A stretch of 49,951 nucleotides of DNA from Clostridia bacterium (GTDB lineage: Bacteria > Bacillota > Clostridia > Oscillospirales > CAG-272), in contig JAFSWB010000021.1 in NCBI GenBank assembly GCA_017444735.1, forward strand, positions 1 through 49,951, given 5' to 3'. A model generated the notes under the pieces. The model was not told the origin of the DNA. It saw nothing but the letters and a program-made list of their open reading frames with translations, and searched no databases. Position 1 is the stretch's first letter. Each line of letters opens with the position of its first letter. The position numbers were made by a program, and so were the translations under genes. This document shows positions 1 through 49,951 of the stretch, piece after piece.

Positions 1-393
1 CGTCGCCATCTGCTCGCGCGTGATCGCCTCGTACGGGCGGAACGTGCCGTCCGGGAAGCCCTTCACTATGCCGAGATCGGCGGCCCACGCCACGTACGGG
101 GAATACCACGTGTCGGGCTCCGTGTCGGAGAACGGAGACGGCTTGTCGTTCTCCGCTCCGACGAGGCGTCCTATTATCGTAATGAACATAGCCCGGTCAA
201 GCGTTTCGTCGGGCGAGAACGCCTTCGCGCTCGTCCCCTTCATCAGCCCGTTTTCGTAAACGTAACCGACGTAGGGGTAAAACCAATCGCCCTCATTCAC
301 GTCCCGGAAGGGGAGCGCCTCCCCCGCGGCGGCCGCGGGAAGGCAACCAATGATGAAAACGACCGAGATCAGGACGGAAAGGACTTTTTTCAT
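1..393 (-). CDS. SLH-domain surface protein, N-terminal part (cut by window edge)
   Basis: Only the first 131 residues lie in the window; the gene runs off the left edge. It starts with a Sec-type signal peptide (MKKVLSVLISVVFIIGCL, then an Ala-rich cleavage region near residue 25). An S-layer-homology module follows at about residues 28-75 (FRDVNEGDWFYPYVGYVYE, then GLMKGTSAKAFSPDETLDRA). A second begins near residue 83 (DTWYSPYVAWAADLGIVKG, then TREQMA). SLH modules bind secondary cell-wall polymers and anchor proteins on the cell surface. The effector domain, if any, is outside the window. The gene is divergent from the cation transporter and has its own promoter. A second SLH protein closes the other edge of the window. 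Confidence 0.9.
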   Translation of the reverse strand, partial: MKKVLSVLISVVFIIGCLPAAAAGEALPFRDVNEGDWFYPYVGYVYENGLMKGTSAKAFSPDETLDRAMFITIIGRLVGAENDKPSPFSDTEPDTWYSPYVAWAADLGIVKGFPDGTFRPYEAITREQMAT

Positions 394-427
394 AACGCGC
401 TCCTTGATTATTAATCCGTTATATAGA

Positions 428-457
428 ATAATATCACACAAACGGGGGCGGTGTCAA
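428..457 (-). promoter_or_regulatory. Sigma-A-type promoter of the SLH protein gene
   Basis: On the minus strand TTGACA (457-452) is followed after 18 bases by TATTAT (433-428). This places a start of transcription roughly 30 bases before the ATG. It lies back to back with the promoter of the cation transporter operon in the 222-base divergent gap, which holds no gene. Confidence 0.6.
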
Positions 458-530
458 CAAAGATCGGTTTGTGCAAATCGGAAAAAAACGCCGTCCGGCG
501 CGAAAAAACGGCGACTCCGCGATACCCGGA

Positions 531-559
531 TTGACACGGGGCGCGGAATGAGGTACAAT
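531..559 (+). promoter_or_regulatory. Sigma-A-type promoter of the transporter operon
   Basis: TTGACA (531-536), 17 bases, TACAAT (554-559), about 50 bases before the ATG of the cation transporter. It probably drives the four-gene operon to 5464. Confidence 0.65.
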
Positions 560-615
560 ATACTTTAATATATTTATTCAAAAGAATTCGGAACAGTCGG
601 AACGAAGGTGACGTC

Positions 616-1731
616 ATGACTCCGGAGGAGAGAAAAAACAGAATAATCAAAGCCGGCGTGACCGGTATCGCCGCAAATCTCGCGGCGGCGGTCATGAAGC
701 TGATCGTCGGTACGCTCTCGCGCTCGATCTCTATCGTCCTCGACGGCGTCAACAACGCTGGAGACGTGATGAGCTCTCTCGTCACGGTGGTAGGGACGAA
801 GATCGCCGGCCGCCCCGCCGACCGGGAGCATCCGATGGGCCACGGACGGGCGGAATACGTCAGCGCGTCGATCATCGCCGCCGTTATTCTGTACGCCGGT
901 ATTACGGCGCTCGTCGAGGCGGTAAAAAAGGTCTTCTCGCCCGTGACGCCCGATTATTCCGTCTTGTCGTTTATCGTCGTTTCGGCGTCGGTCGTACTCA
1001 AGATCGCGCTCGGGCTTTATTTCAGCCGACGGGGCAAAGCGCTCCGGTCGGAGGCGCTCGTCAACTCGGGACGGGACGCTCTTCTTGACGCGGCGATCTC
1101 GGCGACGGTCCTTCTGTCCGCCGTGATCTTCGTCAGCGCGGGCGTCAACCTCGAGGCGTACCTCGCCGTCGCGATTTCTGCTGTCATCATCCGGGCGGGC
1201 GTCGCCATGCTCCTGTCCACGTTCTCAAAGATCATGGGAGAACGGGTCGAGGGCGACGTGTCGCGCGCGATAAAGAATACGGTCGTCTCGGAGGAGGGGG
1301 TCATCGGCGTTTGCGACCTCATCCTCAACAGCTACGGCCCCGACCAGCTCGTCGGATCGGTCAACATCGAGGTCCCCGGCGACTGGAGCGCGGACCGTAT
1401 CGACCGCGTCAGCCGGAGGATCAGAGACCGCGTTTTTGACGAGCACGGCGTCACGCTTACCGCGGTCGGCGTCCACTCGCTCAACGCGGACGGGGAGGAG
1501 GACGACGAAAACAGGGCGCTCACGGCGGCCGCCGTCGGAAAAATCGACGGAGTCGTCGGCATTCACGGCTTTTACCTCGATACGGCGGAGAAGACGGTGC
1601 GTTTTGACGCTATCGTGGACTTCGGCGTGAAGGATACAGAAAAAATAAAGGAGGCGGCTCGCGCCGCGGCCGCGGAGCTCTTTCCCGACTGCCGTATTTC
1701 GGTGGGGATCGACCGCGACTATACGGACTGA
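616..1731 (+). CDS. Cation diffusion facilitator family transporter
   Basis: A 371-residue membrane transporter of the CDF family, which exports divalent metals such as zinc, manganese or iron in exchange for protons. The N-terminal half (about residues 10-205) is hydrophobic with several transmembrane helices. The family signature is visible at residues 43-50 (DGVNNAGD), followed by HPMGHGRAEY at 72-81. In this subgroup Asn appears to stand where the first metal-binding Asp of the helix-2 site sits in FieF, giving N-x-x-x-D. The cytoplasmic part is longer than usual. After one dimerisation domain (about 205-285) comes a second similar stretch (about 295-371). The ATG follows a GGTGA ribosome site. 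It is first in an operon with hisK, capA and the citrate-synthase-like gene. The metal cannot be told from sequence. Confidence 0.88.
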   Translation: MTPEERKNRIIKAGVTGIAANLAAAVMKLIVGTLSRSISIVLDGVNNAGDVMSSLVTVVGTKIAGRPADREHPMGHGRAEYVSASIIAAVILYAGITALVEAVKKVFSPVTPDYSVLSFIVVSASVVLKIALGLYFSRRGKALRSEALVNSGRDALLDAAISATVLLSAVIFVSAGVNLEAYLAVAISAVIIRAGVAMLLSTFSKIMGERVEGDVSRAIKNTVVSEEGVIGVCDLILNSYGPDQLVGSVNIEVPGDWSADRIDRVSRRIRDRVFDEHGVTLTAVGVHSLNADGEEDDENRALTAAAVGKIDGVVGIHGFYLDTAEKTVRFDAIVDFGVKDTEKIKEAARAAAAELFPDCRISVGIDRDYTD

Positions 1732-1734
1732 AAA

Positions 1735-2538
1735 ATGAAAATCAAATCAAATCTTCACACGCACACCCTGCTTTCAGACGGCAACAACCCCGTCGAGAGG
1801 ATGATTGAGGTCGCCCGGGATCTCGGCTTCGTTTCGCTCGGGATCTCCGACCACAGCCCGATCGAGGAGTTCGAGAAAGGGATCGGCTCCGGCGCCGACG
1901 CCGAGGAAAAATACGCGGCGGCGGTCCGCAAAGCGGCGGAGAGCGCCGAGGGTAAGCTCGACGTTTTCTGCGGACTCGAGCTCGATTACTTTTCGGAGTG
2001 CAAAAGGGAGCTTTACGACTACGTCATCGGGTCGGTCCACCTCATCGAGCACGACGGGATAAAGGGCCCGATCGACTGGGGCCCGGAAGTGTCGGCTCAG
2101 ATAAAGAGAGACTTCTACGGCGGCGACGACGTGAAATTCGCCGAGGCGTATTACAAGCTGGTGTTCGAACACGCGCGCCGGAACGTCCCCGACATTATAG
2201 GGCATTACGATCTCATAACCCTCTGCGGGCAGATCGACGAGACGAATCCGCGCTATATCGAGACCGCGGTCGGATACGTTTCCGAGATCATGAAGTACTG
2301 TTCGCGTTTTGAAGTCAACACGGGCGGAATGTCGCGCGGCCATTACAGGCCGTACCCCGCTCGCCCGATCCTTGAAGAGATACTGCGCCTCGGAGGGACG
2401 GTGATACCGTCGTCCGACGCCCACAGATCCGCCCATCTGGCGTATAAATTCGATGAAGTCGAAGAACTCCTGAGGAGCGTCGGATTCAAGACGGTCGACC
2501 GCCTGACGAAAGACGGTTTCGTCGCCGATCCGATATGA
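1735..2538 (+). CDS. hisK: PHP-family histidinol-phosphatase
   Basis: A 267-residue PHP-domain phosphohydrolase of the HisK type, which dephosphorylates histidinol phosphate in histidine synthesis. Metal-binding motifs are in the expected order: HTHTLLSDG at residues 8-16, ISDHSP near 38, an Asp/Glu-rich region with GLELDY near 82, GHYD near 155 and SSDAHR near 226. The length matches the family (about 265-275). It starts three bases after the transporter stop and has no clear Shine-Dalgarno, so translation is probably coupled. No other histidine genes are in the window, so a different phosphoester substrate is possible; PHP proteins are often annotated by this best-known activity. Confidence 0.75.
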   Translation: MKIKSNLHTHTLLSDGNNPVERMIEVARDLGFVSLGISDHSPIEEFEKGIGSGADAEEKYAAAVRKAAESAEGKLDVFCGLELDYFSECKRELYDYVIGSVHLIEHDGIKGPIDWGPEVSAQIKRDFYGGDDVKFAEAYYKLVFEHARRNVPDIIGHYDLITLCGQIDETNPRYIETAVGYVSEIMKYCSRFEVNTGGMSRGHYRPYPARPILEEILRLGGTVIPSSDAHRSAHLAYKFDEVEELLRSVGFKTVDRLTKDGFVADPI

Positions 2539-2549
2539 GAGGAGGAAGT

Positions 2550-3974
2550 ATGAACAACGGAACAGGACGGAGGACCCCGACGCGGGATCCTTATCGCGGA
2601 CAGACGCCGCAAAGGGGACGGAACAGGAGGATCGGACCCGGACCCGGCCCGATAATCGGCATTATCGTCGCGGGACTCCTTCTCGTCGCCGCCGTCGTCA
2701 TGACGTTCATGGCTCTCCGCACGCCGGACGAGCCGAAAAAACAGCCGACGGTCCTGCCGGTCGACACGGGAGCGGGAGAATCGACCGCGGCGGAGACGGA
2801 ACCGGCGGACGTTCCGCTGACATACACCGATATAACGCTGCTGTCGGCGGGCGACGTGATGTACCACACCCCTCAGCTCACCGAGGCGTACGTTCCCGAG
2901 ACGGGGGAGTACGATTTCTCCGCGACTTATCAGTACGTCCGCGATCTCGTATCGTCAGCCGACTACGCGGTCGTGAATTTTGAGGCGACGACGGCGGGGG
3001 ACGCTTTCGAATATACCGGATATCCCTGCTTCAACGCGCCGGATACGGCGATGTCGATCCTGAAGGAAGTCGGCTTCGATATGCTTCTGTTCGCCAACAA
3101 CCACTGCAACGACACGGGCACTATCGGTATCACCCGGACGCAGGAGAATTTCGTAAAATACGGATTCGACTACATAGGAGCGCGCCCGGACAGCGCGGGA
3201 AAGACGTATAAGCTCGTCAACGTGAAGGGCGTGAATCTCGGCCTTCTCAACACGACGGACGATCTTTCGTACGGAAGCACGGGAGCGAAGTCGATCAACG
3301 GGATCCCCCTCGCGGAGGGAGACGTCGACCGGATCGACACGTTCAACCACAGCTATCTTGACGAATTCTACACCCGCGCCGCCGCGGCGATCGCCGATCT
3401 CAGGACGCAGGGCGCCGATATCATCATTTATTACGTCCACTGGGGAGACGAATACCATCTTCTTCACAACGAGATCCAGGACGCGGTCGCTCACAAGCTC
3501 TGCGATCTCGGCGTCGACGTCATAATCGGCGGTCACCCGCACGTCGTTCAGGACTCGGAAGTCCTGACGTCGACGGTCGACCCGGAGCATAAGACGCTCT
3601 GCTTCTACTCGCTCGGAAATTACGTCTCGAATCAGAACCGTCTCACGATGGGCGACACAATGAACAGCACGTATACGGAAAACGGGCTCACCGTCATCCT
3701 CTCGATCAGGAAGTATTCCGACGGGGCGACTCTCGTCACGGGCGTCAGAACGGTCCCGACGTGGGTGCACCGCTATACCGACGGCACGACGTGGAAGAAT
3801 TACCACGTGATCGAGCCGCTGCCCGCCGCGTACGAATCGCCCGACGCTTACGGCCTCTACGCGAGCGGATTCGGGGTCGATCACGCCGCGGAGGCGTACA
3901 GAATGACGACGGAACAGCTTGGCGATATCGTCGAGGCGTTCGCGCGGACGGTCTCGCTGCCCGCCGATGAATGA
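2550..3974 (+). CDS. CapA-family membrane-anchored protein
   Basis: A 474-residue protein of the CapA/PgsA family, metallophosphatase-like proteins linked to poly-gamma-glutamate or other capsule formation. A short basic Gly/Pro/Arg-rich cytoplasmic tail (about 1-30) is followed by one transmembrane helix (about 32-54), a Pro/Thr/Glu-rich linker and the extracytoplasmic domain. Family motifs are seen: SAGDVMYH, NFEATTAG, ANNHCNDTGTIGI, HWGDEYH, IGGHPHVVQDSE and FYSLGNYVSNQ. The start at 2550 is preferred because AGGAGG precedes it; an ATG at 2535 overlaps the hisK stop but lacks a ribosome site. No pgsBC-like ligase genes are nearby, so a capsule role is only a family inference. Confidence 0.82.
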   Translation: MNNGTGRRTPTRDPYRGQTPQRGRNRRIGPGPGPIIGIIVAGLLLVAAVVMTFMALRTPDEPKKQPTVLPVDTGAGESTAAETEPADVPLTYTDITLLSAGDVMYHTPQLTEAYVPETGEYDFSATYQYVRDLVSSADYAVVNFEATTAGDAFEYTGYPCFNAPDTAMSILKEVGFDMLLFANNHCNDTGTIGITRTQENFVKYGFDYIGARPDSAGKTYKLVNVKGVNLGLLNTTDDLSYGSTGAKSINGIPLAEGDVDRIDTFNHSYLDEFYTRAAAAIADLRTQGADIIIYYVHWGDEYHLLHNEIQDAVAHKLCDLGVDVIIGGHPHVVQDSEVLTSTVDPEHKTLCFYSLGNYVSNQNRLTMGDTMNSTYTENGLTVILSIRKYSDGATLVTGVRTVPTWVHRYTDGTTWKNYHVIEPLPAAYESPDAYGLYASGFGVDHAAEAYRMTTEQLGDIVEAFARTVSLPADE

Positions 3975-3991
3975 ACGGAAAGGAGATAACG

Positions 3992-5464
3992 ATGGATAAC
4001 GAAAAAAAGAAGACCGACACGGGCAAGCCGCCGGTCGGAGTCGCAAACGGAAGGTTCGACATCGAATTTTCGGAAAAAACGAACCTTCTCGAACACGCAA
4101 ATTACAGATATCAGCTTCAGGAGCGCGCCGAACCGAACCTTTACAGGTATCTCTTCGATTACGACAGCGTTCCGAAGGTCGTTTTCAACCACCGTCACGT
4201 TCCCGTCAGTATGCCGTCGGAGATCTGGATCACCGACACGACGTTCCGCGACGGTCAGCAGTCGACCTCCCCGTTTACGACGAAACAGATCGTCGATCTC
4301 TACAAGCTGATGAACCGCCTCGGCGGTCCGAACGGGATCGTCAGGCAGAGCGAGTTCTTCGTCTACACGAAAAAGGACCGCGACGCCCTCCTTCAGTGTA
4401 TGGATCTCGGCTATGAGTTCCCCGAGGTCACGACGTGGATCCGCGCGTCCGAAAAGGATTTCGAGCTTGTGAAGGAGCTCGGGATCAAGGAGACGGGCGT
4501 TCTCGTCTCCTGCTCCGACTATCACATCTATAAGAAAATGGGGCTTACCCGCCGCTCCGCGATGGACAAGTACCTCGGTATCGTCAAATCGGTCCTCGAC
4601 CGCGGCATCCGTCCGCGCTGTCACTTCGAGGACATCACGAGAGCCGATTTCTACGGATTCGTCGTTCCGTTCGCGTCGGCTCTTCGCGAGCTTTCGCTCG
4701 AGTCGGGGATCCCGATCAAAATAAGGGCTTGCGACACGATGGGATACGGCGTCAATTACCCCGGAACGGCGCTCCCGCGCTCGGTGCAGGGGATAGTTTA
4801 CGGTCTGCTCCACTACGCCGATATTCCGTCCGAGCTGATCGAGTGGCACGGCCACAACGACTTCTACAAGGTCGTTACCAACGCCGCGACCGCGTGGCTC
4901 TACGGCGCCTCCGGCGTCAACTGCTCTCTTCTCGGCATCGGCGAACGGACCGGCAACTGCCCGCTCGAGGCGATGGCTATCGAATACTGCTCGCTCCGCG
5001 GGACGGACGACGGGATGGACCTCTCCGTCATCACGGAGATCGCGAAGTACTTCGAGAGGGAGATCGGATACGAGATTCCGCCGCACACTCCGTTCGTCGG
5101 CAGGAGCTTCAATATGACGAGGGCCGGCATCCACGCCGACGGGATGCTGAAGGACGAGGAGATATACAACATCTTCAACACGGCGAAGATTCTCAACCGT
5201 CCTCCGCTCGTCGCGGTCGGACAGTCGAGCGGCGCCGCCGGTATCGCTCACTGGCTGAACGGTTATTTCTCGCTGTCGGGCGACGATGTGATCGACAAGC
5301 ATTCGCCTCTCGTCGCCAAGATCAAAGAGGCGGTCGACAAGGAATACGCCGACGGCAGAACGACCGTCATGGGCGACGACGAGCTCGACAACATCCTACG
5401 GGAGGTCGACTTCGACGAATACGAGAGACTTTCGCACGTCAATATCAAACACACTTTGGATTAA
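3992..5464 (+). CDS. Re-citrate synthase-like enzyme of the isopropylmalate synthase family
   Basis: A 490-residue member of the DRE-TIM metallolyase superfamily (isopropylmalate, homocitrate and Re-citrate synthases), which condense acetyl-CoA with a 2-oxoacid. The signature is TDTTFRDGQQ near residue 85, unlike the DTTLRDGEQ of ordinary isopropylmalate synthase. It is followed by LGGPNGIVRQSEFF, EVTTWIRA, the HFEDITRADFYGF segment and the metal-site EWHGHNDF. From memory this pattern matches the Re-citrate synthase of Clostridium kluyveri. There is no LeuA-type regulatory domain of normal form. The start at 3992 follows AAAGGAGA; an earlier ATG at 3971 overlaps the capA stop but has no such site. 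It converges on the oxidoreductase genes, which fits a citrate to 2-oxoglutarate branch. Isopropylmalate or homocitrate synthase activity cannot be excluded. Confidence 0.72.
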   Translation: MDNEKKKTDTGKPPVGVANGRFDIEFSEKTNLLEHANYRYQLQERAEPNLYRYLFDYDSVPKVVFNHRHVPVSMPSEIWITDTTFRDGQQSTSPFTTKQIVDLYKLMNRLGGPNGIVRQSEFFVYTKKDRDALLQCMDLGYEFPEVTTWIRASEKDFELVKELGIKETGVLVSCSDYHIYKKMGLTRRSAMDKYLGIVKSVLDRGIRPRCHFEDITRADFYGFVVPFASALRELSLESGIPIKIRACDTMGYGVNYPGTALPRSVQGIVYGLLHYADIPSELIEWHGHNDFYKVVTNAATAWLYGASGVNCSLLGIGERTGNCPLEAMAIEYCSLRGTDDGMDLSVITEIAKYFEREIGYEIPPHTPFVGRSFNMTRAGIHADGMLKDEEIYNIFNTAKILNRPPLVAVGQSSGAAGIAHWLNGYFSLSGDDVIDKHSPLVAKIKEAVDKEYADGRTTVMGDDELDNILREVDFDEYERLSHVNIKHTLD

Positions 5465-5511
5465 AAAAAGGGGCGGTGAGGCACAAGGCTTCACCGCCCG
5501 TTTTATCTTTT
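5465..5511. terminator. Bidirectional terminator between convergent operons
   Basis: GGGCGGTGA (5471-5479) pairs with TCACCGCCC (5491-5499), extended inward by G-U, G-C and C-G pairs. It is flanked by an A-run on the left and TTTTATCTTTTTT on the right. It can end transcription from both sides, within the 48 bases separating the two stop codons. Confidence 0.9.
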
Positions 5512-5512
5512 T

Positions 5513-6043
5513 TCAGAACTCATACCCCATACGGAGCGCCTTTTCGTTTTTCTCCCGGAGAGCCGCTTTCGACTCGGGGATCGAACCGACCAGAAGACCG
5601 AGGAATTCATCAAACGTGAAGAGTCCGGTCTTCTTTATTATCGCGCCGAGGATGATGACGTTGGCGAATCCGGTGAGGCCGTTTTCGCTCGCCAGCTCAG
5701 ACGCGGGGACGCACAGCGTGTCGATATCGGCGCGCTCCGTTTTTTTGTCGATCATCGTCGTGTCACAGACGAGCAGACCGCCCGCCTTGACCCTCGGCTC
5801 GAACTTGTCGAACGAGGGGAGGTTCATCACGACCGCGATATCGGGAGACGTGACGGACGGAGAACCGATCTCGCCGTCGGAGATGACGACGGTGCAGTTC
5901 GACGTGCCGCCTCTCATCTCGGGACCGTAGGAGGGAAGGAAAGTTACGTTTTTCCCCTGATGCATGGCGGTCTTCGCCGTCTGCTTCCCGGAGAACTGGA
6001 TACCCTGACCGCCGCTTCCGGCGAATATCATCGTAGTCGTCAC
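5513..6043 (-). CDS. korC: 2-oxoacid:ferredoxin oxidoreductase, gamma subunit
   Basis: A 176-residue gamma subunit of a pyruvate/2-oxoglutarate/branched-chain 2-oxoacid ferredoxin oxidoreductase. The N-terminus FAGSGGQGIQFSGK and the following SYGPEMRGGTSNCTVV are the family hallmarks. Its role is to complete the thiamine-diphosphate enzyme that oxidatively decarboxylates a 2-oxoacid to the acyl-CoA with reduction of ferredoxin. It starts with GTG after AAGGAGG, 13 bases behind korB. It is last in a ferredoxin-alpha-beta-gamma operon, the order of korDABC. Which 2-oxoacid is used is not visible; 2-isovalerate-type (Vor) enzymes have the same layout. Confidence 0.88.
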   Translation of the reverse strand: MTTTMIFAGSGGQGIQFSGKQTAKTAMHQGKNVTFLPSYGPEMRGGTSNCTVVISDGEIGSPSVTSPDIAVVMNLPSFDKFEPRVKAGGLLVCDTTMIDKKTERADIDTLCVPASELASENGLTGFANVIILGAIIKKTGLFTFDEFLGLLVGSIPESKAALREKNEKALRMGYEF

Positions 6044-6056
6044 AGCAGCCGCCTCC

Positions 6057-6803
<747 letters not shown>

Positions 6804-6820
6804 TTATTTCACCTGTCCTT

Positions 6821-7882
6821 TCAGAGCGACGCCGCCATCCGGCGGATCTTGTCTTCGACCTCATCGACCGACGGGATGATACCGCCCGTTCTCGTATATC
6901 CGTCGACCGGGCGCTTGCCCCCGACGGCGAGCCGGACGTCGTCGATCATCTGACCCATGTTCATCTCGACGGTCAGGAACGCCCTCGCGCGGTCGGCGAG
7001 CGCGCCGATCTCTTTCTTCGGGAACGGCCAGAGGGTGATCGGGCGGAGCAGACCGGCCTTGATGCCGGACTCTCTCACCGCCGTGATCGCGCTTTTCGCG
7101 ACTCTCGCGGTGATGCCGAACGCAACGAGGACGATATCGGCGTCGTCCGTCATGAACTCCTCGTACTTGACCTCGTTCTCCTCGACCTTCTTATATCTCT
7201 CGTATCTTGCGACGACGGAGTTTTCAAGCTCCTGTGGGTCGATGAAGAGGGAATTGATTATGTTTTTCTTTCTCTTTCCGCCGTGGCCGTTCGCCGCCCA
7301 CTCCTTTTCGGGGACCTCGCGCTTTTTGAAGAGCGAGAAGTCGACGGGCTCCATCATCTGACCGAGCGCGCCGTCCGCAAGAAGCATCGCGGGCATCCGG
7401 TAGGTGTCGGCGAGGTCGAACGCCTCGGCCGTCAGGGACGCCATCTCCTGCACCGATGACGGGGCGAGGACGATGAGACGGAGGTCGCCGTGACCGACGC
7501 CGCGCGTCGCCTGATAATAGTCGGATTGAGAGGGCTGTATGCCGCCGAGTCCGGGGCCGCCTCTCTGAACGTTGACGATAAGGCAGGGAAGATCGCACCC
7601 CGCGATATACGAGATCCCCTCGCTTTTCAGCGAGACGCCGGGCGAGGAAGAGGACGTCATGGCGCGCGCGCCGGACGCCGCCGCTCCCATCGTCATATTG
7701 ATCGCCGAAATCTCGGACTCGGCCTGCAGGCAGAGTCCGCCGACCTTCGGCATTCTTTTGGCCATATATTCGGATATCTCCGTCTGGGGAGTGATGGGAT
7801 AACCGAAATAGTAAAGACAACCGGCGTTTATCGCCGCCTCGGCGATCGCCTCGTTGCCTTTCATCAGCACCTTTTCAGCCAC
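6821..7882 (-). CDS. korA: 2-oxoacid:ferredoxin oxidoreductase, alpha subunit
   Basis: A 353-residue alpha subunit. The opening KVLMKGNEAIAEAAINAG and the next GYPITPQTEISEYMA are classic for KorA/VorA. QRGGPGLGGIQPSQSDYYQ follows, and the C-terminal half holds the transketolase-like C domain. The enzyme oxidises a 2-oxoacid to acyl-CoA, passing electrons to ferredoxin in the cytoplasm. The frame opens with GTG (7882) with a poor ribosome site. An in-frame ATG six codons later has AAAAGGTG upstream, but the family usually includes the first residues. A 103-base gap separates it from the ferredoxin gene upstream. Confidence 0.92.
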   Translation of the reverse strand: MAEKVLMKGNEAIAEAAINAGCLYYFGYPITPQTEISEYMAKRMPKVGGLCLQAESEISAINMTMGAAASGARAMTSSSSPGVSLKSEGISYIAGCDLPCLIVNVQRGGPGLGGIQPSQSDYYQATRGVGHGDLRLIVLAPSSVQEMASLTAEAFDLADTYRMPAMLLADGALGQMMEPVDFSLFKKREVPEKEWAANGHGGKRKKNIINSLFIDPQELENSVVARYERYKKVEENEVKYEEFMTDDADIVLVAFGITARVAKSAITAVRESGIKAGLLRPITLWPFPKKEIGALADRARAFLTVEMNMGQMIDDVRLAVGGKRPVDGYTRTGGIIPSVDEVEDKIRRMAASL

Positions 7883-7967
7883 TTCAACACACTTTCTGTC
7901 GCCGTTTTACGGCACGGGAGAGACCTTGGATTTGCGCTGTGCGCGGCGTCTCCCGGTTTGTTTTTCC

Positions 7968-7979
7968 GGTCCCGGGACC
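7968..7979. repeat. Perfect 12-base palindrome in the korD-korA gap
   Basis: GGTCCCGGGACC is self-complementary with no loop. It sits in the 103-base gap between the ferredoxin and alpha-subunit genes. A looser pairing of CGGGAGA with TCTCCCG also exists in the same gap on the minus strand. Function is unknown; an RNA stem that tunes the ferredoxin-to-enzyme ratio is possible. Confidence 0.35.
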
Positions 7980-7985
7980 TCGGTT

Positions 7986-8198
7986 TCAGTCGTCTTTTTC
8001 GACTTTGATGACGGAATCGGGGCACATCGTCGCGCACATTGCGCACGCGATGCACTTTTCCTGATCGGACACCGACGCGGGGTGATAGCCCTTGCCGTTG
8101 AGCTTGTCCGAAAGGATGACGACTATCCCGCGGGGACAGACGTCCACGCAGAGCCCGCAGCCCTTGCAGCGCTCCGTTTCAAAAGTAACTTTGTTCAT
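7986..8198 (-). CDS. korD: 2x[4Fe-4S] ferredoxin subunit of the 2-oxoacid oxidoreductase
   Basis: A 70-residue bacterial-type ferredoxin with two complete cluster motifs, CKGCGLCVDVCP (residues 11-22) and CIACAMCATMCP (49-60). It is separated from the alpha subunit gene but transcribed before it, the position of KorD/VorD. It should accept electrons from the thiamine site and pass them to the cell ferredoxin pool. The insert GYHPASVSDQEK between the two motifs is typical of the 2-oxoglutarate type (compare KGYHP in KorD), which mildly favours that substrate. The ATG follows GCGGAGG. Confidence 0.9.
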   Translation of the reverse strand: MNKVTFETERCKGCGLCVDVCPRGIVVILSDKLNGKGYHPASVSDQEKCIACAMCATMCPDSVIKVEKDD

Positions 8199-8232
8199 TT
8201 TAATTGCCTCCGCAGCAAGAATAAACGATTTT

Positions 8233-8919
8233 TCAGAACAGCGCTCTCGTCGCCTGACGGAGCGGGATGAGAGTCAGACCCGAAAACCGCGGATCGGATG
8301 AAAGATCGCCCGCGATACCGGGAATATACGAGTGACCTATCAGCGGCACGCCGACGATCTCCGCCGTCCGTTCGGCGTAACCGACCGACGCGAGGATATC
8401 GTCCGCCGTCGTCTCGGCGCCGAGCGAGGAATTGTTGATGATCCCGGTGACGGAAAGGCGCGACAGGCGCTCGATCGCCGGAACCGTCTTCGCCGCGTCA
8501 TCCGGCGTCGCCGTCAGCGGGCGGTACATATTCATTATGCAGATCATCGAATAACCGGCGGCCGAGATCCGGTCGGCGAATCCGCCGAGCACGACCGCTC
8601 CGTCGTCGCCTCCCACGTCGAGAAAGACGGCGTCCTCGCCGTCCTCCAGAACGGACGGAAGCATCGGAGGGAGGGAAGGGATGTCGACGTTCGAGTTGGC
8701 GAACTCGGGGATCAGCGGAACGACGCCCGCCTCCCTGAGCAGATCGGCGGCGTCCGCCGCCCTGAAATAGGGGTTGACGACGTCGAGATCGGCGAGGTAG
8801 ACCGGACGGCCGGAGCGCGTCTTTTCGCCGATCGCGAGATTGACGGCGATATTCGTCTTTCCCGCGCCGTAGTGACCGCAGATCACGGTCACGCGGCGCC
8901 TTTCCTGATCGGCTTTCAC
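8233..8919 (-). CDS. MinD/ParA-like P-loop ATPase heading the kor operon
   Basis: A 228-residue nucleotide-binding protein. GHYGAGKTN at about residues 15-23 is a Walker A loop. DLDVVNPYFR (about 44-53) resembles the switch region of ParA/MinD/CobB-type ATPases, and FLDVGGDDGA (about 99-108) the Walker B region. No DNA-binding or membrane segment is seen. It is the first gene of the operon and 34 bases before the ferredoxin gene, so a role in maturing or regulating the ferredoxin-dependent enzyme is suggested by context only. The GTG start at 8919 is preceded by GAGGAAGG. Its exact function is not known to me. Confidence 0.75.
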   Translation of the reverse strand: MKADQERRRVTVICGHYGAGKTNIAVNLAIGEKTRSGRPVYLADLDVVNPYFRAADAADLLREAGVVPLIPEFANSNVDIPSLPPMLPSVLEDGEDAVFLDVGGDDGAVVLGGFADRISAAGYSMICIMNMYRPLTATPDDAAKTVPAIERLSRLSVTGIINNSSLGAETTADDILASVGYAERTAEIVGVPLIGHSYIPGIAGDLSSDPRFSGLTLIPLRQATRALF

Positions 8920-8948
8920 GGCGTCGGGTCCTTCCTCGGTTTTTTAAT

Positions 8949-8977
8949 ATTATACATCTTTTTTTTCGTGAATGAAA
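8949..8977 (-). promoter_or_regulatory. Possible promoter of the kor operon
   Basis: Minus-strand TATAAT (8954-8949) lies about 30 bases before the GTG of the ATPase gene. The -35 region 17 bases away reads TTTCAT, a weak match. The 230-base gap to cdaA is divergent, AT-rich and holds no gene. Confidence 0.35.
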
Positions 8978-9086
8978 TAGTAAGCTGTAAAAAATATAGC
9001 GCCGACCCGCCGCGTCCCTTTGTAGATTCTGCCGACGGGATGAAAGGCGAAGTCCGCGCCGTTCGCCAAAAAACGCCCGAAAACGA

Positions 9087-9115
9087 TTGAATTTGTATAT
9101 ATAGTGTGATATAAT
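9087..9115 (+). promoter_or_regulatory. Sigma-A-type promoter of the cdaA operon
   Basis: TTGAAT (9087-9092), 17 bases, TATAAT (9110-9115), about 35 bases before the cdaA start. The leader is too short for a c-di-AMP riboswitch. Confidence 0.75.
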
Positions 9116-9149
9116 ATAAACGGGATACTGTTTATTGAGGGAGGAAAAA

Positions 9150-10049
9150 ATGCAGGAGTTTTTTGAGGGATGTCTCAAAACGATTCAGATGATGACCGTC
9201 GCGGACGTCATCGATATCATCGCCGTCTCGGTCCTTATCTTTTATATTTACGCGTTCCTCCGCGACAGGAGGGCGGGAAAACTCGTCCTCGGAGTCGTGA
9301 TCCTTGTCGCGCTCAAGATCATCAGCGATCTGACGGGGATGTACGTCATGCAGTTCATCCTGCAGAACGTCTTCCAGGTCGGTTTCATTATCATCGCGAT
9401 CGTTTTTCAGCCGGAGCTCCGGTCGGTCCTTGAAAAGGTCGGCGGCCAGCCGATCAAGGGACTCAGGACGATCGCGTCGCAGAGGCACGACGATATGCGC
9501 CGCGTGATCGACAGCGTCGCAGAGGCGGCGGTTGACCTCAGCGAGACGAAGACCGGCGCGCTCATCGTCATCGAGCGCGAGACGAAGCTCGGCGATCTTG
9601 TCCTTACGGGGACCGTGATCGACGCGGAGCCGAGTCCCTTCCTCATCAGAAACGTTTTCTTCAACAAGGCGCCTCTTCACGACGGCGCGCTGATAATAAG
9701 AAACGGCAGGCTTTACGCGGCCGGATGTCTTCTTCCTCTTTCGATGAATTCGGAGATAATCAAGGATCTCGGCACGCGCCATCGCGCGGCGATCGGGATG
9801 AGCGAAAACAGCGACGCGGTCGTCGTCGTCGTTTCGGAGGAGACGGGGACGATCTCGCTCGCCGTCGACGGAGTCCTGACGCGCGGGTATGACGGCGAGT
9901 CGCTCCGGTTCGAGATCGCCAAATACGTATCGGCGGACGACGGCGCGCGGTCGCGCGGCGGTTTGTTCAGCCGCATTTTCAGAAAGAAAAACGGCAAGAC
10001 CGGCCGGAAGGCCGGCGCCGACGGACAGGGAGGAGGCGCGGCTCAATGA
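9150..10049 (+). CDS. cdaA: Diadenylate cyclase CdaA
   Basis: A 299-residue membrane-bound enzyme that makes cyclic di-AMP from two ATP. Three hydrophobic helices occupy about residues 12-80. The DAC domain follows, with the catalytic DGA at 178-180 (LHDGALI) and RHR at 210-212 (GTRHRAAIG). c-di-AMP controls potassium and osmolyte transport and wall homeostasis. The ATG at 9150 follows GAGGGAGG; a TTG at 9135 in the same frame overlaps that ribosome site and is rejected. The C-terminal tail (about 275-299) is basic and Gly-rich. The gene overlaps cdaR by ATGA, the usual cdaA-cdaR pair. No glmM follows, unlike in Bacillus. Confidence 0.95.
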   Translation: MQEFFEGCLKTIQMMTVADVIDIIAVSVLIFYIYAFLRDRRAGKLVLGVVILVALKIISDLTGMYVMQFILQNVFQVGFIIIAIVFQPELRSVLEKVGGQPIKGLRTIASQRHDDMRRVIDSVAEAAVDLSETKTGALIVIERETKLGDLVLTGTVIDAEPSPFLIRNVFFNKAPLHDGALIIRNGRLYAAGCLLPLSMNSEIIKDLGTRHRAAIGMSENSDAVVVVVSEETGTISLAVDGVLTRGYDGESLRFEIAKYVSADDGARSRGGLFSRIFRKKNGKTGRKAGADGQGGGAAQ

Positions 10050-11335
10050 AAAACAATGAAAAAGAACTCCCTGTGAGGCAGTACGAGGCGGCGCCGGACG
10101 GCAAAAAAAGCCGTCGTCCGCTCCGCGGGACGATCATTACGATAATCCTCTGCGTTTTCGCCGCTTTCGCTCTCTGGCTCTACGTCATGCAGACGGAGAG
10201 CCCCACCTACACCGACACGGTCGACGGGATAGAGGTCCGGCTCGAGGGGGTCGACGCCTTATCCGAAAAAACGGGACTGTCGGTCTATTCGGGACAGGGA
10301 ACGACGGTCAACGTCGTCGTTTCCGGCAAGAAGTCGATAATCGGGCGGCTCGCCCCCGGCGATCTCAAAGCGACAGTCGACGTATCGCCCATTTCCGTCG
10401 CGGGAAGACATCCGCTCAAGGTCTCTATCGATATGCCGTCCGGGCTGACGCTCGTCGAGATGGTCCCGTCGACGGTGACCGTCTACGCCGACGAGACGGT
10501 TTCAAAATCGGTTCCGGTGAGAGAGAAGATGAATCACCTTGAGCTGACCGACGATTACAGACTCGGCAAGATCGAGCTCGGATTCGACACCATCACGGTC
10601 GAGGGACCCTCCGGCAAGGTGAACTCCGTGTCCGACGCGCAGGTGATAATCGATATGGGCGGCAAAACTTCGTCTTTTTCGGGCAAGTTTCCGATCGTTC
10701 TGACCGACGCCGTCGGCAGCGCGGTGACGATGGATTATCTCAAGTGCTCCGCCTCGGAGATCGACGTCAAGGTCCCGATCTATATGATCCGCGAGATCGC
10801 CGTCCCGTATGAGTTCAAATACGGTCTTCTCGGCGAGGACGACGTCAAGGTCACCCTAACGCCTTCGACGCTTACCGTTTTCGGCGACGCGGGAGACGTC
10901 TCGTCCGACGGGGTGATCTCTCCCGTCGTGATCGACGAAAAGGCGATAACGTCGAATTATTATTCGTTCAGGATATCCCCGGAGATTTCGCAGAAGGTCT
11001 CGCTCGACTCCGGCACCGGTGAAGTCGGCGTGACGGTCGAGATCGACCCGTCGCTGACGACAAAGGATTTCACCGTGTCTGATATCAGGATAAAGGGCGC
11101 GGCGTCCACCATCAAGTGCGAGATCGTCGACAGCTCCGTCAACGTGACGCTCCGCGGGACTGAGGCGGCGTTCGAGACAATGAAGGATTCCGACGTTTAC
11201 CTGACCGTCGATATGACCGGCTACGACAAGGGGAGCGTGGGCACCGTGACGAGGCCGGCCGCTGTCTCCGTCGCCGGATCTCCGCAGGGCGTCTTCGAGA
11301 TCGGCTCCTATTCCGTAAAAGTCAAGATAAGCTGA
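10046..11335 (+). CDS. cdaR: CdaR, YbbR-domain regulator of CdaA
   Basis: A 429-residue protein with a short cytoplasmic tail, one transmembrane helix (about residues 30-51, GTIITIILCVFAAFALWLYV) and an extracytoplasmic part of repeated YbbR-like beta domains. Recurring phrases such as VTVYADE, ITVEGPSG and LTVFGDAG are seen at intervals of about 85 residues. CdaR binds CdaA at the membrane and modulates c-di-AMP synthesis. Its start overlaps the cdaA stop (ATGA), implying coupled translation and a fixed ratio. Its stop overlaps the ATG of the next gene (TGATG). Confidence 0.9.
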   Translation: MKNNEKELPVRQYEAAPDGKKSRRPLRGTIITIILCVFAAFALWLYVMQTESPTYTDTVDGIEVRLEGVDALSEKTGLSVYSGQGTTVNVVVSGKKSIIGRLAPGDLKATVDVSPISVAGRHPLKVSIDMPSGLTLVEMVPSTVTVYADETVSKSVPVREKMNHLELTDDYRLGKIELGFDTITVEGPSGKVNSVSDAQVIIDMGGKTSSFSGKFPIVLTDAVGSAVTMDYLKCSASEIDVKVPIYMIREIAVPYEFKYGLLGEDDVKVTLTPSTLTVFGDAGDVSSDGVISPVVIDEKAITSNYYSFRISPEISQKVSLDSGTGEVGVTVEIDPSLTTKDFTVSDIRIKGAASTIKCEIVDSSVNVTLRGTEAAFETMKDSDVYLTVDMTGYDKGSVGTVTRPAAVSVAGSPQGVFEIGSYSVKVKIS

Positions 11336-12948
11336 TGGATAAGAATGTGACGGGCGAATGCGCCGTCGTTGAAAACATAAAGATCCCCGCCGCGTCCCCG
11401 CGCCGCGCCGACGCGGACGGGGAGGCGCGCCGCAGAGCGGAGGCGGAGGTAAAGAGGATCCTCGGAAGAAAGCCGGAGCGCGTCGCGATCCGCCGGAAAT
11501 CGGTAGACGCGAGGCGAAAAGGAGAGATCAAGCTCGTTTACTCCGTTTTCGCGGAGTTTTCGGAGCTTTCGGAGGGGGAGAGGGAAAAGCTCGCCTCCGC
11601 CGGTATCAAAAACTACCGGGAGACGCCGTTTGATCCGACGCCGGGCGCAAAAAAGCCCGGCGCTCCGTTCGTCATCGCCGGCTTCGGGCCCGCGGGGATG
11701 TTCTGCGCGCTCGAGCTCGCCGAACGCGGGTACAGGCCCGTCGTTTTTGAACGCGGCTCATCCGTTGAAGAGAGAGTCAGAAAGGTCGGAGCGTTCCTTT
11801 CGGGCGGACCGTTTGACCCGGAGTGCAACGTGCAGTTCGGCGCGGGAGGCGCCGGAACTTTTTCGGACGGCAAGCTCATGACGCGGATCGGGGACCCGAC
11901 CGTCTCGTATATTCTGAAGCGTCTCTGCGAGTTCGGCGCGCCCGAGGACGTGAGATGGCGCGCCCGTCCGCACGTCGGGACCGATCTGCTCCGCGGGATC
12001 GTCTCCAATATCGAAAAAAGGATCGTCTCCCTCGGGGGAAAAGTCATATACGATACCGCCGTTTCATTTAAGAACGGCAGGTTCTACGCCGGCGGCGCCG
12101 AGCGCGATTTCAGCGCGATGGTCCTCGCCGTCGGTCACAGCGCCCGCGACACCTACGGCGAGCTCATGAAGGGTCCGTTTTCCGTCGTCCCCAAGCCGTT
12201 TTCGGCGGGCGTCAGGATAGAGCATCCGCAGGAGTGGCTCGATCGCGCGATGTACGGCGATCTCGCGGGCGACGAAACGCTCGGACACGCCGAATATTCG
12301 CTCTCGTACAGAGAGGGCTCCCGCGGGACGTACTCATTCTGTATGTGTCCCGGAGGCGTCGTCGTCGCCGCGTCCGGCGAGGAGGGCGGCGTCACCACGA
12401 ACGGGATGAGCGACAGACGGAGGGACGGACCGCTTTGCAACGCGGCGATCGCCGTTTCGGTATTGCCCGATGATTACGGCGGAACGCCGGCGGGAGCCAT
12501 AGAATTTCAGCGGCGGCTCGAAAGAGACGCGTACCGTGCGGGCGGAGGGAATTATCACGCGCCCGTTCAGCTCGTCGGAGACTTTTTCGACCGCGTCCCC
12601 TCGAAGAGGCTCGGCTCCGTCGTCCCGACTTATATGGGAGGCAGGGTGACGCCGACCGACGTACGGGGGATTCTTCCGCCTTTTATCGGCGATATGCTTG
12701 AGCGGGGACTCCGTCGGTTCGACGACCGGATCCCCGGATTCGCCGGGCGCGATATACCGCTCACCGGGACGGAGACGAGGACCTCGGCGCCCGTCAGGAT
12801 AGAGCGAACGGCGGCCCTTACCGCGGTCGGCATGGAGCGCGTTTACCCGTGCGGCGAGGGCGCCGGATACGCCGGCGGCATCGTAAGCGCGGCGGCGGAC
12901 GGACTGCGCGTGGCGAGCGCGATCATCACGGAATATTCTCCTTTTTAA
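11335..12948 (+). CDS. FAD-dependent oxidoreductase (COG2509-like)
   Basis: A 537-residue flavoprotein. An N-terminal region of about 105 residues with basic helical character precedes a Rossmann-type FAD site (VIAGFGPAGMFCALELAERG, near residue 115). Then come CNVQFGAGGAGTFSDGKL, the long central domain, and a second FAD-contacting stretch near the C-terminus (YPCGEGAGYAGGIVSAAADG). This architecture fits the uncharacterised FAD-dependent dehydrogenases of COG2509, common in Clostridia. The substrate is unknown. TGATG overlap with cdaR shows it belongs to the same operon; no functional link to c-di-AMP can be claimed. Confidence 0.82.
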   Translation: MDKNVTGECAVVENIKIPAASPRRADADGEARRRAEAEVKRILGRKPERVAIRRKSVDARRKGEIKLVYSVFAEFSELSEGEREKLASAGIKNYRETPFDPTPGAKKPGAPFVIAGFGPAGMFCALELAERGYRPVVFERGSSVEERVRKVGAFLSGGPFDPECNVQFGAGGAGTFSDGKLMTRIGDPTVSYILKRLCEFGAPEDVRWRARPHVGTDLLRGIVSNIEKRIVSLGGKVIYDTAVSFKNGRFYAGGAERDFSAMVLAVGHSARDTYGELMKGPFSVVPKPFSAGVRIEHPQEWLDRAMYGDLAGDETLGHAEYSLSYREGSRGTYSFCMCPGGVVVAASGEEGGVTTNGMSDRRRDGPLCNAAIAVSVLPDDYGGTPAGAIEFQRRLERDAYRAGGGNYHAPVQLVGDFFDRVPSKRLGSVVPTYMGGRVTPTDVRGILPPFIGDMLERGLRRFDDRIPGFAGRDIPLTGTETRTSAPVRIERTAALTAVGMERVYPCGEGAGYAGGIVSAAADGLRVASAIITEYSPF

Positions 12949-12970
12949 GTTTTTTAAGGAGGTGAGAAAA

Positions 12971-13429
12971 ACGGAACATCTTGCGAGAGTGATAGAGACG
13001 TACGGCGATACGGCGCTTATCGAGGCGTCGCGCGGTTCGATGTGCGAGGGCTGTCACGGAGGCGACTGCGGAGAGGCTTGCTCCCTGACGGGCCTTTTCG
13101 GAACGGGCCGAGCCATGAGAACGAAAGCGAATAATCCGGAGGGCGCGAAGCCGGGCGATCTTGTTGAGATCAGCTCGTCCGATTCGACCGTCTTTTCTCA
13201 CGCTTTTCTCATTTTTATCCTTCCGCTCGTCCTTACGTTCGGAGCGTACCTCGTCGGCTCGTCCCTCGGCGGCGCGAAGGTCGGCGCCATAGCCGCGGGA
13301 GCCGGCTTTCTGATATCGGCCGCCGCCGTTTTCGCGGTCGAGGCGGCTGCGAGAAAAAGACCTCCGTCGGTCACGATCGTCAGGATCGTCAGGACGGCGG
13401 ATGAAAAGGAGGAGCGGAAAGATGAGTAA
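12971..13429 (+). CDS. RseC/SoxR-reducing-system family membrane protein, possible ACG start
   Basis: About 152 residues of the RseC family. The N-terminal cytoplasmic domain starts HLARVIETYGDTALIEA and has a cysteine cluster (CEGCHGGDCGEAC). Two transmembrane helices follow (HAFLIFILPLVLTFGAYLVG, then a Gly/Ala-rich helix) and a basic tail. Relatives accompany electron-transfer complexes such as Rnf, but none is nearby. The start is odd. A perfect Shine-Dalgarno AAGGAGGTGA (12956-12965) sits where its best-spaced codon is ACG at 12971, in frame. The in-frame GTG at 12962 overlaps that Shine-Dalgarno, and the next GTG (12989) lacks one. The outer limit of the frame is therefore 12962. It overlaps recJ by 8 bases. 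Confidence 0.72.
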   Translation, partial: TEHLARVIETYGDTALIEASRGSMCEGCHGGDCGEACSLTGLFGTGRAMRTKANNPEGAKPGDLVEISSSDSTVFSHAFLIFILPLVLTFGAYLVGSSLGGAKVGAIAAGAGFLISAAAVFAVEAAARKRPPSVTIVRIVRTADEKEERKDE

Positions 13430-15614
13430 GACCGTGTTCTCCGACCGGATCGTCGCCTCGTCCGCGGCCGAGGCGCGCGAGGACGTTATCGCCCGCGATA
13501 TCGCCGATTCCCTTTCTCTCTCGCTCCCCGTCGCGAAGCTTCTTCACGACCGCGGGATGAACGATCCCGAGGAGGCGAGGAGATTTATCCTCAAGCGCGA
13601 GGAACAGCTCTACGACCCCTTCCTGATGAAGGATATGAGGAAAGCGGCGGAACGCGTCGCTTCCGCTCTTTTCTCGGGCGAGCGGATCATTATTTACGGA
13701 GATTACGACGTGGACGGAGTGACCTCCGTCTCCGCCCTTCTTTTGTTCCTGCGCGACAGGGGCGGAAACGTCGGATACTATATACCGAAGAGAGACCGCG
13801 ACGGATACGGCGTTTCGCTCGGCGCGATCGAGCGTCTCGCCGCCGAACGGTGCGATCTCATCGTGACCGTCGACACCGGCGTCACCGCCGTATCGGAGAT
13901 AAAAGCGGCGACCGACGCGGGGATCGACGTCGTCGTCACCGACCACCACGAGTGTCAGGATACGCTGCCGGACGCGCTCGCCGTCGTCAATCCGAAGAGG
14001 GCGGACTGCGCTTATCCCTTCGACGAGCTCGCCGGAGTCGGAGTCGTCTTCAAGCTGATGTGCGCCGTCGAATCGATCCTCTCTCCCGACGACGGGATGG
14101 CGGACTGCGTCAGGCGCGTCGCCGCCGAATACTGCGACCTGATCGCGATCGGCACGATCGCCGACGTTATGCCGGTGACGGACGAAAACCGACTCATAAT
14201 CAGCTACGGTCTCAAGCTCATAGAGGAGGGCAGGCGTCAGGCGATGAACGCTCTGATGCTCGCCGCGGCGGAGGGAAGGACGCCTCCGCCGAAAAAGAAG
14301 ATCTCCGCGGGATATATCGGATATACGATCGCGCCCCGCATCAACGCGGCGGGCAGGATGAAGGACGCCTCGACCGCGGTCGAGCTCTTCACCACCGACG
14401 ATCCGGAGCGCGCCGAACAGCTCGCCGCGGAGCTCTGCGAGACGAACAGAGAACGTCAGAGGACCGAAAACGAAATCGTCGAGGAAGCGTACGCGATGAT
14501 AGACCGGACCCACGATCTCGAACACGATCCCGTGATCGTCCTGTCGAGCGACGTGTGGCATCACGGCGTCATCGGTATCGTTGCCTCGCGGATCGCCGAG
14601 AGGTACGGTCTCTCCTCCATCCTCGTATCCTTCGAGGGCGAGAACAACGACGGAGGAGCGGAAGACGTCGGAAAGGGCTCCGGCAGGAGCGTCAGAGGCG
14701 TCAACCTCGTCGAGGCGCTCGCCGCCTGCTCCGATCTGCTCGTCAAATACGGCGGGCACGAGCTTGCCGCCGGATTGACCGTCAGACGCGGCGATCTTGA
14801 CGAGTTCCGCCGCCGTATCAACGATTACGTGAGGGAAAAGGGAAAGACCGTCGACGAGTCGAAAACGCACCCCGACGCCGATCTCGAGCTGCTCCCGTCG
14901 GACGTCTCAATGACTGTCGCCGAGGAGCTTTACCTTCTCGAGCCGTACGGCGTCAGGAACCCGACCCCTGTCTTTTATATGAGCGACGTTTATATATCGG
15001 ACGAGACGCTCGTCGGAGGCGGCAAGCACACAAGGATGTTCTTGAAAAAAGAGGAAATGACCGCGGTCGCGATGTTCTTCAGAAACAGCATCAGCGACAT
15101 CGATCTCTATCCCGGCGACACGGCGGACGTCCTCTTTAATCTCGATATAAACGAGTTCAACGGAACGCGGTCGGTCCAGCTCATTATCCGCGATATCAGA
15201 CTTTCGGAGAACAGGGCGGCCGCGGAGAAACGCGAACGCGAGATCTTTTCCGCGATTTTTTCCTCCCGCACGGAGGAGCTCGGGCTTTCGGACCGCGAGA
15301 GGGCGGATTCCATGCCGACGCGCGACGATTTCGCCGCCGTTTACTCGAACATCAGAAAAGAGCTCCGATGCGATCACCGGGTATTCAGCATCCGCGCGCT
15401 CCGCCATCTTCTCGCGACGCGTGGGATAGGGCTGTCGTACGTGAAGCTCAAATCGATCCTCGCGGTCTTCCGTGAGCTCAATCTCATCGGAGTGAACGAG
15501 GTCGGCGGGACGCCGGACGTCTATGAATTCAACGAGGTCAACGTCAGCGGCAAGACCTCGCTTGACCGTTCCGAGATATTGAAGAAACTGAAAAGCGAAC
15601 TTAAAATGGGCTGA
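13422..15614 (+). CDS. recJ: Single-stranded-DNA-specific exonuclease RecJ
   Basis: A 730-residue 5'-3' exonuclease acting in recombination and mismatch or base-excision repair. The DHH core is clear: YGDYDVDGVTS at residues 92-102, VTVDTG at 148-153 and TDHHE at 173-177. The DHHA1 part holds RINAAGRMKDAS and KYGGHELAAGL, and an OB-fold follows (about 490-590). The C-terminal region is longer than in E. coli RecJ (577), as in other Firmicutes. The start at 13422 is chosen because AAGGAGG lies upstream; an in-frame ATG at 13401 precedes that site. Order recJ-relA-dtd-hemZ is conserved in Clostridia. Confidence 0.95.
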   Translation: MSKTVFSDRIVASSAAEAREDVIARDIADSLSLSLPVAKLLHDRGMNDPEEARRFILKREEQLYDPFLMKDMRKAAERVASALFSGERIIIYGDYDVDGVTSVSALLLFLRDRGGNVGYYIPKRDRDGYGVSLGAIERLAAERCDLIVTVDTGVTAVSEIKAATDAGIDVVVTDHHECQDTLPDALAVVNPKRADCAYPFDELAGVGVVFKLMCAVESILSPDDGMADCVRRVAAEYCDLIAIGTIADVMPVTDENRLIISYGLKLIEEGRRQAMNALMLAAAEGRTPPPKKKISAGYIGYTIAPRINAAGRMKDASTAVELFTTDDPERAEQLAAELCETNRERQRTENEIVEEAYAMIDRTHDLEHDPVIVLSSDVWHHGVIGIVASRIAERYGLSSILVSFEGENNDGGAEDVGKGSGRSVRGVNLVEALAACSDLLVKYGGHELAAGLTVRRGDLDEFRRRINDYVREKGKTVDESKTHPDADLELLPSDVSMTVAEELYLLEPYGVRNPTPVFYMSDVYISDETLVGGGKHTRMFLKKEEMTAVAMFFRNSISDIDLYPGDTADVLFNLDINEFNGTRSVQLIIRDIRLSENRAAAEKREREIFSAIFSSRTEELGLSDRERADSMPTRDDFAAVYSNIRKELRCDHRVFSIRALRHLLATRGIGLSYVKLKSILAVFRELNLIGVNEVGGTPDVYEFNEVNVSGKTSLDRSEILKKLKSELKMG

Positions 15615-15633
15615 AAGGCCTGCCGGAGGCGTT

Positions 15634-17874
15634 ATGACGGACAGGGAAACGAACACGGGGGAGAAAGACGAATACGCTCTCATTTCAAACCTTCTGACGA
15701 TAATCGAATCGACCGAAAAGAGATACGACGTCGAAAAGATCAAACAGGCGTTCCTTTACGCCCGGGAGCTTCACGAGGGGCAGTTCCGCGTGAGCGGAGA
15801 ACCGTATATCAGCCACCCCGTCGCGGTCTCCGAGATCGTCGCGTCGCTCGAGCTCGACACGGACTCTATCTGCGCCGCGCTTCTCCACGACACGATCGAG
15901 GACTGCGGCGATAAGACGAGCATCGACGATATCCGCATCCGCTTCGGCGACGAGGTCGCCGCGCTCGTCGACGGGCTGACGAAGATCCGCGAGATCAACG
16001 TCACCGACAAGGAGGAAGCGCACATCGAGAACATCCGCAAGATGCTTCTCGCGATGGCGAAGGACGTCCGGGTCATCTTTATAAAGCTCTGCGACCGTCT
16101 TCACAATATGAGGACGCTCGACGCGAAGCCGGAGGACAAACGGCGCGTCACGGCGCTCGAGACGATGCACGTCTACGCGCCGCTCGCTCACCGTCTCGGT
16201 ATGCAGAGGATGAAGCAGGAGCTCGAAAATCTCGCTCTTCGCTTCCTCGACCCGATCGGTTACGACGAGGTCAACGCCGATATCAGGAAGAAATACGGCG
16301 AGAACGTAAACTTCATCGAAAACACCCGGAACTATATATCGAAGCGGCTTGAGGAGTACGGTATCCGATTCACTCTCGAGGGAAGAGTCAAGACCGTTTA
16401 CTCGATCTACCGCAAAATGTTCAACCAGAACAAAAGCTTCGACGAGATCTACGACTTCTACGCGATCCGTATCATCGTCGAAACGGAGCTCGAGTGCTAT
16501 ACGGCGCTCGGTATCATCCACGAGCTGTTCAGGAGCATCCCCGGGCGGTTCAAGGATTACATCTCGACGCCGAAGCCGAATATGTATCAGTCGCTTCACA
16601 CGACGGTCATCGGGCGCGACGGCATCCCGTTCGAGGTGCAGATCAGAACGCGCGAGATGCATCACATCGCCGAATACGGCGTGGCGGCGCACTGGAAATA
16701 CAAGTCCGGGCAGGAGAGCCGCGCCGAGATCGACGAGAAGCTCCAGTGGATCGCAAAGCTGATCGACGCGGAGGAGGGCGTGTTCGATACCGACGAATTC
16801 CTCCACGCGCTCAAGATCGACATCTTTCACGACGAGACGTTCGTGTTCACCCCGAAGGGAGACGTCATCGCCCTGCCTCTCGGCTCGACGCTCATCGACT
16901 TCGCGTACGCCATCCATTCCGAGATCGGAAACAAGATGGTCGGCGCGACGATAAACGGCAGTATCGCGCCTATCGACAGGGTCCCGCAGACGGGCGACAT
17001 CGTTGAGATCATTACCTCGTCGGCTTCGCGAGGACCGAGCCGCGACTGGCTGAAGATCGTCAAGACGGGCGAGGCGCGCAACAAGATACGCCAGTGGTTC
17101 AAGAAGGAAAAGCGTTCCGAAAACATCGCCGTCGGAAAGGCGGAGATAGACCGGGAATTTTCAAAATTCAGGATCCGCCCGAAGGAATCCGAGAAGGCGG
17201 AGATCGTGGCGGCGATATCGAAGCGGCTCGGTATGCACGAGCCGGACGATCTTTACAACGCCATCGGTTACGGCGGCATGGCGGTCACCAAGATCACCGC
17301 CAAGCTGAAAGAGGAATACGAAAAGGTCGTCAGGGCCGCCGAGGACGAGCCGATCACCGAACCGGAGCAGGTCAGGACCCAGCGTCCCGACCGGATCCGT
17401 TCGACGGGAGGCGTCATCGTCGACGGCGAGACCGGCTGCGCCGTCAAGTTCGCAAAGTGCTGCAACCCGCTTCCCGGGGACAGGATCGTCGGATTCATCA
17501 CGAAGGGCTTCGGCGTTTCCGTTCACAAGCACAACTGTCACAATATCGTCACGGGTATGAAGGACCCCGCGTTCCGCGACCGCCTCGTCAACGTCAGATG
17601 GGACGACGTCGTGTCGACGGATCAGTCGAAGGGTCTGTACGAGGCGATGATCCGCGTCTTCGCAGAGAACACGCTCACCACGCTCGCCGACGTCACGACG
17701 GCGCTTGCGGAGATGAAGGTCACTCTCGTCGCCGTCAGCACGAAGAAGCGCACGGAGGACGACCTCGTCATCACGCTCACCGTCGGATGCCGGAACAACG
17801 ACCACTACAATTCGATCGTCTCCCGCCTCAGGACGCTTCCTCACGTCAGGGCGATCTCGGGCGGAGCGGGTTAA
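15634..17874 (+). CDS. relA: Bifunctional (p)ppGpp synthetase/hydrolase
   Basis: A 746-residue long RelA/SpoT homologue (Rel) that makes and degrades (p)ppGpp. The N-terminal HD hydrolase is intact: YISHPVAV at 58-65, LLHDTIED at 83-90 and KLCDRLHNMRTL. The synthetase domain has GRVKTVYSIYRKM, the YDFYAIRIIV strand, RFKDYISTPKPNMYQSLHTT, EVQIRT and HWKYK. A TGS domain (FTPKGDVIALPLGST, about 395-455), a zinc-finger-like CC segment (KFAKCCNPLPGD) and a C-terminal ACT domain (from about 670) follow. Key residues of both activities appear present. ATG after GCCGGAGG, 19 bases behind recJ. Confidence 0.96.
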   Translation: MTDRETNTGEKDEYALISNLLTIIESTEKRYDVEKIKQAFLYARELHEGQFRVSGEPYISHPVAVSEIVASLELDTDSICAALLHDTIEDCGDKTSIDDIRIRFGDEVAALVDGLTKIREINVTDKEEAHIENIRKMLLAMAKDVRVIFIKLCDRLHNMRTLDAKPEDKRRVTALETMHVYAPLAHRLGMQRMKQELENLALRFLDPIGYDEVNADIRKKYGENVNFIENTRNYISKRLEEYGIRFTLEGRVKTVYSIYRKMFNQNKSFDEIYDFYAIRIIVETELECYTALGIIHELFRSIPGRFKDYISTPKPNMYQSLHTTVIGRDGIPFEVQIRTREMHHIAEYGVAAHWKYKSGQESRAEIDEKLQWIAKLIDAEEGVFDTDEFLHALKIDIFHDETFVFTPKGDVIALPLGSTLIDFAYAIHSEIGNKMVGATINGSIAPIDRVPQTGDIVEIITSSASRGPSRDWLKIVKTGEARNKIRQWFKKEKRSENIAVGKAEIDREFSKFRIRPKESEKAEIVAAISKRLGMHEPDDLYNAIGYGGMAVTKITAKLKEEYEKVVRAAEDEPITEPEQVRTQRPDRIRSTGGVIVDGETGCAVKFAKCCNPLPGDRIVGFITKGFGVSVHKHNCHNIVTGMKDPAFRDRLVNVRWDDVVSTDQSKGLYEAMIRVFAENTLTTLADVTTALAEMKVTLVAVSTKKRTEDDLVITLTVGCRNNDHYNSIVSRLRTLPHVRAISGGAG

Positions 17875-17883
17875 GGAATAATT

Positions 17884-18345
17884 ATGAAAACAGTTGTTCA
17901 GCGCGTCCTTGACGCGCGCGTCGTCGTCGGCGGCGAGACCGTCGGCAGGTGCGGCGTCGGTTTTCTCGTTCTCGTCGGCGTTGAAACAGACGACACGGCG
18001 GAGGACGCTCGCGTCCTCGCCGCGAAGATCGCCTCGCTCCGAGTTTTCGAGGACGGGGCGGGAAAAATGAATCTCTCGCTTTCCGATATCGGCGGAGGAG
18101 CGCTTTCCGTCTCGAATTTCACGCTTCCGGCGTCGGTGCGCCGCGGCAACAGACCCGATTTCACCGCCGCCGCTCCTCCGGAAAAAGCGCGGGAGCTTTA
18201 CGACGCTTTCTCGGAAATGCTCGGCGCGCTCGTTCCGACGGAGAAGGGCGTTTTCGGCGCCGATATGAAGATCGAAATGACGGCGGACGGGCCTGTGACC
18301 CTTTGGCTCGACAGCGCGATACTGCGCGGTCCGCGGAGGAAGTGA
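17884..18345 (+). CDS. dtd: D-aminoacyl-tRNA deacylase
   Basis: A 153-residue protein that hydrolyses D-aminoacyl-tRNAs, and Gly-tRNA(Ala), to protect translation. It opens with MKTVVQRVLDARVVVGGETVG. KMNLSL and the C-terminal DGPVTLWLDS, which holds the Gly-cisPro motif, are present. The usual SQFTL catalytic motif reads SNFTL here, and the residue before the DGPVT motif is Ala rather than the common Asn. Both are mild departures. It lies nine bases after relA, the usual relA-dtd pair, with AAGGA upstream of the ATG. Confidence 0.92.
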   Translation: MKTVVQRVLDARVVVGGETVGRCGVGFLVLVGVETDDTAEDARVLAAKIASLRVFEDGAGKMNLSLSDIGGGALSVSNFTLPASVRRGNRPDFTAAAPPEKARELYDAFSEMLGALVPTEKGVFGADMKIEMTADGPVTLWLDSAILRGPRRK

Positions 18346-18352
18346 AAAAGAA

Positions 18353-19858
18353 TTGAGGATCGAAGTTGAAGGGGCGGTCAACCCCTACTATATAGAAACG
18401 GTCGCGATGACGTTCTTTCCGGGCGAGAAGTTCTCCCGTGAGACGGACGGCTCGCCGGAGCGGTACGCCCGCGTCGCCGTGACGGACGGCGAGGACGGGG
18501 TCACGACCCGCGTCACGCTCCGCTCCCCGGACGGCGCGGTCTCCGAGGCGGAGGACTCCGAACCGTGGCGGCGGGACGGCGCCGACCGGACGAGAAAGGT
18601 GTCCGCCGGACGGGCTTTTTTCAACGCCGCCGTCCGACTCACCGGATACCGCCCGCCGTGGGGGATAATGACGGGCGTCCGTCCGTCAAAGCTCGCGATG
18701 GAATTCCTGTCGTCGGGGATGACGCCCGAAAAGAGCGCCGCGGAACTGTCCTCGTCGTATCTCGCCGGGCCCGAAAAGGCGCGTCTCGCCGTCAGCGTCG
18801 CGCTCGCCGAGCGCGGGCTCGTCAGCCCCGGGGACTGCGGGGAATGCAGCGTTTACGCGGCGATTCCGTTCTGCCCCACGCGATGCGATTACTGTTCTTT
18901 CGTTTCGTACGCGTCGCCGCGCCTTTTATCGCTGATACCTGAATATCTCAGGCGGCTTGCCGACGATATATCGTATACCGAAGAACTGATAAGAGAACTC
19001 GGTCTCCGCGTTTCGACGGTCTATATCGGCGGAGGAACGCCGACCGTTCTCGACCCGTCTCAGCTCGACTTCCTTCTGACCGCGCTCGATCCGCTCTCGC
19101 GCGGCGCGCGGGAATTCACGCTCGAGGCGGGACGGCCGGACACGATAACGGACGAAAAGCTCGCCGTCGCCGCGTCTCACGGCGTCGGGAGGATCAGCGT
19201 CAACACGCAGACGCTCAACGAAGCTGTTCTCGCCGGGATCGGCAGACGCCACACGGCGGAACAGTTTTTCCGGGCGTTCGAAGCCGGAAGACGCGCGGGG
19301 ATCGGAACGATCAACGTCGATCTGATAGCCGGGCTCCCCGGCGACGATCCGGAGTCCTTCGGAAAGACGTGCCGCGCGGTGACGGATCTGCGCCCCGAAA
19401 ATCTTACCGTTCACACCTTTACGGTCAAGAAGTCGGCAAAGCTCAGGGAAGAGGGCGTTTACGACAGAGAGGGAAGGGACGCCGAGACGTCCGTCGCGAT
19501 CGCCGCGCGGACGGCGGCTGACGCGGGGTACGCCCCGTACTATATGTACCGGCAGAAAAACACCGTCGGCAACCTTGAAAACGTCGGATATTCCGTTCCC
19601 GGCAGGGAATGCCTTTACAACGTCTTTATGATGGAGGAGATCCACTCGATCTTCGCGTGCGGCGCCTCGGCGGTCACGAAGCTCGTCTCTCCGGGGGAGG
19701 TCGGCGGGAGTAAGGTGATAAAGCGGATCTTCGAGCCGAAATATCCGTACGAATATCTGAGGGAAAGAGAAGAAGGCGCCGCGGCGGCGGAGAGGAAGAC
19801 GCGCAGGGCGGAAATAACCGCGTTCTGCCGCGAACACGGACTCGGAACTCACGTTTGA
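18353..19858 (+). CDS. hemZ: Coproporphyrinogen dehydrogenase HemZ (radical SAM)
   Basis: A 501-residue radical SAM protein of the HemZ/HemN type, annotated as oxygen-independent coproporphyrinogen III oxidase. The 4Fe-4S motif is CPTRCDYC at residues 174-181. It is followed by YIGGGTPTVLD (SAM-binding GGGTP), EAGRPDT and VDLIAGLPGDD. The N-terminal 170 residues form the extra domain of HemZ, with TGVRPSKLAMEFL. It starts with TTG at 18353 behind GGAGG; no ATG lies nearby in frame. No other haem genes are in the window, so another radical SAM reaction is possible. Position after dtd matches conserved gene order. Confidence 0.87.
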   Translation: MRIEVEGAVNPYYIETVAMTFFPGEKFSRETDGSPERYARVAVTDGEDGVTTRVTLRSPDGAVSEAEDSEPWRRDGADRTRKVSAGRAFFNAAVRLTGYRPPWGIMTGVRPSKLAMEFLSSGMTPEKSAAELSSSYLAGPEKARLAVSVALAERGLVSPGDCGECSVYAAIPFCPTRCDYCSFVSYASPRLLSLIPEYLRRLADDISYTEELIRELGLRVSTVYIGGGTPTVLDPSQLDFLLTALDPLSRGAREFTLEAGRPDTITDEKLAVAASHGVGRISVNTQTLNEAVLAGIGRRHTAEQFFRAFEAGRRAGIGTINVDLIAGLPGDDPESFGKTCRAVTDLRPENLTVHTFTVKKSAKLREEGVYDREGRDAETSVAIAARTAADAGYAPYYMYRQKNTVGNLENVGYSVPGRECLYNVFMMEEIHSIFACGASAVTKLVSPGEVGGSKVIKRIFEPKYPYEYLREREEGAAAAERKTRRAEITAFCREHGLGTHV

Positions 19859-19931
19859 GAATAACGCCGCGAAAAACGCTGTATAAATAAATGAGAAAAT
19901 GCGCCGCGGGATCGCGGAGACGGAGATTGAC

Positions 19932-22385
19932 ATGGCGGAAAAGAAAGTAAAGAATTCAACGAAGCTGTTCGTGTCGGGCGTCATCGTCCTGACTATATCG
20001 AATCTGGTTATAAAGGCGATAGGGCTCATCTTCAAGATACCCCTTCACAACATCCTCTCCGGAGAGGGAATGGGGTATTACAACGCCGCCTACCAGATTT
20101 ACGTGCTGTTTTATATGATCTCGACGGCGGGTCTTCCCGTCGCGACGTCGATCATGATCTCCGAGAGCCGTTCTCTCGGAAAGATCGATCAGGTGAGGAA
20201 GATCTTCAAGCTCTCGCTCGGTCTGTTCTTCGTCGTCGGCTTTGTCGGAATGTCGATAATGCTCGTCGGCGCGAGGGCATTTTCCGTCAACGTGATAAAG
20301 AACGAACCGACGACGCTCTGCATAATGGCGATTGCGCCGACGCTCTTCTTCGTCTGTCTCTCGTCGGCGATGCGCGGGTATTTTCAGGGCTATCAGCATA
20401 TGCTCCCCGTCGCGATCTCCCAGCTTATCGAGGCGCTTTCAAAGCTCTTCCTCGGGATCGCGTTCGCAATGTTCGCGCTCCGGAAATACGGGTCCGACCC
20501 GGCGGCCCTGAAATATGTCGCCGCGTACGCGATCCTCGGACTGACTATCGGAGCGGGACTCGGCCTCGTCTACCTGACGTTTACAAAAATGCTCTTCAAG
20601 AGCGACAAATACGACGCCGAATACCTCGAGGAATCGGGCGAAAACCACGAGGTCACGAAATCGTCGAAGATCTTGAAAAGGATCGCGATAATTGCGATCC
20701 CGATCACGATCAGCTCATCCGTAATGTCGCTCACGAATCTGATCGACACCGTTCTGATCCAGCGGCTTCTTCAGGATTTCCGCGGATTCTCGCGCGTGAT
20801 GGCGAGCACGGCGTACGGCAACTATACGACGCTCGCCGTCCCGATGTTCAATCTGCCCCCCGTTCTCGTCTACCCGATATCGTATTCGATCGTTCCGCTC
20901 ATAACGGCGGCGAGGACGAAGGGAGACCACGAGCGCGCCGAACGGATCATGGAGAGCGCGCTCCGCGTCGCGGTCCTTATCGGGATCCCGTGCGCGATAG
21001 GGCTGGCGGTCTTCTCAAATCCGATCCTCTCGCTCTTTTACAGGGATCGCTCGGCTATCGTCTATACGTCGCCTCTCCTGACGCTTCTGGCGCCGTCGAC
21101 GTTCTTCCTCTGCGTCCTTTCGATCACGAACGCCATGCTTCAGGCGTGCGGCCATGAGAGAAAGCCCCTGATATCGATGGCGATCGGAGCCGTCGCAAAG
21201 ATCGCGGCGAATATCCTCCTTCTTATGTTTATCGGTATGGAAGGGACGCCGATCTCCACGTTCATCTGCTATTTCACCGCGACTGTCATCAACATTTTCT
21301 TCATAACGAAATATACGAAGATGCGTCTCCGTCTCGCGAGAGTTTTCCTGCGTCCGCTTCTCGCCGGCGTCATCGCCGTCGCGGCGGCGTACGGGGCGCG
21401 TTACCTGTACGCCACGTTCGTTCCGGGTAAGATCGCGACGATCGTCGCGATCGCGACCGCGGCTCTCGTTTACGTGACCCTGATCTTCGTTATCAGGGCG
21501 ATAGCGCAGGACGATATCGAACTTCTTCCAAAGGGGCAGAAGATCGAAAAGCTGATAAAGAAGCTGAAGCTCAACACCGTCGCCTCGACGCTCGCCGTCT
21601 GCGTGCTGATCGGAGCCGTCGGAGGAGCCGGAGTTTTCGTTACCGGTCATAAATACAAGAGCGCGATGTCCTCCGCCGAAAACGGCGGCGATCCCGTCGC
21701 CTCCTACGCCTCGGCGGCGAAGAACAGACCGCTCAGGGAGGACGCCTATTTCGGTCTCGTCGACGCGATCGGAGAGGACGGGGTCTTCACCGAGGACGAG
21801 GAAAGGACGCTGTCAAAGAGGCTCAACACCTCGATCGGGGATCTCTCCGCCAAGCCGTTTTACGGAGAGCTCGCCCGCAAGATACTTGATCTTTATCTCT
21901 CGTCTTACGAAGCGGGAGAAAAGGAGGACGGCGTTATCGTGTCGAGCGGCAATTATCTCGACAAGATAGAGAACTGGTCGAACAACTCGGTCAATTACGC
22001 GTCGTCTTCCGACGGGACGGCGCTTCCGTCGGCGCTTTCTTCCGTCGCTTCATTCAGGACGGAGGAGGCGGCGAAGAACGAGGACGTCAAAGAGGACGAG
22101 AACGAGAGAAAAGGACGGCTCGTCAGGCTCGGTGACGATCTCATAAAGCTCACGGAGGCGATTAAGGCCGAAAGGACTCCGGAGGAGATCATTTCTCCCG
22201 CCAGGATCGCCGCCGAGACCTTTGAACTCTACGACGGGGAAATGAAAGCGGCGGGCGTCGACACCGAAGCCGTCCGCTCCGCGCTGTTGTCGCTTTACGA
22301 CTCCGTTTCGGACGCGCCCGCGTCCGGCGGGCTCGGCGTGATAAAAGACGACGCCCTCGCGCGGCTGCTCCGCGCGGCGGGTTGA
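19932..22385 (+). CDS. MATE/MOP-family lipid flippase (YabM/SpoVB-like) with large C-terminal extension
   Basis: An 817-residue membrane protein. Residues about 12-545 form a polysaccharide-type flippase of the MOP superfamily (SpoVB/YabM/MurJ-like), with about 14 helices and the start STKLFVSGVIVLTISNLVIK. It probably flips lipid-linked cell-wall or spore-cortex precursors. A further helix (about 553-575) leads into roughly 240 residues not found in usual members (520-550 aa). This extension is acidic, helical and probably outside the membrane. It contains RPLREDAYFGLVDAIGEDG, which recalls TPR-like or kinase-attached extracellular repeats. The start at 19932 has GGAGA upstream; an ATG at 19899 does not. 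It heads a mazG-hup-rqcP-yabP-yabQ-divIC cluster, the yabM position of Bacillus. Confidence 0.82.
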   Translation: MAEKKVKNSTKLFVSGVIVLTISNLVIKAIGLIFKIPLHNILSGEGMGYYNAAYQIYVLFYMISTAGLPVATSIMISESRSLGKIDQVRKIFKLSLGLFFVVGFVGMSIMLVGARAFSVNVIKNEPTTLCIMAIAPTLFFVCLSSAMRGYFQGYQHMLPVAISQLIEALSKLFLGIAFAMFALRKYGSDPAALKYVAAYAILGLTIGAGLGLVYLTFTKMLFKSDKYDAEYLEESGENHEVTKSSKILKRIAIIAIPITISSSVMSLTNLIDTVLIQRLLQDFRGFSRVMASTAYGNYTTLAVPMFNLPPVLVYPISYSIVPLITAARTKGDHERAERIMESALRVAVLIGIPCAIGLAVFSNPILSLFYRDRSAIVYTSPLLTLLAPSTFFLCVLSITNAMLQACGHERKPLISMAIGAVAKIAANILLLMFIGMEGTPISTFICYFTATVINIFFITKYTKMRLRLARVFLRPLLAGVIAVAAAYGARYLYATFVPGKIATIVAIATAALVYVTLIFVIRAIAQDDIELLPKGQKIEKLIKKLKLNTVASTLAVCVLIGAVGGAGVFVTGHKYKSAMSSAENGGDPVASYASAAKNRPLREDAYFGLVDAIGEDGVFTEDEERTLSKRLNTSIGDLSAKPFYGELARKILDLYLSSYEAGEKEDGVIVSSGNYLDKIENWSNNSVNYASSSDGTALPSALSSVASFRTEEAAKNEDVKEDENERKGRLVRLGDDLIKLTEAIKAERTPEEIISPARIAAETFELYDGEMKAAGVDTEAVRSALLSLYDSVSDAPASGGLGVIKDDALARLLRAAG

Positions 22386-22405
22386 TCGGAAAGGAAAACG
22401 GAAAA

Positions 22406-23125
22406 ATGGACGACAAAGACAAGAGGGAGATCCTCGCCCTCCGCGAATACGATATCGACTCGCTCCGCCGGATCATCGCGTGCCTCCGATCCGAAAACGG
22501 GTGTCCGTGGGACAGGGTACAGACGCACAAATCAATAAGGAAGGATCTTATCGAGGAAACTTACGAGGTAGCCGAGGCCATCGACAACGACGATCCGGTC
22601 CTTCTCCGCGAGGAGCTCGGTGATCTTCTCCTTCAGGTGGCTTTCCACGCAAGGATCGAGGAGGAAAAAGGGAGCTTCTCCCTGACTGAAGTTATATCCG
22701 ATCTTTGCGAAAAACTTATAAGAAGACACGGCCACGTTTTCGGAGACGTCAAGGCGGACGATCCGGATGCCGCTCTCGCGTCGTGGAACGCGGCGAAGGG
22801 CGTCGAGAAAAAACGCGGCGGCGCGCGCGGCGATATGGAGGCGATCCCTCCGTCGCTCCCGTCGCTTATGAGGGCGAAAAAAGCCGCTAAAACCGCTCTG
22901 AAGGACGGTTATTCCTTCGGCGGCGCGGATGAAATTTTACGCCGCGCCTCCGACGCTCTCGGCGAGCTTTCCGGGGCCGGAAAAGCGGACGACGAGGAAA
23001 CGCGGGACAGACTCGCGGACGTTTTATTCGATTTATGTACTGTTTTTGCTATGTTCGACGGCGATCCGGAGGAAAAATTGTATAAAAAAACCGCTGAATT
23101 TATAGAAAGTTATACAAATTTGTGA
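22406..23125 (+). CDS. mazG: MazG nucleoside triphosphate pyrophosphohydrolase
   Basis: A 239-residue MazG that hydrolyses (d)NTPs to monophosphates and helps clear aberrant nucleotides. The first domain is complete: CPWDRVQTHKSIRKDLIEE, EETYEVAEAI (EExxE), then REELGDLLLQVAFHA. The second MazG domain (about 150-235) is degenerate: the EExxE is not visible and RLADVLFDL replaces the ELGD helix. Typical of Firmicute YabN C-terminal parts, though Bacillus YabN also has an N-terminal methylase domain that is absent here. The ATG at 22406 has AAAGGA upstream; the frame is open to a TTG at 22382 overlapping the flippase stop. Confidence 0.92.
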   Translation: MDDKDKREILALREYDIDSLRRIIACLRSENGCPWDRVQTHKSIRKDLIEETYEVAEAIDNDDPVLLREELGDLLLQVAFHARIEEEKGSFSLTEVISDLCEKLIRRHGHVFGDVKADDPDAALASWNAAKGVEKKRGGARGDMEAIPPSLPSLMRAKKAAKTALKDGYSFGGADEILRRASDALGELSGAGKADDEETRDRLADVLFDLCTVFAMFDGDPEEKLYKKTAEFIESYTNL

Positions 23126-23153
23126 AAAAACCAAAATAATTTCCATATTTCAC

Positions 23154-23182
23154 TTGAAAAAACGCCGTTGCGGTGGTATACT
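23154..23182 (+). promoter_or_regulatory. Sigma-A-type promoter of hup
   Basis: TTGAAA (23154-23159), 17 bases, TATACT (23177-23182), in a conspicuously AT-rich stretch between mazG and hup, about 52 bases before the hup ATG. Confidence 0.75.
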
Positions 23183-23234
23183 ATTTGACGGTTTGAAAAA
23201 GCCGAAAAATACTGAAAGAAAAGGAAGTAAGATC

Positions 23235-23513
23235 ATGAATAAGTCACAGCTCGTAGCATCCGTTGCAGAGAAGACCGGTCTCACCAAGAAGGCCGCAGAA
23301 GGCGCGCTTGCCGCAGTCCTCGGATCAGTCGAAGAAGCTCTCGTTAAGGGAGACAAAGTCCAGCTTATCGGCTTCGGCACGTTCGGCGTCAAGAAGAGAG
23401 CAGCCAGAACCGGCAGAAACCCCTCCACCGGCGCAGCCATCAAGGTTCCCGCCTCCAAGGTCGTTTCGTTCGCTCCCTCGTCCACTCTTAAAGAGAAGGT
23501 CAACAAGAAATAA
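23235..23513 (+). CDS. hup: DNA-binding protein HU
   Basis: A 92-residue HU/IHF-family nucleoid protein that bends and compacts DNA as a dimer. The sequence MNKSQLVASVAEKTGLTKKA, the FGTFGVKKRAARTGRNPSTG beta arm and the basic C-terminus match the family. Codon use differs from its neighbours (more GCA and AAG), as expected for a highly expressed gene. ATG follows AAGGAAG; an upstream in-frame extension to 23154 is rejected because it crosses the promoter. HU is placed between mazG and rqcP, as in several Clostridia. A short GGGAC/GTCCC stem follows the stop, only a weak terminator, so read-through into rqcP is likely. Confidence 0.96.
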   Translation: MNKSQLVASVAEKTGLTKKAAEGALAAVLGSVEEALVKGDKVQLIGFGTFGVKKRAARTGRNPSTGAAIKVPASKVVSFAPSSTLKEKVNKK

Positions 23514-23561
23514 TTTTCTTCCGGGACCGCGAGTCCCTTTGTATCCGGGAGGGCGCCTCGA

Positions 23562-23807
23562 ATGCGGCTTGATAAATTTCTCAAAGTTTCGCGTATCATA
23601 AAGCGCCGTACCGTGGCTAACGAAGCCTGCGACAACGGTCACGTCGAGGTCAACGGCAAAACGGCCCGCGCCTCGTATGACGTAAAGGAAGGCGACGTTA
23701 TCAGGATCGCTTTCGGCGAACGCACCGTCTCTCTTCGTGTCCTTGACGTAAGGGACAACGTTCAGAAAGCGCAAGCCTCGGATCTCTTTGAGATCATTGA
23801 AGGCTGA
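23562..23807 (+). CDS. rqcP: S4-domain RNA-binding protein RqcP
   Basis: An 81-residue S4-domain protein (YabO family). RLDKFLKVSRIIKRRTVANE and NGHVEVNGKTA are the S4 motifs. RqcP binds stalled 50S subunits with RqcH in ribosome quality control and helps add C-terminal alanine tails. Its place after mazG and before yabP-yabQ-divIC matches yabO in Bacillus. ATG after GGGAGGGCG. Confidence 0.9.
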   Translation: MRLDKFLKVSRIIKRRTVANEACDNGHVEVNGKTARASYDVKEGDVIRIAFGERTVSLRVLDVRDNVQKAQASDLFEIIEG

Positions 23808-23809
23808 CG

Positions 23810-23839
23810 GTAATATTGATTCTATGCCGCTCATAAAAT
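23810..23839 (+). promoter_or_regulatory. Sigma-E-like sporulation promoter of yabP
   Basis: GTAATATT (23810-23817) matches the sigma-E -35 consensus GKMATATT in all eight positions. After 14 bases comes CATAAAAT (23832-23839), one mismatch from CATACAMT. YabP and yabQ are sigma-E regulated in Bacillus subtilis. Transcription would begin near 23846, inside the loop of the hairpin at 23824-23869. Confidence 0.65.
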
Positions 23840-23869
23840 TATATGAAGAATATAATTTTGGAGCGGCAT
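23824..23869 (+). promoter_or_regulatory. Hairpin covering the yabP ribosome binding site
   Basis: ATGCCGCTC (23824-23832) pairs with GAGCGGCAT (23861-23869), and AAAATTATAT (23835-23844) with ATATAATTTT (23850-23859). This makes a 19-pair stem with a GAAGA loop. The right arm contains most of the GGAG ribosome site (23860-23863) and ends just before the yabP ATG at 23870. A transcript started at the embedded sigma-E-like promoter would lack the left arm. Confidence 0.7.
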
Positions 23870-24151
23870 ATGAATACCGTAGGGGAAAAAGAGCATAAGG
23901 TCCTCATGGTCTCGCGCGGCTATCTTGACGTCAGCGGGGTCGAGGAGGTCGAGAGTTATTCGGAAACGTCGGTCGTCGCGGTATCCTCAATGGGCGCCTT
24001 CTCCGTCGAAGGCGAGGGGATCCGTATTGACAGTTTTTCCGCGGAGAGCGGCAGGCTCGTCGTCCGCGGGAAGATCGACGGACTTTTCTATTACGGAGAC
24101 GAATCGGGCAAGAAAAAGCGCTTCGGCTTTTCGCGTACAAAAGGAAGCTGA
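23870..24151 (+). CDS. yabP: Sporulation protein YabP
   Basis: A 93-residue YabP/YqfC-family sporulation protein. It has the short beta-rich form MVSRGYLDVSGVEEVESYSE, TSVVAVSSMGAFSVEG and the basic tail. Its role is in spore coat or envelope formation in the mother cell; the exact function is not settled. The start at 23870 has GGAG upstream. An ATG at 23843 in the same frame lies in the hairpin loop without a ribosome site. It is followed by yabQ after three bases and preceded by the sigma-E-like promoter. Confidence 0.85.
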   Translation: MNTVGEKEHKVLMVSRGYLDVSGVEEVESYSETSVVAVSSMGAFSVEGEGIRIDSFSAESGRLVVRGKIDGLFYYGDESGKKKRFGFSRTKGS

Positions 24152-24154
24152 TCC

Positions 24155-24757
24155 GTGAAGGTATTCATTCCGGACCAGCTCGCCGCGCTTTTCGCGTTTT
24201 TTTCGGCGGGCGCCGCTTTCGGCGCGCTTTACTGCGTCCTCCGCTTTTTGGGAATGGTCGCGGGAGCCGTTCCGGTCGGCTTTTCGTCGGAACGGACGGT
24301 CTGTCCGTCTCCGATGAGCCGTCCCGTGCGGCGCGTCCTCGTTTTCCTTTCGGACGTGACGCTTTTCGCCGTTTTTTCAGTCGTCTTCTGCGTTATGACG
24401 TACGCGCTGGCGGACGGAAGATTCCGCCTTTACCTTTCAGCGGCGGCGGCAGCGGGCTTTGTTTCGTTCATTTCTCTCCCGGGACGCCTCATAAGACGGC
24501 TGTCGGGAGCCGCGGCGTTCTTTATCCGCGCCGCGATCCGCGCGGCGCTGCTTTTTGCCGCCCGTCCCGTTATTTTCGCCGCGAGGGCGACGGGGAGGCT
24601 TTTCTCGGCGGTCATGTCTCCGATCCGAAGACGGACGACCGCGTTGAAATCGTCGTTTTCCGAAAAGATAAAGGAAAAACGCACAGTGAAGGGCGGAAGA
24701 TCTTCGCCCCGGACCGTCCGGCGCGCCGCCGGATGGGGAAAGGATTTGCGACCTTGA
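24155..24757 (+). CDS. yabQ: Spore cortex membrane protein YabQ
   Basis: A 200-residue membrane protein of the YabQ family. Helices lie at about 8-32, 66-90 and 95-112, followed by a basic Arg-rich tail. The opening IPDQLAALFAFFSAGAAFGALY fits the family, which in Bacillus sits in the spore outer membrane and is needed for cortex formation. It starts with GTG after AAGGAAG. Its stop overlaps the TTG proposed for divIC. The basic tail is longer and less conserved, so identity rests on the helices and on position between yabP and divIC. Confidence 0.8.
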   Translation: MKVFIPDQLAALFAFFSAGAAFGALYCVLRFLGMVAGAVPVGFSSERTVCPSPMSRPVRRVLVFLSDVTLFAVFSVVFCVMTYALADGRFRLYLSAAAAAGFVSFISLPGRLIRRLSGAAAFFIRAAIRAALLFAARPVIFAARATGRLFSAVMSPIRRRTTALKSSFSEKIKEKRTVKGGRSSPRTVRRAAGWGKDLRP

Positions 24758-25029
24758 AGAGTATTACCGGCAATATCGTTTTCAAGGCGGCCGTTATTCT
24801 GTTCGCCGCTCTCTGCATAGCGACGGTCGTTCGTCTTCAGCTCAAGAACAACGGGCTCAAGGCGGATACCGCCTCGCTGAAGGAAAAGATCGAGGAAGAG
24901 GAAAACAGGGTGCGGGAGCTCAAAAGCAAGCTCGACGCTCCGTTTGACGAGGAATACGTTATCGAACTTGCAAAAGAAAAGCTCCACCTGCGTCTTCCCG
25001 ACGAGATCGTTTTTTATACCGACAACTGA
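24754..25029 (+). CDS. divIC: Septum formation initiator DivIC (FtsB family)
   Basis: A 91-residue division protein with one transmembrane helix (about 8-28, IVFKAAVILFAALCIATVV) followed by a coiled coil (TASLKEKIEEEENRVRELKS) and a short end EYVIELAKEKLHLRLPDEIVF. It belongs to the divisome with FtsL and DivIB. The TTG at 24754 is favoured by AAAGGA nine bases before and by its TTGA overlap with the yabQ stop. An ATG at 24733 in the same frame lacks a ribosome site. It ends the yabM-to-divIC cluster. Confidence 0.87.
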   Translation: MKSITGNIVFKAAVILFAALCIATVVRLQLKNNGLKADTASLKEKIEEEENRVRELKSKLDAPFDEEYVIELAKEKLHLRLPDEIVFYTDN

Positions 25030-25036
25030 AAGCCGC

Positions 25037-25072
25037 GTCCCGCCCGTCCGGGCGGGACTTATTGATATTTTA
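25037..25072 (+). terminator. Hairpin after divIC
   Basis: GTCCCGCCCG (25037-25046) and CGGGCGGGAC (25049-25058) are perfectly complementary with a very short loop. TTATTGATATTTT follows; the T-run is imperfect, so termination may be partial. Confidence 0.55.
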
Positions 25073-25084
25073 CGGGTGAAAAGA

Positions 25085-25948
25085 ATGGAAGAAAAAATCA
25101 GACTGATACCGTCGGAGGAGATTTCCGAAGCCGTAAGGCGTCTCTTCCTTTCGACCGCCGTCGAGCTGCCCGCTTTCGCTTCCGGTCGGCTGAAAGAAGC
25201 CGAAAGCGCGGAGACGAGCCCCGTCGGCCGCGAGATCCTCGGAACGCTCTCCCAGAATCTCGACGCCGCCTTGAAGTGCGGCGTTCCGATCTGTCAGGAC
25301 ACGGGAATGGCGGTCGTTTTCGCCGATTTCGGACGCGGCGCGGCCGTCTCGGGGAAATCCTTTACCGACGCGGTCAACGAAGGCGTCCGACGCGCCTACG
25401 TCGACGGCGCTCTCCGGTTGTCCGTCGTCGAAGACCCCCTTTACGAAAGAAAAAACACCGGCGACAACACGCCGGCGGTGATCCACGTCCGTTTTACGGA
25501 CGATCCCGAACTCGCGGGGAAAATACGGCTGACCGCCGCCCCGAAGGGCTTCGGGAGCGAAAACATGAGCGCGATCCGTATGTTCACCCCCTCTGCGAAC
25601 GAGGACGACGTCGCGGAGTTCGTCGTCGGCGTCGCGGCCTCGGCGGGGGCGAATCCGTGCCCGCCGATCTACGTCGGCGTCGGGATCGGAGGAGATTTCG
25701 AGTCGTGCGCGCTTCTTTCAAAACGCGCGCTCCTTCGCGAGAGCGCGTCGGATGACGAGAGGTACGCCCGTCTTGAACGGCGGCTCCTCTCGGAGATCAA
25801 CCGGCTCGGGATCGGACCTCAGGGGTTCGGAGGGGACGTCACCGCGCTCGCCGTTTTCGTCGAACACGCTCCGACGCACATAGCCGGTCTTCCCGTGGCG
25901 GTCAATATCTGCTGTCACGTCAACCGCCACGCCTCCGTCGTCATCTGA
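25085..25948 (+). CDS. fumA: Fumarate hydratase class I, alpha subunit (no beta partner here)
   Basis: A 287-residue alpha subunit of the two-subunit class I fumarase/tartrate dehydratase family, an oxygen-sensitive 4Fe-4S enzyme. The first cluster cysteine is in VPICQDTGMAVVF. KNTGDNTPAVIH, APKGFGSENMS and GANPCPPIYVGVGIGG follow, and the end NICCHVNRHASV is typical. The length is as expected for the alpha part. The beta subunit normally encoded next is missing: the following gene is convergent and overlaps the 3' end by eight bases. The ATG has GGTGA upstream, and an in-frame GTG lies three codons earlier. L-tartrate dehydratase is the alternative. Confidence 0.85.
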   Translation: MEEKIRLIPSEEISEAVRRLFLSTAVELPAFASGRLKEAESAETSPVGREILGTLSQNLDAALKCGVPICQDTGMAVVFADFGRGAAVSGKSFTDAVNEGVRRAYVDGALRLSVVEDPLYERKNTGDNTPAVIHVRFTDDPELAGKIRLTAAPKGFGSENMSAIRMFTPSANEDDVAEFVVGVAASAGANPCPPIYVGVGIGGDFESCALLSKRALLRESASDDERYARLERRLLSEINRLGIGPQGFGGDVTALAVFVEHAPTHIAGLPVAVNICCHVNRHASVVI

Positions 25949-26372
25949 CGCCGCGGCGCGGTCTTCTCCTCATCGACGGACGCTTTTTCTTCCGCTTTCC
26001 GGCAAAGTACGCGCCCAAAACGGACGCCGCGGGGATGAGCAAAAAGAGCGCGGCTGTCAGGAGGACGGGACGGCCGGTCGGCGCGCTTTTGACGAACAGG
26101 CCGCAAAGCGCCGAGACGACGGCGATCGGGACGCCGCACAAAAGACCCGACAGCGGACCCTTGCGGAACCTTTTTTCCGCCGCGAATCCGCCGACGAGAG
26201 AGCCCGCGTAGAGCGCCGCCGCACCGACGGGGAAATAAAGAGCCGCCGGGTCCTCCGAAAGAAGGAGGAAAGCCGCGCCGATCATGAGTATCGCCGCCGC
26301 CGTCGCCGCGGCTGCTCCGATCGAGAACAGGGCAGATAACAGAGCGTGGCGCGCGCCGCTTTTTTCATTCAT
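25941..26372 (-). CDS. TIGR04086-family membrane protein
   Basis: A 143-residue integral membrane protein with four hydrophobic segments (about 15-40, 45-65, 75-95, 102-123) and a strongly basic tail (KRKKKRPSMRRRPRRGVR). This length, topology and position next to yajC match the TIGR04086 family of Clostridia, of unknown function. In many relatives the SCIFF radical-SAM peptide system lies beside it; no six-cysteine peptide frame was seen here. The ATG is preceded by GGAGG, which lies within the right arm of a strong hairpin. Its last eight bases overlap the convergent fumarase gene. Confidence 0.72.
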   Translation of the reverse strand: MNEKSGARHALLSALFSIGAAAATAAAILMIGAAFLLLSEDPAALYFPVGAAALYAGSLVGGFAAEKRFRKGPLSGLLCGVPIAVVSALCGLFVKSAPTGRPVLLTAALFLLIPAASVLGAYFAGKRKKKRPSMRRRPRRGVR

Positions 26373-26380
26373 AAAAAGAG

Positions 26381-26427
26381 CCTCCGAAGGATATTTTGGT
26401 AAATATCTATTCGGAGGTCCGTTTTTT
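26381..26427. promoter_or_regulatory. Two-sided hairpin holding a ribosome site
   Basis: CCTCCGAA (26381-26388) pairs with TTCGGAGG (26410-26417) and GATATTT (26390-26396) with AAATATC (26401-26407), loop TGGT. On the plus strand GTTTTTTTATT follows, giving a terminator for transcripts from fumA. On the minus strand the GGAGG arm is the ribosome site of the TIGR04086 gene, followed by CTCTTTTT, so the same stem may weaken its expression relative to yajC. Confidence 0.7.
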
Positions 26428-26442
26428 TATTACACGGGCGGT

Positions 26443-26814
26443 TTATTTGGAGTCTTTCTGATCCTTCGACTCCTTCGCGCTTCTCGCGTCTCTCGCGTCT
26501 TCCGCTCTCACGTCGACGGTCCTGACGGCGCTCTTCAGAAAACGGATGCGGACTTTGTCGCGGCCGGTCTCGAGAAGGAACGTCTCTTCCTTGATCGAAA
26601 CGACCTTGCCGATGATGCCGCCGATCGTTGTGACTTCGTCTCCGACCGTAAGATTGTCGCGCATATTCTTCGCTTCTTTTTCCTGCTTCTTCTGCGGTCT
26701 GTACATGAAGAAGTAGAAGAGAGCGACCATGGCGACGAGCATCACGATGGTGATGATCCCGCTCATGGGGTTCGCGCCGGTCGTCGTCGCCTGACCCTGT
26801 AAGAAATTGAACAT
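26443..26814 (-). CDS. yajC: Preprotein translocase accessory subunit YajC
   Basis: A 123-residue single-pass membrane protein of the Sec translocase. The transmembrane helix IITIVMLVAMVALFYFFMYR (about 19-38) is followed by PQKKQEKEAKNMRDNLTVGD and EVTTIGGIIGKVV, the YajC signature. The Asp/Lys/Ser-rich tail is charged. The start at 26814 follows AAAGGA; upstream in-frame codons to 26853 have no ribosome site. secDF are not adjacent. Its own promoter lies upstream. Confidence 0.93.
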   Translation of the reverse strand: MFNFLQGQATTTGANPMSGIITIVMLVAMVALFYFFMYRPQKKQEKEAKNMRDNLTVGDEVTTIGGIIGKVVSIKEETFLLETGRDKVRIRFLKSAVRTVDVRAEDARDARSAKESKDQKDSK

Positions 26815-26855
26815 ATTGAACGTTCCTTTCGGCTGGTAATTTTTTCTTGTCAAGT

Positions 26856-26884
26856 ATTATACCCTATTCCGGAACGTTTTTCAA
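26856..26884 (-). promoter_or_regulatory. Sigma-A-type promoter of yajC
   Basis: Minus-strand TTGAAA (26884-26879), 17 bases, TATAAT (26861-26856), about 40 bases before the yajC ATG. Confidence 0.8.
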
Positions 26885-26892
26885 CACATTCG

Positions 26893-26932
26893 CAAAAAAA
26901 AGAAAGGGCGGACTCACCGCCCCTTCTTTTTT
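26893..26932. terminator. Bidirectional terminator after the DUF378 gene
   Basis: AGAAAGGGCGG (26901-26911) pairs with CCGCCCCTTCT (26917-26927), with one mismatch and loop ACTCA. It has an A-run of seven on the left (T-run on the minus strand) and T5 on the right. It ends the DUF378 transcript before the yajC promoter. Confidence 0.85.
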
Positions 26933-27138
26933 CAGTACTTCGCGGGTTCGCGCGGCCGGAACAGAAGCGAGATGCACCAGAGACCGGCGATCGCGACGAG
27001 CGTGTAGATAACCCTCGCGAGAACGGCGTCCTGTCCGCCGCAGATCCACGATACGATGTCGAACTTGAAAAGTCCGATCGAACCCCAGTTGATAGCTCCG
27101 ATGATAACCAGTATCAACGAAATTCTGTCGAGTATCAT
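26932..27138 (-). CDS. DUF378-family small membrane protein
   Basis: A 68-residue protein with two hydrophobic helices and the DUF378 (YuzA) core INWGSIGLFKFDIVSWICGG. Function unknown; members are widespread in Firmicutes. The ATG follows GGAGG at good spacing. It is a single-gene transcript, divergent from sigK and ended by a clear terminator. Confidence 0.85.
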   Translation of the reverse strand: MILDRISLILVIIGAINWGSIGLFKFDIVSWICGGQDAVLARVIYTLVAIAGLWCISLLFRPREPAKY

Positions 27139-27231
27139 ATTTTACCTCCGATTCAACGTCTTAGCGGTTGAACACTATTATTGTTGTCCCGCCGACGGCT
27201 TATTATAACGGCAAAATTTTCCGGGGGCGAC

Positions 27232-27261
27232 GTAACGGAGCGGCGATTTTCAACATATACT
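27232..27261 (+). promoter_or_regulatory. Possible sigma-E-type promoter of sigK
   Basis: CATATACT (27254-27261) differs in one position from the sigma-E -10 consensus CATACAMT. Fourteen bases upstream GTAACGGA (27232-27239) matches only the first half of the -35 consensus. A start near 27268 would leave a short leader before the GTG at 27292. In Bacillus, sigK is transcribed by sigma-E. Confidence 0.35.
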
Positions 27262-27291
27262 GTTGAGAGTGAAGTCGAGGGGGATTTTGCA

Positions 27292-27978
27292 GTGACGGGA
27301 ATATTGATCGATCTTCTTTACGCTTTGTCGTTCTTTCTTTTGAGCGCCGCTCCGGGCTCGAAGTTTCCGCCTCCGCTCGGGAGGGAAGAGGAGGCGCGCC
27401 TCTTTCGCCTCGCCCGCGGCGGGGACGCGGACGCCCGAGCGGAGCTTATCTGTCACAATCTGCGCCTCGTCGCGCACATAGTGAGGAAATATTACCCGAC
27501 GTCGCCGCTCAGGGAGGACCTGATCTCGATAGGCACGGTCGGGCTGATAAAATCGGTCGATTCGTTCGACGTGACAAACGGCGCGCGGTTCGCGACGTAC
27601 GGAGCGAAGTGCATACAGAACGAGATCCTTATGTTCTTCCGATCGAGGAAAAAACTCCTGTCGGAGGTCTCTATTAATGAGACGATAGACACGGACCGCG
27701 AGGGCAATCCCCTCACCTACATAGACGTCATAAAGACGGAGGACACGATAGCCGACGATCTCGACGTCAAATTCAGGACGGCGCGCGCCGCCGAATACGT
27801 CAAGACGGTGCTCACTCCGCGCGAGCGCGAGATAATCGTCCTCCGCTACGGACTCGGAACGGACCGTCCCGTGACTCAGCGCGAGGTCGCCGAGCGCCTC
27901 GGCATTTCGCGTTCCTACGTCAGCCGGATCGAAAAATGCGCGCTCGACAAGCTTCGCGCGAGATTCAATAAACCGTGA
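27292..27978 (+). CDS. sigK: Pro-sigma-K, sporulation sigma factor
   Basis: A 228-residue sigma-70-family factor of the late mother cell. The N-terminus MTGILIDLLYALSFFLLSA is a hydrophobic pro-sequence like that of Bacillus pro-sigma-K (VTGVFAALGF...). Region 2 holds NLRLVAHIVRKYY, DLISIGTVGLIKSVDSFD and IQNEILMFFRSRKK. The next EVSINETIDTDREGNPLTYI is the SigK-typical link, and region 4 ends ISRSYVSRIEKCALDKL. The GTG at 27292 is chosen because GAGGGGG precedes it and because the pro-sequence then begins as in relatives; the frame is open to 27181. The gene is uninterrupted, with no skin-type element. Confidence 0.92.
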   Translation: MTGILIDLLYALSFFLLSAAPGSKFPPPLGREEEARLFRLARGGDADARAELICHNLRLVAHIVRKYYPTSPLREDLISIGTVGLIKSVDSFDVTNGARFATYGAKCIQNEILMFFRSRKKLLSEVSINETIDTDREGNPLTYIDVIKTEDTIADDLDVKFRTARAAEYVKTVLTPREREIIVLRYGLGTDRPVTQREVAERLGISRSYVSRIEKCALDKLRARFNKP

Positions 27979-28000
27979 GGGCAGGAGTTACCCTATGTAC

Positions 28001-28037
28001 GAAGCGGAGTATTGCGCCGTACTCCGCTTCATTTTTT
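28001..28037 (+). terminator. Terminator of sigK
   Basis: GAAGCGGAGTA (28001-28011) and TACTCCGCTTC (28020-28030) form a perfect 11-pair stem, followed by ATTTTTT. Confidence 0.92.
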
Positions 28038-28052
28038 GCCATCTATATCATC

Positions 28053-28070
28053 GAACGGTCCGGACCGTTC
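28053..28070. repeat. Perfect 18-base palindrome in the sigK-infC gap
   Basis: GAACGGTCCGGACCGTTC is a perfect dyad with no loop, a form typical of a protein-binding operator. A looser TATTCC/GGAATA pair lies just after it (28080-28099). It is 63 bases before the infC -35 box. The whole gap 27979-28310 (332 bases) holds no gene: it contains the sigK terminator, these dyads, the infC promoter and the infC leader. Confidence 0.5.
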
Positions 28071-28132
28071 TTCATTTACTATTCCTCGGAACGGGAATAA
28101 TATTACCGATGAAAAAAATTTTCCTTTTGCTA

Positions 28133-28161
28133 TTGACAACGGCTCCGCGCGGTGATATAAT
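28133..28161 (+). promoter_or_regulatory. Consensus promoter of infC-rpmI-rplT
   Basis: TTGACA (28133-28138), 17 bases, TATAAT (28156-28161): a perfect sigma-A promoter, about 150 bases before infC, leaving room for a regulated leader. Confidence 0.92.
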
Positions 28162-28167
28162 GTCAGC

Positions 28168-28297
28168 CGAAAAGGAAGAAGAACTACGCATGGTTCTCAC
28201 CGTACCGCCGCGGCGCGTACGGTCAATAACGGGATCCTCCGACAGGGTGGATCGGTTTCGTGCGGGAGTTTTTGTTCCCGCATGTTTTATTTTTTCG
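28168..28297 (+). promoter_or_regulatory. L20-type attenuator leader of infC-rpmI-rplT
   Basis: The leader contains ACCGTAC/GTACGGT around a GC-rich core (about 28198-28224), then GATCC/GGATC (about 28233-28254). It ends in a terminator-like stem TGCGGGA (28261-28267) with TCCCGCA (28276-28282) followed by TGTTTTATTTTTT. In Firmicutes this operon is repressed by ribosomal protein L20 binding its leader and promoting termination. Position and structure fit, but sequence matching to the known family was not possible here. Confidence 0.7.
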
Positions 28298-28310
28298 GAG
28301 GTGTATCAAC

Positions 28311-28826
28311 ATCAGCGCGAAAGAACTTCATATCAACGATGAGATCAGAGCAAAGGAAGTACGTATGCTCGATGAGAACGGATCTCAGATCGGCATAATG
28401 GACCTTGAGTCCGCAAAGAAATATGCCGCCGACCACGATCTCGATCTCGTACTGATCGCTCCGCAGGCAACTCCTCCCGTATGCCGCGCCATGGATTACG
28501 GCAAGTATTGCTATGAGCAGGACAAGAAGGAGAGAGAGGCGAAAAAGAAGCAGCAGGTCGTCGAATTGAAGGAAGTCCGGCTTTCATGCAGGATCGACAA
28601 GCATGACTTTGAGACGAAGGTCGCCCGTGCGAAGAAATTCCTTTCGGACGGCAACAAAGTCAGAGCCAACCTCAGGTTCAAGGGACGCGAGATCACGCAT
28701 CCCGAGATAGGAACGGAGATGCTCGAGCGATTCGCCGAGGCGGTCTCGGAGGTAGGCGCGGTCGAAAAGAAGCCGAAGCTCGAGGGACGCACGATGTCCG
28801 TGTTTATCGCTCCCTCCAAAGATTAA
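28311..28826 (+). CDS. infC: Translation initiation factor IF-3, AUC start
   Basis: A 171-residue IF-3. The start AKELHINDEIRAKEVRML, the middle VCRAMDYGKYCYEQDKK and the C-terminal domain GNKVRANLRFKGREITHPE are clear. IF-3 binds the 30S subunit, checks the start codon and prevents early subunit joining. The first codon is most likely ATC at 28311, eight bases after GGAGGT (28297-28302). Alignment in memory with Bacillus IF-3 supports starting at that Ile codon. A rare start (AUU or AUC) is the known means by which IF-3 limits its own synthesis. A GTG at 28260 lies before the terminator stem and is rejected. Confidence 0.93.
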   Translation: MSAKELHINDEIRAKEVRMLDENGSQIGIMDLESAKKYAADHDLDLVLIAPQATPPVCRAMDYGKYCYEQDKKEREAKKKQQVVELKEVRLSCRIDKHDFETKVARAKKFLSDGNKVRANLRFKGREITHPEIGTEMLERFAEAVSEVGAVEKKPKLEGRTMSVFIAPSKD

Positions 28827-28880
28827 CCCCGTTCGTTCAGCCGATTCCCGGCTCAATAATACAGTGAAAGGACAATTAAA

Positions 28881-29078
28881 ATGGGAAAAATCAAGACACA
28901 TAAGGCGTCAGCCAAAAGAGTTTTCGTGACCGGCACCGGTAAAGTGAAGGTGTTCCACGGCGAGCACAGACACAACCTCGGCCATAAGTCGCAGAAGAGA
29001 AAGAGACATCTCCGCACCGGACAGATTCTCAGTCCCGCAATGACGGCCAACTATAAGAGACTCGTCGGAAAAGACTGA
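28881..29078 (+). CDS. rpmI: 50S ribosomal protein L35
   Basis: A 65-residue, strongly basic L35. KIKTHKASAKRVFVTGTGKV and HRHNLGHKSQKRKRHLR are the family signature. Its ATG has AAAGGACAATTAAA upstream. It lies 54 bases after infC in the standard infC-rpmI-rplT order. Confidence 0.97.
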   Translation: MGKIKTHKASAKRVFVTGTGKVKVFHGEHRHNLGHKSQKRKRHLRTGQILSPAMTANYKRLVGKD

Positions 29079-29114
29079 AAATCAAATCGAGATTGAGAAA
29101 GGAAGCATACGAAA

Positions 29115-29468
29115 ATGGCAAGAGTAAAAGGCGCGCTCTCCACGCGCAAGAGAAGAAATAGAGTCCTCAAGGCTGCGAAGGGTTACTGGGGTTCGAAGAG
29201 CCGTCACTTCAAGATGGCGAAGCAGGCCGTGATGAAAAGCGGCAATTACGCTTACATCGGCAGGAAGCAGAAGAAGAGAGATTTCAGATCTCTTTGGATC
29301 ACCCGTATCTCCGCGCAGGCCAAGGTCTGCGGAATAAACTATTCACAGCTTATGCACGGCCTCAAGCTCGCCGGCATCGAACTCAACCGCAAGCTGCTCG
29401 CCGAGATCGCCGTCTCCGACAAGGAAGCGGTCGCCGCGATCGTCGAGAAAGCAAAGGCTGCGCTTTAA
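29115..29468 (+). CDS. rplT: 50S ribosomal protein L20
   Basis: A 117-residue L20, an early 23S rRNA-binding assembly protein and probable repressor of its own operon through the leader. [40 protein letters not shown] and [20 protein letters not shown] match the family. ATG with AGAAAGGAAG upstream, 36 bases after rpmI. Confidence 0.97.
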
Positions 29469-29478
29469 TTCATCAAAC

Positions 29479-29518
29479 AGGGTGTTGCACGCGTGCGCAA
29501 CGCCCTTTGAATTTATTT
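29479..29518 (+). terminator. Hairpin after rplT
   Basis: AGGGTGTTGC (29479-29488) pairs with GCAACGCCCT (29497-29506), one G-U pair, loop ACGCGTGC. The following TTGAATTTATTT is a broken T-run, so termination may be partial. Confidence 0.6.
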
Positions 29519-29522
29519 AACG

Positions 29523-30374
29523 ATGGAACGATTCATACTGAAAAACGGATTGTCGGTCCCGCTCGTCGCCTCGCGGTCGAACGGGCTCGTCGTCGACGCC
29601 GCGAAGCTGACCGAAAAGAAATACCGGGAGATCTCCGGCGCGTTTCTCCTTGAGGGTGAAAAGCTCTTCGAGGAGGCGGTCCTGTGGGGCGAGCCGGTCT
29701 CCGTCTTCGTCTCTTCGGATCACGCGGAGCGGCTGTCGGAGAAGACGCTCGGATATCTGTCCGATCCGCGTCTGCGCGACAGGGTATTTGCTCTGTCCGC
29801 ATCCGCTTTTTCCAAAATTTCGACGGAAAAGGCGCCTCAGGGCGTGATCGCGGCGGCGAGGATCCCGGACTTTTACCGATCGGGTGAAAACGGCGCCCGC
29901 GAGCTTCTCGCGGGAGATCTGCGCTCCCTCGTCCTCGACGGGGTGAGAGATCCCGGAAACGTCGGAGGCATTCTCCGTTCCGCGGCGGCGTTCGGCTTTG
30001 ACGGAGCGATCCTTATCGACTCCGCCGATCCTTTCGGAGACAGGGCAGTCAGGGCGTCGATGGGCGCCGTGTTCAGAATGAGAACGGTCGCCGTACGCTC
30101 GGCGGGATTTCTGCGCGACGCGATCGGGTCCTCCGGCAGACGGCTCGTCGCCTCGGCTCTTTCGGAGAACTCGGAGACTCTCGGCGAATTTCTCCCGTCG
30201 CGCCGCGACGTCCCCGTGATCGGAAACGAGGGACACGGGATCTCGGGCGAGACGGCGGAGATCGCCGACGTCACGCTGAGGATTCCGATGGCGGCGGGGT
30301 GCGAGAGCCTCAACGCGGGCGCGGCGGCAGCCGTCGTCCTTTGGGAGTATTTCAAGCAGTCGCGGAAAGAATAA
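29523..30374 (+). CDS. TrmH-family RNA methyltransferase
   Basis: A 283-residue SPOUT methyltransferase, probably acting on 23S rRNA. An N-terminal L30e-like substrate-binding domain (about 30-110, with GAFLLEGEKLFEEAV) precedes the knot domain. The latter has VLDGVRDPGNVGGILRSAAAFG, VIGNEGHGIS and IPMAAGCESLNAGAAAAVVLWE, the three TrmH motifs that bind S-adenosylmethionine. The target nucleotide is not visible from sequence. It begins five bases after the rplT hairpin region with no obvious ribosome site. In many Firmicutes a homologue follows rplT, often before pheS, which is absent here. Confidence 0.9.
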   Translation: MERFILKNGLSVPLVASRSNGLVVDAAKLTEKKYREISGAFLLEGEKLFEEAVLWGEPVSVFVSSDHAERLSEKTLGYLSDPRLRDRVFALSASAFSKISTEKAPQGVIAAARIPDFYRSGENGARELLAGDLRSLVLDGVRDPGNVGGILRSAAAFGFDGAILIDSADPFGDRAVRASMGAVFRMRTVAVRSAGFLRDAIGSSGRRLVASALSENSETLGEFLPSRRDVPVIGNEGHGISGETAEIADVTLRIPMAAGCESLNAGAAAAVVLWEYFKQSRKE

Positions 30375-30392
30375 TAAAAGCGGGGATTTGCC

Positions 30393-30818
30393 GTGAATAA
30401 CGAAAAGATATACTGGGTCTGGTTTGCGGAAGCGGTCGGCGCGGGCTCGTCGCTCGGAGTCAAGCTCGTCAACCGGTTCGGGTCGGCGCGCCGCGTTTAC
30501 GAGGCCGATCCGTCCGAGATAAGGGATGATCTTCCCGGCTTCAACAAGTCGGAGATCGACCGCGCCCGCCGTATCCTGTCCTCGGGATCGACGGACGGCG
30601 CGGAGCGGATCATCGAAGCGGCGGAGAATTGCGGTCAGAGGATCGTCGTCCCGTCCGACGACGATTTTCCGCTCAGCCTTAAAAACCTGAGGGACGCTCC
30701 TCTCGCGCTTTACGTCCTCGGAGCTCTTCCGCGGTTCGACCGCGGGCTCTTCGTGTCGGTCGTCGGGACGAGAAAAATGAGCGATTACGGGAAAGTGACC
30801 GCTTTCTCTCTCGGATGA
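30393..30818 (+). pseudogene. dprA: dprA, 5' part, ended by an in-frame TGA
   Basis: The first 141 codons of a DNA-processing protein DprA (DNA uptake and RecA loading on single strands in transformation). It has the helical N-terminal domain (YWVWFAEAVGAGSSLGVKLV) and the first strand of the Rossmann-like fold (LFVSVVGTRKMSDYGK). A TGA at 30816-30818 interrupts the frame. The same frame continues at once with GLAAGGAGVVSGMALGSDSA, exactly as an intact DprA would. A single-base change from CGA (Arg) or GGA (Gly) would explain it. TGA is used as an ordinary stop by many neighbours, so it is not recoded genome-wide. GTG start behind GGGGA. Confidence 0.85.
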
Positions 30819-31784
30819 GGACTCGCCGCGGGCGGCGCGGGAGTAGTCAGCGGAATGGCTCTCGGGTCCGATTCCGCCGCCATGACGGGAGCCATCGTTT
30901 CGGGAGGCGTCACGGTCGCCGTGGTGGGATGCGGCGCCGACGTCATCTATCCGCGCGAGCACAGCGATCTTTACTACGCCGTTCTTGACGGCGGATGCGT
31001 CATATCCGAATATCCCCCGGGGACGGCGGTCGCCGGCTTCCGGTTCCCGGTAAGAAACAGAATAATCAGCGGTCTTTCCGCCGCGACCGTCGTCGTCGAG
31101 GCGGGCGCGGGAAGCGGCGCGCTCATCACGGCGCGTCACGCGGCTTATCAGGGCAGGGCGGTCTTCGCCGTGCCCGGGATGGTCGGCGCTCCCGGCTCGT
31201 CCGGAACGAACGGTCTCCTTAAAAACGGCGCGCTCGTCGCGACGTCGGCGGAGGATATTCTCGCGGAATATGAATTTACGTACCCCCACTCCGTTTCGCT
31301 CACCGCCGCAAGGCAGGCGACGGAGGGCGTCGATATGGCGGCGCTCGCCGAGGATTCAATAAGCAGACTTCACGTCGGATCGCGCGGGGACAATAATTTC
31401 TACGGCAGAGGAACGTACGGCGGGAAGAATCCCCCCGTCGCGAACGACCGGAAAACGTCCGCCGGAAAAGATGAGAAGACGGTCAGACTCGGCGATCTCG
31501 CCGAGGAACTGCCGCCCGGATTCGTCAGGGTCAAAAAAGCTCCGGCCCCCTCGGAGCCGCAAAGGATCGACCTCGATATGCTTGACGAAGTCAGCGTCAG
31601 AGTGTATAATCTTATGACGCCCGACGTTCCGGTGACGGCGGACGAGCTCGTTCGCTCCGATCTTCCGGTCAGCGACGTTCTGAGCTCTCTTTCAATGCTC
31701 GAACTCGCCGGGGCTATAGAAGCCGGCGCGGGCGGATACTATCTCCGCCGCGGATGCGACGATCTGTCCGCCGGCGACGAATAA
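30819..31784 (+). pseudogene. dprA: dprA, 3' part, same frame after the TGA
   Basis: The remainder of DprA, in the same reading frame. VSGMALGSDSAAMTGAI, VVGCGADVIYPREH, ISEYPPG, FRFPVRNRIISGLSAATVVVEA and GSGALITARHAAYQGRAVFAVPG are conserved motifs. A linker and a C-terminal winged-helix-like domain (from about 31570) follow. If translated alone it could begin at the ATG at 30855, but that product would lack the N-terminal domain and the first strand of the nucleotide-binding fold. The rest is intact with no further stops, pointing to a recent event, a sequencing error, or read-through. The 3' end contains the probable topA promoter. Confidence 0.85.
31582..31610 (+). promoter_or_regulatory. 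Probable promoter of topA inside dprA
   Basis: TTGACG (31582-31587), 17 bases, TATAAT (31605-31610) within the 3' coding region of dprA, about 207 bases before the topA ATG. Confidence 0.6.
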
Positions 31785-31817
31785 TACGTAAAATCATCCG
31801 ATGAAAGGGTTAAGAAT

Positions 31818-34082
31818 ATGGGAAATCTGGTAATAGTCGAGTCGCCCGCGAAGGCGCACACCATCAAAAGCTATCTCGGGTCCGGGTACAAGGTCGTCGC
31901 CTCAAAGGGGCACGTCCGCGACCTGCCGAAATCCACGCTCGGTATCGATGTGGAAAAAGGCTTCGAGGCCCACTATATAAACATCAGAGGGAAGGGCGAC
32001 CTTATCCGTGATCTTCGCAAGGAAGCGAAGAACTCCGATAAGATCTTCCTCGCGACCGACCCTGACCGCGAGGGAGAGGCTATCTCGTGGCATCTCGCGG
32101 CGGCTCTCGATATCCCCGCGGGAAAGTCCAAGAGGATCACCTTCAACGAGATCACGAAGACCGCGATCAGAGAGGCGATCAGAAAGCCCCGCGATATCGA
32201 CATGGACCTCGTCAATGCACAGCAGGCGAGAAGGATCGTCGACAGGATCGTCGGATATAAGCTCTCTCCGTTCCTCTGGAGAACGGTCAAGAGCGGCCTT
32301 TCCGCCGGACGGGTCCAGTCCGTCGCCACCCGCATCATCGTCGAGCGCGAAAACGAGATCAGGGCGTTCGTTCCCCAGGAATACTGGACCGTCGACGCCG
32401 ATCTCGAAACTCCCGCGGGAGAATCCTTCCGCGCGTCTTATTTCGGACACGTTTCGGACGGCGAAAAAATCGAGCTGAAGACCGGCGCGGAGGCCGAAAA
32501 GATCGTCGCGACGGCGAAATCGAATCCCTTTATCGTAAAAGAAGTAAAAAAGGGAAAGAAGACGAAGAATCCCGCGCCTCCGTTCACGACGTCCACGATG
32601 CAGCAGGAGGCGTCGAGAAAGCTCAACTTCCAGTCCCAGCGGACGATGAGAGTCGCGCAGGAGCTTTACGAGGGCGTCAATCTCGGCTCCTCGCTCGGCG
32701 GAAGTCAGGGTCTTATCACGTATATGAGAACGGACAGCACCCGCGTCGCCGACGAGGCGGTCGCCGCGGCGAGGGATTATATCGTCGAAAAGTTCGGCGC
32801 GGAGTATTATCCGCCGAAGGCGAGAGTCTACAAGTCCCGGTCCGGCTCACAGGACGCGCACGAAGCGATCAGACCGTCCAACCCGAAGCTCGACCCGGCG
32901 ACCGTAAAAGAGTTTCTTACGGCTGACCAGTATAAGCTCTACCGCCTTATCTGGAACAGATTTACGGCGTCGCAGATGGCGAGCGCCGTCCTCTCCACCG
33001 TTCAGACGGACGTCGTATGCGCGGACTGCCTCTTCAGGGCGACCGGATACACGGTCTCCTTCGCGGGCTTTATGACGATATATGAGGAATCGACCGACGA
33101 GGAGACGAAGGAGCGCAGCGAAAAGCTCCCCGACATCCCGGAGGGGGCGACTCTCGGCCTTATCGATGTGAAATCCTGCCAGCATTTCACCGAGCCCCCG
33201 GCAAGATACACCGAGGCGACGCTCATTAAATTCCTCGAGGAAAAAGGGATCGGCCGTCCGAGCACGTACACCCCCATTATCACGATAATCCTCTCCCGCG
33301 GTTACGTCGAGAGGGACGGCAAGTCCCTCAAACCGACGGCGCTCGGAGAAGTCATAACGAAGATCATGTGCGAGCAGTTCCCGGACATCGTCGACTACAA
33401 GTTTACGGCGTCCCTTGAGGATAAGCTCGACGGTATCGAGCACGGAGCGGTCCCCATGCTGAACGTTCTCGAAGATTTCTACGGCGATTTTGAGAAAGAG
33501 CTCAAAAGCGCGAACGGAAAAGTCAGCCGCGGCGACGTTGAGCTCCCCGTCGAGGAGACGGACATCATCTGCGACAAGTGCGGAGCGAGAATGATCGTCA
33601 AGGAGGGCAGATACGGTAAATTCGCCGCTTGTCCGAATTATCCCGACTGCCGCAACACCAAGCCGCTCACTGAAAAGAAGCCGGAGCCGAAAAAAGCCGC
33701 CGTCGTCGGAGACGCCGCTCTCAAGTGCGACAAGTGCGGAGCCGACATGGTCCTCAGGACCGGCAAATTCGGGTCGTTTTACGCGTGTTCCCGTTATCCC
33801 GAATGCAAAAACACGAAGCAGATCGCGAAGAGCACGGGGATCAAATGCCCCGACTGCGGATCGGATATCGTGATCAAGTACGGCAAGAGCCGGAAGATGT
33901 TTTACAGCTGCGAGCGCTATCCCGAGTGCAAATTCTCAACGTGGGATATGCCGACGGACAAAAAGTGCCCGAATTGCGGCGATATGCTCCTTCGCAAGAA
34001 GGGAAAGAATCTTGTTTTCTGCCGCAACGCTGAGTGCGGATATAAGGCGGAGGAAAAAAAGGACGCCGCCGACGGAAAATGA
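31818..34082 (+). CDS. topA: DNA topoisomerase I
   Basis: A 754-residue type IA topoisomerase that relaxes negative supercoils. The Toprim domain is intact (LVIVESPAKAHTIKSYLG, LATDPDREGEAISWH). The catalytic tyrosine is in GLITYMRTDSTR, about residue 302. DAHEAIRPSNP and GRPSTYTPIITIIL follow. The C-terminus has four zinc-ribbon modules starting CDKCGARM, CDKCGADM, CPDCGSDI and CPNCGDML; the last ends CRNAECGY. Length and finger number are normal for Clostridia. ATG with AAAGGG upstream. Its stop overlaps the trmFO ATG (ATGA). Order dprA-topA-trmFO is conserved in Firmicutes. Confidence 0.97.
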   Translation: MGNLVIVESPAKAHTIKSYLGSGYKVVASKGHVRDLPKSTLGIDVEKGFEAHYINIRGKGDLIRDLRKEAKNSDKIFLATDPDREGEAISWHLAAALDIPAGKSKRITFNEITKTAIREAIRKPRDIDMDLVNAQQARRIVDRIVGYKLSPFLWRTVKSGLSAGRVQSVATRIIVERENEIRAFVPQEYWTVDADLETPAGESFRASYFGHVSDGEKIELKTGAEAEKIVATAKSNPFIVKEVKKGKKTKNPAPPFTTSTMQQEASRKLNFQSQRTMRVAQELYEGVNLGSSLGGSQGLITYMRTDSTRVADEAVAAARDYIVEKFGAEYYPPKARVYKSRSGSQDAHEAIRPSNPKLDPATVKEFLTADQYKLYRLIWNRFTASQMASAVLSTVQTDVVCADCLFRATGYTVSFAGFMTIYEESTDEETKERSEKLPDIPEGATLGLIDVKSCQHFTEPPARYTEATLIKFLEEKGIGRPSTYTPIITIILSRGYVERDGKSLKPTALGEVITKIMCEQFPDIVDYKFTASLEDKLDGIEHGAVPMLNVLEDFYGDFEKELKSANGKVSRGDVELPVEETDIICDKCGARMIVKEGRYGKFAACPNYPDCRNTKPLTEKKPEPKKAAVVGDAALKCDKCGADMVLRTGKFGSFYACSRYPECKNTKQIAKSTGIKCPDCGSDIVIKYGKSRKMFYSCERYPECKFSTWDMPTDKKCPNCGDMLLRKKGKNLVFCRNAECGYKAEEKKDAADGK

Positions 34083-35443
34083 CGGCTGCGGGAGAAGAAC
34101 GGCGGGGGATAACCGTCATCGGCGCCGGACTTGCGGGGTGCGAGGCGGCGTACGTCGCGGCGTCGTTCGGCGTTCCGGTCACGCTTTTCGAGATGAAACC
34201 GGAAAAGAAGACGCCCGCGCACAGATCGGACCTTTTCTGTGAACTCGTCTGTTCGAACTCCCTGCGCTCCGCGGAGCTCACGAACGCCGCGGGCCTTCTC
34301 AAGGAAGAGCTTCGCCGGATGGGTTCGCTCGTCCTCGAAGCGTGCGACGCGACGAGAGTCTCCGCCGGAGGCGCGCTCGCCGTCGACCGCGAGCTTTTCT
34401 CGCGGTACGTGACCGACAGGATAAAAAGTCACCCGCTGATAACGGTCGTCGAAAAAGAGGTCACCGCCGTCCCGGAGGACGGGATAACGGTTATCGCCTC
34501 CGGTCCGCTCACGTCCGACGCGCTCGCCGAAGACATCGTCCGGCTGACCGGGAAGGAGGGCCTCTGGTTCTACGACGCGGCGGCTCCGATCGTCTCGTTC
34601 GGGTCCGTCGATATGAGCCGCGCGTTTTTCGCCTCCCGTTACGGCAAAGGAGGCGCCGACTATATAAACTGCCCGATGACGGAAGAGGAGTACGCCGCTT
34701 TTTACCGCGAGCTTCTCACGGCAAAAAGGGCGGAGCTCCACGATTTTGAAGAAAAAGACCTCAGGGTATTCGAGGGCTGTATGCCGGTCGAGGTCATGGC
34801 GGAAAGGGGCGTCGACACGCTCCGTTACGGACCGATGAAGCCGGTCGGGATCACGAATCCGGAGACGGGAGAGACCTATTACGCCGTCGTCCAGTTGAGA
34901 CGCGAGAACGAAGAGGGGACGATGTACAACCTCGTCGGATTTCAGACGCATCTTACGTTCCCGGAACAAAAAAGAGTTTTCGGAATGATACCGGGACTCG
35001 AAAACGCGGAGTTCCTCCGCTATGGCGTTATGCACAGGAACACGTTTCTCAATTCACCGGGTTTTCTCGCGAGGGATTATTCGGTCAGGGGAGAGAGAAG
35101 ACTGTTTTTCGCCGGTCAGATGACCGGCGTCGAGGGATACGTGGAGTCGGCCGCTTCCGGCTTTACGGCGGGTCTCAACGCCGCGCTCGCCGCGCGCGGA
35201 GACGATCCCTTGATCTTTGACGACCGCACCGTGATCGGCGCGCTCGCCCGCTATATCAGCGAGGGGGGCGAAGGCGATTTCCAGCCGATGAACGCGAATT
35301 TCGGGATCGTCGCGCCGCTTGAGAAGAAAGTCAGAGGCGGAAAGCGCGCGAGAAATACCGCTCTTTCGGAGCGGGCGCTCGAATCGGCGGACCGGTACGG
35401 GGAAATAATCAGAGAGTACGTTCGAAAGGCGGGATCGGTGTGA
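34079..35443 (+). CDS. trmFO: Methylenetetrahydrofolate-tRNA methyltransferase TrmFO
   Basis: A 454-residue flavoprotein that makes m5U54 in tRNA from methylene-tetrahydrofolate. The FAD site ITVIGAGLAGCEAAYVAA is at residues 11-28. LFCELVCSNSLRSAEL and EGCMPVEVMAERG carry the two functional cysteines, and YVESAASGFTAGLNAA is the C-terminal FAD contact. It overlaps topA by ATGA and the plsX GTG, so the genes are probably co-translated. Length is typical (435-460). Confidence 0.95.
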   Translation: MTAAGEERRGITVIGAGLAGCEAAYVAASFGVPVTLFEMKPEKKTPAHRSDLFCELVCSNSLRSAELTNAAGLLKEELRRMGSLVLEACDATRVSAGGALAVDRELFSRYVTDRIKSHPLITVVEKEVTAVPEDGITVIASGPLTSDALAEDIVRLTGKEGLWFYDAAAPIVSFGSVDMSRAFFASRYGKGGADYINCPMTEEEYAAFYRELLTAKRAELHDFEEKDLRVFEGCMPVEVMAERGVDTLRYGPMKPVGITNPETGETYYAVVQLRRENEEGTMYNLVGFQTHLTFPEQKRVFGMIPGLENAEFLRYGVMHRNTFLNSPGFLARDYSVRGERRLFFAGQMTGVEGYVESAASGFTAGLNAALAARGDDPLIFDDRTVIGALARYISEGGEGDFQPMNANFGIVAPLEKKVRGGKRARNTALSERALESADRYGEIIREYVRKAGSV

Positions 35444-36444
35444 AAATAATTGTTGACGCAATGGGAGGCGACCGCTTCCCGGACGAGATCGTAAAAGGAG
35501 TGGCTGACGCGTCCCTCGCGGGGACGTCCCGCTTCGCTCTCGTCGGAGATACGGAGCTTCTGAAAAAGTCCCTCGAGGGCTTGAAGCACGATCCCTCGGC
35601 GATCGAGATCGTCGGCGCGGAGTGCGCCGTGACGATGGAGGACGATCCGATGTCGATCCTCGGGTCGAAAAGGAACTCCTCGATGAGCGTCGGTCTCAAA
35701 ATGCTCAAAACGGACGGCGACGCTTTCGTCAGCGCGGGCAATACCGGCGCGCTTTTCACGGGCGCGTCCACGATCATCCGGAACGTTCCCGGAGTCAAGC
35801 GCGCGGCGATCGCAACGCTTATCCCGTTCGAACGGCCGATCCTCTTGCTCGACAGCGGCGCAAACGTGAACGTCCTGCCCGAGTACTTCATCGATTGGGC
35901 GCATCTCGGCTCTCTTTATTCCGAATTCGTTCTCGGGGCGGGGAATCCCGCCGTCGGACTGCTGAACAACGGCGCCGAATCCCACAAGGGCGGCGCGATG
36001 CTCGCCGGGACTTACGCTCTCCTCGAGAAAGAGGAGGGGATAAACTTCGTCGGAAACGTCGAGTCGTACGATCTGCCGGGAGCCCCGTGCGACGTCCTTC
36101 TGACCGACGGCTTTACCGGAAACGTGACGCTGAAGCTCATAGAGGGGCTCTCCGTCTATTTCTTCAGAACGATGAAGCACCTGATGACGGAGACGGTCTT
36201 CACCAAGGTGTTTTCCGCTCCGCTTTCGGGAAAGATAAAATCCATGAAAAGAGTATTCGACCCGACCGAGTACGGCGGCGCTCCGATCCTCGGGCTCAGA
36301 AAGCCCGTCATCAAGGCGCACGGCCATTCCGACGCCCGCGCGATAACCGCCGCGATAAGGCAGGCGGAGGCGTTTGTTATGGCGGACGTTACGGGTATGG
36401 TCATAAAATGGGCGGCGAAAGGAGAGACCGCAAGTGAGAGCTGA
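35440..36444 (+). CDS. plsX: Phosphate acyltransferase PlsX
   Basis: A 334-residue enzyme making acyl-phosphate from acyl-ACP, the first step of phospholipid synthesis in most Bacillota. The start MKIIVDAMGGDRFPDEIVKG, VSAGNTGALFTGAS, LLDSGANVNV and VLLTDGFTGNVTLKLIEG are hallmarks. GTG start overlapping the trmFO stop, with GGCGGGAT upstream as a weak ribosome site. It overlaps rnc by 11 bases. The acyl carrier protein gene often found between plsX and rnc is absent. Confidence 0.96.
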   Translation: MKIIVDAMGGDRFPDEIVKGVADASLAGTSRFALVGDTELLKKSLEGLKHDPSAIEIVGAECAVTMEDDPMSILGSKRNSSMSVGLKMLKTDGDAFVSAGNTGALFTGASTIIRNVPGVKRAAIATLIPFERPILLLDSGANVNVLPEYFIDWAHLGSLYSEFVLGAGNPAVGLLNNGAESHKGGAMLAGTYALLEKEEGINFVGNVESYDLPGAPCDVLLTDGFTGNVTLKLIEGLSVYFFRTMKHLMTETVFTKVFSAPLSGKIKSMKRVFDPTEYGGAPILGLRKPVIKAHGHSDARAITAAIRQAEAFVMADVTGMVIKWAAKGETASES

Positions 36445-37147
36445 AAACGGCGAAAGAGAACTCGAGCGTGCGATCGGGTACGAGTTCCGCGACAGGAACC
36501 TCCTCAAGGTCGCGCTCACTCATTCATCTTACTCGAACGAGAAAAGGACGGGCGGGGAGGTCCCCGTCTGCAACGAACGGCTCGAGTTTCTCGGCGACTC
36601 CGTTCTTTCCCTCGTCACGAGCACGTATCTTTACGGCGAATACGAGGATTTCCGCGAGGGCGAGCTGACGAAGATCCGCGCCGCGCTCGTCTGTGAAAAA
36701 GCGCTCTCGAAGTACGCCGCGAAGATCTCTCTCGGCAGGTATATCTATCTCGGTCACGGCGAGGATATGAACAAGGGACGCGAACGCGCGTCGATCACCT
36801 CGGACGCGTTCGAAGCTCTTCTCGCCGCCGTTTATCTCGATTCGGGCCGCGATCTCGGCGTGCTCCGCGGGATACTTCTGCCGTTCATCAAGGAAGAGAT
36901 AGAGAACATAAGGCGCGGGTCGTCGTTCGAGGACCACAAGACCGCGCTTCAGCAGATCGTCCAGCAGGCGAGCTCGGAAAAGCTCGAATACGTCCTCGTC
37001 GGAGAGGAGGGGCCGGATCACGCGAAAATATTCGAGGTCGAAGCCCGCCTCAACAGCAACGTCATCGGACGCGGAAAAGCCGGATCGAAGCGCGAGGCCG
37101 AACAGATGGCGGCGAAGGAAGCGCTCCGCCTTTTCGGCGCGGAATGA
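36434..37147 (+). CDS. rnc: Ribonuclease III
   Basis: A 237-residue double-strand-specific RNase for rRNA and mRNA processing. The catalytic signature NERLEFLGDSVL is at residues 47-58 and the second acidic site in DAFEALLAAVYLDSG (about 124-138). A dsRNA-binding domain fills about 165-237 (DHKTALQQIVQQ, GSKREAEQMAAKEAL). It starts with GTG inside the plsX 3' end, with AAGGAGA upstream at good spacing. rnc-smc-ftsY is a classic Firmicute arrangement, here with a radical SAM gene in between. Confidence 0.96.
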   Translation: MRAENGERELERAIGYEFRDRNLLKVALTHSSYSNEKRTGGEVPVCNERLEFLGDSVLSLVTSTYLYGEYEDFREGELTKIRAALVCEKALSKYAAKISLGRYIYLGHGEDMNKGRERASITSDAFEALLAAVYLDSGRDLGVLRGILLPFIKEEIENIRRGSSFEDHKTALQQIVQQASSEKLEYVLVGEEGPDHAKIFEVEARLNSNVIGRGKAGSKREAEQMAAKEALRLFGAE

Positions 37148-37161
37148 CCCGATAGTCAGAT

Positions 37162-38202
37162 ATGAAAAAACACGTCAATATACCGATATTCGTTCCGCAC
37201 ATGGGATGCCCGAATATGTGTGTGTTCTGCGATCAGCACGCCATTTCGGGCGTCAGTTGTTTTGACAGGAGCGCGGCGGAAAAGACCGTCGTTGAGCACC
37301 TCGCCTCCGTTCCCCCGGACGTCGGGTGTGAGATCGCCTTTTTCGGCGGCTCTTTTACGGGAACGGACCGCTCGCTTATGATCCCGCTGCTCGATATGGC
37401 GGAGCGATACGTGGCGGACGGACGCGTATCGGGGATAAGGATGTCTACCCGTCCCGACTATATCTCGCCTGAGATCATATCGATCCTCAAAAGATACACC
37501 GTGGCGGCGGTCGAGCTCGGAGTGCAGAGTATGAGCGACCGCGTTCTGTCCCTGTCCCGGCGCGGGCACACGGCCGACGATTCGAGAAGGGCTTTTTATC
37601 TTCTCGGAGAGGCGTCGATCCCGACCGTCGGACAGATGATGATCGGTCTGCCCGGATCCTCGCGCGAGGACGAGACGGACTGCGCCCGCGCGATATGCGA
37701 CATGGGAGCCGTGGGGTCGAGGATCTATCCGACCGTCGTTTTCTTCAACACGGAGCTTTGCCGGATGACGGAGAGGGGAGAGTATATCCCTCTTTCGGTC
37801 GAAGACGCCGTCAGCCGATCGGCGGACGTCCTCACGATCTTTGAGGAGCGCGGCGTCAGGTGCCTGCGCATCGGTCTTCACGGCGTCGACGATCTCCGCC
37901 GCGACGGGAAGGCGATGGCGGGACCGTTTCACCCGTCCTTCGGAGAACTCGTGACGGGAGAGTGTTACAGGCGCGCGATCGAGAGGGCGGCGGACGCTCT
38001 GCTTGACGGCGGGAAGACGCCAGGGGCGATCACCGTTTACGTGCCGCGCGGAGATCTTTCGGCGGCGATAGGCCACCGCGGCGCGAACAGGGAGTATTTT
38101 TTCAGCCGGTTCGGGTTTAAGGAGATCGATTTTGTTGAAAAAGACTCTCTTTTGAGGTATAATATAGTTTTAGAAGAAAAAACCGGGCATCGGAGGAAAT
38201 AG
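37162..38202 (+). CDS. Elp3-like radical SAM protein
   Basis: A 346-residue radical SAM enzyme. The cluster motif CPNMCVFC is at residues 16-23 and the SAM-binding GGSFTG near 62. STRPDYIS and ELGVQSMSDRVL follow, as in the Elp3/MiaB-type core. There is no acetyltransferase domain, so it is the short YtqA/YhcC-like form. Such proteins lie between rnc and smc in many Clostridia and are of unknown function, perhaps tRNA modification. ATG after AGTCAGAT, a poor ribosome site. The 3' end contains the probable smc promoter. Confidence 0.85.
   Translation: MKKHVNIPIFVPHMGCPNMCVFCDQHAISGVSCFDRSAAEKTVVEHLASVPPDVGCEIAFFGGSFTGTDRSLMIPLLDMAERYVADGRVSGIRMSTRPDYISPEIISILKRYTVAAVELGVQSMSDRVLSLSRRGHTADDSRRAFYLLGEASIPTVGQMMIGLPGSSREDETDCARAICDMGAVGSRIYPTVVFFNTELCRMTERGEYIPLSVEDAVSRSADVLTIFEERGVRCLRIGLHGVDDLRRDGKAMAGPFHPSFGELVTGECYRRAIERAADALLDGGKTPGAITVYVPRGDLSAAIGHRGANREYFFSRFGFKEIDFVEKDSLLRYNIVLEEKTGHRRK
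38135..38163 (+). promoter_or_regulatory. Probable promoter of smc
   Basis: TTGAAA (38135-38140), 17 bases, TATAAT (38158-38163), near the end of the radical SAM gene and 42 bases before the smc TTG. Confidence 0.7.
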
Positions 38203-38204
38203 GA

Positions 38205-41200
38205 TTGTATCTGAAATCACTCGAGGTACACGGATTCAAATCGTTTCCGGACAAGACCGTCTTGAACTTCAACCCGGGCGCGACGATCATCGTCGGGCCG
38301 AACGGGAGCGGAAAATCGAATATTACCGACGCCATGAGATGGGTGCTCGGCGAGCTTTCCTCCAAGAATCTCAGAGGAAACCGCATGGAGGACGTCATCT
38401 TTGCCGGCACGTCGGGCGTCCGTCCGATGGGGTACGCCGAGGTTTCCGTCACGTTTGACAACAGCGGCAAGGAGAAGACGGTGCCGGGCGATTACGACGA
38501 GATAACGGTCACGAGACGTTATTACAGATCCGGCGACAGCGAATACTACATAAACAGAAAACAGGTCCGTCTGCGCGATATCACGGAGCTCTTTATGAAC
38601 ACCGGTATCGGAAAAGAGGGCTATTCGATCATCGGACAGGGCAAGATAGCGGAGATCATCTCCAAAAAAAGCGAGGACAGGAGAGCCGTCTTCGAGGAGA
38701 GCGCCGGTATCACGAAATACAGATACCGCAAACAGGAGTCCGAAAAGAAGCTAGCCGAGACAGAGGCGAATATGCAGCGCGTCTCCGACATTCAGACGGA
38801 GATCGAGAGCCGTCTTTCCCCGCTCGAGCGCGACGCCGCCAAAGCGAGACGCTATCTCGAGCTGTACGGCGAGAAAAAGATGCTCGACGTGTCTCTCTGG
38901 CTTTACGATATGAAGGGCACGCGCGAAGAACTTGAAAAGACCGAATCCGACGCCAGAATGTCGGCTCACGAGCTCGAAATGGCGGAGGACACCATGCGGA
39001 CGATCGACGCTCTGATCGAGACCGCCGACGAAAAGAGAAGAGCAAACCGGGAAGCGTATCAACGAAACGTCGAGGAGATGAACGAGAAGAGAAAATCGTC
39101 CTCGAAGCTCGAAAACGACGTCCGTTTGCTTGAAAACAACGTCCGCCACGCCGAGGACGCGGAGCGCGCGGCGGGTGAAAAGGCGGAAGCCGCCAAAGCG
39201 TCCGAAAAGCGGGAGAGGGAAAATCTCATCGCCCGTAAAGCGGAGGCGGAGAAGATAAAGGACGATCTCAGGTCCTCCCGCGAGAACGAGACGGTGATCG
39301 CCGGGAAGAGGGAGACGCTTCTTTCCGACCGCGCCGGTCATGACGAACGAATCGAGGCCCTGTTCGCAAAAAGGCAGAATATCGAAGCCGCCCTCAGCGA
39401 CGACAGGGTCCGTCTCGACGTGCTGAAAAACGCCGTGTCGTCCGACGATGAGCAGAAAAACGAGCTGAAAGAACAGATCGCGTCGTACGAGAGCGAGCTT
39501 TCCTCCGTCGAAAAAGACTGCGACGCTCAGGAAAAAGTCGTCGGCTCGTACGCCGAAAAATCGGAAATCGAGAAAAGGGAGCTCGAACGGACGCTCTCCG
39601 AGCTTTCCGAGTTGACCGAGAAGAGAGACGGCGAAAAGGAAGAACTGAACGAATCGTCGGCGTCGATCGAGGCGATGACGGAACGCATAGGCGCGATGGA
39701 ACGGATGATGGAGCATTTCGACGGCTTCAACAACAGCGTCCGCTTCGTGATGAAGGCGGCGTCCGAGGGATCGCTCCGCGGCATCCACGGGCCTCTCTCG
39801 AATCTCATCAAAGTCGACGGGGAGTACGCCCTCGCCGTGGAGACGGCGTTCGGGTCCGCTCTTCAGAATATCGTCACGGAGGACGAGCCGGCGGCGAAGG
39901 CGGCGATCTTCGCTCTGAAGGACGCGTCCGCCGGACGGGCGACGTTCTATCCTCTCACCACGGTAAAAAAGAGGCCGAGAGGACAGGAGGTCGAGGCGGC
40001 GGCAGGGGCGAAGGGCTTCATCGGCTTTGCCGACGAACTCGTCAGTTGCGACGGGAAGTACCGCGAGATCGTCTCGTCTGTCGTCGGTCGGATAACCGTT
40101 TTCGACAATCTCGATAACGCCGCCGATATGGCGCGCGCCGGCGGGTGGCGCGTCAGAGCCGTGACGCTCGACGGTCAGCAGATCAACGCGGGCGGCTCGT
40201 TTACCGGAGGAAGCGCCGGTCGCGACAGCGGAATGCTCACGCGTTCCTCGAAGATTGAATCGCTCAAAGCGCGTCTTTCCGAAGAAAAAAAGAAGAACGG
40301 CGTCCTCTCGGCGTCTGTCGCCGGGCTTGACGGGAAGATCTCTTCTCTGACGGCTGAACGGCTCGAACGCGAGGAGAAGAGTCGTCTTCTCGATTCGCTT
40401 TCCGGCGTCGAAAAGGCGTCCCTTTCCGAGCTTCAGGCAAAGAGAGAGTTTATCTCCGGCGTTCTTGAAAAGCTGAGGGACGACCTCAACGGCTCGGACG
40501 GCTCGAGGGAGAAAAACGAAAAAGAGATCGAAGAACTCGAGCGCCTTATCGAAGAAAAGAAGAACGAAGTCGATACGATAAATGAGGAGAGGACCGAACT
40601 CGCCGGAGAGAGGGGAGAACTCGATCTTCTCGCAGAGGAGGCGGCTGAAGAGCTTTCGTCCGCGAAGATCGAGACCGCGAGACTCGAAAAGGACGCGGAG
40701 ACGGCGGAGAACCTGATCCGTTCGACGGAGGAGGCGATCGCGGCGCGCGCCGCGGAGGCGGAGGCCGCGGAGGCGGAAGCCGTCCGGCTGCGCGGCGAGA
40801 TCCGCACGGCCGAGGAGGCGTCGAAGCAGCTCGCCGAACAGAGCGAGCAGATGGACGCCGAGACGCGCGCCCTCGAGGAAAAGGGAAGACGGCTCGACGC
40901 GGAAGCGGACGAGATCGAACGCGAGCTCACCGAACTCCGTCACCGCGAAAAAGAGCAGACCTCGAAGAAAGAGATCCTCTTCGTTGCGAACACAAAAAAC
41001 GAAAACAAGCTCTCGCGTCTGCGCGAGAATATCGACAAGATGACGTCACGGCTGTGGGACGAGTACGAGCTGACGTTCTCGTCGGCGGCGGAGTTCGAAA
41101 ACGAAGAGGGCTTCGAGCGGGTCGACGAAAAGAACCGCGGAAAGATCAGAAGCAGATTCACGGCGCTGCGCGACGAGATCAAGTCGCTCGGCGCGGTCAA

Positions 41201-41807
41201 CGTGGGCGCGATCGAGGAATACGCGTCGACGAAGGAGCGTTACGACGGCATCAAGCGTCAGATGGACGATCTTTCGGCGTCGAGGGCGGAGCTCGGCGAA
41301 CTCATCGCTTCCATAGAGGAAGATATGAAAAAGATGTTCGCCGACGCGTTCGACGAGATCAACCGCGGCTTCTCCGACGTGTTCCGCGAGCTTTTCGGAG
41401 GCGGTCACGCGGAGCTCTCGCTCACCGATCCCGACGACGTTCTAAACAGCGGGATCGAAATAAGCGCGGCTCCTCCCGGAAAGACGATCAAGCATCTGTC
41501 GCTTCTGTCGGGCGGAGAGCAGGCGTTCATCGCGATCGCTCTGATGTTCGCGCTCATACGCTTCAATCCGTCGCCGTTCTGCATCTTCGACGAGATAGAG
41601 TCGGCTCTTGACGAGGTCAACGTCGTGAGAGTCGCCAACTACGTGAAAAAGTTCTCCGAAAAAGTGCAGATCATAATGATCACGCACCGCCGCGGCACGA
41701 TGGAGATCGCCGATACGCTCTACGGCGTGACGATGCCGAAGCACGGCATTTCCAAGGTGTTCACCCTCGAGGTGGGCGACAATGCGAACGAGAAGTATAT
41801 CAAATAA
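38205..41807 (+). CDS. smc: Chromosome segregation protein SMC
   Basis: A 1200-residue condensin ATPase. The N-terminal Walker [10 protein letters not shown] is at residues 31-39. Two long coiled-coil arms surround the hinge (about 500-670, with [12 protein letters not shown] and [14 protein letters not shown]). The C-terminal head has the signature [15 protein letters not shown] (about 1101-1115) and Walker [14 protein letters not shown]. It organises and separates chromosomes with ScpA and ScpB, whose genes are not in the window. It starts with TTG at 38205, eight bases after GGAGGA, two bases after the previous stop. Confidence 0.97.
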
Positions 41808-41822
41808 CGGAGGCGCCCCGAT

Positions 41823-42749
41823 ATGGCATTTTTCGAGAAGCTGAAATCAGGATTGAAAAAGACGAAAAGCGCCGTTGTCGATCGGTTTGACGGAGTGATA
41901 AAGTCGTTCCGCCGGGTCGACGAGGATCTGCTTTCAGAGCTCGAGGAGATCATGATCTGCTCCGATATGGGTTTTGAGACGACGGAGGAGATCGTGGACG
42001 AATTGAGAGACAGGATAAAAGAGGAGAAGATAAAAGAACCCGACGACGTGAGAAGGGAACTCGCGGATATCCTCCGCGAACACGTCGGCGAGGGCGCGGC
42101 GCTCGATCTTTCCTCGACGCCGTCCGTCATTCTCGTGATCGGGGTAAACGGCGTCGGAAAGACGACTTCGATCGGAAAGATAGCCGCCGATCTCGTAAAA
42201 CGCGGCAAAAAAGTCGTCGTTGCGGCGGCTGACACGTTCCGCGCGGCGGCTATCGAACAGCTCGCCGTCTGGTGCGAAAGAGCCGGAGCCGATCTCATAA
42301 GGCAAAACGAGGGCTCCGATCCCGCGGCGGTTGTTTTCGACGCGATCGCGGCAAGCAAAAAAAGAGGGGCCGACGTCCTCATCGTCGACACGGCGGGCCG
42401 TCTTCACAACAAAAAGAACCTCATGGACGAGCTCTCGAAGATCGACCGCGTGATCGGAAGGGAGCTTCCCGATTCCTCGCGCGAGACGCTTCTCGTTCTT
42501 GACTCGACCACCGGGCAGAACGCCGTCCAGCAGGCGAAGGAATTCAAAAAAGCCGCCGACATCACCGGTCTCGTTCTGACGAAGCTCGACGGGACCGCCA
42601 AGGGTGGAGCGATCTTCTCTATAAAGAACGAGGTCGATCTGCCGGTCAAATACATCGGCGTCGGCGAGGGGATCGACGATATGGAGCCGTTCGACGCGGA
42701 TCTGTTCGTCAGAGCGCTCCTCGATATGGACGCTGCGGGGGACAGATAA
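41823..42749 (+). CDS. ftsY: Signal recognition particle receptor FtsY
   Basis: A 308-residue SRP GTPase that docks ribosome-SRP complexes at the membrane. A short N-terminal basic helix ([18 protein letters not shown]) replaces the long acidic A domain of E. coli. The G domain has GVNGVGKTT (about 108-116), [38 protein letters not shown] and [12 protein letters not shown], all SRP-GTPase motifs. ATG after CGGAGG, 15 bases behind smc. Confidence 0.97.
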
Positions 42750-42750
42750 C

Positions 42751-43425
42751 ATGATCGAAATGGTGCTGTCGTCCCATAATGAAAAAAAGATCGGGGAGCT
42801 GCGCCGGATACTTTCCGCCGCGCTGCCCGAAGTCCGCCTTCTATCCCTTTCGGACATCGGCGTACGGGACGATATACCCGAGAACGGGGAGACGTTCGAG
42901 AAAAACGCGATAATAAAGGCGTCCGTCCCGGCTTCGCTCGGCTATATCGGTATCGCCGACGATTCGGGCCTCTCCGTCGATTTTCTCGGCGGGGCTCCCG
43001 GCGTCAGATCGGCTCGCTACGCCGGCGACGACGGCACGCCCGCCGACTGCAGGCGAAAGCTCCTCGACGTTATGCGGGACGTCCCCGACGGGAAGAGGGG
43101 AGCGGGTTTCGTGTCCGTTACCGCGCTCTGCCTTCCCGAAAATTCCGAAGTCGTTATCCCTCCCGAGTATTCGATCGGCGAAGACCTCGCCGCGCGTTCC
43201 GGAAGACGCCGCGAGCTGACGCTTACCGTCCGCGGGGAATGCCGCGGCTCGATCACACGGGAAGAACGCGGAACGGGCGGATTCGGATACGACGTCATTT
43301 TCCTCTCCGACGATCTCGGGATCACCTTCGGAGAAGCGGACGCCGCCTCGAAGGACCGCGTCAGTCACAGAGGCAGATCACTTTCGGCTTTTTCAGCCGT
43401 TCTGACGGAGATATTCAAATGCTGA
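42751..43425 (+). CDS. rdgB: XTP/dITP pyrophosphatase (RdgB/HAM1)
   Basis: A 224-residue house-cleaning enzyme that converts XTP, ITP and dITP to monophosphates. SSHNEKKIGELRRIL at the N-terminus, ENGETFEKNAIIKA, ADDSGLSVDFLGGAPGVRSARYAG, GTGGFGYDVIF and SHRGRSLSAF are the family motifs. It is longer than usual (about 200) owing to an insert near residues 120-150. ATG with GGGGGA upstream. Its stop overlaps the yhbY start. Confidence 0.95.
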   Translation: MIEMVLSSHNEKKIGELRRILSAALPEVRLLSLSDIGVRDDIPENGETFEKNAIIKASVPASLGYIGIADDSGLSVDFLGGAPGVRSARYAGDDGTPADCRRKLLDVMRDVPDGKRGAGFVSVTALCLPENSEVVIPPEYSIGEDLAARSGRRRELTLTVRGECRGSITREERGTGGFGYDVIFLSDDLGITFGEADAASKDRVSHRGRSLSAFSAVLTEIFKC

Positions 43426-43754
43426 ACAGTAAACAGAGAGCGTACCTCAGAGGGTGCGCCAACAAAATGGACCCGATCTTTCAGGTCGGCAAGGGCGGCG
43501 TCGGCGACGCGATGGTGAAGTCGCTTTCCGACGCGCTCGACGCGCGCGAGCTCATAAAGATCAGCGTTCTCGAGAACGCGTCGGTCACCGCGCGCGGAGT
43601 CGCCGACGAGATCGCCTCGAAGACGGGAGCGGACGTCGCCGGCGTGATCGGCAGACGGATAATTCTGTACCGCGAATCCCCGAAGGAAGAAAACAGGAGT
43701 TATTCACTCGAAATCAGAGGTCTCAATGGAAAGAAAAGAACTGTCGGAAAGTAA
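43419..43754 (+). CDS. yhbY: Ribosome assembly RNA-binding protein YhbY
   Basis: A 111-residue CRM-domain protein. LNSKQRAYLRGCANKMDPIFQ, VGKGGVGDAMVKSLSDALDA and IIGRRIILYRES-type strands (VIGRRIILYRES here) match YhbY, which binds pre-50S particles. A tail of about 18 residues after the usual end is encoded by sequence that overlaps the yqeK start by 29 bases. ATG after GGAG. nadD, usually next to it, is missing. Confidence 0.92.
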   Translation: MLNSKQRAYLRGCANKMDPIFQVGKGGVGDAMVKSLSDALDARELIKISVLENASVTARGVADEIASKTGADVAGVIGRRIILYRESPKEENRSYSLEIRGLNGKKRTVGK

Positions 43755-44370
43755 GCTCGCGGAGCTTCGCGAGGCGGTGAGGCCGTACCTCAAACCGAAG
43801 CGTTATCTTCACACGCTCGCCGTTGAGGAGGAGGCGGCGCGCCTCGGGGCGCTCTTTCTGCCGGAGAGAGTGAACGCTCTTCGCGCGTCGGCGCTGCTTC
43901 ACGACATCACCAAGAAGGATGACCTTGAAAAACAGTTGCAATATTGCGCCGAATTTGGTATAATCTATGATATCTTCGACCGGAACTCGCCCAAGATCTT
44001 CCATGCGAAAACGGCGGCGGAGCTCGCGCGGCGGGATTTTTCCGATTACGTCGACGACGAGATAATTTCCGGGATAAGATGGCACACGACGGGACGGGCT
44101 GAAATGACCCTGTTTGAGACGATAGTCTATCTCGCCGACTATATTGAGAAGACGAGGGATTTCGAAGACTGCGTCGAGTTGAGACGGTTTTTTTACGACG
44201 GGATCTCCGATCCGGCGGCGGACCGCCGCGAATGCCTCGTCAGGACGATGGTGCTGTCGTTCGATATGACGATCAGACAGCTTCTCTCCGACGGCGCGCC
44301 GATCGACGGCGACACGATCGGGGCGAGAAACCGCTTTCTCAGAGAAGCGGCGGAATTTGAGAAAAAATAA
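43726..44370 (+). CDS. yqeK: HD-domain hydrolase YqeK (diadenosine tetraphosphatase)
   Basis: A 214-residue HD phosphohydrolase. RYLHTLAVEEEAARLG and LLHDITKK give the HD site, with IRWHTTGRAEM and IVYLADYIEKTRDF further on. YqeK relatives hydrolyse Ap4A symmetrically. The C-terminal 45 residues are less conserved. Its start is within yhbY, with AGAGG upstream. A TATAAT lies inside it, perhaps for the genes behind. Confidence 0.9.
   Translation: MERKELSESKLAELREAVRPYLKPKRYLHTLAVEEEAARLGALFLPERVNALRASALLHDITKKDDLEKQLQYCAEFGIIYDIFDRNSPKIFHAKTAAELARRDFSDYVDDEIISGIRWHTTGRAEMTLFETIVYLADYIEKTRDFEDCVELRRFFYDGISDPAADRRECLVRTMVLSFDMTIRQLLSDGAPIDGDTIGARNRFLREAAEFEKK
43936..43964 (+). promoter_or_regulatory. 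Possible internal promoter in yqeK
   Basis: TTGCAA (43936-43941), 17 bases, TATAAT (43959-43964) within yqeK, about 455 bases before the LCP gene. It could add transcription of LCP-rsfS-leuS, or be chance within coding sequence. Confidence 0.4.
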
Positions 44371-44418
44371 CAGCGAAGGGCAGACCGCGCCGTCAGGCGG
44401 CGGTCGGTATCGGGTATC

Positions 44419-45555
44419 ATGAACGAGGAATTTGGCAGAAAAAGAAGGAACAAGAGAGGTTTGACGACGAAGGCGAAAGTCATTATCGCCGTCGTTCTCG
44501 TCATATACGCCGTCATAATGTTCGGCATCGGTTTTATCGTGTTCTATAAGCCTAGCGTCAGTCACGAGGTGCCGTTCAACGTCCCTCAGACGGACGCGCA
44601 GGGAAGAACGGTCGAGCACGAATTCAGACCGAAGGCCGACACGTACAATTTCCTCCTTCTCGGCAGGGACAAGATGGCGACTCTCACCGACGTCATGATG
44701 ATAATTAACGTCGATACGGCGGAGAATTCCGTCTCCGTTATGCAGATCCCGAGAGACACGTTCATAGCGGGCAATTACCCGACGAACAAAATGAACGCGG
44801 TCTATTCGACCCTGTATTACAATATGTTCAGACAGACCGGAGACGAAAAGGACGCCGCGAGCTTCGCGCTCAACGAGTTCACGAAGCTGATCGAACAGTC
44901 GCTCTGCATCAATATCCACTATTCGGCGATCATAAATCTCGAGGGGTTCAAGAACATCGTCGATATCCTCGGCGGAGTCGACGTCAACGTTCAGTTCCCG
45001 CTCAACTACGTCGACCCGGAGCAGGGGCTGTATATCGACATCCCCGCCGGATATCAGCACCTTAACGGCGCCCAGGCGGAGGGATTCGTCAGATTCAGGC
45101 ATGATTTCGCCACACAGGATATGGGAAGACAGGACAACCAGAAAAAATTCCTGTTCGCTCTGTTCTCAAAGATCAAGAGCACCGTCAAGATCACGGAGAT
45201 CCCCCGTTTGACGCAGCTTGCAAACGAGATCTACGACAATCTTCTGACCGATCTTCCGGCGACCGACGTCGTCTTCTTCGCAAAATGCCTGCTCGGAGTC
45301 GATTCCGACAATATCAGGATGTTCACGATCCCGGGGAGCCTGCCGGGCGGCGATTTCTACATCATCAACAAGGCCGGCGCGATCCACGCCGTCAACCAGT
45401 ACTTCAACGCTTATTCACAGGAAATAACGGATTATATGTTCGACCCGAATCAGGTCTTCAACGATTATTCCGGCGCGTACGACGCGCCCGCCGAATACGC
45501 TGAATTCGGGAAAGTTTACGAAAACGGCGAAGAGATTTACATTATGCCGGGCTGA
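44419..45555 (+). CDS. LytR-CpsA-Psr (LCP) family cell-wall polymer transferase
   Basis: A 378-residue membrane-anchored protein. A basic cytoplasmic tail (about 1-20) and one helix (about 22-46, VIIAVVLVIYAVIMFGIGFI) precede the LCP domain (about 75-250). There FLLLGRDK, TDVMMIINVD, SVMQIPRDTFI, NKMNAVYS, GGVDVNVQFPL, LNGAQAEGFVRFRHD and DMGRQDNQKKF match the catalytic core. LCP proteins attach teichoic-acid-like or capsule polymers to peptidoglycan. That suits a bacterium with SLH proteins needing wall polymers. The ribosome site is weak. It lies in the usual yqeK-LCP-rsfS-leuS order. Confidence 0.92.
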   Translation: MNEEFGRKRRNKRGLTTKAKVIIAVVLVIYAVIMFGIGFIVFYKPSVSHEVPFNVPQTDAQGRTVEHEFRPKADTYNFLLLGRDKMATLTDVMMIINVDTAENSVSVMQIPRDTFIAGNYPTNKMNAVYSTLYYNMFRQTGDEKDAASFALNEFTKLIEQSLCINIHYSAIINLEGFKNIVDILGGVDVNVQFPLNYVDPEQGLYIDIPAGYQHLNGAQAEGFVRFRHDFATQDMGRQDNQKKFLFALFSKIKSTVKITEIPRLTQLANEIYDNLLTDLPATDVVFFAKCLLGVDSDNIRMFTIPGSLPGGDFYIINKAGAIHAVNQYFNAYSQEITDYMFDPNQVFNDYSGAYDAPAEYAEFGKVYENGEEIYIMPG

Positions 45556-45569
45556 AAAAGGAGATAATA

Positions 45570-45950
45570 ATGAACAAAGAAGCGGCAGAAAAAACGATGA
45601 GCCCCCGGGAGATCGCGGAGCTCGCCGTGTCCGTTCTCGACGGCAAAAAGGCGAAGGATATCGAGCTTATCCACGTTGAAAAGAGAACGATAATAGCCGA
45701 CTATTTCATCATCTGCACCGGTACGTCGCGCACACAGATCCGCTCGCTCGCCGACGAGGTCGAGGAAAAGCTCGCCGAGGCGGGCTGTCCCGCTCTGAGG
45801 ACCGAGGGAATGGACACCGGCACGTGGGTCCTGAAGGATTTCGGATCGGTCATCGTCCACATTTTCAACGCCGAGAGCAGGAATTTCTATAAACTCGAAA
45901 AGCTCTACGATATGACGGAGGGCGCGGAGCCCGCCGCACAGGAAGACTGA
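45570..45950 (+). CDS. rsfS: Ribosomal silencing factor RsfS
   Basis: A 126-residue RsfS/Iojap protein that binds L14 and blocks subunit joining in starved or stationary cells. KAKDIELIHVEKRTIIADYF, ICTGTSRTQIRSLADEVEEK and DTGTWVLKDFGSVIVHIF are characteristic. ATG after AAAAAGGAGA. It ends 13 bases before leuS. Confidence 0.95.
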   Translation: MNKEAAEKTMSPREIAELAVSVLDGKKAKDIELIHVEKRTIIADYFIICTGTSRTQIRSLADEVEEKLAEAGCPALRTEGMDTGTWVLKDFGSVIVHIFNAESRNFYKLEKLYDMTEGAEPAAQED

Positions 45951-45963
45951 CACGGAGTAAATT

Positions 45964-48366
45964 ATGGAACACGATTTCAAAAAAATAGAGCCGAAATGGC
46001 AGGCAAAATGGGAAGAGGCGGGAGCTTTCCGCGCGGGAGACGACAGGTCGAAGAAGAAGTTCTACGCGCTCGTTGAGTTCCCGTACCCGAGCGGCGCCGG
46101 AATGCACATCGGTCACGTCAAGGCGTACGCCGGACTCGAAGTGATATCGCGCAAAAGAAGGATGCAGGGCTACAACGTCCTCTTCCCGCTCGGATTCGAC
46201 GCGTTCGGACTTCCGACGGAGAATTACGCTATCAAGACTCACGTTCACCCGAGAGTCGCGACGGACAGAAATATCGAAAAGTTCACGATGCAGATGAAGA
46301 AGCTCGGCTTTTCGTTCGACTGGTCGCGTACGATCGATACGACGGAAGAGGGTTACTATAAGTGGACGCAGTGGATCTTCCTCAAGATGTTCGAGCACGG
46401 TCTCGTCTTCCGCGACAAGACGCTCGTCAACTACTGCCCAAAGTGCAAGGTCGTCCTCTCGAACGAGGATTCGCAGGGCGGACGCTGCGAAGTCTGCAAG
46501 AGCGAGGTCGTCCAGAGATCGAAGGACGTCTGGTATCTCCGGATCACCGAATACGCCGATAAACTGCTCGCCGGGCTCGACAGCGTCGATTATCCCGCGA
46601 ATATCAAGGCGCAGCAGATCAACTGGATCGGAAGATCGACGGGCGCCTTCGTCGACTTCACGCTCACCGGCACGGACGAGAAGCTGACGATATACACGAC
46701 CCGTCCCGACACGCTCTTCGGCGTCACGTTCATGGTCATGGCGCCCGAGCATCCGATCCTCGACAAATACCGCGACAGGATCGCAAACTTTGACGCGGTC
46801 GACGAATACCGCGCGTTCTGCGCGAAAAAGACGGAGTTCGAGCGCACGCAGATCAACAAGGACAAGACGGGAGTCCGTCTCGACGGATTGACGGCGCGCA
46901 ACCCCGTCACCGGAAAAGACATTCCGATCTTCATCTCCGACTACGTTATGATGGGATACGGGACCGGCGCGATAATGGCGGTCCCCGCTCACGACGAGAG
47001 GGACTACGCGTTCGCGAAGAAGTTCGGCGTCGACATAATCGAGGTCGTAAAGGGCGGAGATATCTCGGCCGCAGCGTATACCGGCGACGGCGAGATGGTC
47101 AATTCCGGCTTCCTCAACGGTCTTGACAACAAAGCCGACTCTATCTCCCGTATGATCTCTTATCTCGAGGAAAACGGGATCGGTAAAGCCGGAGTCCAGT
47201 ACAAAATGAAGGACTGGGCGTTCAACAGACAAAGATACTGGGGCGAGCCGATACCGATCGTTCACTGTCCCTCCTGCGGGATGGTGCCCGTTCCGTACGA
47301 CGAGCTTCCGCTCCGTCTGCCCGAGCTCACGAAGTTCGAGCCCGGCGAAGACGGCGAGAGCCCGCTCGCTTCTATCGAATCGTTCGTCAGGTGCAAATGC
47401 CCGAAATGCGGCGGCGACGCGAGACGCGAGACCGACACGATGCCGCAGTGGGCGGGGTCGTCGTGGTACTTCCTCCGTTATATCGATCCCCGCAACGACG
47501 AGCGTTTCGCGGATCCCGAGCTTGTCAGATACTGGATGCCGGTCGACTGGTACAACGGCGGTATGGAGCACGTCACCCGTCACCTTATCTACTCGCGCTT
47601 CTGGTACAGATTCCTCTACGACATCGGCGAGGTTCCTTTCCCGGAGCCGTATCTCAAGAGATCCGCTCAGGGACTGATCCTCGGACCGGACGGCGAGAAG
47701 ATGAGCAAATCGCGCGGAAACGTGATCGACCCGCTCGACATCGTCGCTTCATACGGCGCCGACGTTCTCAGGACCTATATCCTTTTCCTCGGCGACTACG
47801 GCGCGTCCGCTCCGTGGGCGGATAACGGCGTCAAGGGATGCCGCAGATTCCTCGAGAGGGTCGCCGCGCTTACCGATATCGCAAAAGGAAGCGGATCGAC
47901 GCCCGAGCTCTCGAAGGATCTCCACAAGACGGTGAAAAAAGTCACCGACGACATCGAGGAGATGAAGTTCAACACGGCGATCGCGGCCCTTATGACGCTT
48001 CTCAACCGCATCTCGGAGGTCGGCAAGATGACGGCGGACGAACTCAGGATCTTCGTCAAGCTGCTCTGTCCGTTCGCTCCGCATCTTGCGGAGGAAATGT
48101 GGGAACGCCTCGGCTGCGACGGCTTCGTCTCGCTCTCCGATTGGCCGGAATTTGACGAAAAAATGACCGTCGACGACGAGATCGAGATCGCGGTGCAGAT
48201 CAACGGCAAGCTCAAGGGCACGATCCTCATCCCCGCGGACGCCGACCGCGACGCCGTTCTCGCGATCGCGAATTCCGATCCGAAGATCGCCGCTCTGCTC
48301 GACGGCAAGACCGTCGTCAAGGAGATCGTCGTTCCCGGAAAGATCGTCAACATCGTCGTCCGATAA
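45964..48366 (+). CDS. leuS: Leucyl-tRNA synthetase
   Basis: An 800-residue class I synthetase. HIGH is at residues 48-51 (SGAGMHIGHVKAY) and KMSKS at 579-583. The zinc-like CPKCKVVLSNEDSQGGRCEV region follows the first half of the catalytic domain. The editing CP1 domain carries TTRPDTLFGVTFMVMAPEH and YGTGAIMAVPAHDERD, so editing looks intact. A second Cys cluster (CPSCGMVP, CKCPKCGGD) is present. The anticodon-binding part is of the shorter bacterial form. No T-box leader was seen, as it sits inside an operon. ATG after CGGAG. Confidence 0.97.
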   Translation: MEHDFKKIEPKWQAKWEEAGAFRAGDDRSKKKFYALVEFPYPSGAGMHIGHVKAYAGLEVISRKRRMQGYNVLFPLGFDAFGLPTENYAIKTHVHPRVATDRNIEKFTMQMKKLGFSFDWSRTIDTTEEGYYKWTQWIFLKMFEHGLVFRDKTLVNYCPKCKVVLSNEDSQGGRCEVCKSEVVQRSKDVWYLRITEYADKLLAGLDSVDYPANIKAQQINWIGRSTGAFVDFTLTGTDEKLTIYTTRPDTLFGVTFMVMAPEHPILDKYRDRIANFDAVDEYRAFCAKKTEFERTQINKDKTGVRLDGLTARNPVTGKDIPIFISDYVMMGYGTGAIMAVPAHDERDYAFAKKFGVDIIEVVKGGDISAAAYTGDGEMVNSGFLNGLDNKADSISRMISYLEENGIGKAGVQYKMKDWAFNRQRYWGEPIPIVHCPSCGMVPVPYDELPLRLPELTKFEPGEDGESPLASIESFVRCKCPKCGGDARRETDTMPQWAGSSWYFLRYIDPRNDERFADPELVRYWMPVDWYNGGMEHVTRHLIYSRFWYRFLYDIGEVPFPEPYLKRSAQGLILGPDGEKMSKSRGNVIDPLDIVASYGADVLRTYILFLGDYGASAPWADNGVKGCRRFLERVAALTDIAKGSGSTPELSKDLHKTVKKVTDDIEEMKFNTAIAALMTLLNRISEVGKMTADELRIFVKLLCPFAPHLAEEMWERLGCDGFVSLSDWPEFDEKMTVDDEIEIAVQINGKLKGTILIPADADRDAVLAIANSDPKIAALLDGKTVVKEIVVPGKIVNIVVR

Positions 48367-48381
48367 TTTCGGAATATTCTA

Positions 48382-48411
48382 TTGACAAACGGGTCCGCGC
48401 CGTGGTATAAT
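48382..48411 (+). promoter_or_regulatory. Promoter of rpsU
   Basis: TTGACA (48382-48387), 18 bases, TATAAT (48406-48411), about 60 bases before rpsU; both boxes are perfect. Confidence 0.88.
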
Positions 48412-48472
48412 ACCGTTCGGCGCGAAAACCGAATTGATTTTTCTTGATTGCGAAGGGAGGGAAAAAGAGAAA

Positions 48473-48649
48473 ATGGCAGAGATCAGGGTCAAAGAAAATG
48501 AATCGCTTGACAGTGCGCTTCGCAGATTCAAGAGACAGTGCCAGAGATCAGGCATCCAGGCAGAGCTTCGCAAGAGAGAATGCTACGAAAAGCCCAGCGT
48601 CAGAAGAAAGAAAAAGTCCGAAGCCGCCAGAAAGCGCAAATACAAATAA
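48473..48649 (+). CDS. rpsU: 30S ribosomal protein S21
   Basis: A 58-residue, very basic S21. [20 protein letters not shown] and [18 protein letters not shown] match the family, and the length is standard. ATG at 48473 with AGGGAGGG upstream; an in-frame extension to 48434 lies across that site and is rejected. It forms a single-gene unit with its own promoter and terminator. Confidence 0.97.
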
Positions 48650-48659
48650 TCAAACATCG

Positions 48660-48696
48660 CTCCGTTTCCGGGGAAACCGGGAACGGAGTTGTTTTT
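48660..48696 (+). terminator. Terminator of rpsU
   Basis: CTCCGTTTCCGG (48660-48671) pairs with CCGGGAACGGAG (48677-48688), one G-U pair, loop GGAAA, followed by TTGTTTTTT. Confidence 0.9.
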
Positions 48697-48712
48697 TCCA
48701 TATTTTTTGGGG

Positions 48713-48740
48713 TTACGTTTCCGACGCCTCCGGATTATAA
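48713..48740 (+). promoter_or_regulatory. Possible promoter of the MecA-like gene
   Basis: TATAAT (48735-48740) is perfect; TTACGT (48713-48718) 16 bases upstream is a modest -35. It lies 23 bases before the ATG. Confidence 0.5.
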
Positions 48741-48763
48741 TAAAAAAGACGGGGGTGTGAGGG

Positions 48764-49366
48764 ATGGAATACATAACGATAAGCGACAGCAGGATAAAGC
48801 TCGTCCTCGGGCCGGGCGACGTCGAGGCGTACGATCTCGATCCCGTGTCCCGGGAGGGCGAGGACGGAAAATCGTTCCTTTCCGGGTTCAGAAAGATAAT
48901 GCGCGACGTCAAGAGGAACACCGGGTTCGACGCGGAAGGGAAAAGGGTGCTCGTCCGCTATTTCTACGGGAAGGACGGAGGATGCGAGCTTTACATAACA
49001 AAACTCCCCGACAGCAAAAAAGGCGGGAACGATCCCGCGGGCGGAGCCCGCAATCTGTACGGGACTTATCTTTACAAAAAAAGCGGCGAAGCGGAAAGAA
49101 GCGGCGGTAAAAAATCGATATACCGGTTTTCCGATTTATCCGATTTTCTCGGATGCTGCGGACAACTGCGCCGGACGGGACGCCACGGCCCGTCCGAGGC
49201 GTACTTCGACCGCGGCGGCAGAGAATACTATCTCGTTCTCGACGGAGACGATCCGACCGTCCCCGAATACAACGGCGCGCCCGTCCCGGAGCGGCGTTAT
49301 TATTTCATCAGGGAGCATTTCAAAAAGTTTTCAAAGGACCCGTTGTCCGATCTTTTCGGACTGTGA
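48764..49366 (+). CDS. MecA-like adaptor protein (tentative)
   Basis: A 200-residue soluble protein. Its outline resembles the MecA/YpbH adaptors that deliver substrates to ClpC. The N-terminal ITISDSRIKLVLGPGDVEAY, then a GKRVLVRYFYG strand and GGCELYITKL, correspond to the MecA N-domain. A variable Gly/Lys-rich linker follows, then a C-domain with YRFSDLSDFLGCCGQL, SEAYFDRGGREYYLVLDGDD and REHFKKFSKDPLSDLFG. This was judged by pattern, not alignment. It has its own promoter and a GTGAGGG ribosome site. MecA controls competence in Bacillus; here dprA is broken, so other targets are likely. If the match fails it is a hypothetical protein. Confidence 0.58.
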   Translation: MEYITISDSRIKLVLGPGDVEAYDLDPVSREGEDGKSFLSGFRKIMRDVKRNTGFDAEGKRVLVRYFYGKDGGCELYITKLPDSKKGGNDPAGGARNLYGTYLYKKSGEAERSGGKKSIYRFSDLSDFLGCCGQLRRTGRHGPSEAYFDRGGREYYLVLDGDDPTVPEYNGAPVPERRYYFIREHFKKFSKDPLSDLFGL

Positions 49367-49405
49367 CTTTTTTCGGAAAATCGCATAAGGGAGAGTCGGA
49401 ATCGC

Positions 49406-49434
49406 TTGATTTTCAGGTGATTCTGTGCTATTAT
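49406..49434 (+). promoter_or_regulatory. Promoter of the right-edge SLH gene
   Basis: TTGATT (49406-49411), 17 bases, TATTAT (49429-49434), 45 bases before the ATG at 49479. Confidence 0.65.
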
Positions 49435-49478
49435 TGAGGCAGAAGCGGGGCTTACGCGTCCCGAAAGAGGAGGAACAA

Positions 49479-49951
49479 ATGAAAAAAAGATTGCTTTCAC
49501 TGTGTCTGGCGCTCCTGATGGCGCTCGGCATGATCGTTTCGGCGATCCCCGCGTCTGCGGAGAAGGCGAATTTCAAAGACGTTACGAAGGGCGACTGGTT
49601 CTACGAGTACGTCAATTTCGTCTTTGAGCGCGGCATCATGAAGGGCACGTCGAACACCACGTTCGGGCCGGACGAATCGATGACGCGCGGACAGATCGTC
49701 ACGATCCTCTCGAGGATGTCGGGCGACAACGTCGCGGGAATGGCGTCTTCGATGAACTTCAAGGACGTAAACAAGAGCGAATACTACGCCGACCCGATCG
49801 GCTGGGCGGTTAAGAACGGCATCGCAAAGGGTATGAGCGCTGCGACGTTCGAGCCCGAGACTCCCGTTCTCCGTCAGGAATTCGCCGCTTTCTTCGTCAG
49901 ATACATGAACTACAAGGGTATCACGATAGAGGGCGAGGGGAAGGTCGAGCC
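49479..49951 (+). CDS. SLH-domain surface protein, N-terminal part (cut by window edge)
   Basis: The first 157 residues only. The signal peptide (MKKRLLSLCLALLMALGMIV, cleavage near ASAEK) is followed by two SLH modules. The first is at about residues 30-80 (FKDVTKGDWFYEYVNFVFER, then MKGTSNTTFGPDESMTRGQ), the second from about 92 (FKDVNKSEYYADPIGWAVKN, then GMSAATFEPETPVLRQEF). A third may begin beyond the edge. Such proteins attach to pyruvylated wall polymers. ATG after AGAGGAGGA. Codon use shows more AAG and GGC than the first SLH gene, perhaps reflecting higher expression. Confidence 0.92.
   Translation, partial: MKKRLLSLCLALLMALGMIVSAIPASAEKANFKDVTKGDWFYEYVNFVFERGIMKGTSNTTFGPDESMTRGQIVTILSRMSGDNVAGMASSMNFKDVNKSEYYADPIGWAVKNGIAKGMSAATFEPETPVLRQEFAAFFVRYMNYKGITIEGEGKVE

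Follow-up and report, generated by a model that had tools for sequence, protein, structure and literature searches.

A hairpin within the putative sporulation promoter of yabP that probably keeps the gene untranslated on read-through RNA

In a member of the Clostridia, a hairpin embedded in the promoter of the sporulation gene yabP probably keeps this gene untranslated on read-through RNA by sequestering its Shine-Dalgarno (SD) sequence. Bacterial operons commonly combine genes whose products are required at different times, and the means by which the untimely ones are kept silent are rarely evident. At this locus, RNA from the promoter of hup (encoding the DNA-binding protein HU) would run during growth through an S4-domain gene into yabP. 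Such RNA would carry both arms of the hairpin and bury the yabP SD in a long stem, so that YabP would not be made; yabQ would probably be silenced too, via coupling, and the RNA may continue in the direction of divIC. During sporulation, the sigmaE polymerase of the mother cell would start inside the hairpin, near position 23846, and the resulting RNA would hold the right arm only, leaving the SD open and allowing yabP-yabQ to be translated. The sigmaE dependence, the start site, the read-through, the silence during growth, and any role of divIC are what we infer from the sequence. A preliminary description of this DNA had reported the hairpin and proposed this logic; our analysis confirms the observation and supports the interpretation.

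The yabP locus and its hairpin

The window (the whole stretch of DNA that we analyzed, 49,951 nt) carries genes in the order MazG, HU, S4-domain gene, YabP, YabQ, and DivIC (Table 1). The Pfam profiles for MazG, HU, S4, YabP, and DivIC all exceed their cut-offs; YabP passes its Pfam cut-off but falls short of the NCBIfam one, and the putative identity of YabQ rests on a weak, sub-threshold Pfam match together with gene order. The S4-domain gene occupies what we take to be the YabO/RqcP position. Among the family loci scored, 87 of 89 have an S4 gene on the same strand at most 400 nt upstream of yabP, and DivIC was confirmed downstream of yabP in 10 of 10 loci tested, which were picked from the 33 with enough sequence since a fitting ORF was visible in them. 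The 62-nt gap between the S4 gene and yabP contains the sigmaE-like promoter and most of the hairpin, and the 121-nt stretch around the hairpin occurs a single time in the window's genome, the completeness of which is estimated at 81%. Judged by the nearest named HU loci (L157-L161), the organism appears to be an uncultured member of the Clostridia from the ruminant gut.

Table 1 Features of the yabP region; positions are counted from the first letter of the window.
Feature	Position	Strand	Basis or remark
Candidate sigma70-like hup promoter (TTGAAA, 17 nt, TATACT, TG before the -10)	23154..23182	+	10/12 consensus matches
hup (HU DNA-binding protein)	23235..23513	+	PF00216, E 8e-35
Weak terminator-like stem in the hup/S4 gap (5 pairs, then TTTGT)	23523..23537	+	may be chance
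S4-domain gene	23562..23807	+	PF01479, E 2.5e-13
-35 of sigmaE-like promoter, GTAATATT	23810..23817	+	sequence; motif kept in family
Left arm (anti-SD arm), in promoter spacer and -10	23819..23844	+	folding; outside predicted promoter transcript
-10 of sigmaE-like promoter, CATAAAAT	23832..23839	+	sequence; motif kept in family
Hairpin loop, with predicted transcription start at ~23846	23845..23849	+	start predicted from -10 position
Right arm, holding SD and part of start codon	23850..23875	+	folding
yabP Shine-Dalgarno GGAG	23860..23863	+	sequence
yabP	23870..24151	+	PF07873, E 9e-13; TIGR02892, 48.8 bits (NCBIfam cut-off 75.4)
yabQ (putative)	24155..24757	+	PF09578, 23 bits, under cut-off 27; gene order
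Five overlapping or neighbouring terminator-like sites in GC-rich yabQ	24409..24548	+	terminator scan
divIC	24733..25029	+	PF04977, E 4e-9; start uncertain (ATG 24733 or TTG 24754)
Terminator-like stem after divIC (9 pairs), likely operon end	25037..25058	+	terminator scan

The two promoter elements that had been placed at 23810 and 23832 are indeed found there, with a spacing of 14 nt; both the consensus-like letters and the spacing are as expected of a sigmaE-regulon promoter (~14 nt). A scan of both strands of the 50-kb window with the sigmaE consensus letters, at a score of 19 or more and with an ORF of 60 aa or longer required whose start codon has an SD-like motif and lies 18-75 nt past the promoter, gave two candidate starts, both of them at this promoter, and no other promoter. 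A sigma70-like site (TTGAGA, 17 nt, TAATAT; 23788-23816) overlaps the sigmaE-like -35, and RNA started there would keep the left arm wholly or for the most part. From 23820 to divIC, a scan of the plus strand found no sigma70-like promoter.

The two arms are predicted to form 25 pairs, with A23833 bulged and U23871 unpaired, the latter belonging to the AUG that begins at 23870. The stem described earlier (23824-23869) turns out to be the core of this slightly longer one, and the GGAG ribosome site lies in the right arm as had been stated. For 23815-23880, the minimum free energy (MFE) comes to -29.4 kcal/mol (z = -8.1); 200 dinucleotide shuffles give -9.2 ± 2.5 kcal/mol, and none of them reaches the real value. 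When the 14-nt spacer alone was shuffled, 3 of 5000 versions matched the real pairing with the leader (p = 0.0008). A known RNA family or riboswitch was rejected: all six Rfam matches that 23000-25200 yields at E ≤ 1 stay under the respective gathering score.

Folding of long and short RNAs agrees with the earlier proposal that the read-through RNA is closed and the promoter RNA open, in the window as well as in the family average. For the window, the predicted cost of opening the SD, taken as the cost of keeping six SD bases open, is 14.5 kcal/mol in the read-through RNA and 1.9 kcal/mol in the promoter RNA, with the short RNA started at 23845-23849. Means over 45 genera of the family are 9.0 kcal/mol for the long and 2.7 kcal/mol for the short RNA, and a long RNA given a swapped spacer and -10 has an SD opening cost of 5.1 kcal/mol (Wilcoxon, 4e-9).

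The hup promoter is the presumed source of RNA reading into yabP. A scan of 22900-25300 gave 9 terminator-like sites where 4.4 are expected, and found none between the S4 gene and yabP, so RNA of the hup operon may enter yabP. The weak stem in the hup/S4 gap could set how much of the hup RNA continues downstream. The presence of divIC downstream could favour letting the RNA pass while blocking translation only. RNA reaching divIC cannot be taken for granted, given the terminator-like stems inside yabQ; these sites, one of which (24528-24548) has 8 G-C pairs, could terminate a read-through RNA that is not being translated ahead of divIC, or may have arisen by chance in GC-rich coding DNA. Between the stop codon of the S4 gene (23805-23807) and the stem lie 11 nt, so ribosomes that terminate there would be expected to halt short of the stem rather than melt it, and translational coupling from the S4 gene to yabP was judged unlikely by distance. 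In Bacillus subtilis, according to PMC1925097, yabPQ are controlled by sigmaE within a yabMNOPQ-divIC-yabR operon, and divIC-yabR has an additional sigmaX promoter of its own.

Pairing of promoter spacer and leader in relatives

A match to yabP was found in 8 of the 12 genomes of the genus, the window's own included. The earlier proposal would have been refuted by absence of the stem from close relatives; instead, all seven other members with a match share the promoter-hairpin arrangement (more weakly in G023), as do, with different letters, loci of the family and of the Bacilli. The inner stem is shorter in G148, and both G148 and G023 break many of the stem pairs. Pair cells are retained at 79% over the eight sequences, whereas slid structures retain 33-48%. 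Compensating base changes, also suggested as a check, are thin at this level: a single pair differs in both of its bases, with A-U replaced by G-C in three of the eight sequences, a result that 442 of 500 shuffles reach. The covariation score is 0.081 vs 0.059, and 2 of 500 shuffles reach it. The genus thus offers conservation more than covariation, and the strong evidence comes from matched changes between genera.

In the family, 123 of 146 genomes have a yabP match, which together with 5 further genus members makes 128 genomes. From these, 95 loci were read in order of score, G079 being passed over. Two of them (L006 and L075) gave no start, and 86 of the remaining 93 passed a promoter score of 17, yielding 45 genera. 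The statistics on 45 genera use one locus per genus, with promoters picked by motif alone.

Across these 45 genera, the spacer and -10 pair on average with their own leader at -15.5 kcal/mol and with those of other genera at -10.5 kcal/mol (z = -11.6, a value reached by 0 of 5000 permutations). Set against the SD region, the 14-nt spacer by itself gives z = -9.0, and the control, the 14 nt upstream of the -35, gives z = +1.2. With near-identical loci removed, z is -10.9 (44 loci). A duplex of -10 kcal/mol or stronger occurs in 36 of the 45 genera, with the pairing focused on the spacer and the first part of the -10. The arms differ in letters and match in partner; for example, GCCTCC faces GGAGGC in L031, CTCTGCC faces GGCAGAG in L022, and CCTTTCGCATA faces TATGCGAAAGG in L090. 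This preference for the own leader over swapped ones, seen across the 45 genera, points to selection for complementarity.

Loci of the Bacilli behave in the same way: 38 loci give z = -7.0 (upstream control, z = +1.1), and the 27 left after removal of similar loci give z = -6.4. The sample comprises 30 loci from 80 genomes with a match and 8 from a separate set; L332 and L337, both weak, were omitted from a first test and restored in that of 38 loci. Named carriers are Geobacillus jurassicus, G. thermocatenulatus, Rossellomorea vietnamensis, Bacillus salacetis, and Paenibacillus taiwanensis, and weak cases are one Bacillaceae MAG and Ureibacillus terrenus.

Among 28 loci from other families of the order, z is -5.9, where the control deviates too (z = -3.3), and the wider class gives z = -4.8 for 27 loci (control, -1.9). 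In the order, 112 of 117 genomes have a match, and 28 of the best-scoring 30 loci passed the cut; in the class, the match was found in 149 of 196 genomes, and 27 of the best-scoring 30 loci passed. Of the order loci that lack an S4 neighbour, some may represent the paralogue YqfC. Since many order and class loci show little or no pairing between spacer and leader, the feature appears patchy outside the window's family and the Bacilli.

Other readings of the inverted repeat

The inverted repeat might instead work as a terminator or RNase site for hup-S4 RNA, with the SD pairing as a by-product of crowding; we consider this unlikely. Upstream of yabP in L074, L140, and L145, the repeat around the -10 leads into a U run and, judged by eye, resembles an intrinsic terminator, which could not form in the promoter's own transcript, making it a possible promoter-embedded terminator; the scoring criterion flagged L074 only. 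Of 81 family stems, 7 are directly followed by an 8-nt stretch with at least 5 T. The best such stretch in the window has 1 T, and an intrinsic terminator was rejected there for want of a U run. Against this reading also stands the placement of the pairs, as 69 of the 81 family stems pair at least three SD bases (12 do not, and 5 of 86 loci are without such a stem). In 25 of 41 long-leader loci, at least half of the pairs fall in the SD zone, which makes up 26% of the leader, though the figure for swapped arms is 52%.

Chance or composition, that is, a functionless strong hairpin in this genus and a generally C-rich spacer elsewhere, is very unlikely to account for the data. The arms are C-rich, so swapped arms pair fairly well with SD regions: an SD-covering stem (at least 6 pairs and at least 3 SD nt) is found for 82% of own segments and for 58% of swapped ones, and because of the latter figure the mere count of such stems is not diagnostic. 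The deviating control in the other families of the order and some signal at the control genes described below also lean this way. The own-versus-swapped comparisons in the family and the Bacilli, with their null upstream controls, argue against it. So do the spacer shuffles, which reach p < 0.05 in 23 of the 45 yabP loci of the family (Fisher combined, 1.8e-21) and give a combined 3.0e-16 for a set of 33 loci.

We give slightly less credence still to the palindrome being bound, as DNA, by a regulator that acts on the sporulation promoter. The palindrome does overlie the promoter, and yabPQ are repressed by SpoIIID in B. subtilis, according to PMC517825; nevertheless, the 45 genera have 45 distinct left arms that keep their complementarity to the local leader, and a DNA operator was rejected because the arms have no fixed sequence. 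Least credible is that the hairpin dampens yabP in all conditions, much like the small sigG hairpin described below, with a start further upstream and both arms in the sporulation RNA: the start position is a prediction, and RNA from the sigma70-like site overlapping the -35 would begin close to where the left arm starts, yet a sigmaE-like -35/-10 pair is kept at 14-nt spacing in 42 of the 45 genera (by a score that itself favours 14) and places the start past the left arm.

Related systems and other sporulation genes

The preferred reading, a hairpin that sequesters the SD on read-through RNA, appears to follow a silencing logic already known from sigG and I-TevI, with yabP as a new and widely conserved case. 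In B. subtilis sigG (spoIIIG), the same logic is directed against read-through from spoIIG: according to PMC5942855, which credits the hairpin to Masuda 1988 and Sun 1991, RNA from sigG's own sporulation promoter is unable to form it. In sigG, read-through comes from another sporulation operon and the promoter is active in the forespore, whereas at yabP it would come from a growth operon (HU), the promoter is a mother-cell, sigmaE-like one, a division gene lies downstream, and conservation was tested here in many genera. A further, small hairpin at the sigG ribosome binding site resembles that of yabP in hiding the SD of a sporulation gene; in the same source, it consists of five pairs within the promoter's own leader and dampens expression both before and after the switch. 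The left arm at yabP, in contrast, lies outside the predicted promoter transcript.

The earlier suggestion that such logic is known for some phage genes is matched by T4 I-TevI and its relatives. RNA structure hides the ribosome site of T4 I-TevI, I-TevII, I-TevIII, segB, soc, and e and of Aeh1 mobE, and for I-TevI the structure is confined to transcripts from upstream promoters, the RNA from the internal late promoter being too short to form it (PMC2988022). These cases, as presented there, differ from yabP in that they concern temporal control in a phage and unrelated genes rather than a bacterial developmental operon. Two features that mark the sigG and I-TevI kind are predicted at yabP, namely a stable structure over the SD in RNA from the upstream promoter and a left arm upstream of the predicted start, which would leave the promoter's own transcript unable to fold. 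In yeast, LUTI mRNAs are long isoforms from an upstream promoter that are untranslated, the short isoform being translated; they act via eukaryotic upstream ORFs and not, as proposed for yabP, via a hairpin. Among the papers listed by searches of a literature that lacked most subscription papers, we found no account of a hairpin element at yabP. What sets yabP apart would be the breadth of its conservation together with the matched change in promoter spacers.

If this reading holds, silencing would be written in the promoter itself, would need no protein, and would have been kept by selection in many spore formers, which would explain why yabP and yabQ can sit between growth genes. The letters of the promoter spacer would then carry information, and RNA levels alone would misreport the expression of yabP. 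Comparing own with swapped spacer-SD pairing would be a simple computational test for any regulon.

Other sporulation genes of the family were compared in the same way, and the own-versus-swapped excess is greater at yabP than at these controls, though theirs is not nil. For spoIVA (25 family loci), the spacer and -10 give z = -3.7 with the leader, and the spacer shuffles combine to 7e-5 (Fisher). A handful of spoIVA loci (L306, L308, and L311) show strong spacer-SD complementarity, and most do not; the majority of closed spoIVA loci are preceded by an ORF on the same strand, as are many open ones. For yqfC, z is -2.9 over 22 loci, two of which (L265 and L266) are yabP loci that were kept in the early comparisons and removed for the stem counts and spacer shuffles; without them, the shuffles combine to 0.03. 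For spoIIIAA, which is a poor control with a usable promoter in 13 of 29 loci, z is -1.3 (spacer alone, -2.4) and the shuffles combine to 0.47. By a cruder measure with no promoter model, extending the RNA from 25 to 100 nt upstream closes the SD by at least 4 kcal/mol in 16 of 28 sigG and 31 of 45 yabP loci; sigG, which closes often too, is thus unfit as a negative control. By eye, several sigG leaders of the family (L384, L394, L396, L400, and L404) seem to have a promoter-side complement of the SD, which agrees with the hairpin known at B. subtilis sigG.

We tentatively suggest, as a possibility at somewhat less than even chance, that yabP belongs to a class among endospore formers in which the spacer and -10 of sporulation promoters lying inside growth operons double as an anti-SD arm, with complementarity kept over deep time. 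In such a class, yabP would be the most constant member (from Clostridia to Bacilli), sigG and spoIVA would belong to it in certain genera, and in a few lineages the repeat may have become a terminator that forms on read-through RNA only. A growth transcript could then cross sporulation genes without spore proteins being made.

No clear link between loss of the S4 neighbour and loss of the hairpin emerged in the three sets compared: an SD opening cost of at least 6 kcal/mol was found without and with that neighbour in 1 of 2 vs 66 of 87 family loci, in 5 of 6 vs 21 of 27 Bacilli loci, and in 9 of 22 vs 30 of 49 loci of the order, class, and named set. Two Bacilli loci, L349 and L370, have a strong spacer stem upstream of yabP that stops before the SD and leaves it uncovered, a form like that of the unusual seg43(25) hairpin noted in PMC2988022.
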